Part shown: positions 1 through 64,000 of the stretch, piece by piece
Numbering within the stretch: the first letter of the stretch is position 1
Layout: each line of letters begins with the position of its first letter
Assembly: GCA_956465555.1 (NCBI GenBank)
Contig: OY101118.1
Coordinates: 1,426,001-1,490,000, forward strand
DNA from: Nitzschia sp. pyKryTriq1
Lineage: Eukaryota; Bacillariophyta; Bacillariophyceae; Bacillariales; Bacillariaceae
Length of the DNA: 64,000 nt
Direction: 5' to 3'
Notes under the pieces: model-generated
The model's input: only the letters and a program-made list of their open reading frames with translations
Database searches by the model: none
Told to the model about the DNA's origin: nothing
Position numbers and translations under genes: made by a program

Positions 1-2629
1 TTTCCACTGCTCCCTGATCGTTCCTTCGACGTGCGATTGAATCCGCAAAACTCAACTCCCAAAAGTCTTCAGGCGTTTCGGGAGGAGTAAATCGATGTCG
101 ATGTCGGGAAGCGCACATGAGTTCGTGTCGATTGTAGACTCCTTCCTCGTCCTCCTCCATGATGGCATCAATAAAGCGTCCACATTCCTCACAATCATAC
201 GCCTTGAGCTTTTGTCTCTCGGCCCTGTTACGAACGACCTCACAATAAGGCCCTTCCAATTGTGAGTCGTCGTCGTCGTCGTCTAGGTTCTGTGGTGGAG
301 GTTTCGGATAGGCAGCTCTCTTTTCTGTGGGTGTGGTAGGCCGTGTCGGTGGCGTACGGGAATCGGTAGGTCGTTGGTTATTGTTGTTCTTGGAATGGTT
401 GGAAGCACCCACCGCTGCTGCTGCCACAAATGCCTTGGAATGGCGACTCGACATCCACCCCGAACCAAGGGTTGGTGAGACTTTGGGGGTAGTAGAGGAT
501 GATGATGACGATGACGAGGTTTTGGCAGCCTTGCTGTTCGATGTTGGGTATGATGCCACAGGGGATCCTTTTCGCTTGGCCACAGGTTTTGTCTGTTCCG
601 TTGGTGGTATCACGGGCGCAGGCGGAATGATGGTTTGACTGTCATCTTCTGGTACATGCTCCTTTTCTTGTCGTCTACTAGAATCAAGATCCTTGCGGGG
701 AACAGCAGACTTTGAATTGGCATCGTGATGATCTTTTTCTTGGAACGCTTTGGGTGCCGTTGGAATGATGGTTTGACTGTCGTCTTCCGGTACATGCTCC
801 TTTTCCTCGCGCATATTTATATTACCAAGATCCTTGTGCGGAACAACAGACTTTGAATTGGCATTATTGTGAACTTTTTCTTGGAACGCTTTGGGTGCCG
901 TTGGAATGATGGTTTGACTGTCGCCTTCCGGTACATGCTCCTTTTCCTCGCGCATATTTATATTACCAAGATTCTTGTACAGAACAGCAGACTTTGAATT
1001 GGCATTATTGTGAGCTTTTTCTTGGAACGCTTTGGGTGCGGCTGGAACGATGGTTTGACTGTCATCTTGTGGCTCGGAGAGTAGTCGTGATGATGATTGT
1101 TTGGCGCGTGATTGTTCATTATTATTCGTCAGAGCACCACTCTTTCGATTTCGAAAGGGATTGGGGACCTGCTGACGATGAAATGAAGTAGAAATTGCTG
1201 GTGGTGGTGGTGGTTGGATGGTACGGGTAGTTTGGGATAGAGGTGTTGGTGGTTGCTTGGGCTGTGATATCCCCGTCTCCTGGTACGCCGCTGCCGACAC
1301 AATCTCTTCGGGAAGGACGCGTTGGTGTTCCTTGGATGTCACGACGACGACATGCTGACGAATTTTGTTGGGACTGGCCGTGACTCTTCTTGTCTTCGAT
1401 TGTTGTTGTGGAATATTTGTCTCATTAGTGTCGGACATGGGAAATTCTTCTTGTGGAGAGTCGCCATGCTGATAATTCTGGTACTGCTGCTGATGATGAG
1501 GTGTCTTGGGGTGAGGCTCTCGAAAACGTGAGCTGTTGTGCGTACTTGACGATTGATTTTCTTTGGATGATACCTCATGATCATGATGATGACGATGGTG
1601 ACTCCTAGACGAAGACGAAGTTGGTGTGCGTTCCATTGTCATTTTTGGGTGGGCTTGGGGGGACACTTTCACCTGAAAAGGTCCCTCGTGACCCGCCGAG
1701 GGATACCGGTGGGAAGACGAAGGAGAGACTTGTTGTTGTTGCAGACTTCTTTGATCGGACAGATCTTTGGATCGCGGTGCTTTTGCTTGCTGTGTTGTTG
1801 TTGGTGTTGTTGATGATGATGTTGTTGCTGCTACTGCTGCTGATGCTCTGGCAAGATCATTCGCAGAACGCCGCCGACCACCACTATTACTATTGATTCT
1901 TTGATTGGCTTGTTCGAGCAGTGCTTGCCATTCCTTCTGGGACTCCTTTACATGTTTGACAAATCGCGCATAGCGATCGCTTTGTCGCACAGTTTCTCTT
2001 TGGAGTGCATCTCGCTCCTGCTGCAGGACTCGAAGGTGCGCCCAGAGCTGTTCGTAGGAGGGCTGGCGTTGCCGCAGAATGGATTCCCACCGAATCTGCA
2101 AGGGAATGATCGCCAAGAGATACGGAAGTCCTTGCGTCCACGGATCGATCATCCGAATGGATGGTGCTGTTGCTGTTGGAGCTGAAGTTCCTGCCGCTGG
2201 AGGAGAAATGATAGGGTGTAAAGAAAATGGATCATTCACGTTCACAGTCGCATGCTGGTCGTTGTCTCCTTCGTCGTCGTCCTCGTCGTCGTCAAAAGAA
2301 GGAGAAACCTCCTCTGTCTGTCGTCGCCCAGTGTGGCGATAGTCATTCTCGATCCCGTCTTCTTGGCGACACTTTTTGTAGTACGCCACGTTGCGTAGCC
2401 AGCGACGTCGTCGTCGTCGTTGTGGTTGTTGCTGCTGAGCCGACGGTGCCGCGGGAGACACGAGCCCTTGCGGTTGTTGTTGTGGTGGTGGTGGTGGTGC
2501 TCGCGTTCTCTTTTTGTGAGTGCCGGATCGTTTGTAAACACGGGTCAGAAATTGATCCCTCACAGAATGACGTTGATGTTGATGTTGATTCTTCTTCGTT
2601 GAAGACGACGACGATGCTGGTGTGGACAT
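1..2629 (-). CDS. RBBP8: CtIP/Sae2/COM1-like DNA end resection factor (3' end cut by window)
   Basis: An open frame runs from an ATG at 2629 to the window edge without a stop: 876 codons, so the gene is partial at its C-terminus. Near residues 790-860 it carries the Sae2/CtIP C-terminal domain: YCEVVRNRAERQKL, then CEECGRFIDA, then RHRFTPPETPEDFWE. This closely matches the CxxC...RHR...PxTPExFW signature of CtIP, Sae2, Ctp1 and COM1, which activate the MRE11-RAD50 nuclease to start resection of double-strand breaks. A charged, coiled-coil-like stretch lies near residues 190-245 (QLWAHLRVLQQERDALQRET). The middle is low complexity (Gln, Ser, Pro, His) with an internal tandem repeat, as expected for this mostly disordered family. 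No intron is needed. The family call rests on the C-terminal domain and is firm; the start is the first ATG of the frame and could be further downstream. Confidence 0.85.
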   Translation of the reverse strand, partial: MSTPASSSSSTKKNQHQHQRHSVRDQFLTRVYKRSGTHKKRTRAPPPPPQQQPQGLVSPAAPSAQQQQPQRRRRRRWLRNVAYYKKCRQEDGIENDYRHTGRRQTEEVSPSFDDDEDDDEGDNDQHATVNVNDPFSLHPIISPPAAGTSAPTATAPSIRMIDPWTQGLPYLLAIIPLQIRWESILRQRQPSYEQLWAHLRVLQQERDALQRETVRQSDRYARFVKHVKESQKEWQALLEQANQRINSNSGGRRRSANDLARASAAVAATTSSSTTPTTTQQAKAPRSKDLSDQRSLQQQQVSPSSSHRYPSAGHEGPFQVKVSPQAHPKMTMERTPTSSSSRSHHRHHHDHEVSSKENQSSSTHNSSRFREPHPKTPHHQQQYQNYQHGDSPQEEFPMSDTNETNIPQQQSKTRRVTASPNKIRQHVVVVTSKEHQRVLPEEIVSAAAYQETGISQPKQPPTPLSQTTRTIQPPPPPAISTSFHRQQVPNPFRNRKSGALTNNNEQSRAKQSSSRLLSEPQDDSQTIVPAAPKAFQEKAHNNANSKSAVLYKNLGNINMREEKEHVPEGDSQTIIPTAPKAFQEKVHNNANSKSVVPHKDLGNINMREEKEHVPEDDSQTIIPTAPKAFQEKDHHDANSKSAVPRKDLDSSRRQEKEHVPEDDSQTIIPPAPVIPPTEQTKPVAKRKGSPVASYPTSNSKAAKTSSSSSSSSTTPKVSPTLGSGWMSSRHSKAFVAAAAVGASNHSKNNNNQRPTDSRTPPTRPTTPTEKRAAYPKPPPQNLDDDDDDSQLEGPYCEVVRNRAERQKLKAYDCEECGRFIDAIMEEDEEGVYNRHELMCASRHRHRFTPPETPEDFWELSFADSIARRRNDQGAVE
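624..1085 (-). repeat. In-frame 46-47-residue tandem repeat inside the CtIP-like gene
   Basis: Units begin (plus strand) at about 624, 762, 903 and 1044, spaced 138, 141 and 141 bp, so all keep frame. Each encodes a module starting DDSQTIIPTAPKAFQEK and ending REEKEHVPE. The two middle copies are nearly identical and the outer ones have diverged, which points to recent expansion. The region lies in the disordered centre of the protein. Confidence 0.85.
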
Positions 2630-2994
2630 GATGGAGGAAGAAGAGGTACACGTACACGAGAGTTTATCAAGTTGAGTTGGGTTGGGCTGAACGGTATTAA
2701 TATACTGCACTTCGTATTGTAATGTTTGTGCAAAAGATGGGAGGAGGATGGAAACAAGAATGAATGAATGAATGAATGAATGAATGAATGAATGCACCAT
2801 GCACAACCACAACAAGCAACAAGAAAATAATTATCTTCGTTCGTCGTGGTGGTGGTGGTGGTCACAGTGTTGCGTATTGCGCTGGTTTCCCATTTCCCGC
2901 CCATCATCTCGTACCGTACAAAATTCGTGTAGAAACAGCGTGCAGCACTCACTAAAAAAATGGCGCGTGCAAGACACAAGAATCGAGGCAGTCT
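2630..2994. other. Intergenic, with GAAT microsatellite
   Basis: This is the upstream region of the CtIP-like gene. It holds about nine GAAT units (2757-2794) and a short GTGGTG run near 2848. No convincing gene is seen. Confidence 0.6.
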
Positions 2995-3420
2995 GTCCAC
3001 TTGACCTCGAAACTTCATGCACCGGAGCGTCCGCACCCCATATCTACACACCCGCTATGTACGCCCCCCCCGGTGGATAAGCCCCCGGATGCGATTGTTC
3101 TCCGCCAGCACTGGCAATACCACATCAAACGAGATGGCACTCGGCGCGCTCGCAACTGTTGCAATGGTTCTCCTCGCGCATCTCCTACCCTTCAGCCACC
3201 GTTTCGCACAAACATACTCTTCTTGTGTTGAGCAGCCCATACAGCGTTTGTTCTTTGCCCTTGCAGCAGAACTCAATTACAAGGTTTATGGCGGCGATGC
3301 CACTGATGCCTTTGCCCATTCGCCACCGCCGGAGCGTCCCACCTTTTTGGCTTGGGTTTCCTGGTTTATGAGGGAGGTATTTGTAGTTGCCAAGCTTCTT
3401 TTCTGTAAAATAAAATAAGA
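2995..3420 (+). mobile_element. Ty1/Copia-type retrotransposon relic (reverse transcriptase fragment)
   Basis: A stretch of about 400 bp encodes pieces of a Copia-type reverse transcriptase, including NYKVYGGDATDAFAHSPPP, the palm motif typical of diatom Copia elements. It is a broken, short fragment with a few breaks. No LTRs, integrase or RNase H were recognised around it. It looks like an old insertion; age cannot be measured from one copy. Confidence 0.75.
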
Positions 3421-3950
3421 AGCTGTACAGAAGGGCTTTCGGTTGAAAATGGAAGTTCATAACTTCCCATCCTGTTGGGTCCAAAAAAATTGGTTTCCAA
3501 CCCGCTTGATCAGACAGGTATGTCGTTGCTGATGTCATCTTGGCAAAAACACCAGGTGCCAGCAGGTACAGAGATCATCATCATGATTCTCTTCACCCTT
3601 CTGGAAACAATGTGCAATGATGGAATTTAGCAAGGTATGATAGGTATCTATGGTATACAAAATAATATGTATTGTACATATGTATTTTAGGCCCAGTCGG
3701 CGCGCGGGAGAGACACAGAGGAGAGAAGGACCGATCGCCCACAAGATGTGTGGCGAGTGAGTGGCGACCAGCCAACCAAAACAGACGGCAGTAAATAATA
3801 ATGACGCACATCGTTGAGCATGGCTGGCGCGCTGGTGTTCGCTGATCTGATGGGTTCTCGTAGAATTGAGTACCAATTCCACCGTAAGTAGACTTTTCTA
3901 CAGTGTACTGAACAAAATTTGAATTCCTACAGTACGCCGGTCATCGGTGT
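3421..3950. other. Intergenic, no recognisable gene
   Basis: ORFs of 70-115 codons exist here on the minus strand but show no domain, no good start and no homology I recognise. Nothing else is seen. Confidence 0.5.
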
Positions 3951-4343
3951 TTACGGGAATCGTTCGTGATTGAACATGTATGCAATTTGATTGGCGCAGA
4001 GGCCCCCGAAGATCCAAATTTGGAACAAAAAGCAGATTGCGACGACAAACCTCACAATGGCCTCTGGTTCCAAAGAACGTCGGGAGAACCAAATTCCAAC
4101 GACCAACGCGCCCAATACGTTTGTTGAATATTCCAATAACGACCATCCCATCATCCATCGAGCAACAACAACGACAACAACAACGATCTCATAGAGAAAG
4201 GGATCGATAGCGGCAACAAGAGCATTTGAAAGTTCTTTAGCAGCACTCGAATTCTTGGGTATCGTTGAGAATTCTATTTCTGCGGCGTATCCAGTGTGGT
4301 TCAACCAACGATAATTGCTGCCAAGATTTTTTCGCGAGAGCAA
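3951..4343 (-). CDS. Possible small membrane protein (doubtful)
   Basis: A 130-codon open frame ends at 3951. It has a run of valines from a GTT-like repeat and two hydrophobic stretches, roughly GALVVGIWF and VRFVVAICFLFQIWIFGG, suggesting two or three membrane segments. Its first codon is TTG directly after a stop, so a bona fide start would need an upstream exon or an internal ATG (the MMGW region). It sits head-to-head with the next gene. I do not recognise a family. It could be a real spliced gene or a chance ORF over low-complexity DNA. Confidence 0.28.
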   Translation of the reverse strand: MLSRKNLGSNYRWLNHTGYAAEIEFSTIPKNSSAAKELSNALVAAIDPFLYEIVVVVVVVARWMMGWSLLEYSTNVLGALVVGIWFSRRSLEPEAIVRFVVAICFLFQIWIFGGLCANQIAYMFNHERFP

Positions 4344-4429
4344 TCACGTACAGAAGACCTCTCATTTTTTCCGTTGACCAAATTTTTCGTTTTCTCCACG
4401 CTTACATCTCCCACCCAAATTGAAAGAAA

Positions 4430-6154
4430 ATGGCAAATCATCCTTCAACCATGATGTTTCTATTGTTGGCACTGCCCTGGACTTGTAGTGGCTTTGTTAC
4501 TACTCGTACTACTACGAGTGGTGCAACGAGTTCTTCGCCTCTTCTCACGCACGGTCCACGGCCAGATGCCGCACATGTTGTACTCGTAGAAACCGTGCGA
4601 GGAGTGCGACGACCTCGGTCTCCATCATTACTCTCTCTGCCTCAGGACTACTACTACTCCTCGCCAGCAGTAGTCCTCAAGGCACATTCCGCAGATGCCC
4701 GCGAGGATCGCTCCAGCAGCAGGCGGGGGACAAAACGAGCATGGCCTCACCGGATATGGTCCAAACTTCGGCGAGGAGGAAGAGAGTCGTCGTCCTCTTC
4801 GCATCAGCCTCTGCGCATGCAAGTGATGGACGCGGAAACCGAGGCGCTCCTCGACTCGGTCACTTCGTATTATCAAGCCGGGTATGGACCAAATGCGACA
4901 TCCTTACCACTCTCCTTTCGAGGTGATTATGGTGGTGGTAACGATGATTTTATTCTACGGAACTTTGAGGACTTTCTTCCCCGAAACGTTCTCTCCGAGG
5001 AGGTGCCAAAGATTGATGCGGAGTTTTACAACGTCACACTGGAAAGTGCTGCTGCTGCCGTTCCGGAAAGGACCGGTGAAGCTGTTGCTACATCATCAGC
5101 AGCAGCAGCAGTAACACCAACACCAACCGCCAAAGCTGCCTTTGTATCTCGATGGCTGGGTACCCTCTTCGAGAATATTCTCACTGGAATCATACAACGA
5201 AACGCCAAGGAAGTTCCGGAAGGCTTGCACATTCAAGCCTTCCCCAAGGGCAACGCCATGGCGGCTCTGCTGCGTGGTCAATTTCGAACCGATGCAGAAC
5301 TCAACGTTGGTCGTCTAGTCTTTCCTGCCCTTCGTATTTCCAGTGGTCGCTTGGAGATCCAGAGATTGACACTTCATATCTGGGGATTTCTGGGACAGCA
5401 GCAACAGCAACAAAAACAACAAGGCAATGACAATGACAATGACAACAACAACAAGTCATCGCTCGAGACCCAAAAACCCACGAGATTTCCCAAGCAATTT
5501 GATTTGCATGCTCATGACTGGACCTTTTCACGGCATGATTTGCTGTTTTCACCTTGCATTCGTAACGGACTTCGACTTCTTCTCGTTCGGATTCTCCGTG
5601 ATCGTGGAGTCCAATCGTCGTCGATCCAAGTCACATCTATTGACATTTTGGTAAGAAAGAAACGAAAAAGATTTGAAAGAGGACTGTACCAGGTATTCTC
5701 GTCGTATCATGCCATACTTCCGTGCCTAACTATTGTGTTCCATTTCTACTGTGTTATTTTTAATGTTCAGTCATCCGGAAAGATTTCCGTGAAGGGACAG
5801 GCAAAGACGCTCTTTGACTCTCCCCTGAACTTTGAAGTACGGTCCGGTATTGATTTCTCCAGCCGGGGTCACGTCTTGACCTTTCCAGGTCTGGAGGTCT
5901 CGGTCACTGGCGATCTCGGCTTGTTTGTTCCCGTCGTGCCAACCATTGACATTGACGTGGGACACAACGCTCGCTTTCGCGAAATTCATATAGATGGCAG
6001 GCAAAAGATGCTCCGTTTGAGTGCCAGTGTCACCATTACACCGAAACGCACCATTCGTCTCAATGAATATCAACAATCCAAGGAGGCTTTTTCGGCACGA
6101 TTTTCTACAGATGTCGGTCAATGGCTCACCAATCTTGGCAATTTCAAGCATTAA
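4430..6154 (+). CDS. Plastid-targeted protein resembling DUF2993/LmeA-like lipid-binding proteins
   Basis: The protein begins with a signal peptide (MMFLLLALPWTCSGF) followed by a Ser/Thr/Arg-rich stretch, the bipartite plastid import pattern of diatoms with Phe after the cleavage site. The mature part (WLGTLFENILTGIIQRNAK, then a long beta-rich region ending LNEYQQSKEAFSARFSTDVG) resembles the LmeA/DUF2993 family of cyanobacterial and plastid proteins, a family thought to bind lipid. A probable intron lies at 5651-5770 (GTAAGA...TTCAG). It is exactly 120 bp and free of stops, so the unspliced frame is also open; spliced length would be 534 residues. Poly-Gln and Asn-Asp runs occur near residues 324-345. 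The targeting is well supported; the family is a weaker call. Confidence 0.65.
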   Translation: MANHPSTMMFLLLALPWTCSGFVTTRTTTSGATSSSPLLTHGPRPDAAHVVLVETVRGVRRPRSPSLLSLPQDYYYSSPAVVLKAHSADAREDRSSSRRGTKRAWPHRIWSKLRRGGRESSSSSHQPLRMQVMDAETEALLDSVTSYYQAGYGPNATSLPLSFRGDYGGGNDDFILRNFEDFLPRNVLSEEVPKIDAEFYNVTLESAAAAVPERTGEAVATSSAAAAVTPTPTAKAAFVSRWLGTLFENILTGIIQRNAKEVPEGLHIQAFPKGNAMAALLRGQFRTDAELNVGRLVFPALRISSGRLEIQRLTLHIWGFLGQQQQQQKQQGNDNDNDNNNKSSLETQKPTRFPKQFDLHAHDWTFSRHDLLFSPCIRNGLRLLLVRILRDRGVQSSSIQVTSIDILVRKKRKRFERGLYQVFSSYHAILPCLTIVFHFYCVIFNVQSSGKISVKGQAKTLFDSPLNFEVRSGIDFSSRGHVLTFPGLEVSVTGDLGLFVPVVPTIDIDVGHNARFREIHIDGRQKMLRLSASVTITPKRTIRLNEYQQSKEAFSARFSTDVGQWLTNLGNFKH

Positions 6155-6340
6155 TGTAAAGCGCCGACGATAGACGGTGTGAGGTACCGGTATATTCATT
6201 AGGAATGACCCCCCGTGCCTGCCATTCCATGTCAAAGAGTATCCAGTTTTTAAAGACAGCACCCTGGTCCCAAACTCTTCTGTCTCCACCACTATTGGAA
6301 TAGCACAAATACTATTGGCTAGTGGGGAGCAACAAAAAAC

Positions 6341-7669
6341 TCATGGCTTGCGCCGTAAATGCACCAAAGTCTCGATCGAGTCGGTTCTTGGAAACAAGTC
6401 CAGTTGCCGACAGTGAATCACTTCAAAAGTATCGGATAGTCGTTCCAAGTCTCGTAAGAGTGCCTTGTGGCCACAAGATATATAGAGAAAATGGTGAAAA
6501 CTTCCCTGCTTGGCCATGTTACAGACATCTTGGTCTAGACCTGCCCGCGGGGGGTCGACCAGTAGAATGTTGTAGTTCTGACTTGATTTCTTGTAGAATC
6601 GTTTAGCCCATGTGCCTGCATCGCCCTGGGCCACTTGGATCGTCGATTGTAATTCGTTGAGGGCTACATTGCGAGTGCAAGCTTGGATCAATCGGTGATC
6701 CAGTTCAATCGCCAAAATTTCTTGCAGCATTCCACTCTTGGCAAGAGCCACAGTGTGGGCACCACAACCACAATACATTTCCAAAAGACGACAGGGCGTC
6801 GTCCCCACGATCATCATCTCTTGATGAATACTAGCCACTCGTTCCAACATCCATTGGAGGGCCTCTTGCATGGCATGCGCATTGGGGTGGTAAAAGGCAC
6901 TTTCTGGTTTTTCGTACTTGACTTGTACAATATTAGCATCATCATCATCATCATCAGCAGCAGCATCGCTGGAAAGGCTGACTTTGTAGGTGGACTTGTT
7001 CAAAAACAAAGAATCTTCAAGTGTAGAGAATTCCGGATCCATGACGGAGAACAAACATTTTTTGGATCGGCCATGCAACTGCTTCAAGTTTACCATCCTG
7101 CACACGGATACCGCCTCGGTCTTCCACTCTTGTTCGTCCAATGGTTCCCCGTAGAGCAATGTCACAATACAGTCGGAGGTCGGTCCATCATTCCACGCCG
7201 AGGCAAAAGTCAAACTTGTTAATCCACGAGAAATGACGGAATTGGCTCCGTAGGAAGGATGATTCAACACATCTTCCATCAGCCCCTTCATGGCAGCTTG
7301 GATTCGGCGATTCGCAATGGGAAAGAAGGGAGTTCCAAGACGGATGGGAATGCCCTTGTGTCGCATGGCGTAGTGGAATTTATAACTCTTTTCTTCGTCT
7401 CGTACAATTTGAAAGGTGCAGTTGCAACGATAGGCCCAGGATTGTGTTTCCTCCTGGCATGGCTGAGATTCAATCGCAAGATGGAGGGGCAAGTGAGGCT
7501 TTAGATTTCGTCCCGCTTGCTCGAGTTTATGTATCGAATGCTCGACACCGCTATCGCTGGGCCCAGCTTCGTAGCCGGGTAGAGCGAAATCATCATCGTT
7601 TTCGTTTTGGTTTTGGTTTTGGTTTTGGTTTCGCAGAATTGCACACGAAGAAGAAGAAGAATCGGTCAT
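6341..7669 (-). CDS. trmA: TrmA-type RNA (uracil-5-)-methyltransferase
   Basis: A 442-residue single-exon protein of the TrmA/TRMT2 class, which uses S-adenosylmethionine to make 5-methyluridine, usually U54 of tRNA. Seen in order: the SAM-binding LLEMYCGCGAHTVALA, an acidic turn LAIELDHRL, the catalytic-loop motif LLVDPPRAGLD, the nucleophile motif FLYISCGHKALLRDL with its Cys, and the C-terminal DSIETLVHL with the general-base Glu. Length fits the bacterial type better than the larger vertebrate TRMT2A. The N-terminus has an Asn-Gln repeat near residues 14-22. The ATG at 7669 is preceded by an in-frame stop without another ATG. Its 3' end converges on the preceding gene with 186 bp between. 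Confidence 0.85.
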   Translation of the reverse strand: MTDSSSSSCAILRNQNQNQNQNENDDDFALPGYEAGPSDSGVEHSIHKLEQAGRNLKPHLPLHLAIESQPCQEETQSWAYRCNCTFQIVRDEEKSYKFHYAMRHKGIPIRLGTPFFPIANRRIQAAMKGLMEDVLNHPSYGANSVISRGLTSLTFASAWNDGPTSDCIVTLLYGEPLDEQEWKTEAVSVCRMVNLKQLHGRSKKCLFSVMDPEFSTLEDSLFLNKSTYKVSLSSDAAADDDDDDANIVQVKYEKPESAFYHPNAHAMQEALQWMLERVASIHQEMMIVGTTPCRLLEMYCGCGAHTVALAKSGMLQEILAIELDHRLIQACTRNVALNELQSTIQVAQGDAGTWAKRFYKKSSQNYNILLVDPPRAGLDQDVCNMAKQGSFHHFLYISCGHKALLRDLERLSDTFEVIHCRQLDLFPRTDSIETLVHLRRKP

Positions 7670-8691
7670 TGAACTCTCATTTTTTTCCTTCTTGGTCGAT
7701 CCAGAAATTTTTGTCCATAGTCAAAAGATGAAAGGGAATCGGTGCACCTCACTCTGTACTAGCTAGAGAGTAGAGAGGTGAGTCGTCTGTGACAGGAATG
7801 AGAATTGGGTGGCCATGGTCGGCGGCCGTCGTTATTGTTGGTAGTTCTAGCTGTGCGGCTTGGAGGTTGTTGTCGGAAGTTGTGGTGGTGGAAATGAATC
7901 GAATATATCGATTTTACCCCTCATACAAAATGTTTTCTAAAAAGTTGTTTAGTGGACAAAATTAATCAGGGGTCATGAGGTTCCGGTTGTCCAAAGTTAC
8001 TCAGGGGTGATGAGGTTCCGCTTGTCCACGTCATCTTTTCTTTTCGGTAATGCGGCGAATTTACTCTCCTTAGCGAGTCGTCGTTTACTAGTCTACGATG
8101 TGCTATCGGTAATCATACTAGTTGTTGGTCTTGACTACCGGTAGTTTCCTCGACTCATCCTCACCTGAGTAGAGCGAGACTATAGCTGAAGACTTCCCCT
8201 CTCTAGTCTACTAGTCTCGCTCTCTAGAGAGAGAATCCTAGTTGCAACCAAGGAGTACTACTCAACTTGACAGGTAGTAGGTCTATGTTTGGTCTGTCCT
8301 ACCGGTATCGATGTTGGTGATAAGATACCAACTTGAGATTGATAATATACAACAATGGATTCAATTAACAGATATTGTAATGAAGTTAATTGCACAGGTT
8401 CTAGTAGACTAGAGCGAGTATGTCGCTCCAGCAGCATACCTTCTATTCCCGTCTGGTACAATGTGGCCCTCGGGAATGGTTTGGAAACCGTAAGGACCGC
8501 TTTAATTATATCTCTTTGTAGCAGAGATAGTACATTTTATCCAGGGAATTCAATAAGCGAAATCACCATGATCGGCATGCTGAAAGACGAGCCAGTCATG
8601 TAATGGACTCGATGGTTTGGTGTTGGTTCTTCAGTCAACGAATGGATCAATCAATCGACGATTGCAACGAGACCGAAGTCCGACAAGCGCT
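7670..8691. other. Intergenic with short repeats and hairpins
   Basis: No gene seen. It contains a direct repeat of 28 bp at 7966-7993 and 8001-8028 and several CTAGTAG/CTCTCTAGAGAG palindromes near 7754-7772 and 8193-8235, of the type found in many other intergenic stretches of this window. Confidence 0.6.
7966..8028. repeat. 28-bp direct repeat, two copies
   Basis: The unit TCAGGGGTCATGAGGTTCCG (first 20 bases) followed by eight more bases occurs at 7966-7993 and again at 8001-8028 with two differences. Period is 35 bp. Function unknown. Confidence 0.8.
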
Positions 8692-9478
8692 TTAGATCCC
8701 TGCGGGGATACCAACACCGGGATGTCCTCCAAAACTGACCAATTCTTGTTGCATAAGAGAGAAAACTCCATAAGGTGGCATCACTTTGTTATCGTTGATC
8801 ATGAGACTCTCAAATTTGTGCTCCACGATTTTCCCAGAACTAGGGTCCAACTTGTACATGGAGATACCGTCAATGTGAAGCGGACGTCCGAGAGGAACCT
8901 TTGGTACCAAAACAGCGTGCCACGAAATCCGAATAGAGCTCCTCGCAAAGTCGTATACCATTCTAAATTGAAGGCCGGACCGTTCCTGAAACCAAAATTT
9001 GCAAAATGTTTGCAAGAACTTGATTGAACTGGTATATGAATCCAAGCCCGTCAACTGTACCCCAGAAGGATCAATAACTACGATATTATCGTGGTAGATG
9101 CTATAGTCTAAAGAGGCAGGGAATGGCCTGTGAGATAAGATCAGGAGTATTGATGTCCTCGCGGGTTGTTTACCGTTTGATCGGTGTCTTACCTGGAGAG
9201 CGCTTCAGGATATATGGCATGTCTTTGCGCAGCGTGTCCATGGCCTTCCCAAGGTTCATTTGGAACTCCCTTCGCTCGTCAGCAATCTGCTGAATAACTG
9301 GAGGAAGATCCATCAGATTCTCGTCGATTGTTACCGGTGAATCTTCTGTGCTGGACAGGGGTTCTCGAAGAATCTCAAGATCAAGGCGGATTCTTGATAC
9401 CGTTGAAGGAGTGAACCCGTATGAAGGCGTACAGCAAGCTACTGCTCCTAGAAGGATTGGAATGAGTTTTCGGACCAT
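8692..9478 (-). CDS. DUF2358 family protein, organelle-targeted
   Basis: Two exons: 9174-9478 and 8692-9127, joined over a 46-bp intron (GTAAAC...CACAG); the phase closes to 246 residues. The N-terminus is a signal peptide (LIPILLGAVACCTPSYGF) with Phe at the predicted cleavage site, suggesting plastid import. The body carries DUF2358 features: TLRKDMPYILKRSP, then SLDYSIYHDNIVVIDPSGVQ, then GLDSYTSS, ISWHAVLVPKVPLGRP and DGISMYKLD. DUF2358 proteins are NTF2-like fold proteins found in plants and algae with no settled biochemical role. A second donor at SPG|GTAAGA is possible, but it would lead to a stop, so the downstream donor is preferred. Confidence 0.82.
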
Positions 9479-9968
9479 TGTGAATAGATGAATTTGCGGA
9501 AATGGTTACCTTGTTTCGTGGTTATCGAATGCTTTCCTTGTTTTTATGTTTCGATCGGGCAGTGAACCGCACTCTCTTTTTACGTTTTGGTTGGTGCGTA
9601 TGTGGAGTGTGCTGGAGCTTCCGGAAATCGCCGCGAGGGGTTCGTGCGTTTGCGTGTGTCGTTGTTATTTATTATCTTTTGGGTGGTCGACAACCTTGAA
9701 CCTTTGGTGAAACGTACTTTGCTGAAATATGATTGGTCGAGAGGTCTCTTACGTCGGTTTGTGCGGCGACCCAACAAAATGAAATTTCGAAAAGGGCAGA
9801 ACGTGTGTCCGTCGTACGTCATCCATGATGTGGCTATGGGTGGACTAGTGCGACTTTGTGTCGTGCGGAATATCATACCGGTATTCTAGAACAGGAATAG
9901 AAACCGTTATAATCTACTATTATGCCACTCTACTATTTAGCACTTTAAGCGCCCAAACCATGTTGTGA
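9479..9968. other. Intergenic, no recognisable gene
   Basis: Overlapping ORFs of about 100 codons on opposite strands (9580-9889) have no homology I can name and mirror each other, as chance ORFs do. This is the shared region between the DUF2358 promoter and the ASCC3 3' end. Confidence 0.5.
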
Positions 9969-12900
9969 TCATCGCAGCTTGACCTCTGCCTCTAAGTCCA
10001 TTCCTCGGATATTGTCTTGCAGAATCCTAAGAACGATGGAACCTCCCCCTTCTCCACCATCTGCGTTCGCTAGGTCCCAATCAAACTTTATTTCCTTTTC
10101 AATCGAGGTGTTTTTCTTCGAGTGTCCCGTGGAAAACTCTGTTCGCGCCAAAAGCATCCGCTGTTCCAAGGTGCCGAGGACAATGACACAGGTAGAAAAA
10201 TCGTCCATCTCGTTTTTCTTTGAATGGTTGAAGTTTTGATCCACTTCCAACTTTAGACGCAAAATCCCAATACTCTTTCCGGATTCCTTGTCCACAGAGT
10301 GACGCACTTGGCTTTCTGTCAGGGAGACTCTAGGGATCGAATATAGCGAATCTAGGATCGTCCTAAGTGATTCATTTCCAAGCTTGCCTTTCGGAACCTT
10401 CTTCAGTTCCTTCGCAGCGTCGTCGCGTGAGAGCAGTCTCAGTGACTGCAGCAAAAGTTCGTTTGACCACTCTTTATCATTGCCGAGAAGGTTCTTTGCG
10501 ACAATAGAAATAGCATCCCGGTTGATGCCCAGGATCTTTTCGACCGGATTTGTCTGGAGCTATGGGGTGGTTGTGAGTAATGGTCTAGGATTGGAGGGCG
10601 TTCCTTCCATGCTACAAAGCACTTACCGTTGTCTTCGTAGTGATGAGCTGCTTCGTACGTACGAGCTGACAAACAACTTCAAAAAGGCCTTCCGTTCGTA
10701 GGTCCTTAGAGGCAATGAACTGCATGGCCGCAAGAAGACGAGGCACACTGTCCATCACTGTCTTCGTGTCGTTGACGTAGTCACTGATTGGAAGTCGAGC
10801 CTTGTCTAGATGTGCCTGGATCAAGAGGAAGCATCTTTAAAAGTAGAAGTCAGGAAGCTTGCAACTAGTCGAGAAAGAAACGTTTTGGGCGCAGCAATCT
10901 TCAACTTACTTGGTGTGCGGCTGGGCATAGACCTCCGGGTCGATATATGACGGACGCCCATTTGGGGAAAGAACCCTCGATGTATCTGGTCCCCATGTCA
11001 GACTCTTGCTAAGTTCCTCGTTTAAAATCTCCTCATTGTGTCTCACCGGCAATTCATCAAACTCATGAGTGCATGCGATTGTATATAGAAGCCATGCAAT
11101 CGAAATTTCGTCCGTGCGCTTCGATCGTTCCAGGGGTCGCAATTTGAGACTTGTCGGGTTTTCCTTGCTTCCTTTGGGGTTTTGTCTTAGTTCCTTCGTG
11201 AGCATCTTCGCACACTCTTGCAAACCAAATTGCATCTGTTTCGGACTGCGGTAGGTCAAGTAGTATTCCGAGGCAGCGGCACCAAGGGACGAAGCGCGAA
11301 CATTAGCGTCAACGTCCTCCATGTCTCCGTCGATGAAAATACAATGCTCTTGACTGAGAAGACTCAGGGTCTCTTTCGCCACCGAGAGAAGAAAATCTTC
11401 TACCGCCTCTGCTTCAGAGGAAGTTGCACCGTAGTACGAAGGGTTCGCCTTGACTCTTCTCGCAAAGAAAGTCCAAGTAAGGTATCCGACGCAATCAATG
11501 AGACTCTTGACTGTGCCAGATGCGATTTCAGCGTTAAGGTTTTCGCAGATACGTCCACGGAGGCAGGATTCGACAGGAAATGGTGTGTAAAGGAATTTCT
11601 GGGTGGATGTTCGGACGTAGAAGGGTAAGAAATTGTAGCAAGTAGACGATCAAGAGAACCTCAGTCTGTGTTACCTTGTAGAAGCTCTTCTTCGATGTTT
11701 CGACCATGACGACAGCTCGTCCTTCTGTATCAAAGCCAGGCCGTCCAGCTCTTCCGATCATTTGCAGGACATCAGTCAAAGGATAATCAACGTATCGGGA
11801 TGCTTTACCGTCATAGTACTCAGTTCCTTTCACAATCACTAATCGCGCGGGTAGATTGACCCCCCAAGCAAGCGTAGCAGTCGCCACCAACACGCGGATT
11901 TCCCCGGCCAAATACATACGCTCCACGATGTCTCGGTCGTGCACGCTGAGACCTGCATGGTGCAGGCCGATCCCAAAGGTAATGGTGTGCTTTAGTGCCT
12001 CATCACGAATGCTTTCTGCAATAGCCTCAACATAACCCTCGTCGCATCCAAGGAAGACCTTTGGATTTTCGTCGGCTGCCGCATAGCTGATGAGGTCGAA
12101 AGCCGTCAACCGAGTTTGCCTTCGTGAGGCTACAAAGATCAATGAGGGTCGATTTGGTGAGTGCTCTTTTATAGCTGTATAACAGGGCTTGTTCATCGTT
12201 GCCATTCTAGGGCAGTAATGTTTTCCTTAAGAAGTCACCAGAGAATGGAAGTGGAATGAGTATTTAGTTCTGGGATACAACGAGTAGCTGCTCTGATCAT
12301 CGGAAAGCCCCTACACTTTTCTAAAAACTCACCTGGGTAGCCTTGTACATGAACTTTTGTCGGGACTGGACGGATACTAGCCCTGAAGTTATAGAGTCCC
12401 CGGAGCCTGGTTTTGCCACGGCCTTCCACGTCAATCCCGATCCAGTCGGCCAAATCCAGTGGATTTGAGATTGCAGTACTCAGGCCAACAATTCTGACGA
12501 GTTCCGTTTCACTCTTCTCGCTTTGGTCTCCTTGTTCTTGCTGTTGTAAGTGACGGGAAATGAATCTGGTTCTCGAAACAATTGCTTCGAGAACCGATCC
12601 TCTCTCTTCTCCCAGGAGATGGATTTCGTCGATTACCAGCAGGCGAACACGCTTGACAAAAGATTTCTTGTCATTTTCGTCGGCATTGTTTTTAAAAGAA
12701 CTGCCACGCCAACCACGTGAAATCAAGTCCCATTTTTCTGGAGTACACACTAAAATGTCGGCAGTCTCAAGAGCTCGACGATCATGATGGGTATCGCCGG
12801 AGAGCTCAAGAACTTTCCAACGAACCGGGTCGCCCCCGAAACGCCTCTTCCATTCGTTCAGCCTTTCTCGAGCGAGTGATTTCAGAGGAGCAATGTACAC

Positions 12901-15900
12901 GCAGATTCCATTGTCGTGAATTCTTTTCATCCTAAGAATGGCAAGCTCAGCGCATTTCGTTTTTCCGCTCCCAGTAGGAGCTCCCAAGAAAACTGGGATG
13001 TCGGAGTGGTACAGGACGTGAAAAAGTTGGGTCTGGATTGGATTGAATGTATCGATCGAGGAGAAAAGCTGCTCGTACTTTTCGTTTTGAAGTGCTGTAG
13101 TTGGTAGGGGTGTCAAATCGATTAAATCTGTGTGTGTCAATGCTTGACTTGGCATCCTTGTTGCGTCCAGTGAAATCGGATAGACTGACTCAACTCCAAC
13201 CCACGAATCGGCAACAACTCTTACTAGATATTGAGTGGATGAGCCGCCAAAGGTTGGTATGGGAATATCTAGCTTGATCGACTCTGGGTAGGTACGTTTG
13301 GTGAAATTGACTTGTTCGTGGTGGTAACTATCGTTGATGAAAAACAGTTGGCAAGATGAGCCACAGTGGATAAAAAAGTTTCAGGACCTCCATTGGACTT
13401 ACATTCGTTGACTAGACGAGTCTTCAACCCACATCCAGAATCCCACAGCACCGCCATGCCACCTGCCGTGCCATTCGAAGTCAGGGATGATTTCCACCTG
13501 AAAACGAAGTACATCGCGAGTTACTGGTAGTACCTTGCAGATAATGCGTGGTCGCGGAATCATGCCAACAAAGCGTTGCACTTTTTGCCCGACAACTTTT
13601 TTTGCTCTGCATATTTGTCCGACTTCTTCTGGTGTCATGTCCAGCAAAGAAAGAGTCGAGGCATAGGAATCGTATGCTGTGCGACTAGGTCCAATTTGGC
13701 GGCTTTCGACGGCCTTCACGATGTTGATGCCAAGCTCGCTCTCAAAGTGACGCAAGGGCGTCTGGAACCACCAAAACTGGTTGTCAATACTTTTGGCAAA
13801 CCTCAAAAGTTTTAAGGCGGTCCCCGCTTTACTGTCATGTAGACACATTTCAAAAATGGCTCGCGCGACACGGCCTAGAGAGGCAAATGGATGAAAATTC
13901 TCAGAACAAACATTCCGAAGCCTCTAGTGGAGACACCTCAACCCACTTACCTGCATTGGATGCCACATAGTTTGTATCAGATATCAGAGTAAAGCTTTTT
14001 GGTCTTTCTCTGGAAATGAATGTCTGCATCAACACAAAAGCCTTAGTGCCAGCATCGTTGACGGGTCCTTCAAGAGTCAGCGGGCACTTTGCCTGAAGGG
14101 AATCGAGTTCGTTTTGCTCTTCTTGACGAACTCTAATATTTTCGAATTCTGTCGCAGACGCCACCATGCGCAACAACTCAGCATCAGTTGGAGAGGGCCT
14201 CAGTGACATAGCTTCGTTGAAATTTGCCACGCTTTCAGCCTGGATGTAGAAATGAGCCGCTACTCGACCAAGGGTTGTCATGCCCAGTTTCCCGGATTCT
14301 GCGTGGAAATTGACCATCTTATTTGATGCGAGGTATGAGACTGCCTGCTCCACCAAAGGCACGGCTCGCACCAATTTGTCGAGATACCTGGTCATAGCAG
14401 CATGATTCGTAATCAGCGTTGCTTCACCCGATGTGTCGAACTGGGGCCGACCGGCACGCCCGAAAATTTGCTGAACATCCAGGATGCTCAGGTCTACATT
14501 CTTGCCCTTTTCAGGATTGTAGATATCTGTTCCTTTTACGATGACAGTGTGCGCGGGAAGATTGATCCCCCAAGCAAGCGTAGCGGTACATGCAAGTACC
14601 TTGATGGCTCCGTCTGCGAACATGGATTCCGTCAGTTTTCGATCCCCTCGTAACATCCCAGCATGATGGATCCCCATTCCATTGTAGAAGTGGTTTGACA
14701 CCTCTCGATTTCGAGACTTTTTTATTCGATCAGCATATTTCTTGTAGGCTTCTCCCTGAGGGCCTTCCTTTCCTTGTGTCACAAAATATCGCTCTAGCTC
14801 TTCTGCGGCCGTTGCCCGTTGAGCCAATGCACTGGCGGCATCACCAGTGCCTTTGCGTGAATGCACAAATACCATGACTTGGTAACCTCTTGATAAGGAG
14901 TCCCTGACGGTGTCGTAACAAACGTCATTCATTTTCTCTTCGATTTCATGGCGCTTTTTGACATTGCCAAATACTCCAATAAACTGTTGCTGGAGTGGTA
15001 CTGGGCGATGCTCTGGTCCGAAATAGAACAGACCACGCTCAGGGACTTGAAGAAATTCTGCCACGTCATGATAGTTCGGAAGTGTCGCAGATAGTCCAAC
15101 GATTCGTAGTTGCTTCTGTCGGCTTTCAACCAATCGGTGCAATCGAGATACGACACTCTCAATCACTGCCCCACGCTCATCTGCCAGTAAGTGGACTTCG
15201 TCGATGATAAGAAGACCGCATTGATTTCCGAGAGAATTTTCGTCGTTTCCTGATTTGCGAGTGACGACGTCCCATTTCTCAGGTGTGGTCACCAATACAT
15301 TTGCCGACTGTGCTTCCGCTCGCGTAAGCTGCATATCACCTGTCAATTCTCTTACAATTAAGCGGAGAGGCTTCAGCTTGGAAGAATACTTCTCCACCAC
15401 CTCTTGAGCCAAAGCTTTCATAGGTGCTATATACACTACCTTTTTGCCGGAATCGAGAGAATTCTGTTCCCCATGACCGATCAACCCAACATCTCGAAAA
15501 TGCGCTGTCAATGCCAGCATTGCAACATTTGTCTAGGAGTCGGTAGTAGCAAGAGAGGAAAACGTGAGAAAGAAGGCGAGAAGACAATCGATTCTTACAA
15601 CCCTCCTACTTTCAGGAATGCAGCGTACCTTTCCTGCACCTGTTGGAGCGCACACTAACATGTTTTCACGTCGATTGAATGCAGTATCGAAAACCGCACT
15701 TTGCATAGGATTCAGCGAATCCACGCCCTCAAAGGCAACAGCGCTGTCAGAATCCATAATATCACTGATTCTCAGACGTGGGTGCAGTTTCGAAGCATCT
15801 AGAACTGGTGGGGGGATCGTGACTTTTTCGTAGCCGATTTCGTCATTTTCTTCTCTTTCTGTGCCGCTGGGCAATCCTTGTTCATTGTAGTGGTATCTAG

Positions 15901-16687
15901 TTCCTTCTGGGAGCAAAGATTCCTGGAGTGCTCGTAGCTCATCCTGAGATCGTTTCATAAGACCTCCACTTCCCATCATAGACTCATTCACATTCAGTAG
16001 CTCGGATTCTTCTATAATGGCGCCGGCATCCCGCGCCTTTTGCATCGCTTGAGCGGCACGTTTGGCAGCTTTCTTGGCCATTTTTTGTGCTTCCAGATCA
16101 CTCGATCTTGTGATACTATGTGTTGTCGACCCGAAGCCCGACGGAGCCGCCATGGCGTCGGCCTCTGCTTGAGCGATCGCCGCTACTTGTGCCGCATCCA
16201 ATGCTTCTTGGCGAAGGCGTTGTCGAAGCTGTTCTGCCTCATCGACGATCTCGATGGGGGCTCGAACGACAGTGTTGTCGTCGTCAAAGTCGCTAGGCTT
16301 AATACTGGATCGGATCTCTGGGAGATGAGGGGCTATTTGAAAGAGAATTTCCATCGCTTCTTCTGAAGCTCCGAGTGCAGCAAAAAGTGCTTCTTGTTTT
16401 CGACCTTCGTCTGAAAGTTGACTCGCATCCCAGACCGCTCGCGCCAGTTGCTGAGACCCAAGTTCCGACGGAATCTGGTCTACAAGCGACAGGAGCCACT
16501 CCATATTGATCCCAGTCTCATTGTCGTCCGAGTCAATCTTGGCTTCCCCCTCCAGCAGAGGGATTGCTTCTCGCAGCGCTTCGACAAACCGAGCAAGAGC
16601 CTGTGAAACATCATCCCGAGAAAAGTCGGGAACTTCTGACAATCCCTCGTTCTCTTCTTCCTCTAGCTTTTGCAGTAATATTTCCAT
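9969..16687 (-). CDS. ASCC3: ASCC3 / Slh1 (Ski2-like) double-cassette helicase
   Basis: Eight exons: 15629-16687, 13951-15532, 13403-13874, 12333-13327, 11675-12225, 10910-11598, 10627-10834 and 9969-10559. All junctions are GT-AG and the sum is 6147 nt (2048 residues; human ASCC3 has 2202). Both helicase cassettes are present: Walker A CAPTGAGK and GAPTGSGK, boxes IIDEVHLL and VIDEIHLL, motif III GLSATLPNY and GLSTAISNP, and motif VI IFGRAGRP and MIGRAGRP. The second DEIH box, the GRAGRP context TDVLQMIGRAGRPGF and the Sec63 regions fit ASCC3/Slh1 rather than Brr2. ASCC3 acts in ribosome quality control on collided ribosomes and with ALKBH3 in alkylation repair. The first cassette lacks about 65 residues of its winged-helix domain. 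The start used is the first in-frame ATG at 16687; the frame is open upstream to about 16770 without an ATG, so a short 5' exon is possible. Confidence 0.9.
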
Positions 16688-16753
16688 CTCTGTCTCTTCT
16701 TTCAAGTAATGGCTCTCGCCCGTTGCTTCTGTTGTGACGCTTTTCCAAGCCAA

Positions 16754-17347
16754 GATAGTTACAGTATAGGAGTCTCTACTCTACTAGTAGAGAAGAGAAT
16801 GAATGAATAAGGGGAAGAAGATCATTGATCGCATCGACCGTGTGCCGTGTGCTTAGAAATTTTGGTTCGATGAAGTCGTACGTCGTAACGGTCATTGTGG
16901 TCGTTTGAAACACTGGCTTTTGCGTAGTACGGTAACCTGTACTTGTACAAGTAGTCGTTTGAGTCGTCATTTTTGCAGCGATAACTTCGTGCGCGCCGGG
17001 CGGGCTTAATAAAGTGTGAATACTATTGTATTCGGCAACGCATCGGATGGAACGAAAACAGAGCGGCCGTTGCCTATCGTGCACCTATGCACTACTGTAG
17101 CTACGGGGACAAACTATCAGCGTACTTCCAGCATTTGTGAACCGTGTTCTTGTTCAAGTTCCAATGATTGGGTGAACTTAGTAAAGAAGTGAAGCACGAG
17201 TGCGGTAGATTTAGTTTGTTTGAAAGAAAGAAAGAATGAAAGTCTACTAGTAGTAAGACTCTTTGCTAGTAGGGTCCATGAGAGGAGTCTGTGTGATAGT
17301 AGTCTATGCGGATTATTTCGTCTATTAGTTTTTTGTACCATCCAGCC
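16754..17347. other. Intergenic, with hairpin-forming palindrome
   Basis: A CTCTACTAGTAGAG palindrome lies near 16773-16797 just upstream of ASCC3. Short GAAAGAAAGAAAGAA-type runs occur near 17220. No gene recognised. Confidence 0.5.
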
Positions 17348-18256
17348 TCATCGAAAAGTATGAGTGTTGACTTCCCGTGGCGAATGTGGTAGAGACGAAG
17401 TGTGAATTTCTGCTTCCACCGCTTTCGAGCTTGGCGGACAACGCCCCCGATGGCATTGTGCGTCTATTGTTCTCATCAACTCTTGCAGGTTGACGTTGTT
17501 GTCGAGAGATACTCTAAGATCGTCAATCGCCCCCAGAACTTCCATCGATGAACAATCTAGTCCAGTGAATGTAGAGATATTGGAAATGAAATGATCCCGT
17601 TGCCAAGCGGGCAACGTTGCCTCCTCGACTCGTTCCATGGCAATAGCAATAGCAGCAATTGCCATGGTAGATGCGGAGTACTTCACAAACTTATAGAGAC
17701 AAGCTGAGATTTCAGAAATGAACCGTGTCACCTCAACAATCATATACCTTGCAATAGGAGATGTCTCCAGTGGTAGCAGCCGAAGTATTTGACGCATGAA
17801 ACACACTGGCGTTGGAGGGTGCACACGCCATCCAAAGGCCTTTAGCATCTTTGTTTCAGTCGCAATAACATCGGCTTCATTGAACAATCCCCTGCCAAGT
17901 TTGACCATACTATCTAGTTTGACCATAGTCGAATCATTCAACTTTATAGATAGCATCAAGCTGGTCATGGCCACCAATTGAAAGTCAACCCGACAATGGA
18001 CAAGGCCAAGGGAAGCTGCCATATCGAGAAAATAGGTGGCAACTGCGACCGATTCACGACGAAGGTTACAGTGATCCACAACACCATACATCCATTCAAT
18101 TATTCTCTGTCTCCATGATCCATCAATGGTTTCATGCGACGACGTTCGTTTCAGGAGTGCCGGGATGTAGTCTTCACGCTTGTACGTTGTGGCCTCCTGC
18201 CTCAACATGTTCTCGACGACATCCGCCGCTTCTTGCCATTCAATTGACGGATCCAT
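17348..18256 (-). CDS. Cyclin, probably of the diatom-specific class
   Basis: Reading from the ATG at 18256 gives a 302-residue single-exon protein. A cyclin N-terminal box spans about residues 40-150 (RQRIIEWMYGVVDHCNLRRESVAVATYFLD, given here from its published-family pattern W..Y.V.D...L..E....A..YLD), with the Lys-Leu region LMLSIKLNDS. A weaker C-terminal cyclin fold follows (PPTPVCFMRQILRLLP). Diatom genomes hold an expanded set of such single-exon cyclins that respond to nutrients and light; this one has the right size and layout. No destruction box or PEST region is obvious. The partner kinase cannot be inferred. An upstream TTG in the same frame is not used. Confidence 0.8.
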   Translation of the reverse strand: MDPSIEWQEAADVVENMLRQEATTYKREDYIPALLKRTSSHETIDGSWRQRIIEWMYGVVDHCNLRRESVAVATYFLDMAASLGLVHCRVDFQLVAMTSLMLSIKLNDSTMVKLDSMVKLGRGLFNEADVIATETKMLKAFGWRVHPPTPVCFMRQILRLLPLETSPIARYMIVEVTRFISEISACLYKFVKYSASTMAIAAIAIAMERVEEATLPAWQRDHFISNISTFTGLDCSSMEVLGAIDDLRVSLDNNVNLQELMRTIDAQCHRGRCPPSSKAVEAEIHTSSLPHSPREVNTHTFR

Positions 18257-20307
18257 TTTCGAATAAGATAACAACAATATGATGTCGATAAGTATCCATT
18301 CAATGAAGCAAAGAGATAAGAACCACAGCCAAACAAGAGCGTGAAATGTAGGAGATCACAGCAACGAAAAGGTCTGGAGAGTGGAAATTATGTGCAAACA
18401 ATGAAATTGCTGCCAGGAGATGACGCGGGAACCAAAGCGTGCCGATGTAGCAGTTTGGCCAGCTGATGAACTTTGCACATGAACGGGCGGTAAGGAAATT
18501 AAGAATTACGACATCGCCAGCGACATCTAATATCCGCACTAATGCTATCTAAAAATATCAATTAGGCCGATCGTACTATTTAATTTTCTTAATTCATGAA
18601 TATAAAACATATCAAAAGGCGTCGGTTACGTACACTTTTCTAGCCCCCACTTTTCTATGTGATGGCCCCTCCAGCTCGCTACAAATATTGTAAATCGAGT
18701 TTCTCCAACGGACTATGGATCGATGGCAGTGCACCAACGCTTCAGTTGTGTTTGTTGTTGCTTCGACGATCGATGACGCGCGGTCTGTATTGTGAGATGA
18801 TTGGGCCCTCCTTTTCTCGTACCTGTACCAGTACTGTACAATACACGACGTAACAATATTTATGGACCAATCGAAAGTCGCTACTCCTAGCAGTAGTAGA
18901 CTTCAAAGTATTGTAACGGAGTAGTTCATCTGTTTTATGAAATTCTTGGCAGGGTGCGCCGTCAGCGATATTTAGATCGAGCTGCTCTCCGCCCGCTCAC
19001 TACAAGTACTGTAGCTAGTGTACTGTAACTCTTTTTTAAACTATTTTTTAAACAAATAAGTAGAGACTCCTCATCTCGATGCCAATATAGCTGGTGGTAC
19101 AAGCAAGATAGAGAGAAACTGCAAGAAGAACTTGGTTTGATGATGATTGTAGCACCAACCAACCTACTGGCTCCTAGTCTAGATCCGTGCTAGATCCTGA
19201 CCATCATGTCTATCCATCAATCTATGCAAAAGTGCTACTCCAGATACCAAAGCATCGTCACAATGTTGCTGTACTAGCCGTTTTACTAAGAGTACTTGTA
19301 GCCTTTTGTTTCTCTGTTTCGCAGTAAGCTATTGTTACAATTTCTCTTTATACTACTAGCTAGTAGACAGCTCCTTTTTGCTGCTTTAAAATATAGTAGT
19401 AGTTGTTGTTCCTGTTAACAGCTTCTAGCACTGTTGAGTATAACCAAATTTGGACATCAATCCTTTTAGAGGCTCTTGGGTGCCTAGGCTTGACTAATAA
19501 GGCGTACTTAGTCTACTACTGTCCTGCTCCAATTTTCCGTCGGTTACTACCAGCCCGGGTTTCCCGGTAGGGTTGGTTGTGTCAACCCGTAGAGTCTACT
19601 AGGGGCTGGGCTGGTTTGTCAGGTGACACCGTCACCTTGTTGATGAAATTAGCCTGCAATCCGATGATGGAAGCTGGTAAGAGCAGACACCATCATCTCC
19701 AGCACGATGGTCCAAGTTTCCACTTCATAGAGAAGCATTGTTGTATGTAAGATGGCTTTATAGATGTCTGAAACACATGTTGTATGAATTCCGGGTCCCA
19801 GCACCAGGTCGTAGTATCTCTGGGGTCATCGTCCTTACGTAATTGAAGGCTATGCTTGAGCCTTATTAGCATCCGCAATGTGCTAACGCTGCCCCACTTG
19901 CCACATTTAGGGCCAACGATATACCGGTAGTAGTTCTACAGTAAACTACAGTACAGTACGAGTAGTCCTCCTGGTACCGGAAGTCTACCGAGTAGAAGAG
20001 AGCGCGCTACATGAAGTGGACCACCTGGTACAATTAGTAGTAGAGACGTGACTTGCTGCACGGAGGAGACTGACGACTCCTGGGACTCATGCCGCCACTT
20101 CTCTTGCTTTGTTGAAGCTTGAAGCGCATGACGCATGCAGGACGGAATTCGAATAAAAATCATCATTAATGATTATCATCCAAGATCGCAGCGTTTTCTT
20201 TTGACACACAGACATAATCATCCTCTTCAATCTGTTGTCTGTTGTGACGTGCCTTGGTCATTGTCACTCTCTCAGACTGTTCAAGGTTGTTGCGTAGGAT
20301 AGCAGCG
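18257..20307. other. Long intergenic stretch with a LINE relic
   Basis: Two kilobases rich in CTAGTAG and TACCGGTA palindromes. Apart from a non-LTR reverse transcriptase fragment near 19649-19910 I see no gene; minus-strand ORFs such as the one at 18300-18539 have no recognisable domain. Confidence 0.5.
19649..19910 (-). mobile_element. LINE-type (non-LTR) reverse transcriptase relic, C-terminal end
   Basis: On the minus strand a short frame (19649-19765) reads IYKAILHTTMLLYEVETWT, continuing SALTSFHHRIAG. This corresponds to the LLYGSETW...L..FHRR region at the end of LINE reverse transcriptases, and is followed by a stop. Upstream sequence to about 19910 continues in another frame, so at least one frame shift separates the pieces. 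No 5' portion or poly-A tail is evident. This is a small dead fragment. Confidence 0.55.
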
Positions 20308-21297
20308 ATGCATACGGTTCTTCTAGGAATTGTTTGTTGCAGTTGGGTGGTTTCGGGGTTTCTGCCGCGACCAACGGGCATCATAACCTCCACTGATGGA
20401 AACTCAAGAAAGAGATTCCAGTCTTCGACGGCTGTCGGGATGGCGAAGAAGATGCAAAACAAGCAGGCAGAGCTAGCGAAAAAGTTGGCTCTTGCAAGAG
20501 AACAAAAGGCACTGAAAGAGGGCATCGATCTACAAGGACCAGAGGCCGAAGAACGTCTATCGACCACCGAAATCAAAGAACGCAACGACAAACTCCGGTT
20601 CGAAGAGTTACTGAGAAAACAATCTACTTCCTTTAACGATGTCTCATCAGATGGCTACTTGAATGCTCAACAAGAAGAAGCTGAAATCGATGCCTATCGT
20701 AAGTAATTATTCTCGCGACCATCAGAATGTGAAGAAGAAAGTATGCCGACGAAAGCTTATTTGACCGCATTTGTTGTCATTAATTCCGTGACAGAACGTG
20801 GCTTGGACAGACTTTTTGAAGGTGACCCTGCGCCGACTCAGCCGTTTGAAGAACTGATCAACATTAAATCGGAAAATGCCATTGGTGATACGGGTATGAG
20901 ACGTTTGGTTCCGTGGCTGAAGAATACAAAGTCGGATTACCTCATCATCGTTTGTGATCCACGAGTCCAGTCGCCAGAGCTTCGGGAGACAGCAACTAGC
21001 TTGTATTCTGGATTACCCAAGGATATGTTAGGCAAATTGATAGTAGTAAATGCTGATACCCCAGCCGAGAACCGACGATGGTTGAAAAAGAGCAAGCTTG
21101 AGGACCTGAGCGTATTTTCTGACGAGAAGCGGGAATGGATGCGAGCGTACACGGCGCTTGGTGAAAATCGATGGAGCATGACATTCTTTGTCATAGCTGA
21201 TGAAAGAGTGCAAAAGATAGTCAGGGAGCTGGATACGATTTCAGCCGTCAAAGTTATACGAAATGCGGTTTCGGCAATGAAGGAAAGGCGACTGTAG
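20308..21297 (+). CDS. Plastid-targeted protein with possible thioredoxin-like fold
   Basis: Two exons, 20308-20698 and 20795-21297, around a 96-bp GT-AG intron (GTAAGT...GACAG), give 297 residues. The start ATG at 20308 opens a signal peptide (MHTVLLGIVCCSWVVSGF) with Phe after Gly, then a basic Ser/Thr stretch, as in diatom plastid preproteins. A Lys/Glu-rich, coiled-coil-like segment follows (MQNKQAELAKKLALAREQKA). The C-terminal half (SDYLIIVCDPRVQSPELRET, then ENRRWLKKSKL and WSMTFFVIADERVQKIVREL) has the strand-helix order of a thioredoxin or AhpC-like fold, but no catalytic CxxC is seen. I do not recognise a named family; the fold is inference. Confidence 0.72.
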
Positions 21298-21782
21298 CTT
21301 GAAAATAGTTATGTGTTGATCATAGTGTAACAAAACAAATACTACTACAAGGAGTTCAAAGACTTGTTTAGAGACTGGTAGCTCTGTACCGGTACTCGTA
21401 TCAAGCTCGTATGGTGATCGACGATTTTTGGCGGGGACCCATGACCCATTGTGGATGGATATTTTATTCGGGTGGGTCAAACAAGGGCAGCCTCCACGCG
21501 TAGACATCCTGATAGGGTGATGGGGTTATCAATGTGAACCAAGCACCAAGAAAAAGCGCGAGCAACCATCGGCGCGCAGTCGTCGGCAAACGACCCATCC
21601 ATCACCCATCACATCTTCTTCTTCTTCGATCTTCATCCTGCTGCCTGCTTCGGCCTTCCACACGTTCCACACCATCCAAAGCAAACCTATCTGCATCGCA
21701 AACTATCCGAACCCACGAAGAACAAAGCACCTACCCACATGGAGATTGCATCGAGACATATCCTTTGTTGCGAGGCCTCGAA
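21298..21782. other. Intergenic; PPR gene 5' region
   Basis: The frame of the PPR gene is open back to 21534 but begins there with a non-ATG codon and has low-complexity Ser/Arg content, so it is treated as 5' untranslated. No other gene seen. Confidence 0.5.
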
Positions 21783-24349
21783 ATGAGAAGGAGCTTCCCG
21801 TTGGTTTTCGGAATTGTGGGGACATGCATATGGCCCTTCTCATGTTCTTTTGTTCCAGTGCAAGTACACCTGTCGCCATCCATATCCCCGTCAAATCGTC
21901 ACTTTCTGTATGGACGAATATCGCTCTCATTAGCAGTTGAAGAACCACCTTCTGTGGAGACGAATGATGATGACTACTTTGAAAATACCGAAATCGTTGG
22001 CTGGCAAAGGGAAGCAGAACTCCAGACAAATGAATTGCTTCACCTGGGCGACGAGGGTACCTGGGACGTTGAAAAATTCAAGTCTGTATGGGAGGTTATG
22101 CAAGCATGGGCTGAGCGCCCAAGTCGAAAGTCGGCTGTCAATTTGGAAAGACTTTTACGAAGAGTGGTCGAGGAGAAGCTTGCTGGAAACGCACATGTCG
22201 AATCGATAGATATGCTGGCTATGTATAATGCCGTAGTTCACACTTGGGCAAAAAGCAGGGAAAAGGGAGCACCCCAGAGAGTGGAAGAGATATTTGATAC
22301 GATGCTACACCTGTACGAAGCTGGAGAAATTGATCTGAAACCAGATGTAGGGATCTTCAATGGGTTACTTCTCGCCTACTCATCTTCGCGAGGAAAAGAC
22401 TCACCGAGGCAGGCGATAAGAATTATGCAGAAACTTCATGATCTACGATCTTCGGGAAGGACTGACATAATACCAGACACCGAGTCGTATTCAATAATAC
22501 TGCGGGCTTTCGCTGCCTCGGAAGGCCCGAATGCACCGGCCCTAGTTCTCAAAATGATTCGAAGAATGGAGAAATTTGCGGCTGAGGGGTATCCGGCTGT
22601 CAAGCCCGACTTCAAGTGTCACAATGTGTACTTGAATGCGCTGCTTTCTACGATGACACGGGAAGATGGTAATAGAGCACAGATTGCCAAACGAGCAGAG
22701 GAGTATTTGTATGAGATGCTGCGAAGCAAAGACGAAGATGCGAGGCCTGATTGCTGGTCATTTAACATGGCCATCTCGGCCTGGAGCAGAAGTGGCGACT
22801 GGGAGCTGGCGGAGAAGGCTGAAGCCTTAGTTACAGCTCTCGAAAAATACCACGCAGAATGTGGCTATTCGTCCAAGACTGAGCCGAATACGAACACATG
22901 GAACTGTCTGATAGCTTGCTACAGTCGATCACAGTTGATAGACAAAGCGAGGCGGTCACATGCAGTATTGGAAAAGATGAAAGATCTCAGTCGAAATCAC
23001 GGAAGAACGAATCAACGCCCTGACGCAGTGACTTACAACAGCGTGATGAGCTCTTACGCTAAAAGCAAAGAGAAGGACGCGCCTCAGAAGGTCGAGGCCC
23101 TTCTTCGTGAAATGTATGCAGCCTACGAAGAATCTGGATACAAGTGGCTGAAACCCTCGAGTCGATCATTCAATACTTGTGTAAGTAGCTGCTGCTTGCT
23201 TTGCAATTTTGTGCTTCTTTCTCTGAATGACTAAATTTTCTTTTGCAGTTTGACGCCTGGGCAAAGTCCAAGCAACCAGAAGCAGCAGATCGAATAATGG
23301 ATTGGATTCAGCGGATGCAGGACAGTTTTGATAAGGGAACGAGTCCCGTTGCCCCAAATAAATGGACTTACAATGCATATCTAGAGGCATTGTCAAAGGT
23401 TCGCCGCCCTGAAATCGGTATCGAAGCTGAAAAGGTTCTGGAAACGATGGAAGCGAAAGTTCAACTGGGTCAATTTCATCTCAAGCCAGATGTTCTCACG
23501 TTCACAAACGTAATTCACTGTATTGCTCTGAGCGGGGCGGAAGATGCATTTGAACGAGCATACGCCATCTTGCTAAGAATGGAGGATTTACATGCTTCGG
23601 GATACGGAGATGTGAGACCAAATACCTACACGTGAGTGAAATAACAAAATTTCGAGGAAAAAGATGTTTATGCTACGAATAACTGACTTTCATTTGTTTG
23701 CTTCTTCCGAACTGGCATCTTTGCCAAAACTCGATGAACTCAAACAATCAATATACTTTCAAACTAATAGATACAACTGGTAAGTTCCTCTTGGCGTTCA
23801 TGAAGCTCCAACATCAGCAAGCACAAGCTCACTCTTGTCTCTCTCTACAGTGTGATCAATGCCGTGGCCAAGTCAAAGTTACACGGTAAATCAAAAATTG
23901 CAGTCAAGATGCTAAAGAGAATGAAGCACGTCTCCTTGCGCCCTCTGACCATCACATACAATAACATTCTGAATGCCTGTGCATTCTCGGACCCACGGGA
24001 AGAAAACCGCCAGGAAGTTTTAGATATGGCCATGATGATGTTGAAGGAAGCCCAAGAAACCTGTGGTGCAAATTTTATCACCTATGGGACAATCTTACGA
24101 GTGATAGGAACATTTGAAGACGATCCATCCTCACGATGGCGTCTAGCACGGGACACGTTTCGAAGTTGCTGCGCTGCTGGCCAACTCAACAAGTTAGTTA
24201 TGAACCAAGTCAAATTTGCCGTGAGTCCAAGCCAGTACTCTCTTCTTGAACAAGAAGCCACAGACAGTAGAACCGGTGAACTACGGAAAGATTTCACTAG
24301 AAATTCGCGGAGAAAGCCTGCAAAGAAGAGCGCTCACCTCTCTCTTTAA
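21783..24349 (+). CDS. Organelle-targeted pentatricopeptide repeat (PPR) protein with a 9-nt microexon
   Basis: Four exons: 21783-23180, 23249-23631, 23771-23779 and 23851-24349; total 762 residues. The start opens a signal-like peptide (MRRSFPLVFGIVGTCIWPFS). About eight to ten PPR units follow, each with the A/B helix pattern: MYNAVVHTWAKS, IFNGLLLAYSSS, SYSIILRAFAAS, SFNMAISAWSRS, TWNCLIACYSRS, TYNSVMSSYAKS, TYNAYLEALSKV and the 3'-end TYNNILNACAFS. PPR proteins bind organellar RNA base by base and act in its processing, stability or translation. The microexon (ATACAACTG, flanked by TAATAG and GTAAGT) completes the unit NTYTYNCVINAVAKS; without it the unit would be NTYTVINAVAKS, missing the conserved helix-A start. 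Its end lies 4 bp from the convergent SET gene. Confidence 0.85.
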
Positions 24350-24353
24350 GACA

Positions 24354-25934
24354 TTAGGTTTGAGTTACACTACTGATTAATGATTCAGCGTCACGAGGAT
24401 ACAGCGCCTTTATCCGTTTGTGCTCCTGCCTCAAACTATGTTCTAGCGATGACCATTGCTCAAAGCCTGTCAGAGATGAAAGATTCAACTCATATAGCTT
24501 CTTCGGGGACCTGGAAAGTAGTTCACTGATAACATTCGCCAGGTCTAGATTGGTACGAGCCAAATCGAAGTGGTCGGGTCCAAGGTTGGCAATCTGCAGA
24601 CGAATAAGAAGGTGAAGACTCGAGACTTGGCGGCTCAGGATCCCCAGTTGTATCGATGGAGCAAGCGGAGCCTTGTGTAATTGATCGCATGATTCGGAGT
24701 GGACAACCAGAATGGGTATCAAAAGCAGGTGGCCGCTGTTCTTGAGTTGCTCCGTAGACTCAGTATAGAGCTCCAATGCGGTCTGTTCCAATGCCTTGAG
24801 AGTTTCCCAAGTATCTTCCGCTGCACCCCCGCCTTCGATATCATCTTGTATATCACCAATCATCTTTTCCAATTCAGCTGTGGCATTTTCGATACGATGA
24901 GAAACACTTTCCGCCTCCCATTTTTGTATGTGCGACTGCGGTAGGTCGTTCCCGACCAATTCCATTTTCAACGCGCTTCCTTTGAGTTGGGCTCCGATAT
25001 CAAATCGATGTTGCTCCCAGAGATATTTGCGCCTCGAGGCATGACTCATAATTCTCGGTACGTACGAAATAGTCAAGCTTTCCCCTGCAGGGACTCTCCG
25101 CGTGGTCCGAACTTCCGAATAGGATTGGTTCCCTTCTGGCAGGAGTTTCGCACAATTTGGGTGACAATCATGATTAAGCATGGCAACGTGCCTGTACACA
25201 CCAGATTCCAATCCATTGTACCGAAGAGCCAAAAAAAGTCGCAAAATGTCATACGACAGCAAGAGGGACCCATCTCGAGAAGTGATGTCCTTTTCTTCTG
25301 CCAGCTGGACTAGTCTCAAAACTTCATCCTGCTCGTATTCAGATTGCAGAGTCTGCATCATTTTATGAATTTGTTCCACGTGTTCTGCATCCTCCGCATG
25401 GTGGTCCACATTCTCTTTGGTAGGATGAAAGGCTTCCATGTCGTGGACGATGCTCTTCGCCTCTGGTTGTTCCAGCAAGTGTTTCACAGAAACAAGATCC
25501 AATTTCTGCCCCAATTGTTCGGTCGGCCACTTCATGACGGGTTCTTCCACTAACACCAACGTTCCCGGTTCCAGAGTTCGAGAGGCGACGTATCCCCGCC
25601 CCCCGCCCACAGCCAAAGCCGAAACTAGAATCATGGGCCCAAGGTAGGTTGGAGGAGGCCAGTGCAAATCGAGGCGTTGGAGGTGCGATAGATCGACGGC
25701 TTCTGCCTGCTCTGGCTTCTCGTTCATATAAGTAGAATTGGAATCCGCAGAAGGGGTCTTGTTGGTGAGCAGTCGGGCATTGGCTTGTTCCATCAGTGAC
25801 TTGGCAATTTGGCTAGACGATGATGATGATTCATTGGCCGAAGCAAGAGCCTGTACAGACGCATCTTTCAATTCGTCTCCATCGCTCTCATCGTCGTCGT
25901 CGCTAAAGACACTAAAAGGATCGTCGTCTGCCAT
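24354..25934 (-). CDS. SET-domain protein (SMYD-like lysine methyltransferase)
   Basis: A 526-residue single-exon protein with a strongly acidic N-terminus (DDDDESDGDE). A split SET domain is seen: the N-terminal VGGGRGYVASRTLEPGTLVL, then the core MLNHDCHPNCAKLLPEGNQS, with the NHxCxPN motif that binds S-adenosylmethionine, and ESLTISYVPRIMSHASRRK containing the catalytic-site Tyr. The spacing and the NHDCHPN form fit the SMYD/SET5-like group, but no MYND zinc finger is seen. The helical C-terminal third resembles the tetratricopeptide-like region of SMYD proteins. The target could be a histone or another protein. Confidence 0.82.
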   Translation of the reverse strand: MADDDPFSVFSDDDDESDGDELKDASVQALASANESSSSSSQIAKSLMEQANARLLTNKTPSADSNSTYMNEKPEQAEAVDLSHLQRLDLHWPPPTYLGPMILVSALAVGGGRGYVASRTLEPGTLVLVEEPVMKWPTEQLGQKLDLVSVKHLLEQPEAKSIVHDMEAFHPTKENVDHHAEDAEHVEQIHKMMQTLQSEYEQDEVLRLVQLAEEKDITSRDGSLLLSYDILRLFLALRYNGLESGVYRHVAMLNHDCHPNCAKLLPEGNQSYSEVRTTRRVPAGESLTISYVPRIMSHASRRKYLWEQHRFDIGAQLKGSALKMELVGNDLPQSHIQKWEAESVSHRIENATAELEKMIGDIQDDIEGGGAAEDTWETLKALEQTALELYTESTEQLKNSGHLLLIPILVVHSESCDQLHKAPLAPSIQLGILSRQVSSLHLLIRLQIANLGPDHFDLARTNLDLANVISELLSRSPKKLYELNLSSLTGFEQWSSLEHSLRQEHKRIKALYPRDAESLISSVTQT

Positions 25935-26403
25935 GATCGATTATGAAACGTTAAAGGTAGCTCTCGACGAAAAACTAAAGCTATCTAGGACTACGAAGTT
26001 TAGTCGATACTCTCATTGTCCATCTTGTTTGGTGTTTTATGTGTTTTTGTGGTTGGTGGTTTGGCTATCTTTTTGTGATCGGATTGGTCAAAACAACGAC
26101 ATTACTACATATACTGTACATATACGATAAATCCCTTCGGATTTTATCTTGTTTTCGTTTCATCACGATGGGAAAGATACCATACCACCGGCAGTTTTTC
26201 CCACAACCAGGAAACGCTGCTGCCTATCAATGACTATACAGCGGTCTACTCCGAGTAAACATCAAGAGAAGAGCACGATATATGTTCAATTACTCTAGGA
26301 ACTAGATGAGGATGATTACAGTTCAGTAAGATATACCCTGCGAGAGATGGATTTCCTTTCGATGTATCCTGGCCACAAAGACGCTAAGCAGCACTGTCGG
26401 ATT
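25935..26403. other. Intergenic, between divergent and convergent neighbours
   Basis: Upstream of the SET gene and beyond the SECIS of the first peroxiredoxin. Sequence at about 26341-26400 remains similar to the matching region after the second peroxiredoxin (shared GCGTCT...GTGGC...ATACA), so the conserved 3' untranslated region extends past the SECIS. Confidence 0.5.
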
Positions 26404-26455
26404 CGTCAGCCCCTCCCCACCAAGAATGGATGTTTAGAGGAGCGTCATTCATACC
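26404..26455 (-). promoter_or_regulatory. SECIS element, 3' UTR of first peroxiredoxin
   Basis: Ninety bases after the stop codon. On the minus strand it reads GGTATGAATGACG, then an 8-bp stem, an A-rich apical loop start (AAAC), a small CCA/TGG inner stem, the return strand, and CTGACGAAT. Core: ATGA at 26448-26445; GCTCCTCT (26443-26436) pairs with GGAGGGGC-type bases 26416-26409; TGA at 26408-26406 supplies the G-A partners of the quartet. The same flanks occur after the second gene. The distance ATGA to AA is 9 nt, slightly shorter than the common 10-13. Confidence 0.8.
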
Positions 26456-26539
26456 AAAAGAAACATCTCTAGCAAGTAGCGATCATACAAAACTCCAACA
26501 CGCCAAATCATCTAGCATTTTGCCGTCCATCCCAACAAT

Positions 26540-27389
26540 TTAGCTGGTTTCAGCGATTCCCTTCAAGAGGGCATCCACGAGGGTAGGCTCGGGGAAGTCA
26601 TCACCAGCAGGGTCGAATTCAGGATCCTCGGCAAGGGCGAAGAACTTGACTTCGCCATCGTCGACGTACATGGCATGTCGCTTGCAGCGGCCAACCAATC
26701 CCTTTCCGAGAGGACCAGGGTGAGTCAATTCCATGTCGACGGCTTTGGTGAAGGCGCTGGTGGGGTCACCGTACATTTTGATCATGGTATCGGTGGTTTT
26801 TTGGTCAGCAGCCCAAGCCTTCATCACGGCTGTCATGATTTCAGGGTGAGTGAACAATGCTCAAACCATACACAAGTCTGGAAGCACGATACAAAACAGC
26901 AACGCTTACCTCCGTCGTTCACGCAGTAGATCATGACTTCGTCAATTCCTGCTGCTTTAAGTGCGTCTTGTTGTTCCTGTCGAATGTTCACAAATGAGAC
27001 GGGAGAGAATAACTATTGTGAGAAGAATTTCGCGGCAGATTCGAAATGGATCTTTATCCTGGCATGTGCCCCTCTATTGAGATTATTTTCCAACAGATGG
27101 ACTACACGTACTCACCAGGTAGCCTGGTACTTGGCGTCCGGATCAAGTCGGAGTGAAAGCACCTGCAATCATGATAACGGGCGGTCGGACATGTGAGAAA
27201 AATCAAATCAAAGAAAGGTGTAGGCCATCATCTCGTCAAAGGCCTAATCGATCTCGACGACGTACCTGGCAAACCGAGGATGATGACCTTCTTGCCCTTG
27301 ACATACTCGGCGACGTTGATCTTTTCGGGAGGAAATCCGAAATCAAATTCGATACTTGGGATCTTGTCCCCTGCTTTGATAGGAGCCAT
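26540..27389 (-). CDS. PRX5: Selenocysteine-containing type II (PRX5-like) peroxiredoxin, probably cytosolic
   Basis: Four exons: 27266-27389, 27116-27162, 26910-26976 and 26540-26829, all GT-AG; sum 528 nt, 175 residues if the internal TGA is read through. The protein starts MAPIKAGDKIPSIEFDFGF without a signal peptide. Residues 38-57 read LGLPGAFTPT-U-SGRQVPGYL, where U is TGA at 27145-27143. In type II peroxiredoxins this exact place is the peroxidatic Cys of PGAFTPxCS, which reduces peroxides. The domain then continues normally (YCVNDGAVMKAW, MYGDPTSAFTKAVDME, GRCKRHAMYVDDGEV) to a true TAA. A Cys 27 residues on (IYCVND) could resolve. A SECIS lies 3' of the stop. Reading TGA as a plain stop would leave 47 residues without active site. 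Confidence 0.88.
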
Positions 27390-28513
27390 TTGTTCGTTTT
27401 TCTTGTCTTGGATCAGAGTTGAAAACTATGAGAAGGGAATAGAAGAAGTCGTCGCCGCGCCTCGACTACACGGGGCCTTCGTTTCAGTTCAGCTTTCCAT
27501 TCTTGTGTGTGAATTTACCGCGTCGTTTGGATTTATTTAGCGATTCCGAGGTGTGAGTCAGCAGGCCTTCCGGCTTCCGAAGACACGCACTAAAATTTTA
27601 CGTATGAAATCCGTACAAATGACTTTCTGATCGGAGATTTTTTCATTAGGCCTTTTCGAAGTCTACTAAGTATGAAATGTACTGAAGTCTACGTAGTGCG
27701 GAGGTGTACATTACAGTATGTGTTTACGCACGGCAGACCCAAAGAGAGTTCCAATAAACTAATTCCAAATAAGCTTACGACGACTTGCATTGCGAGAGTA
27801 CCAGGTACCAGTACTGTACTTGTATTGTACCGGTACCAGGTACCGGCAGTCCGAGAGAGCTACAGGTAGACCCCCCCTCTCTCTAGTAGTAGAGAGAGAG
27901 CTCTACCGGTAGACTGTTTGTAGAGTACCGTGGGAGTCGTCGAATCATCAACGGAACGGAACTGAGCTGAGCTGAGGGGTTGATCCATTACAAAGATAGC
28001 AGATTGTCCCGTTAGATTCTACGAAAAACAAAGAATACAGTACTACATAGCCAATTGTCTCTCCTCTAAGTAGTAGAGACGGAGCACTCTTTCTCTGAAT
28101 GCTCCAAATGTTAGTTCTTCTACTTTTGCGGGAGTAGGTGTTGCAAGCAGATTGTTCCGTCTACATCGTCCTGTTGAAAATGTATTGTTGTTGCCCGGGG
28201 CATGCTTTCGGATTTTGCTCTGCTCTAGCTAGAACGCCTTGGAATGGACCATGCCAAACGAGCATCACCAAACACCGAGAGATCCGTCTACGTAAACTCA
28301 GAGAGCATCAGTTTGAAACAGTTTCCAAGGTGTGAACAATCTAACGGTTGTATAGAGAGAAGTATATAGCTAGCTAACATAGCTCTAGGACAAGTTACAA
28401 GTATATCTTCAAGGATCGTGGCGTACTTGTAAAATAGGATGTTCAAGAAAAATGATTCGCATTCGGGTGTATCCCTTGCCACTAGACGCAAAGAAGTGAC
28501 GTTATTGGGATTT
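27390..28513. other. Intergenic between the two peroxiredoxins
   Basis: Contains the promoter of the first gene and palindromes of the GTACCGGTAC kind (27828-27846) and CTCTCTAGTAGTAGAGAG kind (27878-27912, 28058-28081). No gene recognised. Confidence 0.5.
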
Positions 28514-28572
28514 CGTCAGCCCCTTTATACCAGTCGTTAACGATTGGAATATTGAAGGGGCGTCATTCATAC
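28514..28572 (-). promoter_or_regulatory. SECIS element, 3' UTR of second peroxiredoxin
   Basis: On the minus strand: GGTATGAATGACG, a 7-bp stem GCCCCTT (28561-28555) pairing with AAGGGGC (28525-28519), AA at the loop start, then CTGACGAAA. ATGA is at 28566-28563 and TGA at 28518-28516. Within the loop, CCA-A-TCG-TTAA-CGA-C-TGG forms an extra mini-stem, as in form 2 SECIS. Compared with the first copy, the stem differs at pair 7 (C-G to T-A, both sides changed) and pair 3 (T-G to C-G), which keeps the fold. Confidence 0.82.
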
Positions 28573-28650
28573 CTCAAACTTGACTGTTTCATGAACACAC
28601 CAAACTTCCAACATACGCAACGACACCACGAGACTTTGATTTCAGCGAGA

Positions 28651-29321
28651 TTAGGCGGACTTGGCCATCTCGATGAGAGCAGGAGCCAGAGTTTTCTCAG
28701 GGAAATCGTCACCAGCGGGGTCCAATTCGGATTCCGCAACTGCAACTGCTTTGACAACGCCGTCAACGACACACATAGCAAATCGCTTGCAGCGGCCAAT
28801 AATTCCAACCGATGCGGGACCTGGGTGTGTCATTTCCATGCCAAGGGCTTTGGTGAACTCACCAGTCGGATCTCCAAACATGGAGACCATGCTGCCCTCA
28901 GTGCCTTGGTCCTTTTCCCAGGCTTTCATAACAGCTCTACAAAGCGATGGACGTGAGAAATGAAATATCGGGACGGCAAGTAAATGACACAACACTAATG
29001 TTCTTACCCATCGTTGACGCAGTACACGACGATTTCGTCGTATCCTGCCTCCTTAAGTGCGTCTTGAGACTCGAGGTACCCAGGTACCTGACGAGAAGAT
29101 CAAGTGGGAGTGAATGCTCCCGGAAGGCCAACAATCGCGACCTTTCGTCCGGCAACATGTTCTGCCATGTTTACCATCGCTGGGGGGAATCCAGAGTGCA
29201 ATTCCACAGCAGGAAGCTTGGTTCCAGGAGTGATGGCAGCGAAAGCAGCGGAGTATCCACCGAAGTGGGCTGCTGAGGCGGTCGACGCCAATGTGGCGGC
29301 AAATAGGCTGAAGATTTTCAT
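28651..29321 (-). CDS. PRX5: Selenocysteine-containing type II (PRX5-like) peroxiredoxin with signal peptide
   Basis: Two exons, 29008-29321 and 28651-28936, around a 71-bp GT-AG intron; 600 nt, 199 residues with the internal TGA read through. The ATG at 29321 opens a signal peptide (MKIFSLFAATLASTASA) followed by AHFGGYSAAFAAI, so the protein enters the secretory path or, in a diatom, possibly the plastid. Residue 74 is TGA (29102-29100) in LPGAFTPT-U-SSRQVPGYL, the peroxidatic position. Sequence continues DALKEAGYDEIVVYCVNDG, AVMKAWEKDQ, MFGDPTGEFTKALGMEMTHP and GRCKRFAMCVVDGVV. It is a paralogue of the gene 1.3 kb downstream, with the last intron at nearly the same place but shifted by 2 nt, and lacks two of that gene's introns. 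A SECIS follows. Confidence 0.88.
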
Positions 29322-30103
29322 GGTGCTTGTATTTGTTTCGCACAAAAACAATGAGCAGACGTTCGATGTCAACCACCCGATAGCCGACGATCGGTGGTGC
29401 CGAGACATGCAGTTGCATGATTTGGATTTCCTCGGATTTTTCTTCGGCTTCGCGACTTCTAAAGATGACGATGATGAGACACGGGATGACGAATGGCGTA
29501 CGTCACTGCATGTCGCTTTACTACTTCAAGAAAGATTCCTCGTTAAAACCAGTTTTTCAACTCAGGTAGTAGTATAAAGATACAGCTGCTTTTTCCCTCG
29601 GCGAAGAATAATCATCGCTATTTTCAATTTCAAATTCCTTCTTAAAAAAAAATAGCCGGCCCTTTTCTGGTCTCTGACGTCACGATGACGCTCTTCGGCG
29701 GCGCGCGGCGGCGGGCGCACCGCCAGCACTCTTGTAAAGGTTCAGGTGATGTTCGTGTAGTTCGTGCCTGGTACCATGTACCACCGGTACATCCCAACGC
29801 CCAACGCAGTACAGTATCCCTACCATGTACACACCGTACCGGTACAAGAAGAGGGCAAGCAACAAGAAACCCCGCACCGGTACTTGCGAGGGCGAAAAAG
29901 AAGTCTCCTCTCTACTAGCTAGCAGCTAGTAGTAGAAGAGAGAAGTAGAACCTAGCATGATTGGAAAGGATGCAACATTCGTTGGAGAACGCAGACATAT
30001 CAGTACTCGTACGCAAACTACGTATTTAGAATCATCATCCTACTGACTGTATCGAAGAGCCTCAGCCCGATTGTTTTGCTCTTCTGAACGTGATGGGCAA
30101 CTA
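29322..30103. other. Intergenic, hairpin-rich
   Basis: Holds GTACCGGTAC-type palindromes (29787-29880) and a CTCTCTACTAGCTAG...CTAGTAGTAGAAGAGAG inverted repeat (29904-29945). ORFs at 29680-29918 mirror each other on both strands. No gene supported. Confidence 0.5.
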
Positions 30104-31921
30104 CTAGCTATTGGGTGGAACATACAAAAAGTGTCGTCCACTCCTATTTCCAGCCAAATCTGCCCTAGACTTCGCGCTCTGAGCCCGTTGAATCGCTCGT
30201 TCCAAATGGGACTGTTGCACCTGAGCGCTGCGTTCGCGTACCGCCAGTAGAGCCGCATCATTGACCACATTTCTCAAATCGGAACCCGAAAAGTTGGCAG
30301 TCCACTCATCCGATGCGAGTAGACTCCAGTCAATCGCATCCAATCTGCAGTTTGTCTGCCGCGCATGCACCTGGAAAATATCACGTCTTCCATCAGCACT
30401 GGGATAAGAGACATGAATCTGTCGATCAAAGCGGCGTAGAATGGCGGGATCCAAGACATCCGGTCGATTGGTGGCGGCAATCAGGATGATAGTTACATTA
30501 TCATTGTTGGACGAAGCAAAGCCATCCATTTCCGTCAAAAGCTGATTTAAAGTAGACTCTCGCTCGTCATTTCCATTGAGACCTCCATATGAACGAGATT
30601 TAGCCAAGGCATCAAACTCATCGATGAAAATGATTGCGGTAGGGGGTGGCGGTGTTGAGACTTGCGATGGACTTTTTGTCCACGACGAAGACATTCGTTT
30701 CCACCATGATTGACCACTGCGCTGCAATGCCTGACTACGAGCCCGTTCAAACAAGTTTCGGACTCTGGCGGCTCCTCGTCCCACGTACATTTCACAAAAG
30801 TCACTCCCACTACACGCACAAAATGCAGCATTGGCTTCTCCTGCCACTGCTCGAGCCAAGAGAGTCTTTCCGGCACCCGGTGGACCGTAAAACAATATCC
30901 CTCTGGGTGGTTTGGCACCAAGTGCATGATAGTTCTGAGACTGTCGCAAATAGTATACAACTTCAGTGACTTCTGGCATGATGGGTTCCAATCCCGCGAC
31001 ATCCGAAAAACGTGTGGTAGTCGTGTCATTCATGCTCAACAATTTCATCTCATTTCCTCCGCCATGAATATTCTTGAAGATTTTGTACACCAAGGCTAGG
31101 TACACAAAGGGGAGTGCAGCCAGGAGGGGGCCGGCCAAGCGCGACGAAAGGGATTCTGGCAAAGCTGAAACGTCCTCACAACCGTGTCTGGACAGTAGTT
31201 CCAGTAGATCGGATTGAATCCCGGGACTATTGGAAGGCAATTGTGTTCGTTTCCAAGCAGTAGTACCAGTAGTGTTGCCGCCACCATTCTCTCGATCCTG
31301 ATAGAGGATTTCTCCCGACCCTACCAATGCCTTTTTTACCAAGCCTTGGCGCGCAGCTAGCTGCAACATGGAGAGAGACACATTCACGACTTTTCTTCTC
31401 GTGGACGAAGAATCATCATCCTTGGAGCGCAAGAGAGAATTGCATAAAAGCCAAAGCAGGGAAGAATGGGAACGCCTTCGTTGCGGAGTGGGAACCAGCG
31501 ACGAAAGCGACGCAGGAACATTATCGTTCGGTGTATGAGCATTCGGATGATTTGTCACTTGTCGTCGTCGCTGTCCACTCCGTCTCCGTTGATAAGCGGC
31601 CCCGGTGGCGGTCAATACCAAAATAGCCGTTGCAGCTACGGTGCATTTCGTTTTCAACGAGAGAAATTCATCATCCTTCCAAAATTCCTTTATTCTTTGA
31701 AGAAATTTTCGTTTCCAATCGACACCTTCATTCTCGTCACTAAAATATCCATTTTCGTACTGTCCTTCATTATCATCATGGTTATCATTGTCATTGTCAT
31801 TGTCATTATCATTGGAACGACGCGGAGGATGACGTTGATTCGCATGTAAATCACCGCTTGTTGCCAGTAAACTAAGTTGTTGATGATGATCCTGTCGATG
31901 CAATTCGTCCTTGGGTGCCAT
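30104..31921 (-). CDS. FtsH-like membrane AAA+ ATPase lacking the M41 protease domain
   Basis: A 605-residue single-exon protein. Order: an Asp/Asn-rich low-complexity stretch (residues about 36-50); a membrane segment VAATAILVLTATGAAY (about 95-110); a second hydrophobic segment GPLLAALPFVYLALVYKIF; then a full AAA+ module with Walker A YGPPGAGKT, pore-type CEMYVGRGAARVR, Walker B IIFIDEFDALAKS and the SRH ATNRPDVLDPAILRRFDRQI. The ATPase matches the FtsH/Yme1 class. After the AAA lid (FSGSDLRNVVNDAALLAVRE) the protein ends within about 50 residues, where FtsH would have its HExxH zinc protease. So it may be a chaperone or translocation ATPase, like inactive FtsHi forms, though those usually keep a mutated protease. 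No clear transit peptide. Confidence 0.8.
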   Translation of the reverse strand: MAPKDELHRQDHHQQLSLLATSGDLHANQRHPPRRSNDNDNDNDNDNHDDNEGQYENGYFSDENEGVDWKRKFLQRIKEFWKDDEFLSLKTKCTVAATAILVLTATGAAYQRRRSGQRRRQVTNHPNAHTPNDNVPASLSSLVPTPQRRRSHSSLLWLLCNSLLRSKDDDSSSTRRKVVNVSLSMLQLAARQGLVKKALVGSGEILYQDRENGGGNTTGTTAWKRTQLPSNSPGIQSDLLELLSRHGCEDVSALPESLSSRLAGPLLAALPFVYLALVYKIFKNIHGGGNEMKLLSMNDTTTTRFSDVAGLEPIMPEVTEVVYYLRQSQNYHALGAKPPRGILFYGPPGAGKTLLARAVAGEANAAFCACSGSDFCEMYVGRGAARVRNLFERARSQALQRSGQSWWKRMSSSWTKSPSQVSTPPPPTAIIFIDEFDALAKSRSYGGLNGNDERESTLNQLLTEMDGFASSNNDNVTIILIAATNRPDVLDPAILRRFDRQIHVSYPSADGRRDIFQVHARQTNCRLDAIDWSLLASDEWTANFSGSDLRNVVNDAALLAVRERSAQVQQSHLERAIQRAQSAKSRADLAGNRSGRHFLYVPPNS

Positions 31922-32274
31922 GATTGATGATTGATGATTGATATTATATTATTCGTTGAATTTTGGATTTTGAAGTAACTGATGACTAATTGGTGGTCTT
32001 CCTCATTGGTGGTCTTCCTTCCTTGGCAATTCCTTGTGTTGATGCGTAATAATGGTCGGTGAAGTGAAGCTTTTGTTGGATAAATACCGTACGAGGCATA
32101 CGAGTACCTCTCATCTACCGTAGATACGAGTACGGTACCGGTACCTCACAGTCCTGTACAAGTAGGCACAGTACCACGAGTACTGTACGACGTACAGGTA
32201 TTCTAGTCGTCCTTCGAGCCAACGCCCCCCCTCGTTCGTTGGCGGCTGCGTTTTCGTTTTTTGTTGCGGGGAAA

Positions 32275-32342
32275 GAAATAACTGTAGTAGACTCAAAGTA
32301 GTCAAAGCGAAATAACTGTAGTAGACTCACAGTAGTCAAAGC
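32275..32342. repeat. 34-bp tandem duplication
   Basis: Two head-to-tail copies, 32275-32308 and 32309-32342, differing at one base, each starting GAAATAACTGTAGTAGACTC. It lies at the 3' edge of the gag-like relic. Confidence 0.85.
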
Positions 32343-32727
32343 ATCGACCTCCGGGTTTCTTTATTCCAAGCTTCGATCTTTCGCACCTTGCGTTGTCGCG
32401 TTGAATACCCGCTGGGGCGGTAGGTCTGATGAATCCAGGGTCAGCGATGTTTTTTACCGCCCCCGCCAAGAGCCCCGCATTCTCCTTGAATGTGCGCTGT
32501 ATGTAGTCAGCGATCGCCTTCGTTGTTCGTAAAAATGATTCCGCCTTCGAATGCTCGGAAAGGTCGTAGACATCATTTTTGATGTCGTCCGTCTTGCCCT
32601 CAAACTTCTTAGTTGAGGGCGCAGGGCGCTGTTTGTCAGTAGCCGTGCTCGTGTTGTTACCGCGTCTTTTGTTGTAACGACCGCCGCCGATCCCATTACT
32701 TGGGGTTTGGGCTGGTTGTTCCACCAT
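32302..32727 (-). mobile_element. LTR-retrotransposon gag-like relic (Copia-type, tentative)
   Basis: A 141-codon frame whose KFEGKTDDIKNDVYDLSE and TTKAIADYIQRTFKENA segments resemble the N-terminal gag region of diatom Copia elements. Only the gag start is present; no pol or flanking LTRs were recognised. Broken, short fragment; age not determinable. Confidence 0.5.
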
Positions 32728-32736
32728 GCCTCCGCG

Positions 32737-32872
32737 ATTAAATTTTAATAATGTTGAAGCAAATAGCTATATGTGTATCAGACCTGGAATCTTGTAAAGA
32801 TATCCACTTGGTTGCTACGATAGTCTATTGCGATCTGATATTTCCATGCAAATCGGATTATTAAAATTTAAT
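32737..32872. repeat. 16-bp perfect inverted repeat
   Basis: ATTAAATTTTAATAAT at 32737-32752 and its exact reverse complement ATTATTAAAATTTAAT at 32857-32872, with 104 bp between. It lies just upstream of the gag-like frame. It could be the ends of a tiny element, a hairpin, or chance in A/T-rich DNA. Confidence 0.7.
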
Positions 32873-33137
32873 GACAATCCGATACGTTTCATTGTTTGCA
32901 CTTTTCAATTCATCTCCAAGTAATGGTTGGCTGTCACACACAAAATATCGTTCCGACATATGATGTCTAACACCACCATACTTCATACATACGTATATCA
33001 GCTGTCATACCTTCGTATGTTCAGCCTCCTTCATTTTTACTCAACATACACTGCCGTAAAATAATATGAAGTAGCGCATTCAGGATGTACAATTTTTTTA
33101 AAAGAACATCCCCCAGGCAACATCCCAAATAAAGCAA

Positions 33138-34403
33138 ATGATCGACCACGACGACGAGGAGGAGGAGTCCTCGAATCATCTTATTAATCTTACTCGTACT
33201 GTCGATTCGATCGATGACTTGACAGAGGGTTTCCTGACGATTTTGCTGCAGAAGCATTGGCAAACCAGGGCGTGTTTTAAAAGAGTCCAGCATTTGTCGA
33301 TCGAAAGAGTCCAGCAAGCTGTTCTCTCGCAGGTGTTTCGCCTTTCTGCCACATACGACTATGGAGACGATTCCGACGGGAACGATGACGATATTCCAAA
33401 CCAGTGGATTGTCAAACTTCCACGGAAAGATCTGCACTTGGAGTGGACGTTTCGTTCTGAAAAGATCTTCTACGAGGTCTTTGCGCCGTTGCTAAGAGAG
33501 ATGGAGTTGCCTTTTGCCATACCAAGATTGCTATTTGCAGCCGAAAAATGCCTTATACTGGAAGGAATCGAAGACGTGACATGCTATAGCTTGGTCTCAG
33601 GGACGCCCGCCGACAAGGTTGACTATGTCACTTTTGCACTCGCCAGTTTACACGCAAAGTCATTCAAGTCAGCACTTTTTGAATCTAAAACGAAAGACCT
33701 GGATGGTTCTCCCGGTATAGGCCACCGTTTGAATCCGCTTCAAAAAGAGTACCTGTTCACGCAGCAATGGCGAGATACCGTTGAGGCAATCCAACTTCAA
33801 GAGACATCCATGCAAAGTTTTCTCGTCAAGCTTTGTGAGGCAATGGAGACCCGAAGACTTCGCGATATCCATGACATGGTGCATAAGAATAGATATGCAT
33901 GCGTTCATGGAGACTTCCACATTGCCAACTTTTTGTTCCCTGATGACAAATCCAAGAAGCCGACACTGGTGGACTGGGCGACGTTTGGATTTGGTAACCC
34001 CATGACAGATCTGGCTTTCTTTCTCGTCTTGAACGAAAGTGTGGCAACCAATGTCCAAAAATGGCTTAAAAAATATTACGAGCATCTGACAACCTGCAAC
34101 CCGGAATTAGGTCTTTCTTTGTCCTTTGAGGACATGCTGGACACCTTCCGACTTGCGATTCTCTATCAGTGGATTATCCTTGTGGCGTACAACAAGATGA
34201 ACCGGCAGCTTGCGGCAGATCGGGACAACCCCAGTCAAACGGAGGCAAACTTGGAACACTTTGAAAACGTAAATCGACGCGCTGTTATAGCCATGTGCGG
34301 GGTTGGGAGTTTCGAGCCTATCCTCGAGAAGATCCCTATAGTGACTCAGCAGGAAAGAAAAGAAGCGAAAGAGTACAGCATGGTAACGCCCTTATCAATT
34401 TAG
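33138..34403 (+). CDS. APH/choline-kinase-like phosphotransferase
   Basis: A 421-residue single-exon protein of the protein-kinase-like superfamily that includes aminoglycoside phosphotransferases, choline/ethanolamine kinases and ecdysteroid-kinase-like proteins. The catalytic loop VHGDFHIANFLFPDD (HGDxHxxN) and the metal-binding LVDWATFGFGNPMTDLAFFL (usually D[FW]) are intact. The N-lobe shows WIVKLPRKD, the ATP-binding Lys. The substrate, a small alcohol or similar, cannot be told from sequence. The acidic N-terminus (DHDDEEEE) is low complexity. It converges with the OSCA-like gene, leaving 82 bp. Confidence 0.8.
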   Translation: MIDHDDEEEESSNHLINLTRTVDSIDDLTEGFLTILLQKHWQTRACFKRVQHLSIERVQQAVLSQVFRLSATYDYGDDSDGNDDDIPNQWIVKLPRKDLHLEWTFRSEKIFYEVFAPLLREMELPFAIPRLLFAAEKCLILEGIEDVTCYSLVSGTPADKVDYVTFALASLHAKSFKSALFESKTKDLDGSPGIGHRLNPLQKEYLFTQQWRDTVEAIQLQETSMQSFLVKLCEAMETRRLRDIHDMVHKNRYACVHGDFHIANFLFPDDKSKKPTLVDWATFGFGNPMTDLAFFLVLNESVATNVQKWLKKYYEHLTTCNPELGLSLSFEDMLDTFRLAILYQWIILVAYNKMNRQLAADRDNPSQTEANLEHFENVNRRAVIAMCGVGSFEPILEKIPIVTQQERKEAKEYSMVTPLSI

Positions 34404-34485
34404 TGTAATAATGCTGTCACTTGGTTGGGCAATTCCAAGCTCTACTGATCTCCGACAATGATAGAGCCAAGTGTAACAGCACGCA

Positions 34486-37400
34486 TCACTCCATCTTGGG
34501 AGCCCAGTGCTTCAATTTTGTAAATCCAACATTTTCCGAGACTTCCGTTCCAGCCAACAGTTTTCTTGCATCTTTTGTGAGATCATAAAAGGTGAAGTCC
34601 CGGTCGGGATCTTTCCAGTCATAAAGTTCCTCGTCAATACTGTCAGAATCACATGCAATAAGAGGATACGAAAACATCGGGCTGTGAACCTGAGGAATAT
34701 AGGCACTCCTTGAGGTAACCTGGCTGAAGGGGATGTTCTGATCATCTCCCACGGCCTTGTGATATCATTCGACAGAAATAAAATGTGAGCCGCCACATCA
34801 TGGCTCGTCGATGGGGTCGCTGTCTTCGTGTTACTTACACTATAGCCGCTTCTGAAAAGTGTCTGCGCCATCTCAACCCAACCCCACACAAATTTGATGG
34901 CGACGATAGCAGTAATGACGACAGATGTCCACCCGAAGATGTTTGTTACATCTTCCTGTTCCGGCGTCATCCACTCCTTGCCCTCCGGTTGTTTGCTGGC
35001 GACGAACGGAAAGGTTTGGCCTTGTCCAGGGCTCATAAGATCTTGACTGCAGAATTGATACTGAGTCTCTGATTTGGTAAAGGTTGTAGTTGTCCCATTC
35101 ATGTGAATGCTTTCGTCGAGAGCCACCACGGTGTAAGAACCTTCATAAGCAGAAGTTGGATCATCTAGTTCACAAATATTGTCATATGGGAAGCCCGACC
35201 AATAGAATGAAGAGATGATCGACATTGCGACGCAAGCCAGACTGAAGAAGTACCTGCGAGAAAACGCGGAAACTCGTGTTCCTAGTTGAGGGGGCCTTTT
35301 CCATGTACGCATGAGACTGAATTTATCCACGAAATATTTGATCAATAAGGCAAATGAACACAAAAAGAAGGATCCAGGGAAAATTGAACAATACCAGACG
35401 CAAAGAAACAAAATCTGTCGTACAAAGTGAGTATTCCTGTTCACCCATGCATAAACTTTCACTCCATTTCGATGCCTCACCTTGGTCATATCAGTGTAGC
35501 GCTCGGCTAGTTCAAACGGCTGGCCACTAAACTTCAAATTCATCGCATCCTGGGTAGCGGCTCTTGGAGCAAGAACATGGCGGTTTACGTGACCCATTGG
35601 GTCGGCTAGCTGGATGGCACTGACTGTGATAATTTCGGCAATGAAAAGCGCATAAATCTGCGGAATCAAACCATTTTGGTCGGCGAGTGTATCCGTGAAA
35701 GGTGTCACGATTGTACTGAAAAAATGGGTGAGAAATTTATGCGGGCGAGCAACAAGATCCATACAAGTACCGGAAAAAATACTAACATTACGATTGCAGT
35801 GTTAACCTTTGTGTGCATGGTCGAGGCAAGGAACATGATGAATCATGGTCGTACATCCGTCCGTCATTCCAAAGTAAAGTTAGTCGAGAGAAAGTTGATA
35901 TAACGAATAATACACATAATGCCAATTATTTGCGATACATACCCAGCGGAACGCAGCAATCTACGGAGAGACAAAAGAACGAAATAGAAAGATGGAGTGA
36001 GAGGTTACTGCCGTGGCGAAATACGATGCGTGACAGTACTGGTAGGAGTAGTATTTACCTTGGCATAAAGACTCGTTTGTTTTTCTCCTTCGGTGGCATG
36101 CGCTTCCATCTCCGTAAGAATCTTCGCAAACATCGGAAATACACTATTGAATATAGCAATGGCAAAGGCTGCTCCAACCGCGGTCGCACCATTCGCAATT
36201 CGCACAATGACAGCTACTGCGACAATTGCGCACAAAGTTGCAAATGCCGTGAGAAGCTGCTCTTTCAGCTTTTGGATAAAACCCGCATTAAGATCTTGCC
36301 ATCGGATTGTGCTGGGCTCATCCGGTTCTTCGACGGCGAGGACAAGCTCTCCACGGAAGAGAAACTTTGGATCCGACAGAGCCTTTTGATCGTTGCGTGA
36401 TGCCTTCAATGAACCTACTGAAAGCTTCTGCAATACATGGCGCTGATCCTTCTCTGTTTCGAAGGTGAGGAAAACATTTGTCACAGGGAAGTCAAGCTGG
36501 GCCAGGCCCTGTACTTTGGCATTCAAGGCTACAAATCTTGCAAAAAACTCTGGAATTCCAGGCACAATCGAAGCCATTTGACGCCCAAACCAGTTGCGTT
36601 CGCGCTCGGTTTTGGCCGCAATGTATGCAAGCCTGAGATGGCTCATTGAAGTCCCAGGCTCGAGACTATTTTGAATTGTACGCAGAGTCTCACGTCGCTC
36701 TACTAGCGTGCGAACCAACATATCATTGTCGACAGCAACAGTACATACCTTGGACACAAACAAACGCAATCAGAGAAGGCCTCCCATTCCAAAACACAAC
36801 AGGTGCGAATTACCCACTGAACTTACCGTGACTTGAGCGCCGTCGCAGTTGTCCAGGAAGAAGTTACGCCATTCTTCGGGATCGGTGGCATCCGGCGGCG
36901 GATTCGTCACTCTCACGGAGTAATCCTGGGCTGTTTGCTCATCCTCGTCAAATGCAATTTCTTGGCGACGCAAGTATTCCCCGAGTAAAGCAGTCGCGAA
37001 AAGTAACATAATGACAGTGGTGTAGTTGACAAGCCCCAGTTGACGGGGAGTCGCATCGCAGTCATTCTTGAGGGCTACTGTCAAGTTAAAGCCGTCCTTT
37101 ACGATCCTACCACAACGGTTACGCTGAAGCTGATCATGGTTAGACCCTCTTCCGTCATCATTCGCAGATGTACAGTTGCAATCCGGACACGGGACCCATG
37201 GCGTATTGGTGCAGATGGCACTACCTACGGTCAACTTGTTGATGATTTGCTCCCTGAAGTTCACCGGCATATATGCATCACTGGCAAAATAGTTAATATT
37301 GTACGCGCTGACCAAACCAAGAAGGAACGTCGCGAAGGCAAGAGCTCTGAGTGTGGAGAAGTACAACCCAATACCCAGGCCGAAGTCGCCGAGCTGACCA

Positions 37401-37972
37401 TGAGGAGTAAAAATGGGAGAGTAAAGTTTCGTCTTCACATCGTTCTCTCCCGGCTCTGCCTTTTCGAGCTTTTTGTCTCCCTTTTGAAACTTTCTGATCA
37501 CACGTCGGCAAATGTCTTTCTTTGTTTTTGGTCCGTCTTGCGCGATATACCGATCCAAGGCAACGTGCTCGAAGTAGGCCCATGCCTTTTCCAAGTTTGG
37601 TTTTCTGGTGCTGGTGTGGTCAAAAGCATTGTCGTCAGCTTCCATCATCACATCGGCGGGGGTCTCTGTATTCGATGATGACTCGTCGGTCGCTTCTTCC
37701 CCGGCTCTCGGGTTGTACCATTTGGAGTTCATCAAACTCAGAGCGATTCGGCGACCCCAAGTCATCTCACTCTTGTCGTCCTTGAGAAAGTCAATCCCAG
37801 AGGACTTCCCACCGATAGCACGGGATTCTGATCTCGATGCGGTTGGAAGGCCATCCGAATCATCATCATCATCAACATTGAAACGACCACTGGGCGTTTC
37901 CGTCAGCTGGCCCGTCATGTGGAGCGATGCAGTTGTCGAGATCGAGGGAGCCTCCTTGCTCTTCATCGTCAT
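34486..37972 (-). CDS. OSCA/CSC1/TMEM63-like (DUF221) channel protein with microexons
   Basis: Seven exons: 36827-37972, 36059-36748, 35943-35960, 35787-35806, 35481-35715, 34839-35414 and 34486-34755; all GT-AG, phases close to 984 residues. The cytosolic RRM-like part carries TNVFLTFETEKDQRHVL and AVEEPDEPSTIRWQDL, the DUF221 signature. Several membrane segments follow (TAFATLCAIVAVAVIVRIA, GAAFAIAIFNSVFPMF), then GHVNRHVLAPRAATQDAMN and LAERYTDMTK. The family makes mechanosensitive or osmosensitive cation channels or lipid scramblases in plants, fungi and animals; stramenopile members are divergent, and a TMEM16-like reading is less likely. The intron at 35415-35480 is 66 bp with no stop. 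Exons 3 and 4 are 18 and 20 nt (IAAFRW and VNTAIV). The ATG at 37972 is used; another lies 6 bp on. Confidence 0.75.
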
Positions 37973-39612
37973 GGTTAAAAAGCAGCACTTTGACTGTCTG
38001 CACGTAGAGACAACCGAACGATATCTACTTTTGGAATCAATCAGCGATTGGCGATACTAATAGTCTAGTCTAAGTCTACTCGTACTGTACCGGTGCAAGT
38101 GCTCCTATGTTCAATGATGATGGTGATGATTCGAAGGTGCTTGTAACGGTACGAGTACGCACAGTAAACTCTTGCGCTGGGCATCCGAAGAAGAACAATA
38201 TCTTTTCTTGTTTCGAATTGATGTGGTCATATTAGTCAAATTATTAGCGGTCGGGTCATTTCGAGAATGACTGTTACCGATCGCTTCTTGTTGCTGATCG
38301 TAATACTTTCATAACTTTCATGTTACTACTTGCAATTATCCTACACTCTTTGGCTAGATTTATTCGGTTTATTACTAGTCGTACTCATTAATCTATTCAG
38401 CTATACAGTGCAATTGCTGTATATCGGTGGTGGAACATATCTTGTTGAGAGATCAACGGTAGTTTTAGTCAGCATTTGACAAGACTCGTGAATTTGAAAA
38501 TTCTAGGACTGTGGTGTGACGACCAATCATCGTCATAATTGCAAGTCAATATGGACCCTGTTGACACAGTATTGGGATACATTGGCTTTGACGCCAGTGC
38601 TGCCCAGAAAGCAGATAATGAAATAGAGCGTGGACAAGGTCCTCTAAAGAGCTGGCCACTGATATGAAAGCAAAGCCAGCCGGTTCCAAAGTAATTATCG
38701 GATCCAAGAGGAGGAAGGATGCAGTTGTGCCCGCTTTTTTGATTGATGATTCATGAATGTCCGGAAAGGTTAGGGTGGTGATGTTGGATAATATTTGGGG
38801 TTCTCGAAGAGGTTCACCCCGAAATGACGGGTAACGTCACAGCCAGGTTGAGAAATTGTGTATTAGAAGTACAGTAGGCGGCGAAATATTGTCCTATAGC
38901 CTACTTTACGGCCTAAGAAAGGCTCTTTTTTACGTCCCAGCTGAGGTGTTGGAACGAGCCCCTGTGTGCTACCAAACCGTAGCCGGCCGCCCTCCACGAG
39001 CCCCTGTATGCAACCTTTTTGTAGCCTGCCTGCCCTGGTTCAAACCAACTCGTCCTACTACAAACACGTATGTACGAACAGACGCGCTAAAAAGGGGGGG
39101 GGGGCGGGACGCCCTCTATCTTAAAATCTCTCTACCCGGTGCAGGTACACCGGTACCCAGTACAAGAGGTAATAATATTATGGTGAGGGTATCCGCGGGG
39201 CCCGTACTTGTGTACAGTACGTACCAGGTACACCAGTACGAACGTACGTACTGTATGGACACTGTGGTGATAGACATATCCCCTTAAAAATCCCCTAAAA
39301 TGCCCCAAATTAGTCTGTACGTCAGCCGATGGCTAGAGAGTGCGCATCCTTTTTGACGATGGGCGCTTCCGCTCCGCTTCACGCTACTCGTAGAGACTAC
39401 GGTACACGTACTCGTACGATACCTCGCCGCCGACAAAAGCAGACAACAAGCAACAGAGCTGTGATTGTGTCATTTCAAAGGCAGTTGTACAAGTACCGGG
39501 TGACAATCTTCAATCATCACCCCTTCGACTCTCTTTGCTTCGACTGTACTCGTACTGCTGTAGCTGCAGGACAATCCCAACCTCCGAAGAGTCTTTGTGA
39601 GTGAACGGAACC
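37973..39612. other. Intergenic, nothing clearly coding
   Basis: A 38-codon ATG frame near 38551 (MDPVDTVLGYIGFDASAAQK...) has no recognised family. Near 38957-39035 a degenerate repeat of about 40 bp (GAGCCCCTGTRTGC type) appears twice. GTACC-rich palindromes lie at 39146-39260. Confidence 0.45.
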
Positions 39613-41239
39613 ATGGATCGATCTTCCCCCGTCTCGCATTCCGAGTCTGTGGCGGCGTCCAGCCCCACCTCCTCCACCGGTGGTCCGGAGGAAAAGAGTA
39701 GTAACAACGCTGATGAGGCGGCTCGCAAGCGCAAGATTTCTCGCAAAAAGCGCTTGCCGACTTCTATTCGAGCCTCCAAACTCGGCGAGGAGGCCGATGA
39801 TGCGCCCTCCAGCAGTGGCCCACCGGGGGGCGGTGGTGGGGGCGAGGTTCCTCTCCGCAAGATGAAAAAGCAAAAAAAACGCAAGGTAAGCAGCATTCTT
39901 GCATGTATTCACTTATTCATTCGTTCATTCACTACGTATGGGCATGAGATTTTTCGCAGATGGACACGTGCAGTGAACAACGACTCACCGAACTGAACTG
40001 TCTGAACATACCGTACTTGAACGGTAAATAAATCACAAATTGATGACAAACAGGACAAGGAAATCGACGGTCGCCCCGGCAAAAAGCCTCGAAAGCAGCA
40101 ACGTGTCAAAATACACGTACCCGTCGAGGGAGGTTTGTCGCCAGCTCAATTGGCGGTCAACGAACAAATGCGCAAGGCCCTGGAAGAAGACCAGTATTCG
40201 GCCAACGGAAGTATTGTGGATACCGAGTCCGACGACGACGAGCTTCAGTCCTCGTACAAGGGACAGCCAGTTCGATTGGACCGATCCTATTTGGTGCAAG
40301 CGGCTCGCAAGCATCTCTGGTTGGAGCGAAATGCGTCTGGTTCGGGTGGGAGCGCCCCCGCTGTCGGTAGCGGTGCAACAGGAGCAGGTATCAAAGACAC
40401 GAGCAGTGCGGATGGGGACGATGCCGATAGTCGTCCCTCTCGAGGTAATAAGAAGAAAAAGAAGGGCAAGCGAGGAAAAGACGATGAGCGTGTGGCCTCC
40501 CCCAAGCCGGGCCAGACCGATGGTGTCAGTGCCAATGTCATTGCAGCATCCTCGTCCAGTGGAGACAACGATTTCGAGCGCGATGAAGGCTCCATCTTTG
40601 GACAGACCACTGGAAGCAGCAACTCTACGTGGGTCGAATGTGACAAGTGCAAAAAGGTAGGTCGAATTTTGATCTTGATCTTTCATGGTGGGACGACCAC
40701 CGTTTCAGATGCTAATAATGTGAATCTTATTTTTGGTTTGAATTTTTCAGTGGCGACGTCTCCGGGGTGTGGTGGACGAACGCAAATTGCCTCCCAAGTG
40801 GTATTGCTCAATGAACAAGAATGACCCCGAACGTTCTCGTTGTTCTGCGCCAGAGGAAGAATACGATGCGGCGACTACCCCCGAAAGTGCGGCCGATGCT
40901 CGTACTCGCAAGCATCTCCGTGTCTGGGTGCGTCGCTTGCAATGTAACGAGGCGTATGAATCTCGTCAGCCAACCTTGACCCGTGGAAAGAAACGCGCCA
41001 ACACTACCAGTTCCAAGGACCCCTACGAATGGGTCCGCTGTTGCAATCCTTCGTGTGGCAAGTGGAGGGTCATATTGAGAAGCATGGATGCCAGGACAAA
41101 TGTGATTGAGCGAGCGAACGATGGAGAATGGTATTGCGTCATGAATACTTGGGATGAAAAGACGGCGAGTTGTGCCGCACCACAAGAAAATTTGCCGGCT
41201 GTCGGATGCCCTCCGTGGGTGATTCAAGGTGACAATTAA
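39613..41239 (+). CDS. Twin CW-type zinc-finger protein
   Basis: Three exons, 39613-39885, 40054-40656 and 40751-41239, with 168- and 94-bp introns; 454 residues. A basic nuclear-type N-terminus (RKRKISRKKRL, KKQKKRK) is followed by low-complexity acidic and Gly/Ser regions. Two CW domains follow: the first WVECDKCKKWRRLRG...WYCSMN...RSRCSAPEE, spanning the intron 2 junction, and the second YEWVRCCNPSCGKWRV...WYCVMNTWDEKTASC. Each has four conserved Cys and the paired Trp that read methylated histone H3 lysine 4 in other CW proteins. No enzymatic domain is seen, so it may be a chromatin adaptor. Upstream GTG in frame is not used. Confidence 0.85.
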
Positions 41240-41364
41240 GGTATGGGAACGTTACGTACATGCATGTGAGGAAAAGAAAAGAGTCGGGCTCCTTTTCAGA
41301 GGTATAATTTTGGCCTACAAGTTACGCACGAGTATTCATTAGGGGCCTTAATTATCTATTAGCA

Positions 41365-44300
41365 CTATAGCTCATCGCCGCCATCGTCTTCTTCTTGGTC
41401 GTCGCTATTGAGTGTGAGGGACTGTTCCTTCTTGTACTGCCACAGTGCTCGACTGGCGAAGCGTTGTTCCAATGACACATTGTCGCTTGCCGCCACAGAG
41501 AGCCCAGGCCTTTGTAATCCAAGAGCAAAAATCTCAAAGGTCCGTCCCTCCATTTGGTGTTCCACCATCCAGCGATACAAAGATTCCAGAATCGATTTGG
41601 AAAAGTCCTCCTGTTTCAAAACACCCGTGACATCCGAAATGGAAGCACACGAGAGTAAATGGGAAAGCAAAAGACTGCCTTCCTCTGCAAATCGGTTGTT
41701 CTGTTCCTCGGTAAACAAAAGGAGACAGCAACATACCAAAGCATCCCCGACCAGTCCACTTTTACCAGTCACCCCCACCAGCTGGAGAGGCTTGAGTGCT
41801 CGCAAAGCAGCCATGGCAGCGAGTATTACCTTTTCGGAAAGTAAGGGTGCTTGCTTGAGACATTGAATCAACTGTTCGACTCCCCGAAACAACGACTGTT
41901 CTATGCTGGACTCGCTCAGCACGGTAATCGAACCGAGCACTCGGCCCAGGGAATGGCACGCTCCCCAACCGTGCTTTTTGGCAGTGGAACGCTCTTTCCA
42001 GCTCATGCTAGATTGTTTCTCTTTGGATGCAAGAGCGACAGCTCGGGCGACCCTCTCCGTTAGACCATCTAGAACTCCGAGAAGGCTCTGAGAGAGGCGG
42101 CTTTCCGATTGACGACTACCTTTGAGACGAGCAAGAATACCACCCCAATGTCCGATCGATCGGATCGCATTTCCAGCCACCTAATAGATTGGAAAATAAT
42201 TACTTGCGCTCAGAGATTCCAACTCGTAAAAAACTCAGACGGACAACGACGACAACGTACCTTGTCGTTGGAGTCACTCATCGCTGCATTGACGGAATTC
42301 GACAGGTCAACGACTGTCTCAACTGCCAAAAGTTCGGTCGCGTCGTGCTCGTTCATTGCCAGCGCCAAATTACCCAGAGCAAATATAGCCTTTAATAACA
42401 AAAGTAAGTATCGCTGCAGAGTCTTCATTGAAATTCATTCTGCAACTGCTTTCGTTTTCTTACCATAGATCGAGCACCGGCATTGGTATCTTCTTTCACC
42501 AGTTTCGACATGGTCTCACAGATCTGATGCACAATCGTTTCGGTGATCGTCTTTTGCCACGGGCCAGAGAGCGTTTCCCCTGTCAAGTACTCAGAAGAAA
42601 ATTCACCAACAGCCTTGCAAGCTGCCCGTCGAACGTCCGCCTTTGGGTCGGTACAAAATTGAAGAAGTACCTCAACTTGAGTCATCAAGCGGCCGTCGTC
42701 GACGAGTCCCAAATACTCCCAATCTGCTTGCACCAAAGCGGCATACGAGTTCAAAGCTCGGCAGCGATTCTTCGCATTGCTGTCATCTTTCGCGCTCTCT
42801 AGTAGTGAAAAAGCCAATTCAGAAGTGGTGTGCGCCTCCTCCAAGCCATTCATCTGATCGCTTGGAAAATCCTTCCTCCCCAAGAGAAAAGCCTCCATGA
42901 TGCAAAGACAGTATCCTCTTTCTTTGGAATCACCTTGAGACAAATCTCGGATGAGATTTTCAAAATCTCCCCACAGAGGAAGGACCGTTTCTGGTCGTGT
43001 TCTCAGCATGGCACAGAGTAGATCCAATGAATGCGAAGACTCAGCACTCTTATCAGTTGACCGAATGTCCGAAAGTATCGACTGGACGAATGGCACTCCA
43101 GATTTGTCACGTGAAAGCCACCGACGTGCCGGAAGAACCATAGGAGGCAAGTCTCCCTGTGGAGTGACACAACCTCCCATACTTGAAATCAAGGCAGCAG
43201 CAATGGCTCCGTGAGAACTTGGTGGTGTCTGAGGATCCTGAAATGAGGTTGCTAGGGTGGACCACAGATATTCTCCCGCTTTTTCCAAGCTTTCGTCGTC
43301 CCATGGAATTGCCACAAAGAGTCTCGTACAAAGTCGACCGACTGATGATTCTTCCCAAGCCATTCCTTGTTTCTGTAATGCAGCACATCGAGCTATGGAT
43401 ACAGTCTGTGACAAGGAGTCCACCACTTTGCGATAAAAGCCAGACACAGGCTTGCGACCGTGGGGCTGCAGTTTCAAGCAACGATCCAACGGCAAAACAC
43501 CAATCAGCTCTGCTGTACAATCCAGAGCGAGACCACCCAAAGCATTCACCCCCAATGAATTATGAACAGAAGTCAGGAAGGAGCTAAATTCAATAGGTCG
43601 ACAAGAACAACGTGGACATTGCCGATCTTGTTGAGAGCCATTTTTGGATCGGTCTGGAAACAAGAGTCGCGAGGCCAGTTTGGTCACAGATTTAGGGTAG
43701 ATTCGAAGCACTGCTCGTAATAGGAGAAGTGATGGTCGATATAAAGGTAGCGTATGATCGAGATTCGTCCAAAGGAATTGTTCTAAAGCTGGCTGGTCCA
43801 AATCACTGGGTGTGGCTGGAGCTGTGGAGCTGGTTTCATCGGTTGTGCGCAGAGTCTCAATAGTAGCGGCCAACGTCGAGCACGCATGGGCTCTGAGCAA
43901 GTTGCTGTTGCTCTCCGAAAAGAGAAGAGTCTGAAGAGAACGAAACAAATCTTTCCGTATAGGATTTGTCACGGTTTGGGTCTTTCCATCTGTTGAGACA
44001 TCCTGCACCAATGGAGACAAGATTGCGGAGGCAAACTGCGAATTGGAAAGGAGCTTATTCATTGAATCGAAAACACATATCTGCATAAATTCATCGCCAC
44101 ATGGAAGAGTTTCCAATGCTGGTAGAAGAATCGGCCCGACTACTTTTTGGGCCGTTTCTTCTGCGGATAGCTGATCGGCTTGGGACGAGACAAGTCGACC
44201 CAAGCAACGGATTGACTGTGACGAATGACCTCCTGTTTTCAATCCCAAATATCTAGCCAGCTTCTCGACACATCCTTTCGCTTCCTCTTTCTCCATTGCT

Positions 44301-44914
44301 GGTACCTTGGAGGAATCTTTCAGTCTTTCATCGATCAGATTCCAAGCTGCTGCTTGTAAAATTTCCTGATCGATTTCGAGCAGGTCGACAAGAACAAGGA
44401 GAGATACACTTTCTCGAACCGCCATGGAAGATAATCTGATCTCTTCCAACGTCGTTTGCACTTCTGTTGGCTCAAACAATTCACTGCGAGACCGGAAATA
44501 GTGGACCTGATTCGATAAACTGGTAGCCCAACAAGTCGTCGGATCCTGTGTCGCCAGAATTCTTTTTCCTGGCGTTGTAGGAGTTCTAGCGGCTACATTC
44601 CATCCTTTTTGCTTCCCGGGTTTCCAGCTTTGGTAGGACGGAGAAGAATCTCCAATCTGCGCGTTTGATCGAGGATTGGCGCTGGAAGAGTTGTTCGCAC
44701 GCTGGGACTGCCGCAGGGTTGGCGACTTGGCGGAGGAGGAGGACCTGCCACCGTCCTTGTTTTCTTCTGGTTTGAGAGCATCCCACCGACCCATCCTCCT
44801 CTCCGAACGAATTACTGCGATGATTCTTCCACCCTCATTGAAGGACGATAGGTACCAGTACTCTGCTCTACGGAGACATCGTCGATTATGAATACGGCAT
44901 GGACGAATAACCAT
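41365..44914 (-). CDS. HEATR6: HEATR6-like HEAT-repeat protein
   Basis: Three exons: 42464-44914, 42261-42389 and 41365-42180, with 74- and 80-bp introns, all phase 0. Length is 1131 residues from the ATG at 44914, or 1091 from the in-frame ATG at 44794, where the cleaner start MGRWDALKPEENK lies. The C-terminal half shows HEAT pairs: DPKADVRRAACKAVGEF, ARSMAIFALGNLALAM (across intron 1), SDSNDKVAGNAIRSIGHW (across intron 2), and KHGWGACHSLGRVL. This order parallels the conserved end of HEATR6, whose function is poorly known. The N-terminal part is low complexity and divergent. The HEAT call is firm; orthology with HEATR6 is probable. Confidence 0.78.
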
Positions 44915-46279
44915 TGCGATCGAGCAGAAAATCTGATTACCCGAATTTTACCATACCGGTACAAACCGGTACGTGTACGGGGAGCTGATGGGGTGTTGAT
45001 ATTCGGGTACCCGGATGTAGCCTTTTATCCCGACACATCACAAAGCCACTGCGTGTGATAATTCAGCAGACGGACGGACTCTTTAGTGAGATCTTCGAGA
45101 ATGACGTGGCGCGCATGACGCGCACTGAACGGAGAAGATCTCGATATTGACATCTCGAGGCGGTCTAATTTGACACTTCGATTGACACCTCTGGAATGAC
45201 TCTGCGAGGAGTAAGAGAGAGATCAAGCAATGCAGAATGTATTTAATAGATATCACAATCAATACGTAGCTCAACCTTAAAAAGCAATATCTATTCACAC
45301 GCTTCCTCTGCGCTTACTGAGGAGCATTAGCACAAAGATGTCGAGGAGAGGAAGTACCGAAGGAAACAATAACAATCTACTGGATGCACAGCAATTGGCA
45401 CAGATCGTCAATGCAATCCAGCCATTGATCAATCCTCAGCAACTAACGCAACCACCGGCACCATTCTCCTCCTTGACACCTTATGGTCGAGTGCTGGACC
45501 CATTGAGCAAGAAAAGAGATGGGGACCTATACTCACAAGCGATCAAGAAGTTCGAGCCACTATTTGATGGGCAACTAATCAACTTGCAGTCGTTCGTGGA
45601 CAAAGTCAAACAGCGAGCGGCCCAATTGCAATGCAGTGGCATTTATGACCTCACCGTGGGGCAAATCACCATGAATCTATTCGAAAGATACACAACCATT
45701 TCCCAGTCGGACATGACAGCGGCTGCGGTCCTAAGAAAACTTCTAGTCACACTTTGAAAGTGCCAAAAAGGAACGCAAATGCCAACTATGGCGGGGACAA
45801 ATTTTGCGAGGACAAGTGGCATCCCTGTCTGCACATGCACCTAGTAGGGACACCAAGACCTGGTTGTTGTCAAAGCTACAAGTGAGATATTTGATGATGA
45901 CAATGGAGAAGCACTGAAGTGGCTAGAGAGAAGATAGAATTGCCCAAGTCTACTTCGAAACATCAGTAGTCTATTTTCCACTATCTGGATTATCTCTCAC
46001 ACATCCGGGTATTTTGACTCACTTGACCCGTACTTGTTATTAAAAAAATAATCGCGAAATTTGACCATGATCAGCATGATCTTGTGTGGCGTTCTTGCGA
46101 GTTGCGATACAGTATACCGGTACCAGGTACGGTATCAGATACCCTATCAGATATCCGTCATATTCATTGTAGACTTCAGACCCGACTTTGCTGTGTGTAT
46201 GTGCACTGAACGAAGTCTTTCATTGCCCAGCCCAGTACTGTGTCCAGAGAATAGAGCAGCTCAAAAATAATAATGTACA
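44915..46279. other. Intergenic with a gag-like relic
   Basis: Outside the relic at 45338-45757 nothing coding is seen. A TACCGGTACAAACCGGTACG stretch (44952-44971) and another palindrome (46110-46125) occur. Confidence 0.5.
45338..45757 (+). mobile_element. LTR-retrotransposon gag-like relic
   Basis: A 139-codon frame (MSRRGSTEGNNNNLLDAQQL, later KKFEPLFDGQLINLQSFVDK) has the feature of retroelement gag proteins, a region that normally ends in a nucleic-acid-binding tail. The remainder of the element is not recognised. Broken; family uncertain between Copia and Gypsy. Confidence 0.45.
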
Positions 46280-47486
46280 ATGGCATCTGATGGTAATGAT
46301 TCCAACGCGACGGCGACGACGACGACGACTCCAGGATCTTCTTCGTCGTTCAAGGTGGGCTCGATAGTTCGTGCCCCCAGAACAGAGGGAGAAAAACCAA
46401 AAGGTCGCGCCATGGTCGCCACGATACAAGACGACCACTCTGTCTGTTTACTGTGGGAACCATGTACTCCCACACCATTGCATGGTGATTCCAAGTTCCT
46501 CGTTGCTCCGAATCTTCCAGTTAAGGCATCTGCGTCTCAAGAGGAAATTACACTGGACCGGAGTAAGATTCAACCTCTCTTTGACTTTGAAATGGACGAT
46601 ACTTCTCCAACGGAACCAACGGAAAAGGATAGAAATTCTGCAATTCAGTTCTGGAAAGAGCGCGGTGACCAACTACTGCGATTCGGAGATCCTTCGTCGG
46701 CGGTTTCTTACTACGAAATGGCGTTGCTTGCATCCAGTGTCATTTCGATTGGATCTTCCGTTATCTGCTCCATCCAGGGATACCCAAAAGTGGCTGAAGT
46801 GGATTGTGTCGACGAAGACACTGTTGATGTCGTATACGTCGAGACAGGAGAGGAGGCTAGCATTCCTCAATCGGATATTTTAATTGCTATTCTGGAAGGC
46901 GACGGCAAGGATCATTCTCAAGAACGTATTCTGCTCAACCTGGCGCGTTGTCTGTTGCAGCAGTCGGAAATCGATTGCCCCCATCGCTCCAAGTACTTGA
47001 AATCAGCAGTTTTGGCGTGTACTTTGGTGTTATCCATAGGATCCTTTCACCAGGAGTCCGACGACGACACGACTTGACACGGCCCAAACCGCCCTTCTAC
47101 TTCGTGTCAAGTCGCAAATGGGTCTTTCCAAGTGGCCCCATGCCATTGCTGATGCAAAACGCCTCACTCAGCTGGGAAATTCTCAAGGGCGCAAGCTCCT
47201 GGAAAACATAGAGCGGGAGAAAAAGCAACAGGCAAAGCGAGATAAGAAGCTGGTGAAAGCTGTCAGTCGCTGGGTCCAGACGGCAACCTCCGAGTCGGTG
47301 AGTGAGCAAGAGAAAGTCATCGATGAAACAACAGCTTCTTCTGAGCCAAGCGTCTACAATCATGGTATCAAGCAAGCTGAACGACCGACCAGACTGTCGA
47401 CTCAACCACCCTTTTCATTGTCGTCCCCGCTTATGATTCTTGTGGCCTTGACAGCCGCATTTCTAATTCAAAAGATTATCTCTTAG
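46280..47486 (+). CDS. Tail-anchored TPR-like protein
   Basis: Two segments of one protein, 46280-47016 and 47054-47486 as drawn. The N-part has a Tudor-like stretch (SFKVGSIVRAPRTEGEKPKG), then an acidic linker and TPR-like helices (FWKERGDQLLRFGDPSSAV, LLNLARCLLQQSEIDC). The C-part continues the TPR register (TALLLRVKSQMGLSKWPHAI), is charged, and ends in one membrane segment (LMILVALTAAFLIQKI) with two residues after it: a tail anchor. The two parts are in different frames around 47020-47075. A GT...AG pair there would make a 37-bp intron, below this window's usual minimum (46 bp), so a frameshift or base error is equally likely. Family not recognised. Confidence 0.65.
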
Positions 47487-47547
47487 GCTATAACTCTAGC
47501 GACTAGAATTGGTTCTGGAGCTACATTAGATAGACTTGACGAGGACT

Positions 47548-48012
47548 CTACGATCCGGTACTTTTCACAATAGGAGGGTCTTCTGTCATCTTGCCTTTGT
47601 ACCGGTACTCTTCTTGTACTCTGACGTGTTCCGTAAGAATCCAGTTCTTCTTTTGTTTCAACTTTTTGTCGCAACATTGTTTGTAGTACGCCACAAAAAT
47701 CCTACATTCGTCCAAAGGATTGTCGCCCGCCTTGGGGAAGGCAGCGTTGTCGGGGTCCTCCGCCACGGCTTGGGCCGCATGGGAATCGGTCGGTTTGGCA
47801 TCCACATCGGCAAAATACGGCTTGTGTAGACCCGCTCGCTCCATTTCTCGAGCCTTGTTAGTGGCCTCATTGGACAAGCAATTGAAGAGCTTTTGTGCAT
47901 GCTTTTCACAGCCCACGGGTTCGACGGGAAAGTACTGGGGGAGACGAGTGGGACCTTCGGGCAGAGTAGGCTCACCCAGGCCGACGGCATTCTTGATAGC
48001 TCCCCAAACCAT
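47548..48012 (-). CDS. CHCH-like (twin Cys) small protein, probably mitochondrial
   Basis: A 154-residue single-exon protein starting MVWGAIKNAVGLGEP. It has Cys spaced like CHCH or Cox17-type proteins: GCEKHAQKLFNC (C-x9-C) and DECRIFVAYYKQCC (C-x10-C). Such proteins form two disulfides in the mitochondrial intermembrane space through Mia40. A conserved aromatic tail (EYRYKGKMTEDPP) follows. No presequence is needed for that route. The family subgroup is not recognised. It ends 62 bp from the convergent TPR gene. Confidence 0.7.
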   Translation of the reverse strand: MVWGAIKNAVGLGEPTLPEGPTRLPQYFPVEPVGCEKHAQKLFNCLSNEATNKAREMERAGLHKPYFADVDAKPTDSHAAQAVAEDPDNAAFPKAGDNPLDECRIFVAYYKQCCDKKLKQKKNWILTEHVRVQEEYRYKGKMTEDPPIVKSTGS

Positions 48013-48496
48013 GATTTTCTACGTGTGTTTTTCAAATGCGACTCGGCACAGGTTGAATGGAACAATTTTAAAGTCAGTGGTTTCTCGAAACGAAGGGTTC
48101 TTGTAGTGTGGTGGATGTATGGGAAGCTTCTTGTCCTATTTTCATCACTGACCACTGCAGTATTATTATTTTTTCATCTTCATCTTTCTCGAAACAACAT
48201 GTGCGGTGATGCGGTGTTGCGATGCAGCAATGTTGCCTTGCTGAAAACGGAAAGACGTGTCGAAGGAGTCGGCCTGAGTGACTCAGTGCGACGGGCGAAC
48301 GAAGCGATCGTGTCGTGCATCTCATGCGTGGAGGCCTTTCGCCTCTTTCCTCTTCATCGATATCATCATTCTCACTTTCACAACCTTTCGAAGTAGCAGT
48401 ACAGTTGTACTCATTTCCGTCGGCATTCGCATACAAACACACGGGGAATTCTTGGGTGGCTAGCAATTGCATCGACTGAGAGATAATATTTGTACG

Positions 48497-49351
48497 ATGC
48501 GACGTATCCTTCTATTGACAATGCTCTCACTTTCGCGAGGATTCCCTTTTGGTCGAATGTGTCATCATCCACGAGCATTATTGGCACGAAGTACCAGTAC
48601 CGTTACTTCTTCCTTGCTGCAAGCCCAAAAGGAAAGTACGTCATCTACGACGACGACGACGACAACGCGAGTGGGAGAATTTTGGGAGGCTAGAATGGAT
48701 TGTTGGAGACCGACGGTGAACGATGTGGAACGGATAAGTTGGGGTAAACCAGCGAAAAAGAAAGGGACTGGATCGAGAGGCGTCCCCCATCGCCTCAACG
48801 AAGACGAGCGCTTCCTTTTTGATCAAGCCAGACGAAAGGGATTTTTGGAGATTGCCGGGTCCGGTTGGAGGTCTCAGCGACGAGAGGCGCCCCTATTGAA
48901 TAGCTATCGATCATTATGCGATGCACGGGGTCAGGCGTCGATTGTGCTGCACAAAAGCACTTCTGGAATCGACGAGCTCGTCGTCGATATTTCGCCGCTG
49001 CGCACCCCAGAAAAATTTTCACATATTGCAGAAGTGTGCCAACAAATGTTTGAGGGGGCTGAAGTTGTGTATCAAGGAAGCTATACAGCCGATGGCAATG
49101 ATGATGAGGGCTATGATGAAGACTCCTCCTTGGCTTCTGGGGATATGTTGACGTCGTGGGAGACACGACCGATATACCAATTGCCACCCCATTGTATCGT
49201 GTGGGAGCTTGAAAGATCCGAGGCGAAATCACTTTGCAAGGAGATGGCGGATTTATTTCTTACAAAAGAAGGAAAGAAGGCACCGTCGAAGAAACCGATC
49301 GGCGTGAAACCTGGAAAAAGTCGACGAGCAGGTGGCTATGGAATAGGTTAA
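48497..49351 (+). CDS. Organelle-targeted conserved protein of unknown function
   Basis: A 284-residue protein from the ATG at 48497; the frame is open upstream but begins with a non-ATG codon. The start MRRILLLTMLSLSRGFPFGR is a signal or transit peptide with Phe after Gly. The body includes RVGEFWEARMDCWRPTVND, ISWGKPAKKKGTGSRGVPHR, ERFLFDQARRKGFLEIAGSG and ELVVDISPLRTPEKFSHIA. The pattern looks conserved, Trp- and Arg-rich, but I recognise no family. C-terminus is basic (KPIGVKPGKSRRAGG). An Asp/Thr repeat lies in the leader. Confidence 0.7.
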   Translation: MRRILLLTMLSLSRGFPFGRMCHHPRALLARSTSTVTSSLLQAQKESTSSTTTTTTTRVGEFWEARMDCWRPTVNDVERISWGKPAKKKGTGSRGVPHRLNEDERFLFDQARRKGFLEIAGSGWRSQRREAPLLNSYRSLCDARGQASIVLHKSTSGIDELVVDISPLRTPEKFSHIAEVCQQMFEGAEVVYQGSYTADGNDDEGYDEDSSLASGDMLTSWETRPIYQLPPHCIVWELERSEAKSLCKEMADLFLTKEGKKAPSKKPIGVKPGKSRRAGGYGIG

Positions 49352-49408
49352 AAATCATGCCCACGTCAATTTCGTATTTGGAAGCCACTTTACTTTGTAT
49401 GTCTATAT

Positions 49409-50674
49409 CTATGATTGCATAAACTGCTGAACAACCTGCTGGACCCATTGTATTGGCGGGCCACGTCTATTTGACATGTCACTTGGTGCACTCTTTGCCA
49501 GTTTGAAACCTTTCCCAACATCGACAAATACCTCCCACTCTCCAGGATAACGCCGCAACACGACCACCTTCGGTTGAGATCTTCCATCTTTTGGTACTGC
49601 CTGAGAATCTGCATCCACCGGTCTTGCAATGAAAGGAAGAATGCTGTAGACGGTCTCCGCACCATACAATTCTTTCGGAATAGGATTGAGTTTACAGTTC
49701 ACCAAAATGATATTTTTCTGGCTTTCATACTTTGCCACCAAACTTCTCACGGCAACCATCTCTTCAAGTGTTATTGCTGACAACACGATCAAGTTTTCTT
49801 CGTCGTCGTTGGGCAAGGCATTTTTCCGCAGTGCCTCCACCACATTGTCGATCATGTCGGGTCCCTCAGATATCTTCGCATTTCCAAAAAGGCTGGCAAG
49901 TCTATAACGCTTCTCTGGAAGAATCTTATTGAGTGAAGACGGTTTTGATGTGGATCCATCGCTTTTGTTGCGAGGAATATCTGTTGGCGCGGGGATCTGT
50001 GGGTCGGGCTTAGGGTTGGGCTTACTAGGCTCGCCCCCATCATTCTCCCAGGAGGACATTAACTGTTGTCGGAAGAAATCCATGTCGGATTCTGGGTCCG
50101 AAGACTCCGTTTCACGACCCGACGTCTCATTATCATCAAAAACTTCTGCAAGATCATTTTGACCATCTTCTTTGAATTCGGCGTCGCCATTATCATCGCT
50201 GATGCTGATTGGTGGTTGCGAAGCCAGCCTGTCGGCTTCGCGACGATCGAGGATTCGTTGAACTGTCTGCACAGTCTTATCATCACGTACAAGAATTGTC
50301 GACTTATCTTTCAGACAGTCAGCCAAGGCTATACAGTATTCGACTGCAAGGACCTCGTCGTACAAATTGGAGCCCTGTGTCACATCGTAGGATGGGAGGA
50401 GCAGGTCGATGAAAAAGACACTGACACCCTTATCTGCCGCACTGAGTATCGACGAGAATGCTTCATTAGCCGCAATAGCGGAATCAGACGGAACTTGGCC
50501 CATTGTATCGGAGTCCCAGGATGCCTCTAGCATCGATCTCATGGCGCTGAGATCGTCATCTTGTGTGGACGAGAGAAGTGTTTTTGGTCGAGACCTGAAA
50601 GATGGGCCTGAGAAGCCATCGACGTTGAGCACAGTCCACGGCAATACGAGACCGAATGCGAGTGTTGGATACAT
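49409..50674 (-). CDS. DUF1995 plastid-targeted protein
   Basis: A 421-residue single-exon protein with a signal peptide (MYPTLAFGLVLPWTVLNVDGF) and Phe after Gly, then the Ser/Arg transit stretch. The domain begins SVFFIDLLLPSYDVTQGSNL and includes ALADCLKDKSTILVRDD, with a long acidic insert in the middle (residues about 160-240). It resumes at KRYRLASLFGNAKISEGPDM and ends with FIARPVDADSQAV and LRRYPGEWEVFVDVG. DUF1995 proteins occur in plants and algae; some members aid photosystem assembly. The exact role is not known. Confidence 0.75.
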   Translation of the reverse strand: MYPTLAFGLVLPWTVLNVDGFSGPSFRSRPKTLLSSTQDDDLSAMRSMLEASWDSDTMGQVPSDSAIAANEAFSSILSAADKGVSVFFIDLLLPSYDVTQGSNLYDEVLAVEYCIALADCLKDKSTILVRDDKTVQTVQRILDRREADRLASQPPISISDDNGDAEFKEDGQNDLAEVFDDNETSGRETESSDPESDMDFFRQQLMSSWENDGGEPSKPNPKPDPQIPAPTDIPRNKSDGSTSKPSSLNKILPEKRYRLASLFGNAKISEGPDMIDNVVEALRKNALPNDDEENLIVLSAITLEEMVAVRSLVAKYESQKNIILVNCKLNPIPKELYGAETVYSILPFIARPVDADSQAVPKDGRSQPKVVVLRRYPGEWEVFVDVGKGFKLAKSAPSDMSNRRGPPIQWVQQVVQQFMQS

Positions 50675-51297
50675 TGTTGTAGTTGTGTCGGCATAAAAGA
50701 TATTTCAAACACAACAGGCCGTTCTTTTGACTCTTGAGTTTGTTGGTCATGGTCGTTTTGCTTAGACCAGTAAACCAGTACCGGTTTGTCATGTGTGTGT
50801 TCGTTCGGTTCTTGTTGCTTGTTTATTGTGGCGATGACGTCACTCCCTTGATGATAGACGTCTAGACAGACAGACGGACACTCCGTCGGGTCTTTGGTCG
50901 GATGAATCGATGAAGTACCGTATTTATTCTTACTTGATGTCTCGAGCTGATAAGATGATTGAATCAATCTCTCTACTCCACTAGTAGTAGTAGTAGTAGT
51001 AGTAGTAGTAGAGAGAGAGAGAGACTAGAGCTCTGCTGCAAGATAATGGAGAGCAAGACTGTATCGTGGCTCTATCCTCATCTGGCCTTCCCCTGGGTTG
51101 ATGAGCCAGAAGCTTGCCACGATCTGCGTTGGAAAAGAGGGAGGAGGAAACTTAGCACCAGTTGGCTTTTCCTCGTACTGTAGTTGCTCAATCAGCCTTG
51201 CAGCGTCGAATAATCACGAATTGAATGTCTTCCCATAACGCATCAAGGGAGAACCTTTATTGAATCAACTATCGTGATGAGTTTTTTTCGGCCATCA
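50675..51297. other. Intergenic with TAG and GA microsatellites
   Basis: A run of about nine to ten TAG units (50982-51010) joins a GA run (51010-51024), forming with the flanking CTCTCTACTCCACTAG an imperfect hairpin. No gene recognised. Confidence 0.6.
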
Positions 51298-52881
51298 TCA
51301 CTTCATGGTTTCATGATCACTATCCCCTTCTTTGTCGACACGACGCCTCTTTGCTTGTATTCGCTGCCGGCACTCTAGAGCTTCAGACAAAGCAGATTCG
51401 AGCTCCGGACTCCCTTCCTTCATTATATGTCGCTTAAACTGATAGAATTTCATCGTTTTCCCTTGATCTGCATTCGCCTTTTTGCAAAGTATTGATTCAC
51501 TGTCGGTGCCGTAGAGACATTTGTCATATTCTTGTCTTGACATTTCACAGTACTTTTGAATAGAACTCGTTGCTGCTTCTACTCGATCTGCCTTGGAAGC
51601 ATCAAGGGCGACAGGAACAAAAATGAATTCCTTGTCTTTTCGGAACCATGACATTTGTTGCTTGGCATATCGCCTAGTAGCAGTAGTGAAATCGTTGAGG
51701 AACTGATTGAATCGTTCCGCTTCGTCGCTTGTCACGGGCCGTTCATCGTTCAGGTAGTCCAAAGTCTGCCGGTAGCCTATCGCTCTTGCTGCCATCTCTG
51801 GCATGCCTCCAGACAAAGTAAGATCGGACGTTTCTTTTAGCAGACCTTTCAAAATCATCTGTTCACAGCGCTCATCGATGGTGCCGGTATGTTTCATTCG
51901 ATCATCTGGGCACAGAAAGAAGCAACGTACATCGTATCCCAAGGACAAAAGTCCACCTTGTCTCTCTCCAGTATACAGAGCATCAATGAGCACGTCATTA
52001 TTCATTTGATCTTTGACGGTCAATGCGACTTCCAAGGTCCGTCCCAATCGATACCAGTCTCCATTGCACAATGTCGGGACTCGCTCTGCAAATGGCTTCC
52101 CCAGTGTCGCCACATAGTCCACAGCTCCTTGGTAATCATCGTCACTCTTATATTTTGACATGATTGCCGTTGCTTCCTTGACCGCCTCTTCCGATGGTCG
52201 CATAGCATCAGGTTGTCCATGAACAAGCCATTGGATGTACATCATCGTTCCCCCGCATACTACTGGCAAGAGAGGATCGTCTTTTCCGTATCCCTTGAGT
52301 GAACGAGCCTTTTCAATTTCGTCAACTACCAGCTTTCGCCGAGAAACTACGTCATCGTCGACACTTTCTTCTTCATCTTCTTCATTCTTGTCTGACACCA
52401 GCAGAGATCTGATTGTAAATACTGCATCTCTTTTCCATTTGGCTGCATTGTAGTTGTCGTGGTGGTCCGCAACATCCACAAGAATATGGGGCGTTTCCCG
52501 GCGTTCTTCGGGACTGGGCTTGTTAGCGCCTATCTGTACTCCTCGATAAGCTTGGACAGAATCTGCCGAAACAATCAGTCCCTTCCTTTTGGCGCAAAGA
52601 ACGGCAGCGACGTTGCTTTTCCCAGCTGCCGTCGGCCCCGCGATCACCACCACCAATTTGGACTTGTTTTCCTCCGAAGCCATTCTTGCAGACTCTGACG
52701 AAGACGACATCCGAAGTCGTGCAGAAACGTTCTTGGCAGAATACCGGAAAGCCAAACGTGTCACAAACAAGGATTTCGTTCTGTTCGGAAAGAGAAATAC
52801 CATCAACAAGAAGAAAAGAGCTGAAGATCTTCGCGAGGATTCAAACTTCCGTCCAAACTCTCGATAGTCTTCGGGTATCAT
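51298..52881 (-). CDS. TRIT1: tRNA dimethylallyltransferase (MiaA/MOD5/TRIT1)
   Basis: A 527-residue single-exon protein from the ATG at 52881. It isopentenylates A37 of tRNAs reading UNN codons, using dimethylallyl diphosphate. Motifs: P-loop VVVIAGPTAAGKS, ADSVQAYRGVQIGANKP, GGTMMYIQWLVHG, RAIGYRQTLDYL and TRRYAKQQMSWFRKD. A hydrophobic stretch near the N-terminus (RSSALFFLLMVFLFPNRTKS) followed by an Arg/Ser-rich stretch suggests an organelle or secretory leader. A conserved zinc-finger C-terminus, seen in many eukaryotic copies, is not obvious; the tail is helical and charged. An acidic insert (DKNEEDEEESVDDD) is present. Confidence 0.87.
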   Translation of the reverse strand: MIPEDYREFGRKFESSRRSSALFFLLMVFLFPNRTKSLFVTRLAFRYSAKNVSARLRMSSSSESARMASEENKSKLVVVIAGPTAAGKSNVAAVLCAKRKGLIVSADSVQAYRGVQIGANKPSPEERRETPHILVDVADHHDNYNAAKWKRDAVFTIRSLLVSDKNEEDEEESVDDDVVSRRKLVVDEIEKARSLKGYGKDDPLLPVVCGGTMMYIQWLVHGQPDAMRPSEEAVKEATAIMSKYKSDDDYQGAVDYVATLGKPFAERVPTLCNGDWYRLGRTLEVALTVKDQMNNDVLIDALYTGERQGGLLSLGYDVRCFFLCPDDRMKHTGTIDERCEQMILKGLLKETSDLTLSGGMPEMAARAIGYRQTLDYLNDERPVTSDEAERFNQFLNDFTTATRRYAKQQMSWFRKDKEFIFVPVALDASKADRVEAATSSIQKYCEMSRQEYDKCLYGTDSESILCKKANADQGKTMKFYQFKRHIMKEGSPELESALSEALECRQRIQAKRRRVDKEGDSDHETMK

Positions 52882-53439
52882 AAAAAATCTTCTTGCCAAA
52901 CACCTCGAACCCCTTCAATGGATCCTCATCTATCAAGAGGCGCAGCGATAAGTTTGATGATAATCTACTAGGCTAGTAGAGAGAGAGAGAGAGAGAGAGA
53001 GCAGGAGTAATAATTATTGGTGTAAGCGGAAAGATTGATGGCTGATGGGTGTTTTGAATGATTTTCATTGATTGGTTGTGCGATTTGAGATTTTTTCTGC
53101 TACAGTAGCAGGTCGTACAGGTCAGGGACAAATAAACTGGCACGGCAGCGGTACACGTACGGTACAGGATTACCGAAGCGCGCTGCTGAGAAATTGGTTT
53201 CAAGGGAATCCTGTAGAAGCCCCTACGAAACAAGTCTGAAACCCATTAATCCATGAACTTTGGTATTTGGTTGCACATCTTTGGGGCACCACCATCTGAG
53301 ATGTCAATCACTACTTCTAGCTACAAGAGGAGGAGTCTTTGTTTCCTTCACTCCAAATGGTAGTATATTGACAACATTGAACATTGAACATCCATTGGGA
53401 AAAATCAGGATCAGGTCCCAATTTATGGCGAACACTTGC
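52882..53439. other. Intergenic with GA microsatellite
   Basis: The GA run (52979-53003) is joined to CTAGTAGAG. No gene seen. Confidence 0.5.
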
Positions 53440-54180
53440 TAGGTAACAATTGGGGGGTACAACTATAACATCGACTTGAAGCCCGACGCTCAGCCTTATC
53501 ATGCAAAACCGTACGCTGTTCCTTGAGCCTACGAGGAGACGTTCCGTTGAGAAGTCGATCGACTCTGCGAAGTCGGCGTTCTCAAAAAGGTGAACCGCTC
53601 GGAATGGGCAGCGCCAACTTTTATCGTACCCAAGAAAGATAAAACGGTACGTTTTATTAACGATTTTAGAGAATTGAATAAACGGATCCGGTGAAAGCCG
53701 TTTCCTATTCCAAAGATACAAGACATGTTGCTGAAGTTGGAAGGATTTCAATTCACAACATCGCTTGATCTGAACATGGGATATTATCACATTCGGCTCG
53801 ACCCGGCGTCAAAAGCCTTATGTACCATAGTATTGCCCTGGGGCAAATACGAAATGCAACGCCTTCCCATGGGCCTGTGCAATAGCCCCGACATTTTCCA
53901 GGAAAGGATGTCAGAACTCATGGCAGGTCTCGAATTCGTGCCCACGTACATCGATGATCTACTGGTGATTTCAAAGGGCACATTTGACGATCACTTACTA
54001 AGTAAACTCGACGAGGTACTTAAGAGAATCAAGGACGCTGGCTTAAAAGTCAACGCCACTAAATCATTCTTTTGTCAAAAAGAGCTCGAGTATCTCGGAT
54101 ACTGGATTACTTGAGAAGGCATTATGCCAGTCCCGAAGAAGGTCAAGGCCATCGACTACCTCGTGCATAGGGCATTTGCT
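53440..54180 (+). mobile_element. Ty3/Gypsy-type retrotransposon relic (reverse transcriptase)
   Basis: A stretch of roughly 740 bp encodes a Gypsy-type reverse transcriptase, recognised by QFTTSLDLNMGYYHIRLDP, LPMGLCNSPDIFQERM and the YIDDLLVIS catalytic core. Its ends are truncated and it contains a small number of breaks, so it is not active. RNase H, integrase and LTRs were not recognised around it. Old but with the core still readable. Confidence 0.85.
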
Positions 54181-54717
54181 ATCTCGATCTGTTGCCCTGC
54201 TACTAACTTTGGCTCATAACCTCTTGAGATACAACGATCTACAGCTTGAAGAGACGGTTGTATTGCTTGAAATATGTATGCTATTGATTAGATTGTTGAT
54301 GTAAAAGTACTGTGCCATTGTCGATGTTCTGTTGTTTCGGAATTTGGATACGCTTCGCCTCATAATGACCATATGTATGTTCGTACGTATAATGTGTAGA
54401 TATGTATTATTTGGGTAGTGAGAACGCTGCGCTTGTGTGTGCTCGCTCGTCTGTCTCGATCATCTCAACAAATATCACATCTCCGATGTGATCATGACCA
54501 TGATATATTATTGGTATGGGATAATCTTTGTTTTACTCTCTTTGACTATCTCTACTAGTACTCTATCGGATTCTATCAGGTATGTTAGGACTTTAACGAT
54601 ATTTACTCAGGTTTGGAAGTAGTTGTCTCATCTCTCATCCCACAGTATCCAGGGACAATAAGTGCTCAAGCATCAAAAAGTACTATTTGTTAGCAAATCA
54701 TTTGGCATGAAAAGACA
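54181..54717. other. Intergenic, nothing clearly coding
   Basis: A/T-rich with chance ORFs. It may contain leftovers of the Gypsy element 3' flank but I cannot recognise any. Confidence 0.4.
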
Positions 54718-55713
54718 ATGACGGGACGCACGCCACCGTATGAAATTGTCCGCTCAAGCTGCAAAGCATTCAAATCCGATCGAGTATCTGTGGACGCCAA
54801 GGCAGCCGAAGCTTTTTCCAGGGAGCTTGACGTTGAAATGGTCAAGAACTTTGGAACTTCACTGGCCTTTGACGCCAACTTCACTGGATCCTCTTGCACG
54901 TTTGACAGCGTTGATGAAGAGGCTGCTTTCATATTACTTTTTCATGCACTTGATTTTGGTTCTGGTTGGCGCCTTCAACTCCACAAGCATCACGGGAAGG
55001 GAGCCTTTCTGACAATCAAGCCAGGTGTAGAAAATTTCTACAAGTCTCATAGGAAACTTTCTTCCACTGAACTCACGAATGCCACCATGGATGAAGTCGC
55101 CAAAGCCTTTTGCTTGGAAGACAACGTTGAAGTCAACGACTTGGTACAACTTTTGCACCAAGTCATTGTTGAGCTTGGAAGGAATACAGAAGAGTATGGA
55201 TCACTATCTGTCTACATCACCAAGAAGCTGGCGAGTGCTTCCAAGGAGACCCCCGCCGGTGATTTGGTCTGGGACTTGGTTGAAACCTTTCCTGAAACGT
55301 TTGGCGACTGTTATATTGTGAACGATCAGAAGGTGTGTCTATACAAGAAGGCGCAACTTGTCGTGGGCGAAATGTTCCACCGATTTTCATCGGAAGACGA
55401 CCGATTCAATTTTGCAGACGGGAATAATCTCACAGCCTACATTGACAATGTCATTTGCGCAAGCATGCGCTACAAGAAAGTTATTGTTCCATGTCAAGAG
55501 CTGACGGAAAGGATCGAAAGCTGCACAGAGCTTCCCAAGGGCTCAGAAGACGAAGTTGCTCTTCGGGCTGCTGCGATGGTGGGTATCGAATTGGTGATTA
55601 CCGAGATGGCCCTTTCATCAATAGAGCTCGGTAACTATTTATGGGGTGGGCTCGGCAAGGTCCCAGAGGTGCGAAAGTTTCAACGTCATGCGACAAAGAC
55701 ATTGTTCTACTGA
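54718..55713 (+). CDS. QNG1: Queuosine 5'-phosphate N-glycosylase/hydrolase (DUF2419)
   Basis: A 331-residue single-exon protein of the DUF2419 family, whose animal and fungal members release queuine from queuosine 5'-phosphate for reuse in tRNA. Seen: ALDFGSGWRLQLHKHHGKGA with the conserved Asp, YKSHRKLSSTELTNATMDE, FGDCYIVNDQKVCLYKKAQL matching the family's YKRAQ motif, and the LTAYIDNVICASMRYKKVIV segment. Length fits the family. Diatoms are expected to salvage rather than make queuine. The 5' flank is A/T-rich. Start ATG is well placed and no alternative is needed. Confidence 0.85.
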   Translation: MTGRTPPYEIVRSSCKAFKSDRVSVDAKAAEAFSRELDVEMVKNFGTSLAFDANFTGSSCTFDSVDEEAAFILLFHALDFGSGWRLQLHKHHGKGAFLTIKPGVENFYKSHRKLSSTELTNATMDEVAKAFCLEDNVEVNDLVQLLHQVIVELGRNTEEYGSLSVYITKKLASASKETPAGDLVWDLVETFPETFGDCYIVNDQKVCLYKKAQLVVGEMFHRFSSEDDRFNFADGNNLTAYIDNVICASMRYKKVIVPCQELTERIESCTELPKGSEDEVALRAAAMVGIELVITEMALSSIELGNYLWGGLGKVPEVRKFQRHATKTLFY

Positions 55714-55778
55714 CGGCATAGGGATACACACACACAAGTCGCGTTAACGTTCCTAGCTGTGGTTTTTGAAATCAATGA

Positions 55779-58769
55779 CTAATCCTCTTCCATTTTATCA
55801 TCACCCATTTCTTTCTCAGCGTCGGTTTCCATGGGTTCTGGAGATTTAGACGCCGGTTCGATGTTCTGCTTCTCTACATCATCCGTCGAAGGCTTGTCAG
55901 CAATTCCCACTGCGATTTTCCATTGAGAGCTGTGATTCTCCGGAAACAAACTCAACATCTTCTCGTATTGCTTCTTAATAGGCTCAAAATCTTTGGCATC
56001 TGCTTGTTTCCAAAGTTCAAGAAACTGACGCTCCGATGTTATTTCTGTCTTGTTGACAGCTTCGACAAGCTCCAAGGAAACTTTCAAAAGTAAATCACGA
56101 GGCAGGAGGAGATTTCCAAAGCTAGCCCATTCGTTGAGAAGAATCACGAGGTATTCGTGGCCGGCACTTGTCATTGACCCCTTTTTTTTCTTCTTCCTGT
56201 TGATTCCAGCCTCGGCATCGGACGTACCAGTACCGGTACTCAACCACGCGGTCCATGTCGAAATGATCGTATCTCGCACTGTGCGATTCAGGCGGGCTTT
56301 GTATCTCAAGATGGTCGGAACGAGGCAAACGAAGAACGAGCGTTCATCCCAGATGGTTCCAGCCAGCTGTTGTAGGGTATTGGAGAATTTGGTAAAGGTT
56401 GCTGCCAAGGATGTATCTTGGGAATTCCCCGGAAGACAAACATGGATAAACAAGCCTTCCAAGAGAGCCACAGATACTTGATATGGCGGAGAATCCTTCT
56501 CGAGTTCTACTGTAGGAGCCGGCGGTCTGGGGAAGGCGTCGGCGACCGAATGCAGATCTCCACCCACAGCAATACGTTTGTCTAACTCTGCCTCCAGTGA
56601 CAAGTGCATCACAACAGGCAAATATCGACGGAGAGTATTGAATGGGATCATCGCTTCGAGAGCATCAATGGCTTCTGGTGCTACCATTCCCGAGTCGGGG
56701 ACCAGATAACGTCTCCCTCTTACTGCACATATGTGCGTAGACCATCTCGCCATATGAAGGAGCTGCAACAGCGAGGGGATGACAGTATGGGAAACCGGAA
56801 TGCTGCTCCCGCGAAGGACATCAATTCGAAGCGAACGCAAGACTCGGTCCAGCAAAAGTCGAACAACGAAGGGATCCGCAAGTAACATTGAGGCCAAGGC
56901 TGGCATGCTGAGAGTAAACTCTTGTGTTTCGATAATTTTTCGTTTTTTGGCAAGGGCAGGTAATGGATAGATTTCCGGTGTCTTGGGCTCGTCTTCACGC
57001 TTTCGTTTCAGGACATCATCGTCGGGGTTTCGCTTCTTCAACTCAACCAGATAAAGCCTTTTGGCCTGTGGCACAATTTCATCCTTGAACACTTTAAGCT
57101 GCCGCCCAGCTTCGCCACGAAACCATTGACCAGCTTTGCCTTGGTTGTAATCCGCGCAGTTCTTGAACATGAGTTTAACGTCGGAACTCCATTCTTCTAT
57201 TGAGTTGTAAACGTTGTTTTCAATTTTGCTCTCCATTGTGCTGATCGACATAGGCTTCTTGATGACCTTGCTGTATCCTGGAGCAATAGCATCAGTGACA
57301 GGATTGAGAAAGAGATTTTGGGGATCCGACTCTTTCATGGCCTGCAAGCCAGCTGTGATGATACGATTCAATTGCCGTTTCAAGAAGGTCGTCGGCTTGG
57401 TTTCTTCTCCCATGGCATCAATTTCTTCGTCTGCTTCCTTTTTCTTTTTCGTCTCCTTCTTCGCTGATTTACTATCCGATTCACTCTCCTCTTCTTCCGC
57501 ATGTTCTGCTTCATAGATTTTCTTGAGGGTTTCCTGTACCTTGATAAGATCCTTGTCACCGAACACACCATTCTTGACGGAATCATCCAAAATACGTGCC
57601 AATGCATGTACATGCGTGTAAATCTTGGGCAAAGGACCCCCCGCACTCAGAAGAATATCCGCAACCAGCGTGCAATGCAAGTGAGTTCCCGTCAGAATCT
57701 TGGGAGCTTGAGCCCCATGGTGGGCCATCAACATGCTCAGGAAGGCATGCAGCAATTTTGGTCGGTACGAGGCTGTGCCTCCCGCTGTATCTCCGAGTAG
57801 TTGACGTAACTGTGAAACGGCTTTGCCGGAATTCAAGAGAGGTTCTGAGGGAGACGACGAGGAGGACTGTGCAGCTGCACCTGTGGAGGCAGTCTTGCCC
57901 AAGAGCGCGGTTGTGGTGGTAGCAGCGGACACGCCACCAGTGGTTGTGGATGTGTGGGTTAGCGCTCGCCGCTGGGTTGTCAGCACACGGCGCTCTGACG
58001 ACGCTGATACGAAGAACTTTCCAGCCGACTCCAACAGAGCTTCGGTAGCACAGTATTTATCTACGAGCGGCTGCACGGTTACATGCAACAGTGTCGATTG
58101 GACCAATTTGAGGTACTCCTTGGGATTGTTTACCGTGACCTCCTTTGAGACCGGTACTTTGTCATCCCAGTCCGCTTCCCAAACCAGACGCTTCAGCAAC
58201 GGAGGCAGGGGTCGGAATATTTCGGCATGTTTCAACTGTTGCGAGTCTGGCGATTCCCGTTCCCCCAGAGCATTCAGCACTGCGAGCGGGGTTTGCTCGC
58301 CCAACTGTTTCAAAACGGCCCACAGAATTGGTCGAAGCTCAGGCACGGTGGTGGCGGGATGCCAGCAATTCTTGAGTAGGTTGAGCAGCGGCTCCTGACT
58401 TCCCGAGCCCACCTTTCTGATTTCTTCTTCCAGTTGTTTCTGCAGCGAGTCCTGAATTCGCTTGTGAACTTCAAATCGGCTAACCCCCAAGTGGCCCAGA
58501 AACGTCAAAACCGAGTCCGTATCCAAAGATTCCACCGCATTATCCGATGATGACGATGATGGCGACGATTCTTCTCCGACTTTGCCATCCGCGACGGCAT
58601 GGAGAGGTATCGTTCCGAAAGCGCGCGCAAACATGGAATGCAAGCTTCGAGTCTTTTGAAAGTTGGTAATTGTGGCAGCAGGATTCGTCGATCGCAACAA
58701 CAGTTTCTTCACTTCCCTCTTTCCTGCCTGCCCCACAAGGAAGCTTGGTGTCTTGCTCTTGTCCGCCAT
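55779..58769 (-). CDS. Bromodomain protein of unknown complex
   Basis: A 996-residue single-exon protein. A bromodomain lies near residues 470-565: DPQNLFLNPVTDAIAPGYSK, KPMSISTMESKIENN, and NCADYNQGKAG, with the YN pair that binds acetyl-lysine. A long N-terminal helical region, a Ser-rich spacer and an acidic Lys/Glu stretch (ESESDSKSAKKETKKKKEAD) precede it. The region after it has helix-rich modules of unknown family (AVRGRRYLVPDSGMVAPEA). The C-terminus is acidic (MGDDKMEED). It is probably a nuclear chromatin reader; the layout does not match BET or GCN5. The GT-rich PTGTGT-like stretch in the gene is low complexity. Confidence 0.8.
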   Translation of the reverse strand: MADKSKTPSFLVGQAGKREVKKLLLRSTNPAATITNFQKTRSLHSMFARAFGTIPLHAVADGKVGEESSPSSSSSDNAVESLDTDSVLTFLGHLGVSRFEVHKRIQDSLQKQLEEEIRKVGSGSQEPLLNLLKNCWHPATTVPELRPILWAVLKQLGEQTPLAVLNALGERESPDSQQLKHAEIFRPLPPLLKRLVWEADWDDKVPVSKEVTVNNPKEYLKLVQSTLLHVTVQPLVDKYCATEALLESAGKFFVSASSERRVLTTQRRALTHTSTTTGGVSAATTTTALLGKTASTGAAAQSSSSSPSEPLLNSGKAVSQLRQLLGDTAGGTASYRPKLLHAFLSMLMAHHGAQAPKILTGTHLHCTLVADILLSAGGPLPKIYTHVHALARILDDSVKNGVFGDKDLIKVQETLKKIYEAEHAEEEESESDSKSAKKETKKKKEADEEIDAMGEETKPTTFLKRQLNRIITAGLQAMKESDPQNLFLNPVTDAIAPGYSKVIKKPMSISTMESKIENNVYNSIEEWSSDVKLMFKNCADYNQGKAGQWFRGEAGRQLKVFKDEIVPQAKRLYLVELKKRNPDDDVLKRKREDEPKTPEIYPLPALAKKRKIIETQEFTLSMPALASMLLADPFVVRLLLDRVLRSLRIDVLRGSSIPVSHTVIPSLLQLLHMARWSTHICAVRGRRYLVPDSGMVAPEAIDALEAMIPFNTLRRYLPVVMHLSLEAELDKRIAVGGDLHSVADAFPRPPAPTVELEKDSPPYQVSVALLEGLFIHVCLPGNSQDTSLAATFTKFSNTLQQLAGTIWDERSFFVCLVPTILRYKARLNRTVRDTIISTWTAWLSTGTGTSDAEAGINRKKKKKGSMTSAGHEYLVILLNEWASFGNLLLPRDLLLKVSLELVEAVNKTEITSERQFLELWKQADAKDFEPIKKQYEKMLSLFPENHSSQWKIAVGIADKPSTDDVEKQNIEPASKSPEPMETDAEKEMGDDKMEED

Positions 58770-59225
58770 GATTATATTCCTCGTTCCGTTCTTTGAACAA
58801 AGGGTGGGAATGCTCTTGATGAGCTGGGTCTGGTAGTAGTTTGTGCTCTGTATGGGTTTGAGCAGGAGTTGTTGCGGTCGTTGGTTGATTATGCCGCTTG
58901 TTGCCTGTTGTGTGTTGTGCCTCGTCCGTTGTCATCATTCATTCATCATCGTCGCTATCGTAGCGGTCCCCACCGTCGTTGTGTTTCTCGCGTGTTTTGT
59001 GTTCGCAGCGATATGTTTTGTTGATGAGGAGTCCTATGAGTCCGCGTGACAAAGATGCGACGATCGCCTACTACCATGATAATACCAGGTACAAGCTAGC
59101 AAGTAATACCGGCACACTACGAACTACGACGAATAGACGCTACACTTCTGTACTCCAAATAAATTTGGAATTGAAATTTATAACATACGAAGTAGACCTC
59201 TCTACTAGTAGAGCTAGTCTCCTAG
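58770..59225. other. Intergenic, hairpin near the F-box gene end
   Basis: CTCTCTACTAGTAGAG-type palindrome at 59191-59222, within 40 bp of the F-box stop. No gene recognised. Confidence 0.5.
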
Positions 59226-60311
59226 CTAGATCTGGTTGACAATAGCAAAGTTATCTCCGTGAAAGGAATGATAGAAAGCTGCCATCTCCTCCAGATCTGG
59301 AGTAAAGACGCAGTCATCATAAGAACGACATCCTAATCGCATTTGCCAGGGCCCATTCCCAGTATGAGAATTGAATTGGTTCCTTTCCGGGAAGAACACT
59401 AGCTCACCAAAAGTGCAAGTATGAAGAAGGGGATCCTGTCCAATAGAAGTAGGATGAGTGCTCCTGGAACGGATTTCACTCATTTCCACTGTAAAGCCTG
59501 ACTCAGTTCTATGGGTGGTCATGCCGGAGATCCTGTTGGATGCATACATGAGACTCATTTTCAAATTACTTTTTCGGATGGCAATAACTGTTGTCACAAG
59601 CCCACATCCACGTTCCGGTACATTCAAACGGCCATCAGAGCCCATCTTGCATCCAAGATTGTTTGCCATGTAGTCAAGTTCTCCTGAACCATTCCAATCT
59701 CGAAGATCTATATTGAGCTGCCTGCAACCAAGTTTGAAGACATGAAAAGTTGCAGAAGCATGAGCAAATATTCCTTGAAAGAGAAAGGACTTGGTCTTCG
59801 AGGTCATTCCGCGGGGTCCAATGGCAATACGCACAAAATATTCGTATTCATCGGGGTGTTTCACCCAATCCAAATTGAGCTGCGAAGGAAATTCACACCC
59901 CTGACATGTATGTAGTCTCCGTCGCAAGTAGCCATCTGGGCCGTGCGGCGATCGAAAATGTTTTTCAATCAAAGAGTCAATCCTGTCGGCAAACTTGATC
60001 ACTCGGAAGCAACGGATTGCACGAGTTCGAGGATTACTGTTAGGACTGCATTCATTCCACATCAAATCGTTGGATGCAAAAATTGAATCCAAGGTGGACC
60101 AAGAGTGTCTTCCAACATTGTTGAGTCTACCACATGTGACCTCGCACCTTGCCAGGGAAATAGGATCCAAATAAGATACAACATTTGACAACATATCATG
60201 GGGCAGTCCAAGCAATGAAGGCGTCCAAACAACATTTTCTGAAGCGGGAGGATCCATTTCCTTCGTTTGGAAACAAGTGGTGGGGACCCCTTCGTGCAGC
60301 GACTGCTCCAT
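59226..60311 (-). CDS. F-box protein
   Basis: A 361-residue single-exon protein. An F-box of about 40 residues lies near residues 30-70: LGLPHDMLSNVVSYLDPISL followed by ARCEVTCGRLNN. It binds SKP1 so as to bring targets to an SCF ubiquitin ligase. The rest has no recognised substrate domain, but has CRQLNIDLRDWNGSGELDY, conserved Cys pairs (HTCQGCEF) and a beta-rich look, and may be lineage-specific. Start ATG at 60311. Confidence 0.75.
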   Translation of the reverse strand: MEQSLHEGVPTTCFQTKEMDPPASENVVWTPSLLGLPHDMLSNVVSYLDPISLARCEVTCGRLNNVGRHSWSTLDSIFASNDLMWNECSPNSNPRTRAIRCFRVIKFADRIDSLIEKHFRSPHGPDGYLRRRLHTCQGCEFPSQLNLDWVKHPDEYEYFVRIAIGPRGMTSKTKSFLFQGIFAHASATFHVFKLGCRQLNIDLRDWNGSGELDYMANNLGCKMGSDGRLNVPERGCGLVTTVIAIRKSNLKMSLMYASNRISGMTTHRTESGFTVEMSEIRSRSTHPTSIGQDPLLHTCTFGELVFFPERNQFNSHTGNGPWQMRLGCRSYDDCVFTPDLEEMAAFYHSFHGDNFAIVNQI

Positions 60312-60901
60312 TTAAATTCTGAAGATCTTAGTACTAAACAATGTCGTGTTGTTATTGTTACAGTGCTCTCGACTTGTACTCTGCGTCTCGGTCGGTCTCT
60401 TTTCTCTCTCGCTCTCATCGTTGGGTGGGTGATTGTTGTGTGATAATGGGTTTTTGTTTTTACGTGTCAGTTATAACCGGAACGATGAGTAGCAGTGGGC
60501 ACGGTATTTCATACAAGAAGTATCTTTTTGGTCGAAAGAGGTGCGGGAGTCGTATGAGTCGGTATATTGTTCGTCAGAGTCCGACAAGGGATTACTGCTA
60601 TTAATATCTGCGACGTGCAGTGTTAGAGGGCAACTTCATGCTTGTCTCCTCTCGGACGTGGGCGGGCGAAAAGACCCTTTTACGAACAATAACGTTTTGA
60701 CTTTTGACGTCTTGCTGACTTCAGACCATGATCGACAATGGCGTCGTTGGGGTTGTTTCATTAGGTTGTCAACTTTCAACGGGTTCGGTTCTCGAAGATA
60801 ACAGGCAGCAGGATGTCACGCAGTGATTGTCTATTATAAGAACAGACGACTGTACTCTAGTAACCAAAGTCTCAAATCAAGATACTATTCCAATTCCAAC
60901 A
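60312..60901. other. Intergenic, no gene recognised
   Basis: Shared region between divergent F-box and pseudouridine glycosidase genes. ORFs here have no homology I can name. Confidence 0.5.
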
Positions 60902-62124
60902 ATGGGCCTCGTACGCCACCTTTCGGGTAGGATACCACGACCTTTCTCGGCGAAGAGAAAATTCACCACAACCGGCAACTCTATGGATCATTTGAAGGAT
61001 TTCATGCGAGTCGAATCGTCGGTCCAAAAGGCACTGGATGAAAGAAGACCGGTGGTTGCACTAGAATCCACGATCGTGGCGCATGGGATGCCCTTCCCTG
61101 AAAATCTCGAGCTGGCACGTGAAGTAGAAAATATTCTTCGAAGCAAGGCAAGTGTTTTTCCTCCTCGCACGTCCCGTTTCCTGTTGGGGTACCGACGATC
61201 ATGGTTCTCATTCGTATTCTTTCTTCTGTTTCGTTTAGGGCGTCACACCCGCCACAATTGCTGTGCGCGACGGCATTTGTCGGATTGGTCTCGACTGGGA
61301 CGAGCTGGAAGATTTGGCCAGAGCTGGGGAAGAAGGCCGGGCGAAAAAGTGTTCCACCCGGGACCTTCCTATGATACTGGCAATGCCCAAGGTGTCAAGT
61401 AGTAGGGGACATCAGTGGGGTGCCACCACAGTAAGTGGCTTTTTGTTGTGGTAGCTTATCATTTATTGTTGGCGTCGAAGAATGAATCACGGCATCTTAT
61501 ACTCCTCTCTCACTTGTACTACAACTTTAGGTGGCATCAACTATGCGATTAGCGCACTTGGCAAACATTTCCACCTTTGTCACAGGCGGGATTGGTGGTG
61601 TTCATCGGAATGGCGAAATGAGCATGGATATTAGTGCTGATTTGACGGAACTGGGTCAAACTCCCGTAGTGGTTATCTCGGCGGGAATCAAATCCATTTT
61701 GGATATATCACGGACGCTGGAGGTATTGGAAACAAACAGCGTGCCAGCTATGGGGTGGCAGACCAATGAATTTCCAGCATTCTTTTCACCACATTCGGGT
61801 GTGGATTGTCCAGTCCGCGTAGATGATGCAGAGACGGTCGCCAGGGCGTATTGGGCTGCCAGGGCGTTGCGACTTTCTCAGGGGATGCTGGTTGCTGTTC
61901 CAAATCATGATCCGGGAGGAGCGAACGTCGAGAAAGCCATACATTCTGCCTTGAAAGAAGCTGAAGAACAACACATTTCTGGTCAAGCAGTCACACCGTA
62001 CATCCTTAAGGCTGTCGCAGAGAAGACAGGAGGCGACAGCTTACGGAGCAACATGGCATTAGTCCGACAAAATGCAAAGGTTGGAGCAGAAATCGCCATC
62101 GCCATTGCAAACGGGCGCCGGTAG
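60902..62124 (+). CDS. psuG: Pseudouridine-5'-phosphate glycosidase
   Basis: Three exons, 60902-61147, 61239-61430 and 61531-62124; 343 residues. The first intron is GC-AG (AAG|GCAAGT...TTTAG), the second GT-AG. The enzyme splits pseudouridine 5'-phosphate into uracil and ribose 5-phosphate. Motifs: VVALESTIVAHGMPFPENLE, GVTPATIAVRDG, GATTVASTMRLAHLANI and FVTGGIGGVHRNGE. The catalytic Glu of LEST, the Lys of KCSTRDLP and metal-binding Asp and Asn sites (PNHDPG) are present. The N-terminal HLSGRIPRPFSAKRKF could be a mitochondrial leader. A kinase partner (PsuK) is not fused. Confidence 0.87.
61148..61238 (+). other. GC-AG intron of the pseudouridine glycosidase gene
   Basis: A 91-bp intron begins AAG|GCAAGT and ends TTTAG|GGC. 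The GC donor matches the AG|GCAAGT consensus of the minor GC-AG class. No GT donor nearby keeps frame with the following GVTPATIAVRDG motif. Confidence 0.8.
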
Positions 62125-62460
62125 CCGAAGGCGCGGGTGAAATGCAGAGAAAACTAGCCATATAATGTGGGTTCCTTTATGTAGTCGATGGTAACAATCC
62201 TTGGCAACAGTCACCAGTCGCCGGTGCGGATGTACCAGTAAGTTTAGCATTCAACGCAAGTCGACCAGCCGACGGAATCATCAAACCAAAGTGTTGCAAG
62301 CATGTACGGGTAACAGTAACTATAATGGATTATATGAGAACATTCTCGTCAAACACAATTGGCGAAAATAAAAAATATTGACCGCGACTTTCATTTGAAA
62401 TAGTGCTAGTCTCGAGCTACTACTGACTTTAGCGTTGGCGCCTTTGACAGCTGCTTTAAA
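62125..62460. other. Intergenic, convergent gene ends
   Basis: 336 bp separating the ends of the glycosidase and the membrane protein gene. Nothing else is seen. Confidence 0.5.
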
Positions 62461-63063
62461 TTAAAGCTCAGAGCTGGATTTGATATCTGCGACAACTGAT
62501 AAAAGCTCATCAAGTTTCTGTTGAACACGATCGACCATCACGGTATCTGCTTTTTCATCGACGCTTCCGTTTGATGGGGTTTCTGCCGTTTCGCTTGGGG
62601 CAGTCTCAATTTTCTTTCTTTTCCCGTTGTAGTGGATCTGGATCAAAGGTTTTGACTGCCGTTCGGCTGGTGATGAATCGTCCATCGGGGTAGATGAGAG
62701 ATCTACCATTTCGTAACCAAGCCGATGGAGTATGAGAAGTGTTGCGAACACTGCCAGAAGTGCTACAAAAGCAACCCCCAGCCCCCTGACCACTCGATTC
62801 CTTCTCCCTAGATACGTCGCCTTTATTAAGTCACGCTCTCGCATTGATTCTGGTAATATCACCTCGCTTGGTTCGCCGTCGACTGCCTTCGTATTAATGG
62901 GCTGCGGCAAGGCTTTCTTTGATCTTGACGGGGCTTGTGCTTGCGAAGTCAGATCTGGCTCAGAAGTAAACGTCCCATCTGTAACCGAGGAGTCGTCGTC
63001 GTCTTCTGTTTCATTTCGACTTGGAAGACAAAAGCCACCCAACATTTTTCGGAGACTTTCCAT
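62461..63063 (-). CDS. Small single-pass membrane protein of unknown function
   Basis: A 200-residue protein from the ATG at 63063; the frame is open upstream to 63249 but begins with GTG. It has one membrane segment near the middle (LGVAFVALLAVFATLLILHR), a charged N-terminal side with an acidic stretch (ETEDDDDSSVTDG) and a helical C-terminal tail (VQQKLDELLSVVADIKSSSEL minus its last residue). It may be a type I or II protein, orientation unclear. No family recognised. Confidence 0.55.
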   Translation of the reverse strand: MESLRKMLGGFCLPSRNETEDDDDSSVTDGTFTSEPDLTSQAQAPSRSKKALPQPINTKAVDGEPSEVILPESMRERDLIKATYLGRRNRVVRGLGVAFVALLAVFATLLILHRLGYEMVDLSSTPMDDSSPAERQSKPLIQIHYNGKRKKIETAPSETAETPSNGSVDEKADTVMVDRVQQKLDELLSVVADIKSSSEL

Positions 63064-64000
63064 CGTGGTGCCGTTTTCTAAGTTTCGACGAGCGAGCACG
63101 TTCCTCTTCTTCGCCACGGCCTTCTTCCTTTTTCGACAAAAAGTGAAGCAGCAATTTTGATTACACGTCGTCTTCTTATAATATGGCTGGATTGCCGCCC
63201 CAAGTGGTAGAAGTTGGATTACTTGCTGTTTAATTCTGATGGACAACACGAATCTGTCTAGCTAGTGCAAGTATCAAACCTTTCGGCTCTCGTCTCAGTC
63301 CTTTCGTTTTTGACAACAACACGTCATGTTGTTGCGACCATGTACATGAAATTCTGATTCTGACTTCCTCTGTCGACTGACTGTTGACTGTCTGTTGACA
63401 CTCCGCGATTTTTGGTGTTGTTGAAGAAGCGGAAACTGCCAAGAGCCATGTGTTCAAAGGAGAAACGACGTACCTGGTACCGGTACAGTACATACTGGTA
63501 TGGTATGTAACGTTCCTGTGGCGCGTGCTCGCCTCGCGCGTCCGTCAATCCGTATGACCGGCTCGCGCCTCGTCTACTTCGTCAGAGTTCAGTCCCGGGT
63601 TCCGCTTCTCATGAATGAACCCAAACAAACAGTACTGTACTGTGGTACCTGGTACTGGTACTGTACCGGTATGTATGTACCGGTGGTACGTACGTGTGGT
63701 AGAGGTATCATCTACCGGCGGTACAAGTACCGGTAATTCGTACTCTACTACTCTACTACTAGCTAGAGCGTCCTCTCTGCGAGCTATGCAGTCTACATAA
63801 TGAGGAGATAGAGAACAAACTTGAGGTGATTTGAGATAAGCTGGCTACGGGGTTGTACCTGCTGTACGAAGTAGCCTAACTTCTCCCTGCCGGTAGGAAA
63901 TGTGGAATTTACTGCAGCACGTATCAACTGACTGGTACATTCTCAATTCCAAATTTCGTGTCTCATTCCTGGCTAACTGCGAAGACTTTTGCATAGATCC
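63064..64000. other. Intergenic, palindrome-rich window end
   Basis: Contains CTCTACTACTCTACTAC runs near 63737-63770 and repeated GTACCGGTA palindromes (63477, 63663-63728). Chance ORFs only. Confidence 0.5.

Follow-up and report, generated by a model that had tools for sequence, protein, structure and literature searches.

In-frame TGA codons at the peroxidatic position of two tandem type II peroxiredoxin genes from Nitzschia sp., very probably decoded as selenocysteine

Introduction

On contig OY101118.1 of Nitzschia sp. pyKryTriq1 (assembly GCA_956465555.1), a predicted type II peroxiredoxin gene, here called gene A, carries a TGA codon in frame at the place of the peroxidatic cysteine. 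This raises the question whether the codon is a lesion in a cysteine gene, whether it is translated as some other amino acid, or whether it is decoded as selenocysteine (Sec). The stretch of DNA analyzed, referred to as the window, comprises 64,000 nucleotides (positions 1,426,001 to 1,490,000 of the forward strand of this contig). Sec-containing peroxiredoxins (PRX) have been predicted in the diatom Thalassiosira pseudonana, for which a table of PMC2375036 lists two, and in Ostreococcus (PMC2375036). The discussion of PMC7539508 counts PRX as one of the Sec proteins with the widest algal distribution; section 5 of the same article assigns this rank to GPX, SELENOU, SELENOT, and TXNRD. From the analysis presented here, we consider it very probable that the UGA codons of gene A and of a neighboring gene B are decoded as Sec at the peroxidatic position of type II peroxiredoxins.

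Results

Genes A and B and their in-frame TGA codons

An earlier sequence-only reading of this DNA had placed a single in-frame TGA at the peroxidatic cysteine of a four-exon gene and had stated that the frame continues intact to a normal stop codon, and both statements hold. According to an exon model based on splice signals and reading frame (Table 1), all three introns of gene A are of the GT..AG type and the joined exons form a single frame of 528 nt and 175 residues, the sole internal stop of which is the TGA at 27145-27143 in the context LPGAFTPT-TGA-SGRQVPGYL; exons 3 and 4 stay open and end with TAA. No obvious targeting sequence was seen by eye in exon 1.

Table 1. Positions within the window of the exons, in-frame TGA codons, and SECIS-like elements of genes A and B.
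Feature	Position	Strand	Remarks
Gene A exon 1	27266..27389	-	start codon at 27389
Gene A exon 2	27116..27162	-	holds catalytic motif GAFTPT-U-SGRQVPGYL
Gene A in-frame TGA, codon 48	27143..27145	-	peroxidatic Cys position
Gene A exon 3	26910..26976	-	
Gene A exon 4	26540..26829	-	terminal TAA
Gene A SECIS-like element	26406..26450	-	GAATGACG ... AAA ... GGCTGA; stop-to-ATGA gap 91 nt
Gene B exon 1	29008..29321	-	signal-peptide-like start (by eye) and motif GAFTPT-U-SSRQVPGYL
Gene B in-frame TGA, codon 74	29100..29102	-	peroxidatic Cys position
Gene B exon 2	28651..28936	-	terminal TAA
Gene B SECIS-like element	28516..28568	-	type II shape, extra helices above unpaired AA; stop-to-ATGA gap 84 nt

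The Redoxin model of Pfam matches gene A at 4.1e-22 and gene B at 1.5e-23. The best solved relative of gene A is human peroxiredoxin-5 (PRDX5; PDB 4k7i, E 1.4e-29), and a plant-type peroxiredoxin (PDB 1tp9) is matched at 1.2e-26. Both structures share with gene A the Redoxin family, the PGAFTPxC motif, and the conserved Arg, but have Cys where gene A has TGA/Sec. That the catalytic cysteine of type II peroxiredoxins lies at exactly this spot, as had been claimed, is borne out by the alignment with PRDX5, which runs through PGAFTPxCS and places the Cys opposite the TGA. The P-x-x-x-T-x-x-C/U active site and the conserved Arg are present in gene A as P41, T45, U48, and R127, and among the best 120 of 3873 relatives P41 is found in all 116 proteins covering the position, T45 in 115 of 116, and R127 in 120 of 120. 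R127 is presumably the catalytic Arg of the peroxiredoxin site. In the 4k7i alignment the human Cys of ACLSVND falls opposite Ile73 of gene A, and the two cysteines of gene A, Cys75 and Cys128, fall opposite Ser and Leu of PRDX5. One relative with W at the catalytic site, P0032, possesses a glutaredoxin domain (PF00462) beside Redoxin, which hints at glutathione as the reductant.

Gene B is located directly upstream of gene A on the same strand and ends about 1.3 kb before the start codon of gene A. It encodes 199 residues and its only internal stop, the TGA at 29102-29100, occupies the same catalytic position as in gene A. Across the genome, exact matches to TTCACTCCNACTTGATC, the pattern surrounding the TGA, number two, one in gene A and one in gene B. 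The two genes form a tandem of diverged type II peroxiredoxins. Two of the relatives, P0003 (close A-type) and P0004 (close B-type), share the longest-contig value of 4594, a hint that the A-B tandem may be retained in another alga.

Some animal selenoprotein mRNAs are known to be under nonsense-mediated control, and in both genes the UGA is found 92-94 nt ahead of the last exon junction, so that selenium-dependent decay of the transcript would be possible. Under such a conditional switch, UGA would act as a stop at low selenium and the transcript would be degraded, expression of the two genes thereby tracking the selenium supply; the junction rule comes from mammals, however, and may not hold in diatoms. 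We regard this switch as possible but rather unlikely, and it would add to the decoding of UGA as Sec and not replace it.

Further peroxiredoxin loci of the genome

The genome was searched for relatives of gene A at E 0.001 or better. A single TGA was present at each of three further loci (C12:1257793, C3:3299131, and C1:4435903), with the catalytic position read in C12 and C1, giving five loci of the Sec type in the genome (A, B, C12, C1, and C3). The C3 and C1 copies (L015/L016) are 97.7% identical over 2892 nt, indicating a recent duplication. At C7:1019268, a Cys codon (TGT) is found at the catalytic site, which by our reading lies just past an intron. Read by eye from their N-termini, the product of gene A looks cytosolic, that of gene B would probably take a plastid or secretory route, and those of C12 and C1/C3 are probably mitochondrial and secretory, respectively.

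These loci bear on the possibility that a pseudogene or an assembly error has put the TGA as a lesion into a Cys gene, a reading with nothing in its favor beyond the mere stop codon and a very improbable one, because TGA stands at the equivalent residue in A, B, and the three further loci (two of these three being near-identical), neither A nor B has a second internal stop, and SECIS-like hairpins follow downstream. The earlier judgment that a pseudogene is unlikely is upheld.

SECIS-like hairpins downstream of the stop codons

Type II SECIS elements are generally laid out with an ATGA/TGA core, unpaired A residues, and an upper helix. Hairpins displaying ATGAC, an unpaired AA, and TGA are present 84-91 nt past the TAA stops of genes A and B. 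The ATGA/TGA core is closed by a helix of 8 bp in A and of 7 bp in B, and a second helix is found above the unpaired A residues. Blocks conserved between the two 3' UTRs are GGTATGAATGACGC and, beyond the loop, GGGGCTGACGAA. When the hairpins of A and B were compared, 100% of the pair cells were kept in 10 pairs, as opposed to 42-65% when the two were slid against each other, with one two-sided change. Covariation was as high in 261 of 500 shuffles, two sequences providing no power for this analysis. Energy z-scores of the two hairpins, from -0.74 to -2.11, indicate that they are weakly more stable than shuffles and do not single them out.

A descriptor requiring 6 bp or more in the closing helix yielded two matches in total over the two strands of the window, the elements of A and B, and none in 40 Markov-shuffled windows, a descriptive scan since the descriptor was drawn from these same elements. 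In the genome, the core pattern GAATGACG-N(24-54)-GGCTGA was matched 17 times versus 5 times for a reversed control, and the closing helix is formed by 2 of the 17 matches, A and B only; by design, the gap of 24-54 leaves out the three remaining loci of the Sec type, whose hairpins are longer. SECIS-like hairpins (AATGACG ... GGCTGA) lie downstream of all five of these loci, the one at C12 being clearly stable (z -3.62), and a relaxed hairpin scan also detected weaker alternative hairpins at 4 of the 5. At the Cys loci L021 and L026, no SECIS-like hairpin was found.

Searches with Rfam SECIS models gave no match in the window at the gathering threshold, in the segment 25900-29400 with the limit relaxed to E 10, or across the genome with SECIS_1, and this is read as insensitivity of the SECIS_1 model, which was run without a positive control. 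As far as eukaryotic type II SECIS elements are described in the available portion of PMC2375036, the elements of A and B resemble them in the ATGA core, the unpaired A, the further helix above, the TGA on the 3' side, and the location in the 3' UTR; they differ in being missed by Rfam SECIS_1 and in having a helix of just 7-8 bp beneath the run of unpaired A. Judged by core motif and helix, though not by Rfam, the 3' UTRs of both genes each contain a putative SECIS element.

Sec decoding genes and use of TGA in the genome

The check for decoding machinery comprised tRNA-Sec, SepSecS, and EFSec. The genome of 40.65 Mb contains three tRNA-Sec genes above the Rfam cut-off, with the anticodon TCA, and both SepSecS and an EFSec domain are present. 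Of four GPX loci, three have one TGA, always at the catalytic NVA-x-x-U-G position, and the fourth has TGT. Hairpin scans of the fetched flanks of the three TGA-bearing GPX loci revealed no convincing SECIS-like element. TGA terminates 9 of the 18 mechanical open frames of at least 300 aa in the window, so that readthrough of TGA is not the general rule here.

Residues of relatives at the catalytic site

Among the best 120 of the 3873 relatives of gene A found by protein search, 113 had the motif, and the catalytic residue in these was W in 84, C in 28, and R in 1. When the same 120 were scored by alignment column, W was present in 85, C in 28, D in 2, and R in 1, with a gap in 4. The W printed in these environmental protein catalogues is probably a TGA translated with code 4. 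Two W residues per protein were counted in 70 of 85 W-type proteins versus one in 20 of 28 C-type proteins, and an extra W is what a gene caller using code 4 would produce from a single TGA. A TGA may also have left its mark in the C-terminal stubs P0092, P0114, and P0117, in the Nitzschia annotation P0123, which is without the active-site stretch, and in the transcript-derived P0063, P0086, and P0137, with shifted reading at the site. The DNA of the loci kept from a viral collection (80 of 584) and from prokaryotes (80 of 576) showed only Cys codons at the site. Organism names readable among the listed relatives were Eucampia, Corethron (cut), 'Dactyl...' (cut), and Nitzschia, all of which we take to be diatoms.

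In the wider set, Ser occupies the peroxidatic position in P0125 and P0129, and Arg is found there in P0073. These proteins possibly represent one-base changes from TGA with loss of the peroxidase function.

The printed W is also what could speak for TGA being read as another amino acid, for instance Trp in a reassigned code, or for plain readthrough, either of which would give a peroxidase-dead protein. Such a reading is highly improbable given that TGA ends half of the long frames in the window, that tRNA-Sec with the matching anticodon is encoded, that relatives without W at the site mostly have Cys (28 C and 1 R of 113, with 2 Ser in the wider set), and that the remaining active-site residues are retained. 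Decoding of the TGA as Sec, on the other hand, is supported by the SECIS-like element after the stop codon, by a second gene of the same kind, by the Sec decoding genes, and by relatives that mostly have W or C at this position.

Distribution of Sec, Cys, and Cys75 among relatives

A quick tree was built from 150 rows, consisting of 145 of the 164 listed proteins and 5 sequences from this genome, the 19 other proteins having been dropped for having no readable motif. The tree requires 11 Sec/Cys changes; when the Sec label is set against all others, supported branches force at least 7. A, B, C12, and C1 each have a different nearest row, in every case of the Sec type, suggesting that the four may be old paralogs; gene B belongs to no strongly supported small group in this tree. 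Cys75 occurs in 105 of 117 Sec rows versus 12 of 30 Cys rows, a difference that looks strong on raw counts (Fisher 4e-8). In a tree-aware sign test, with only 7 independent pairs on supported branches, a tie between Sec use and Cys75 did not reach significance (median p 0.25). A broader scheme can be drawn up in which Sec-peroxiredoxins of at least four old lineages, all with a SECIS of their own, would serve different compartments (A the cytosol, B the plastid or secretory route, C12 the mitochondrion, C1/C3 the secretory route), with Sec coupled to a resolving Cys75 and Sec and Cys exchanged repeatedly along with Cys75; we consider this scheme doubtful.

Discussion

The TGA positions, the intact frames, the hairpin motifs, and the machinery genes are direct observations, and from them we infer how Sec insertion, catalysis, resolution, and targeting might proceed. 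A SECIS-binding protein would bind the hairpin in the 3' UTR and recruit EFSec with Sec-tRNA(Sec), and Sec would be inserted at the UGA. Within the P-x-x-x-T-x-x-U/Arg site, the selenolate would attack H2O2 or an alkyl peroxide, and one of the protein's own cysteines (Cys75 or Cys128 in A), glutathione, or thioredoxin would probably resolve the resulting selenenic acid. The predicted sites of action would be the cytosol for A and, given its signal-peptide-like start, probably the secretory or plastid route for B.

Peroxiredoxins of this sort have been reported before, from diatoms as well as from other algae, and A and B are further examples. The Sec peroxiredoxins of T. pseudonana likewise come from a diatom and rest on the same sort of in silico evidence (PMC2375036), and the five loci of the Sec type found here compare in number with the two listed there. 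Proteomics of T. pseudonana, in the portion of PMC5139114 available, reported peroxiredoxin Q but not this Sec-peroxiredoxin. For Symbiodinium minutum, PMC7539508 describes a Cys-containing PRX that is followed by a SECIS, as well as three PRX genes in a cluster; its available sections on the algal PRX selenoprotein family mention no diatom tandem pair, unlike the A-B arrangement here. The locus of A and B presents a locally complete case, with TGA, SECIS-like element, machinery, and paralogs of a Sec peroxidase. Ordinary annotation seems to misread such Sec peroxidases, giving Trp at the site, C-terminal stubs, or proteins in which the active-site stretch is missing.

If Sec is confirmed, this alga would employ selenium in several peroxiredoxins simultaneously, a point relevant to its selenium requirement. 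Contig C20 is plastid-like and partly masked, with psbB, dnaB, secY, and rpoA named by eye in the 20 of 123.5 kb that were read, indicating that the host is a photosynthetic alga, and contig C19 is mitochondrion-like. At locus L213 (G000:C1:2957500-2962500), a large nuclear contig contains a frame that stays open for about 1138 residues, includes a RuBisCO-large-like domain (PF00016, 84.7 bits), and probably encodes a RuBisCO-like protein.
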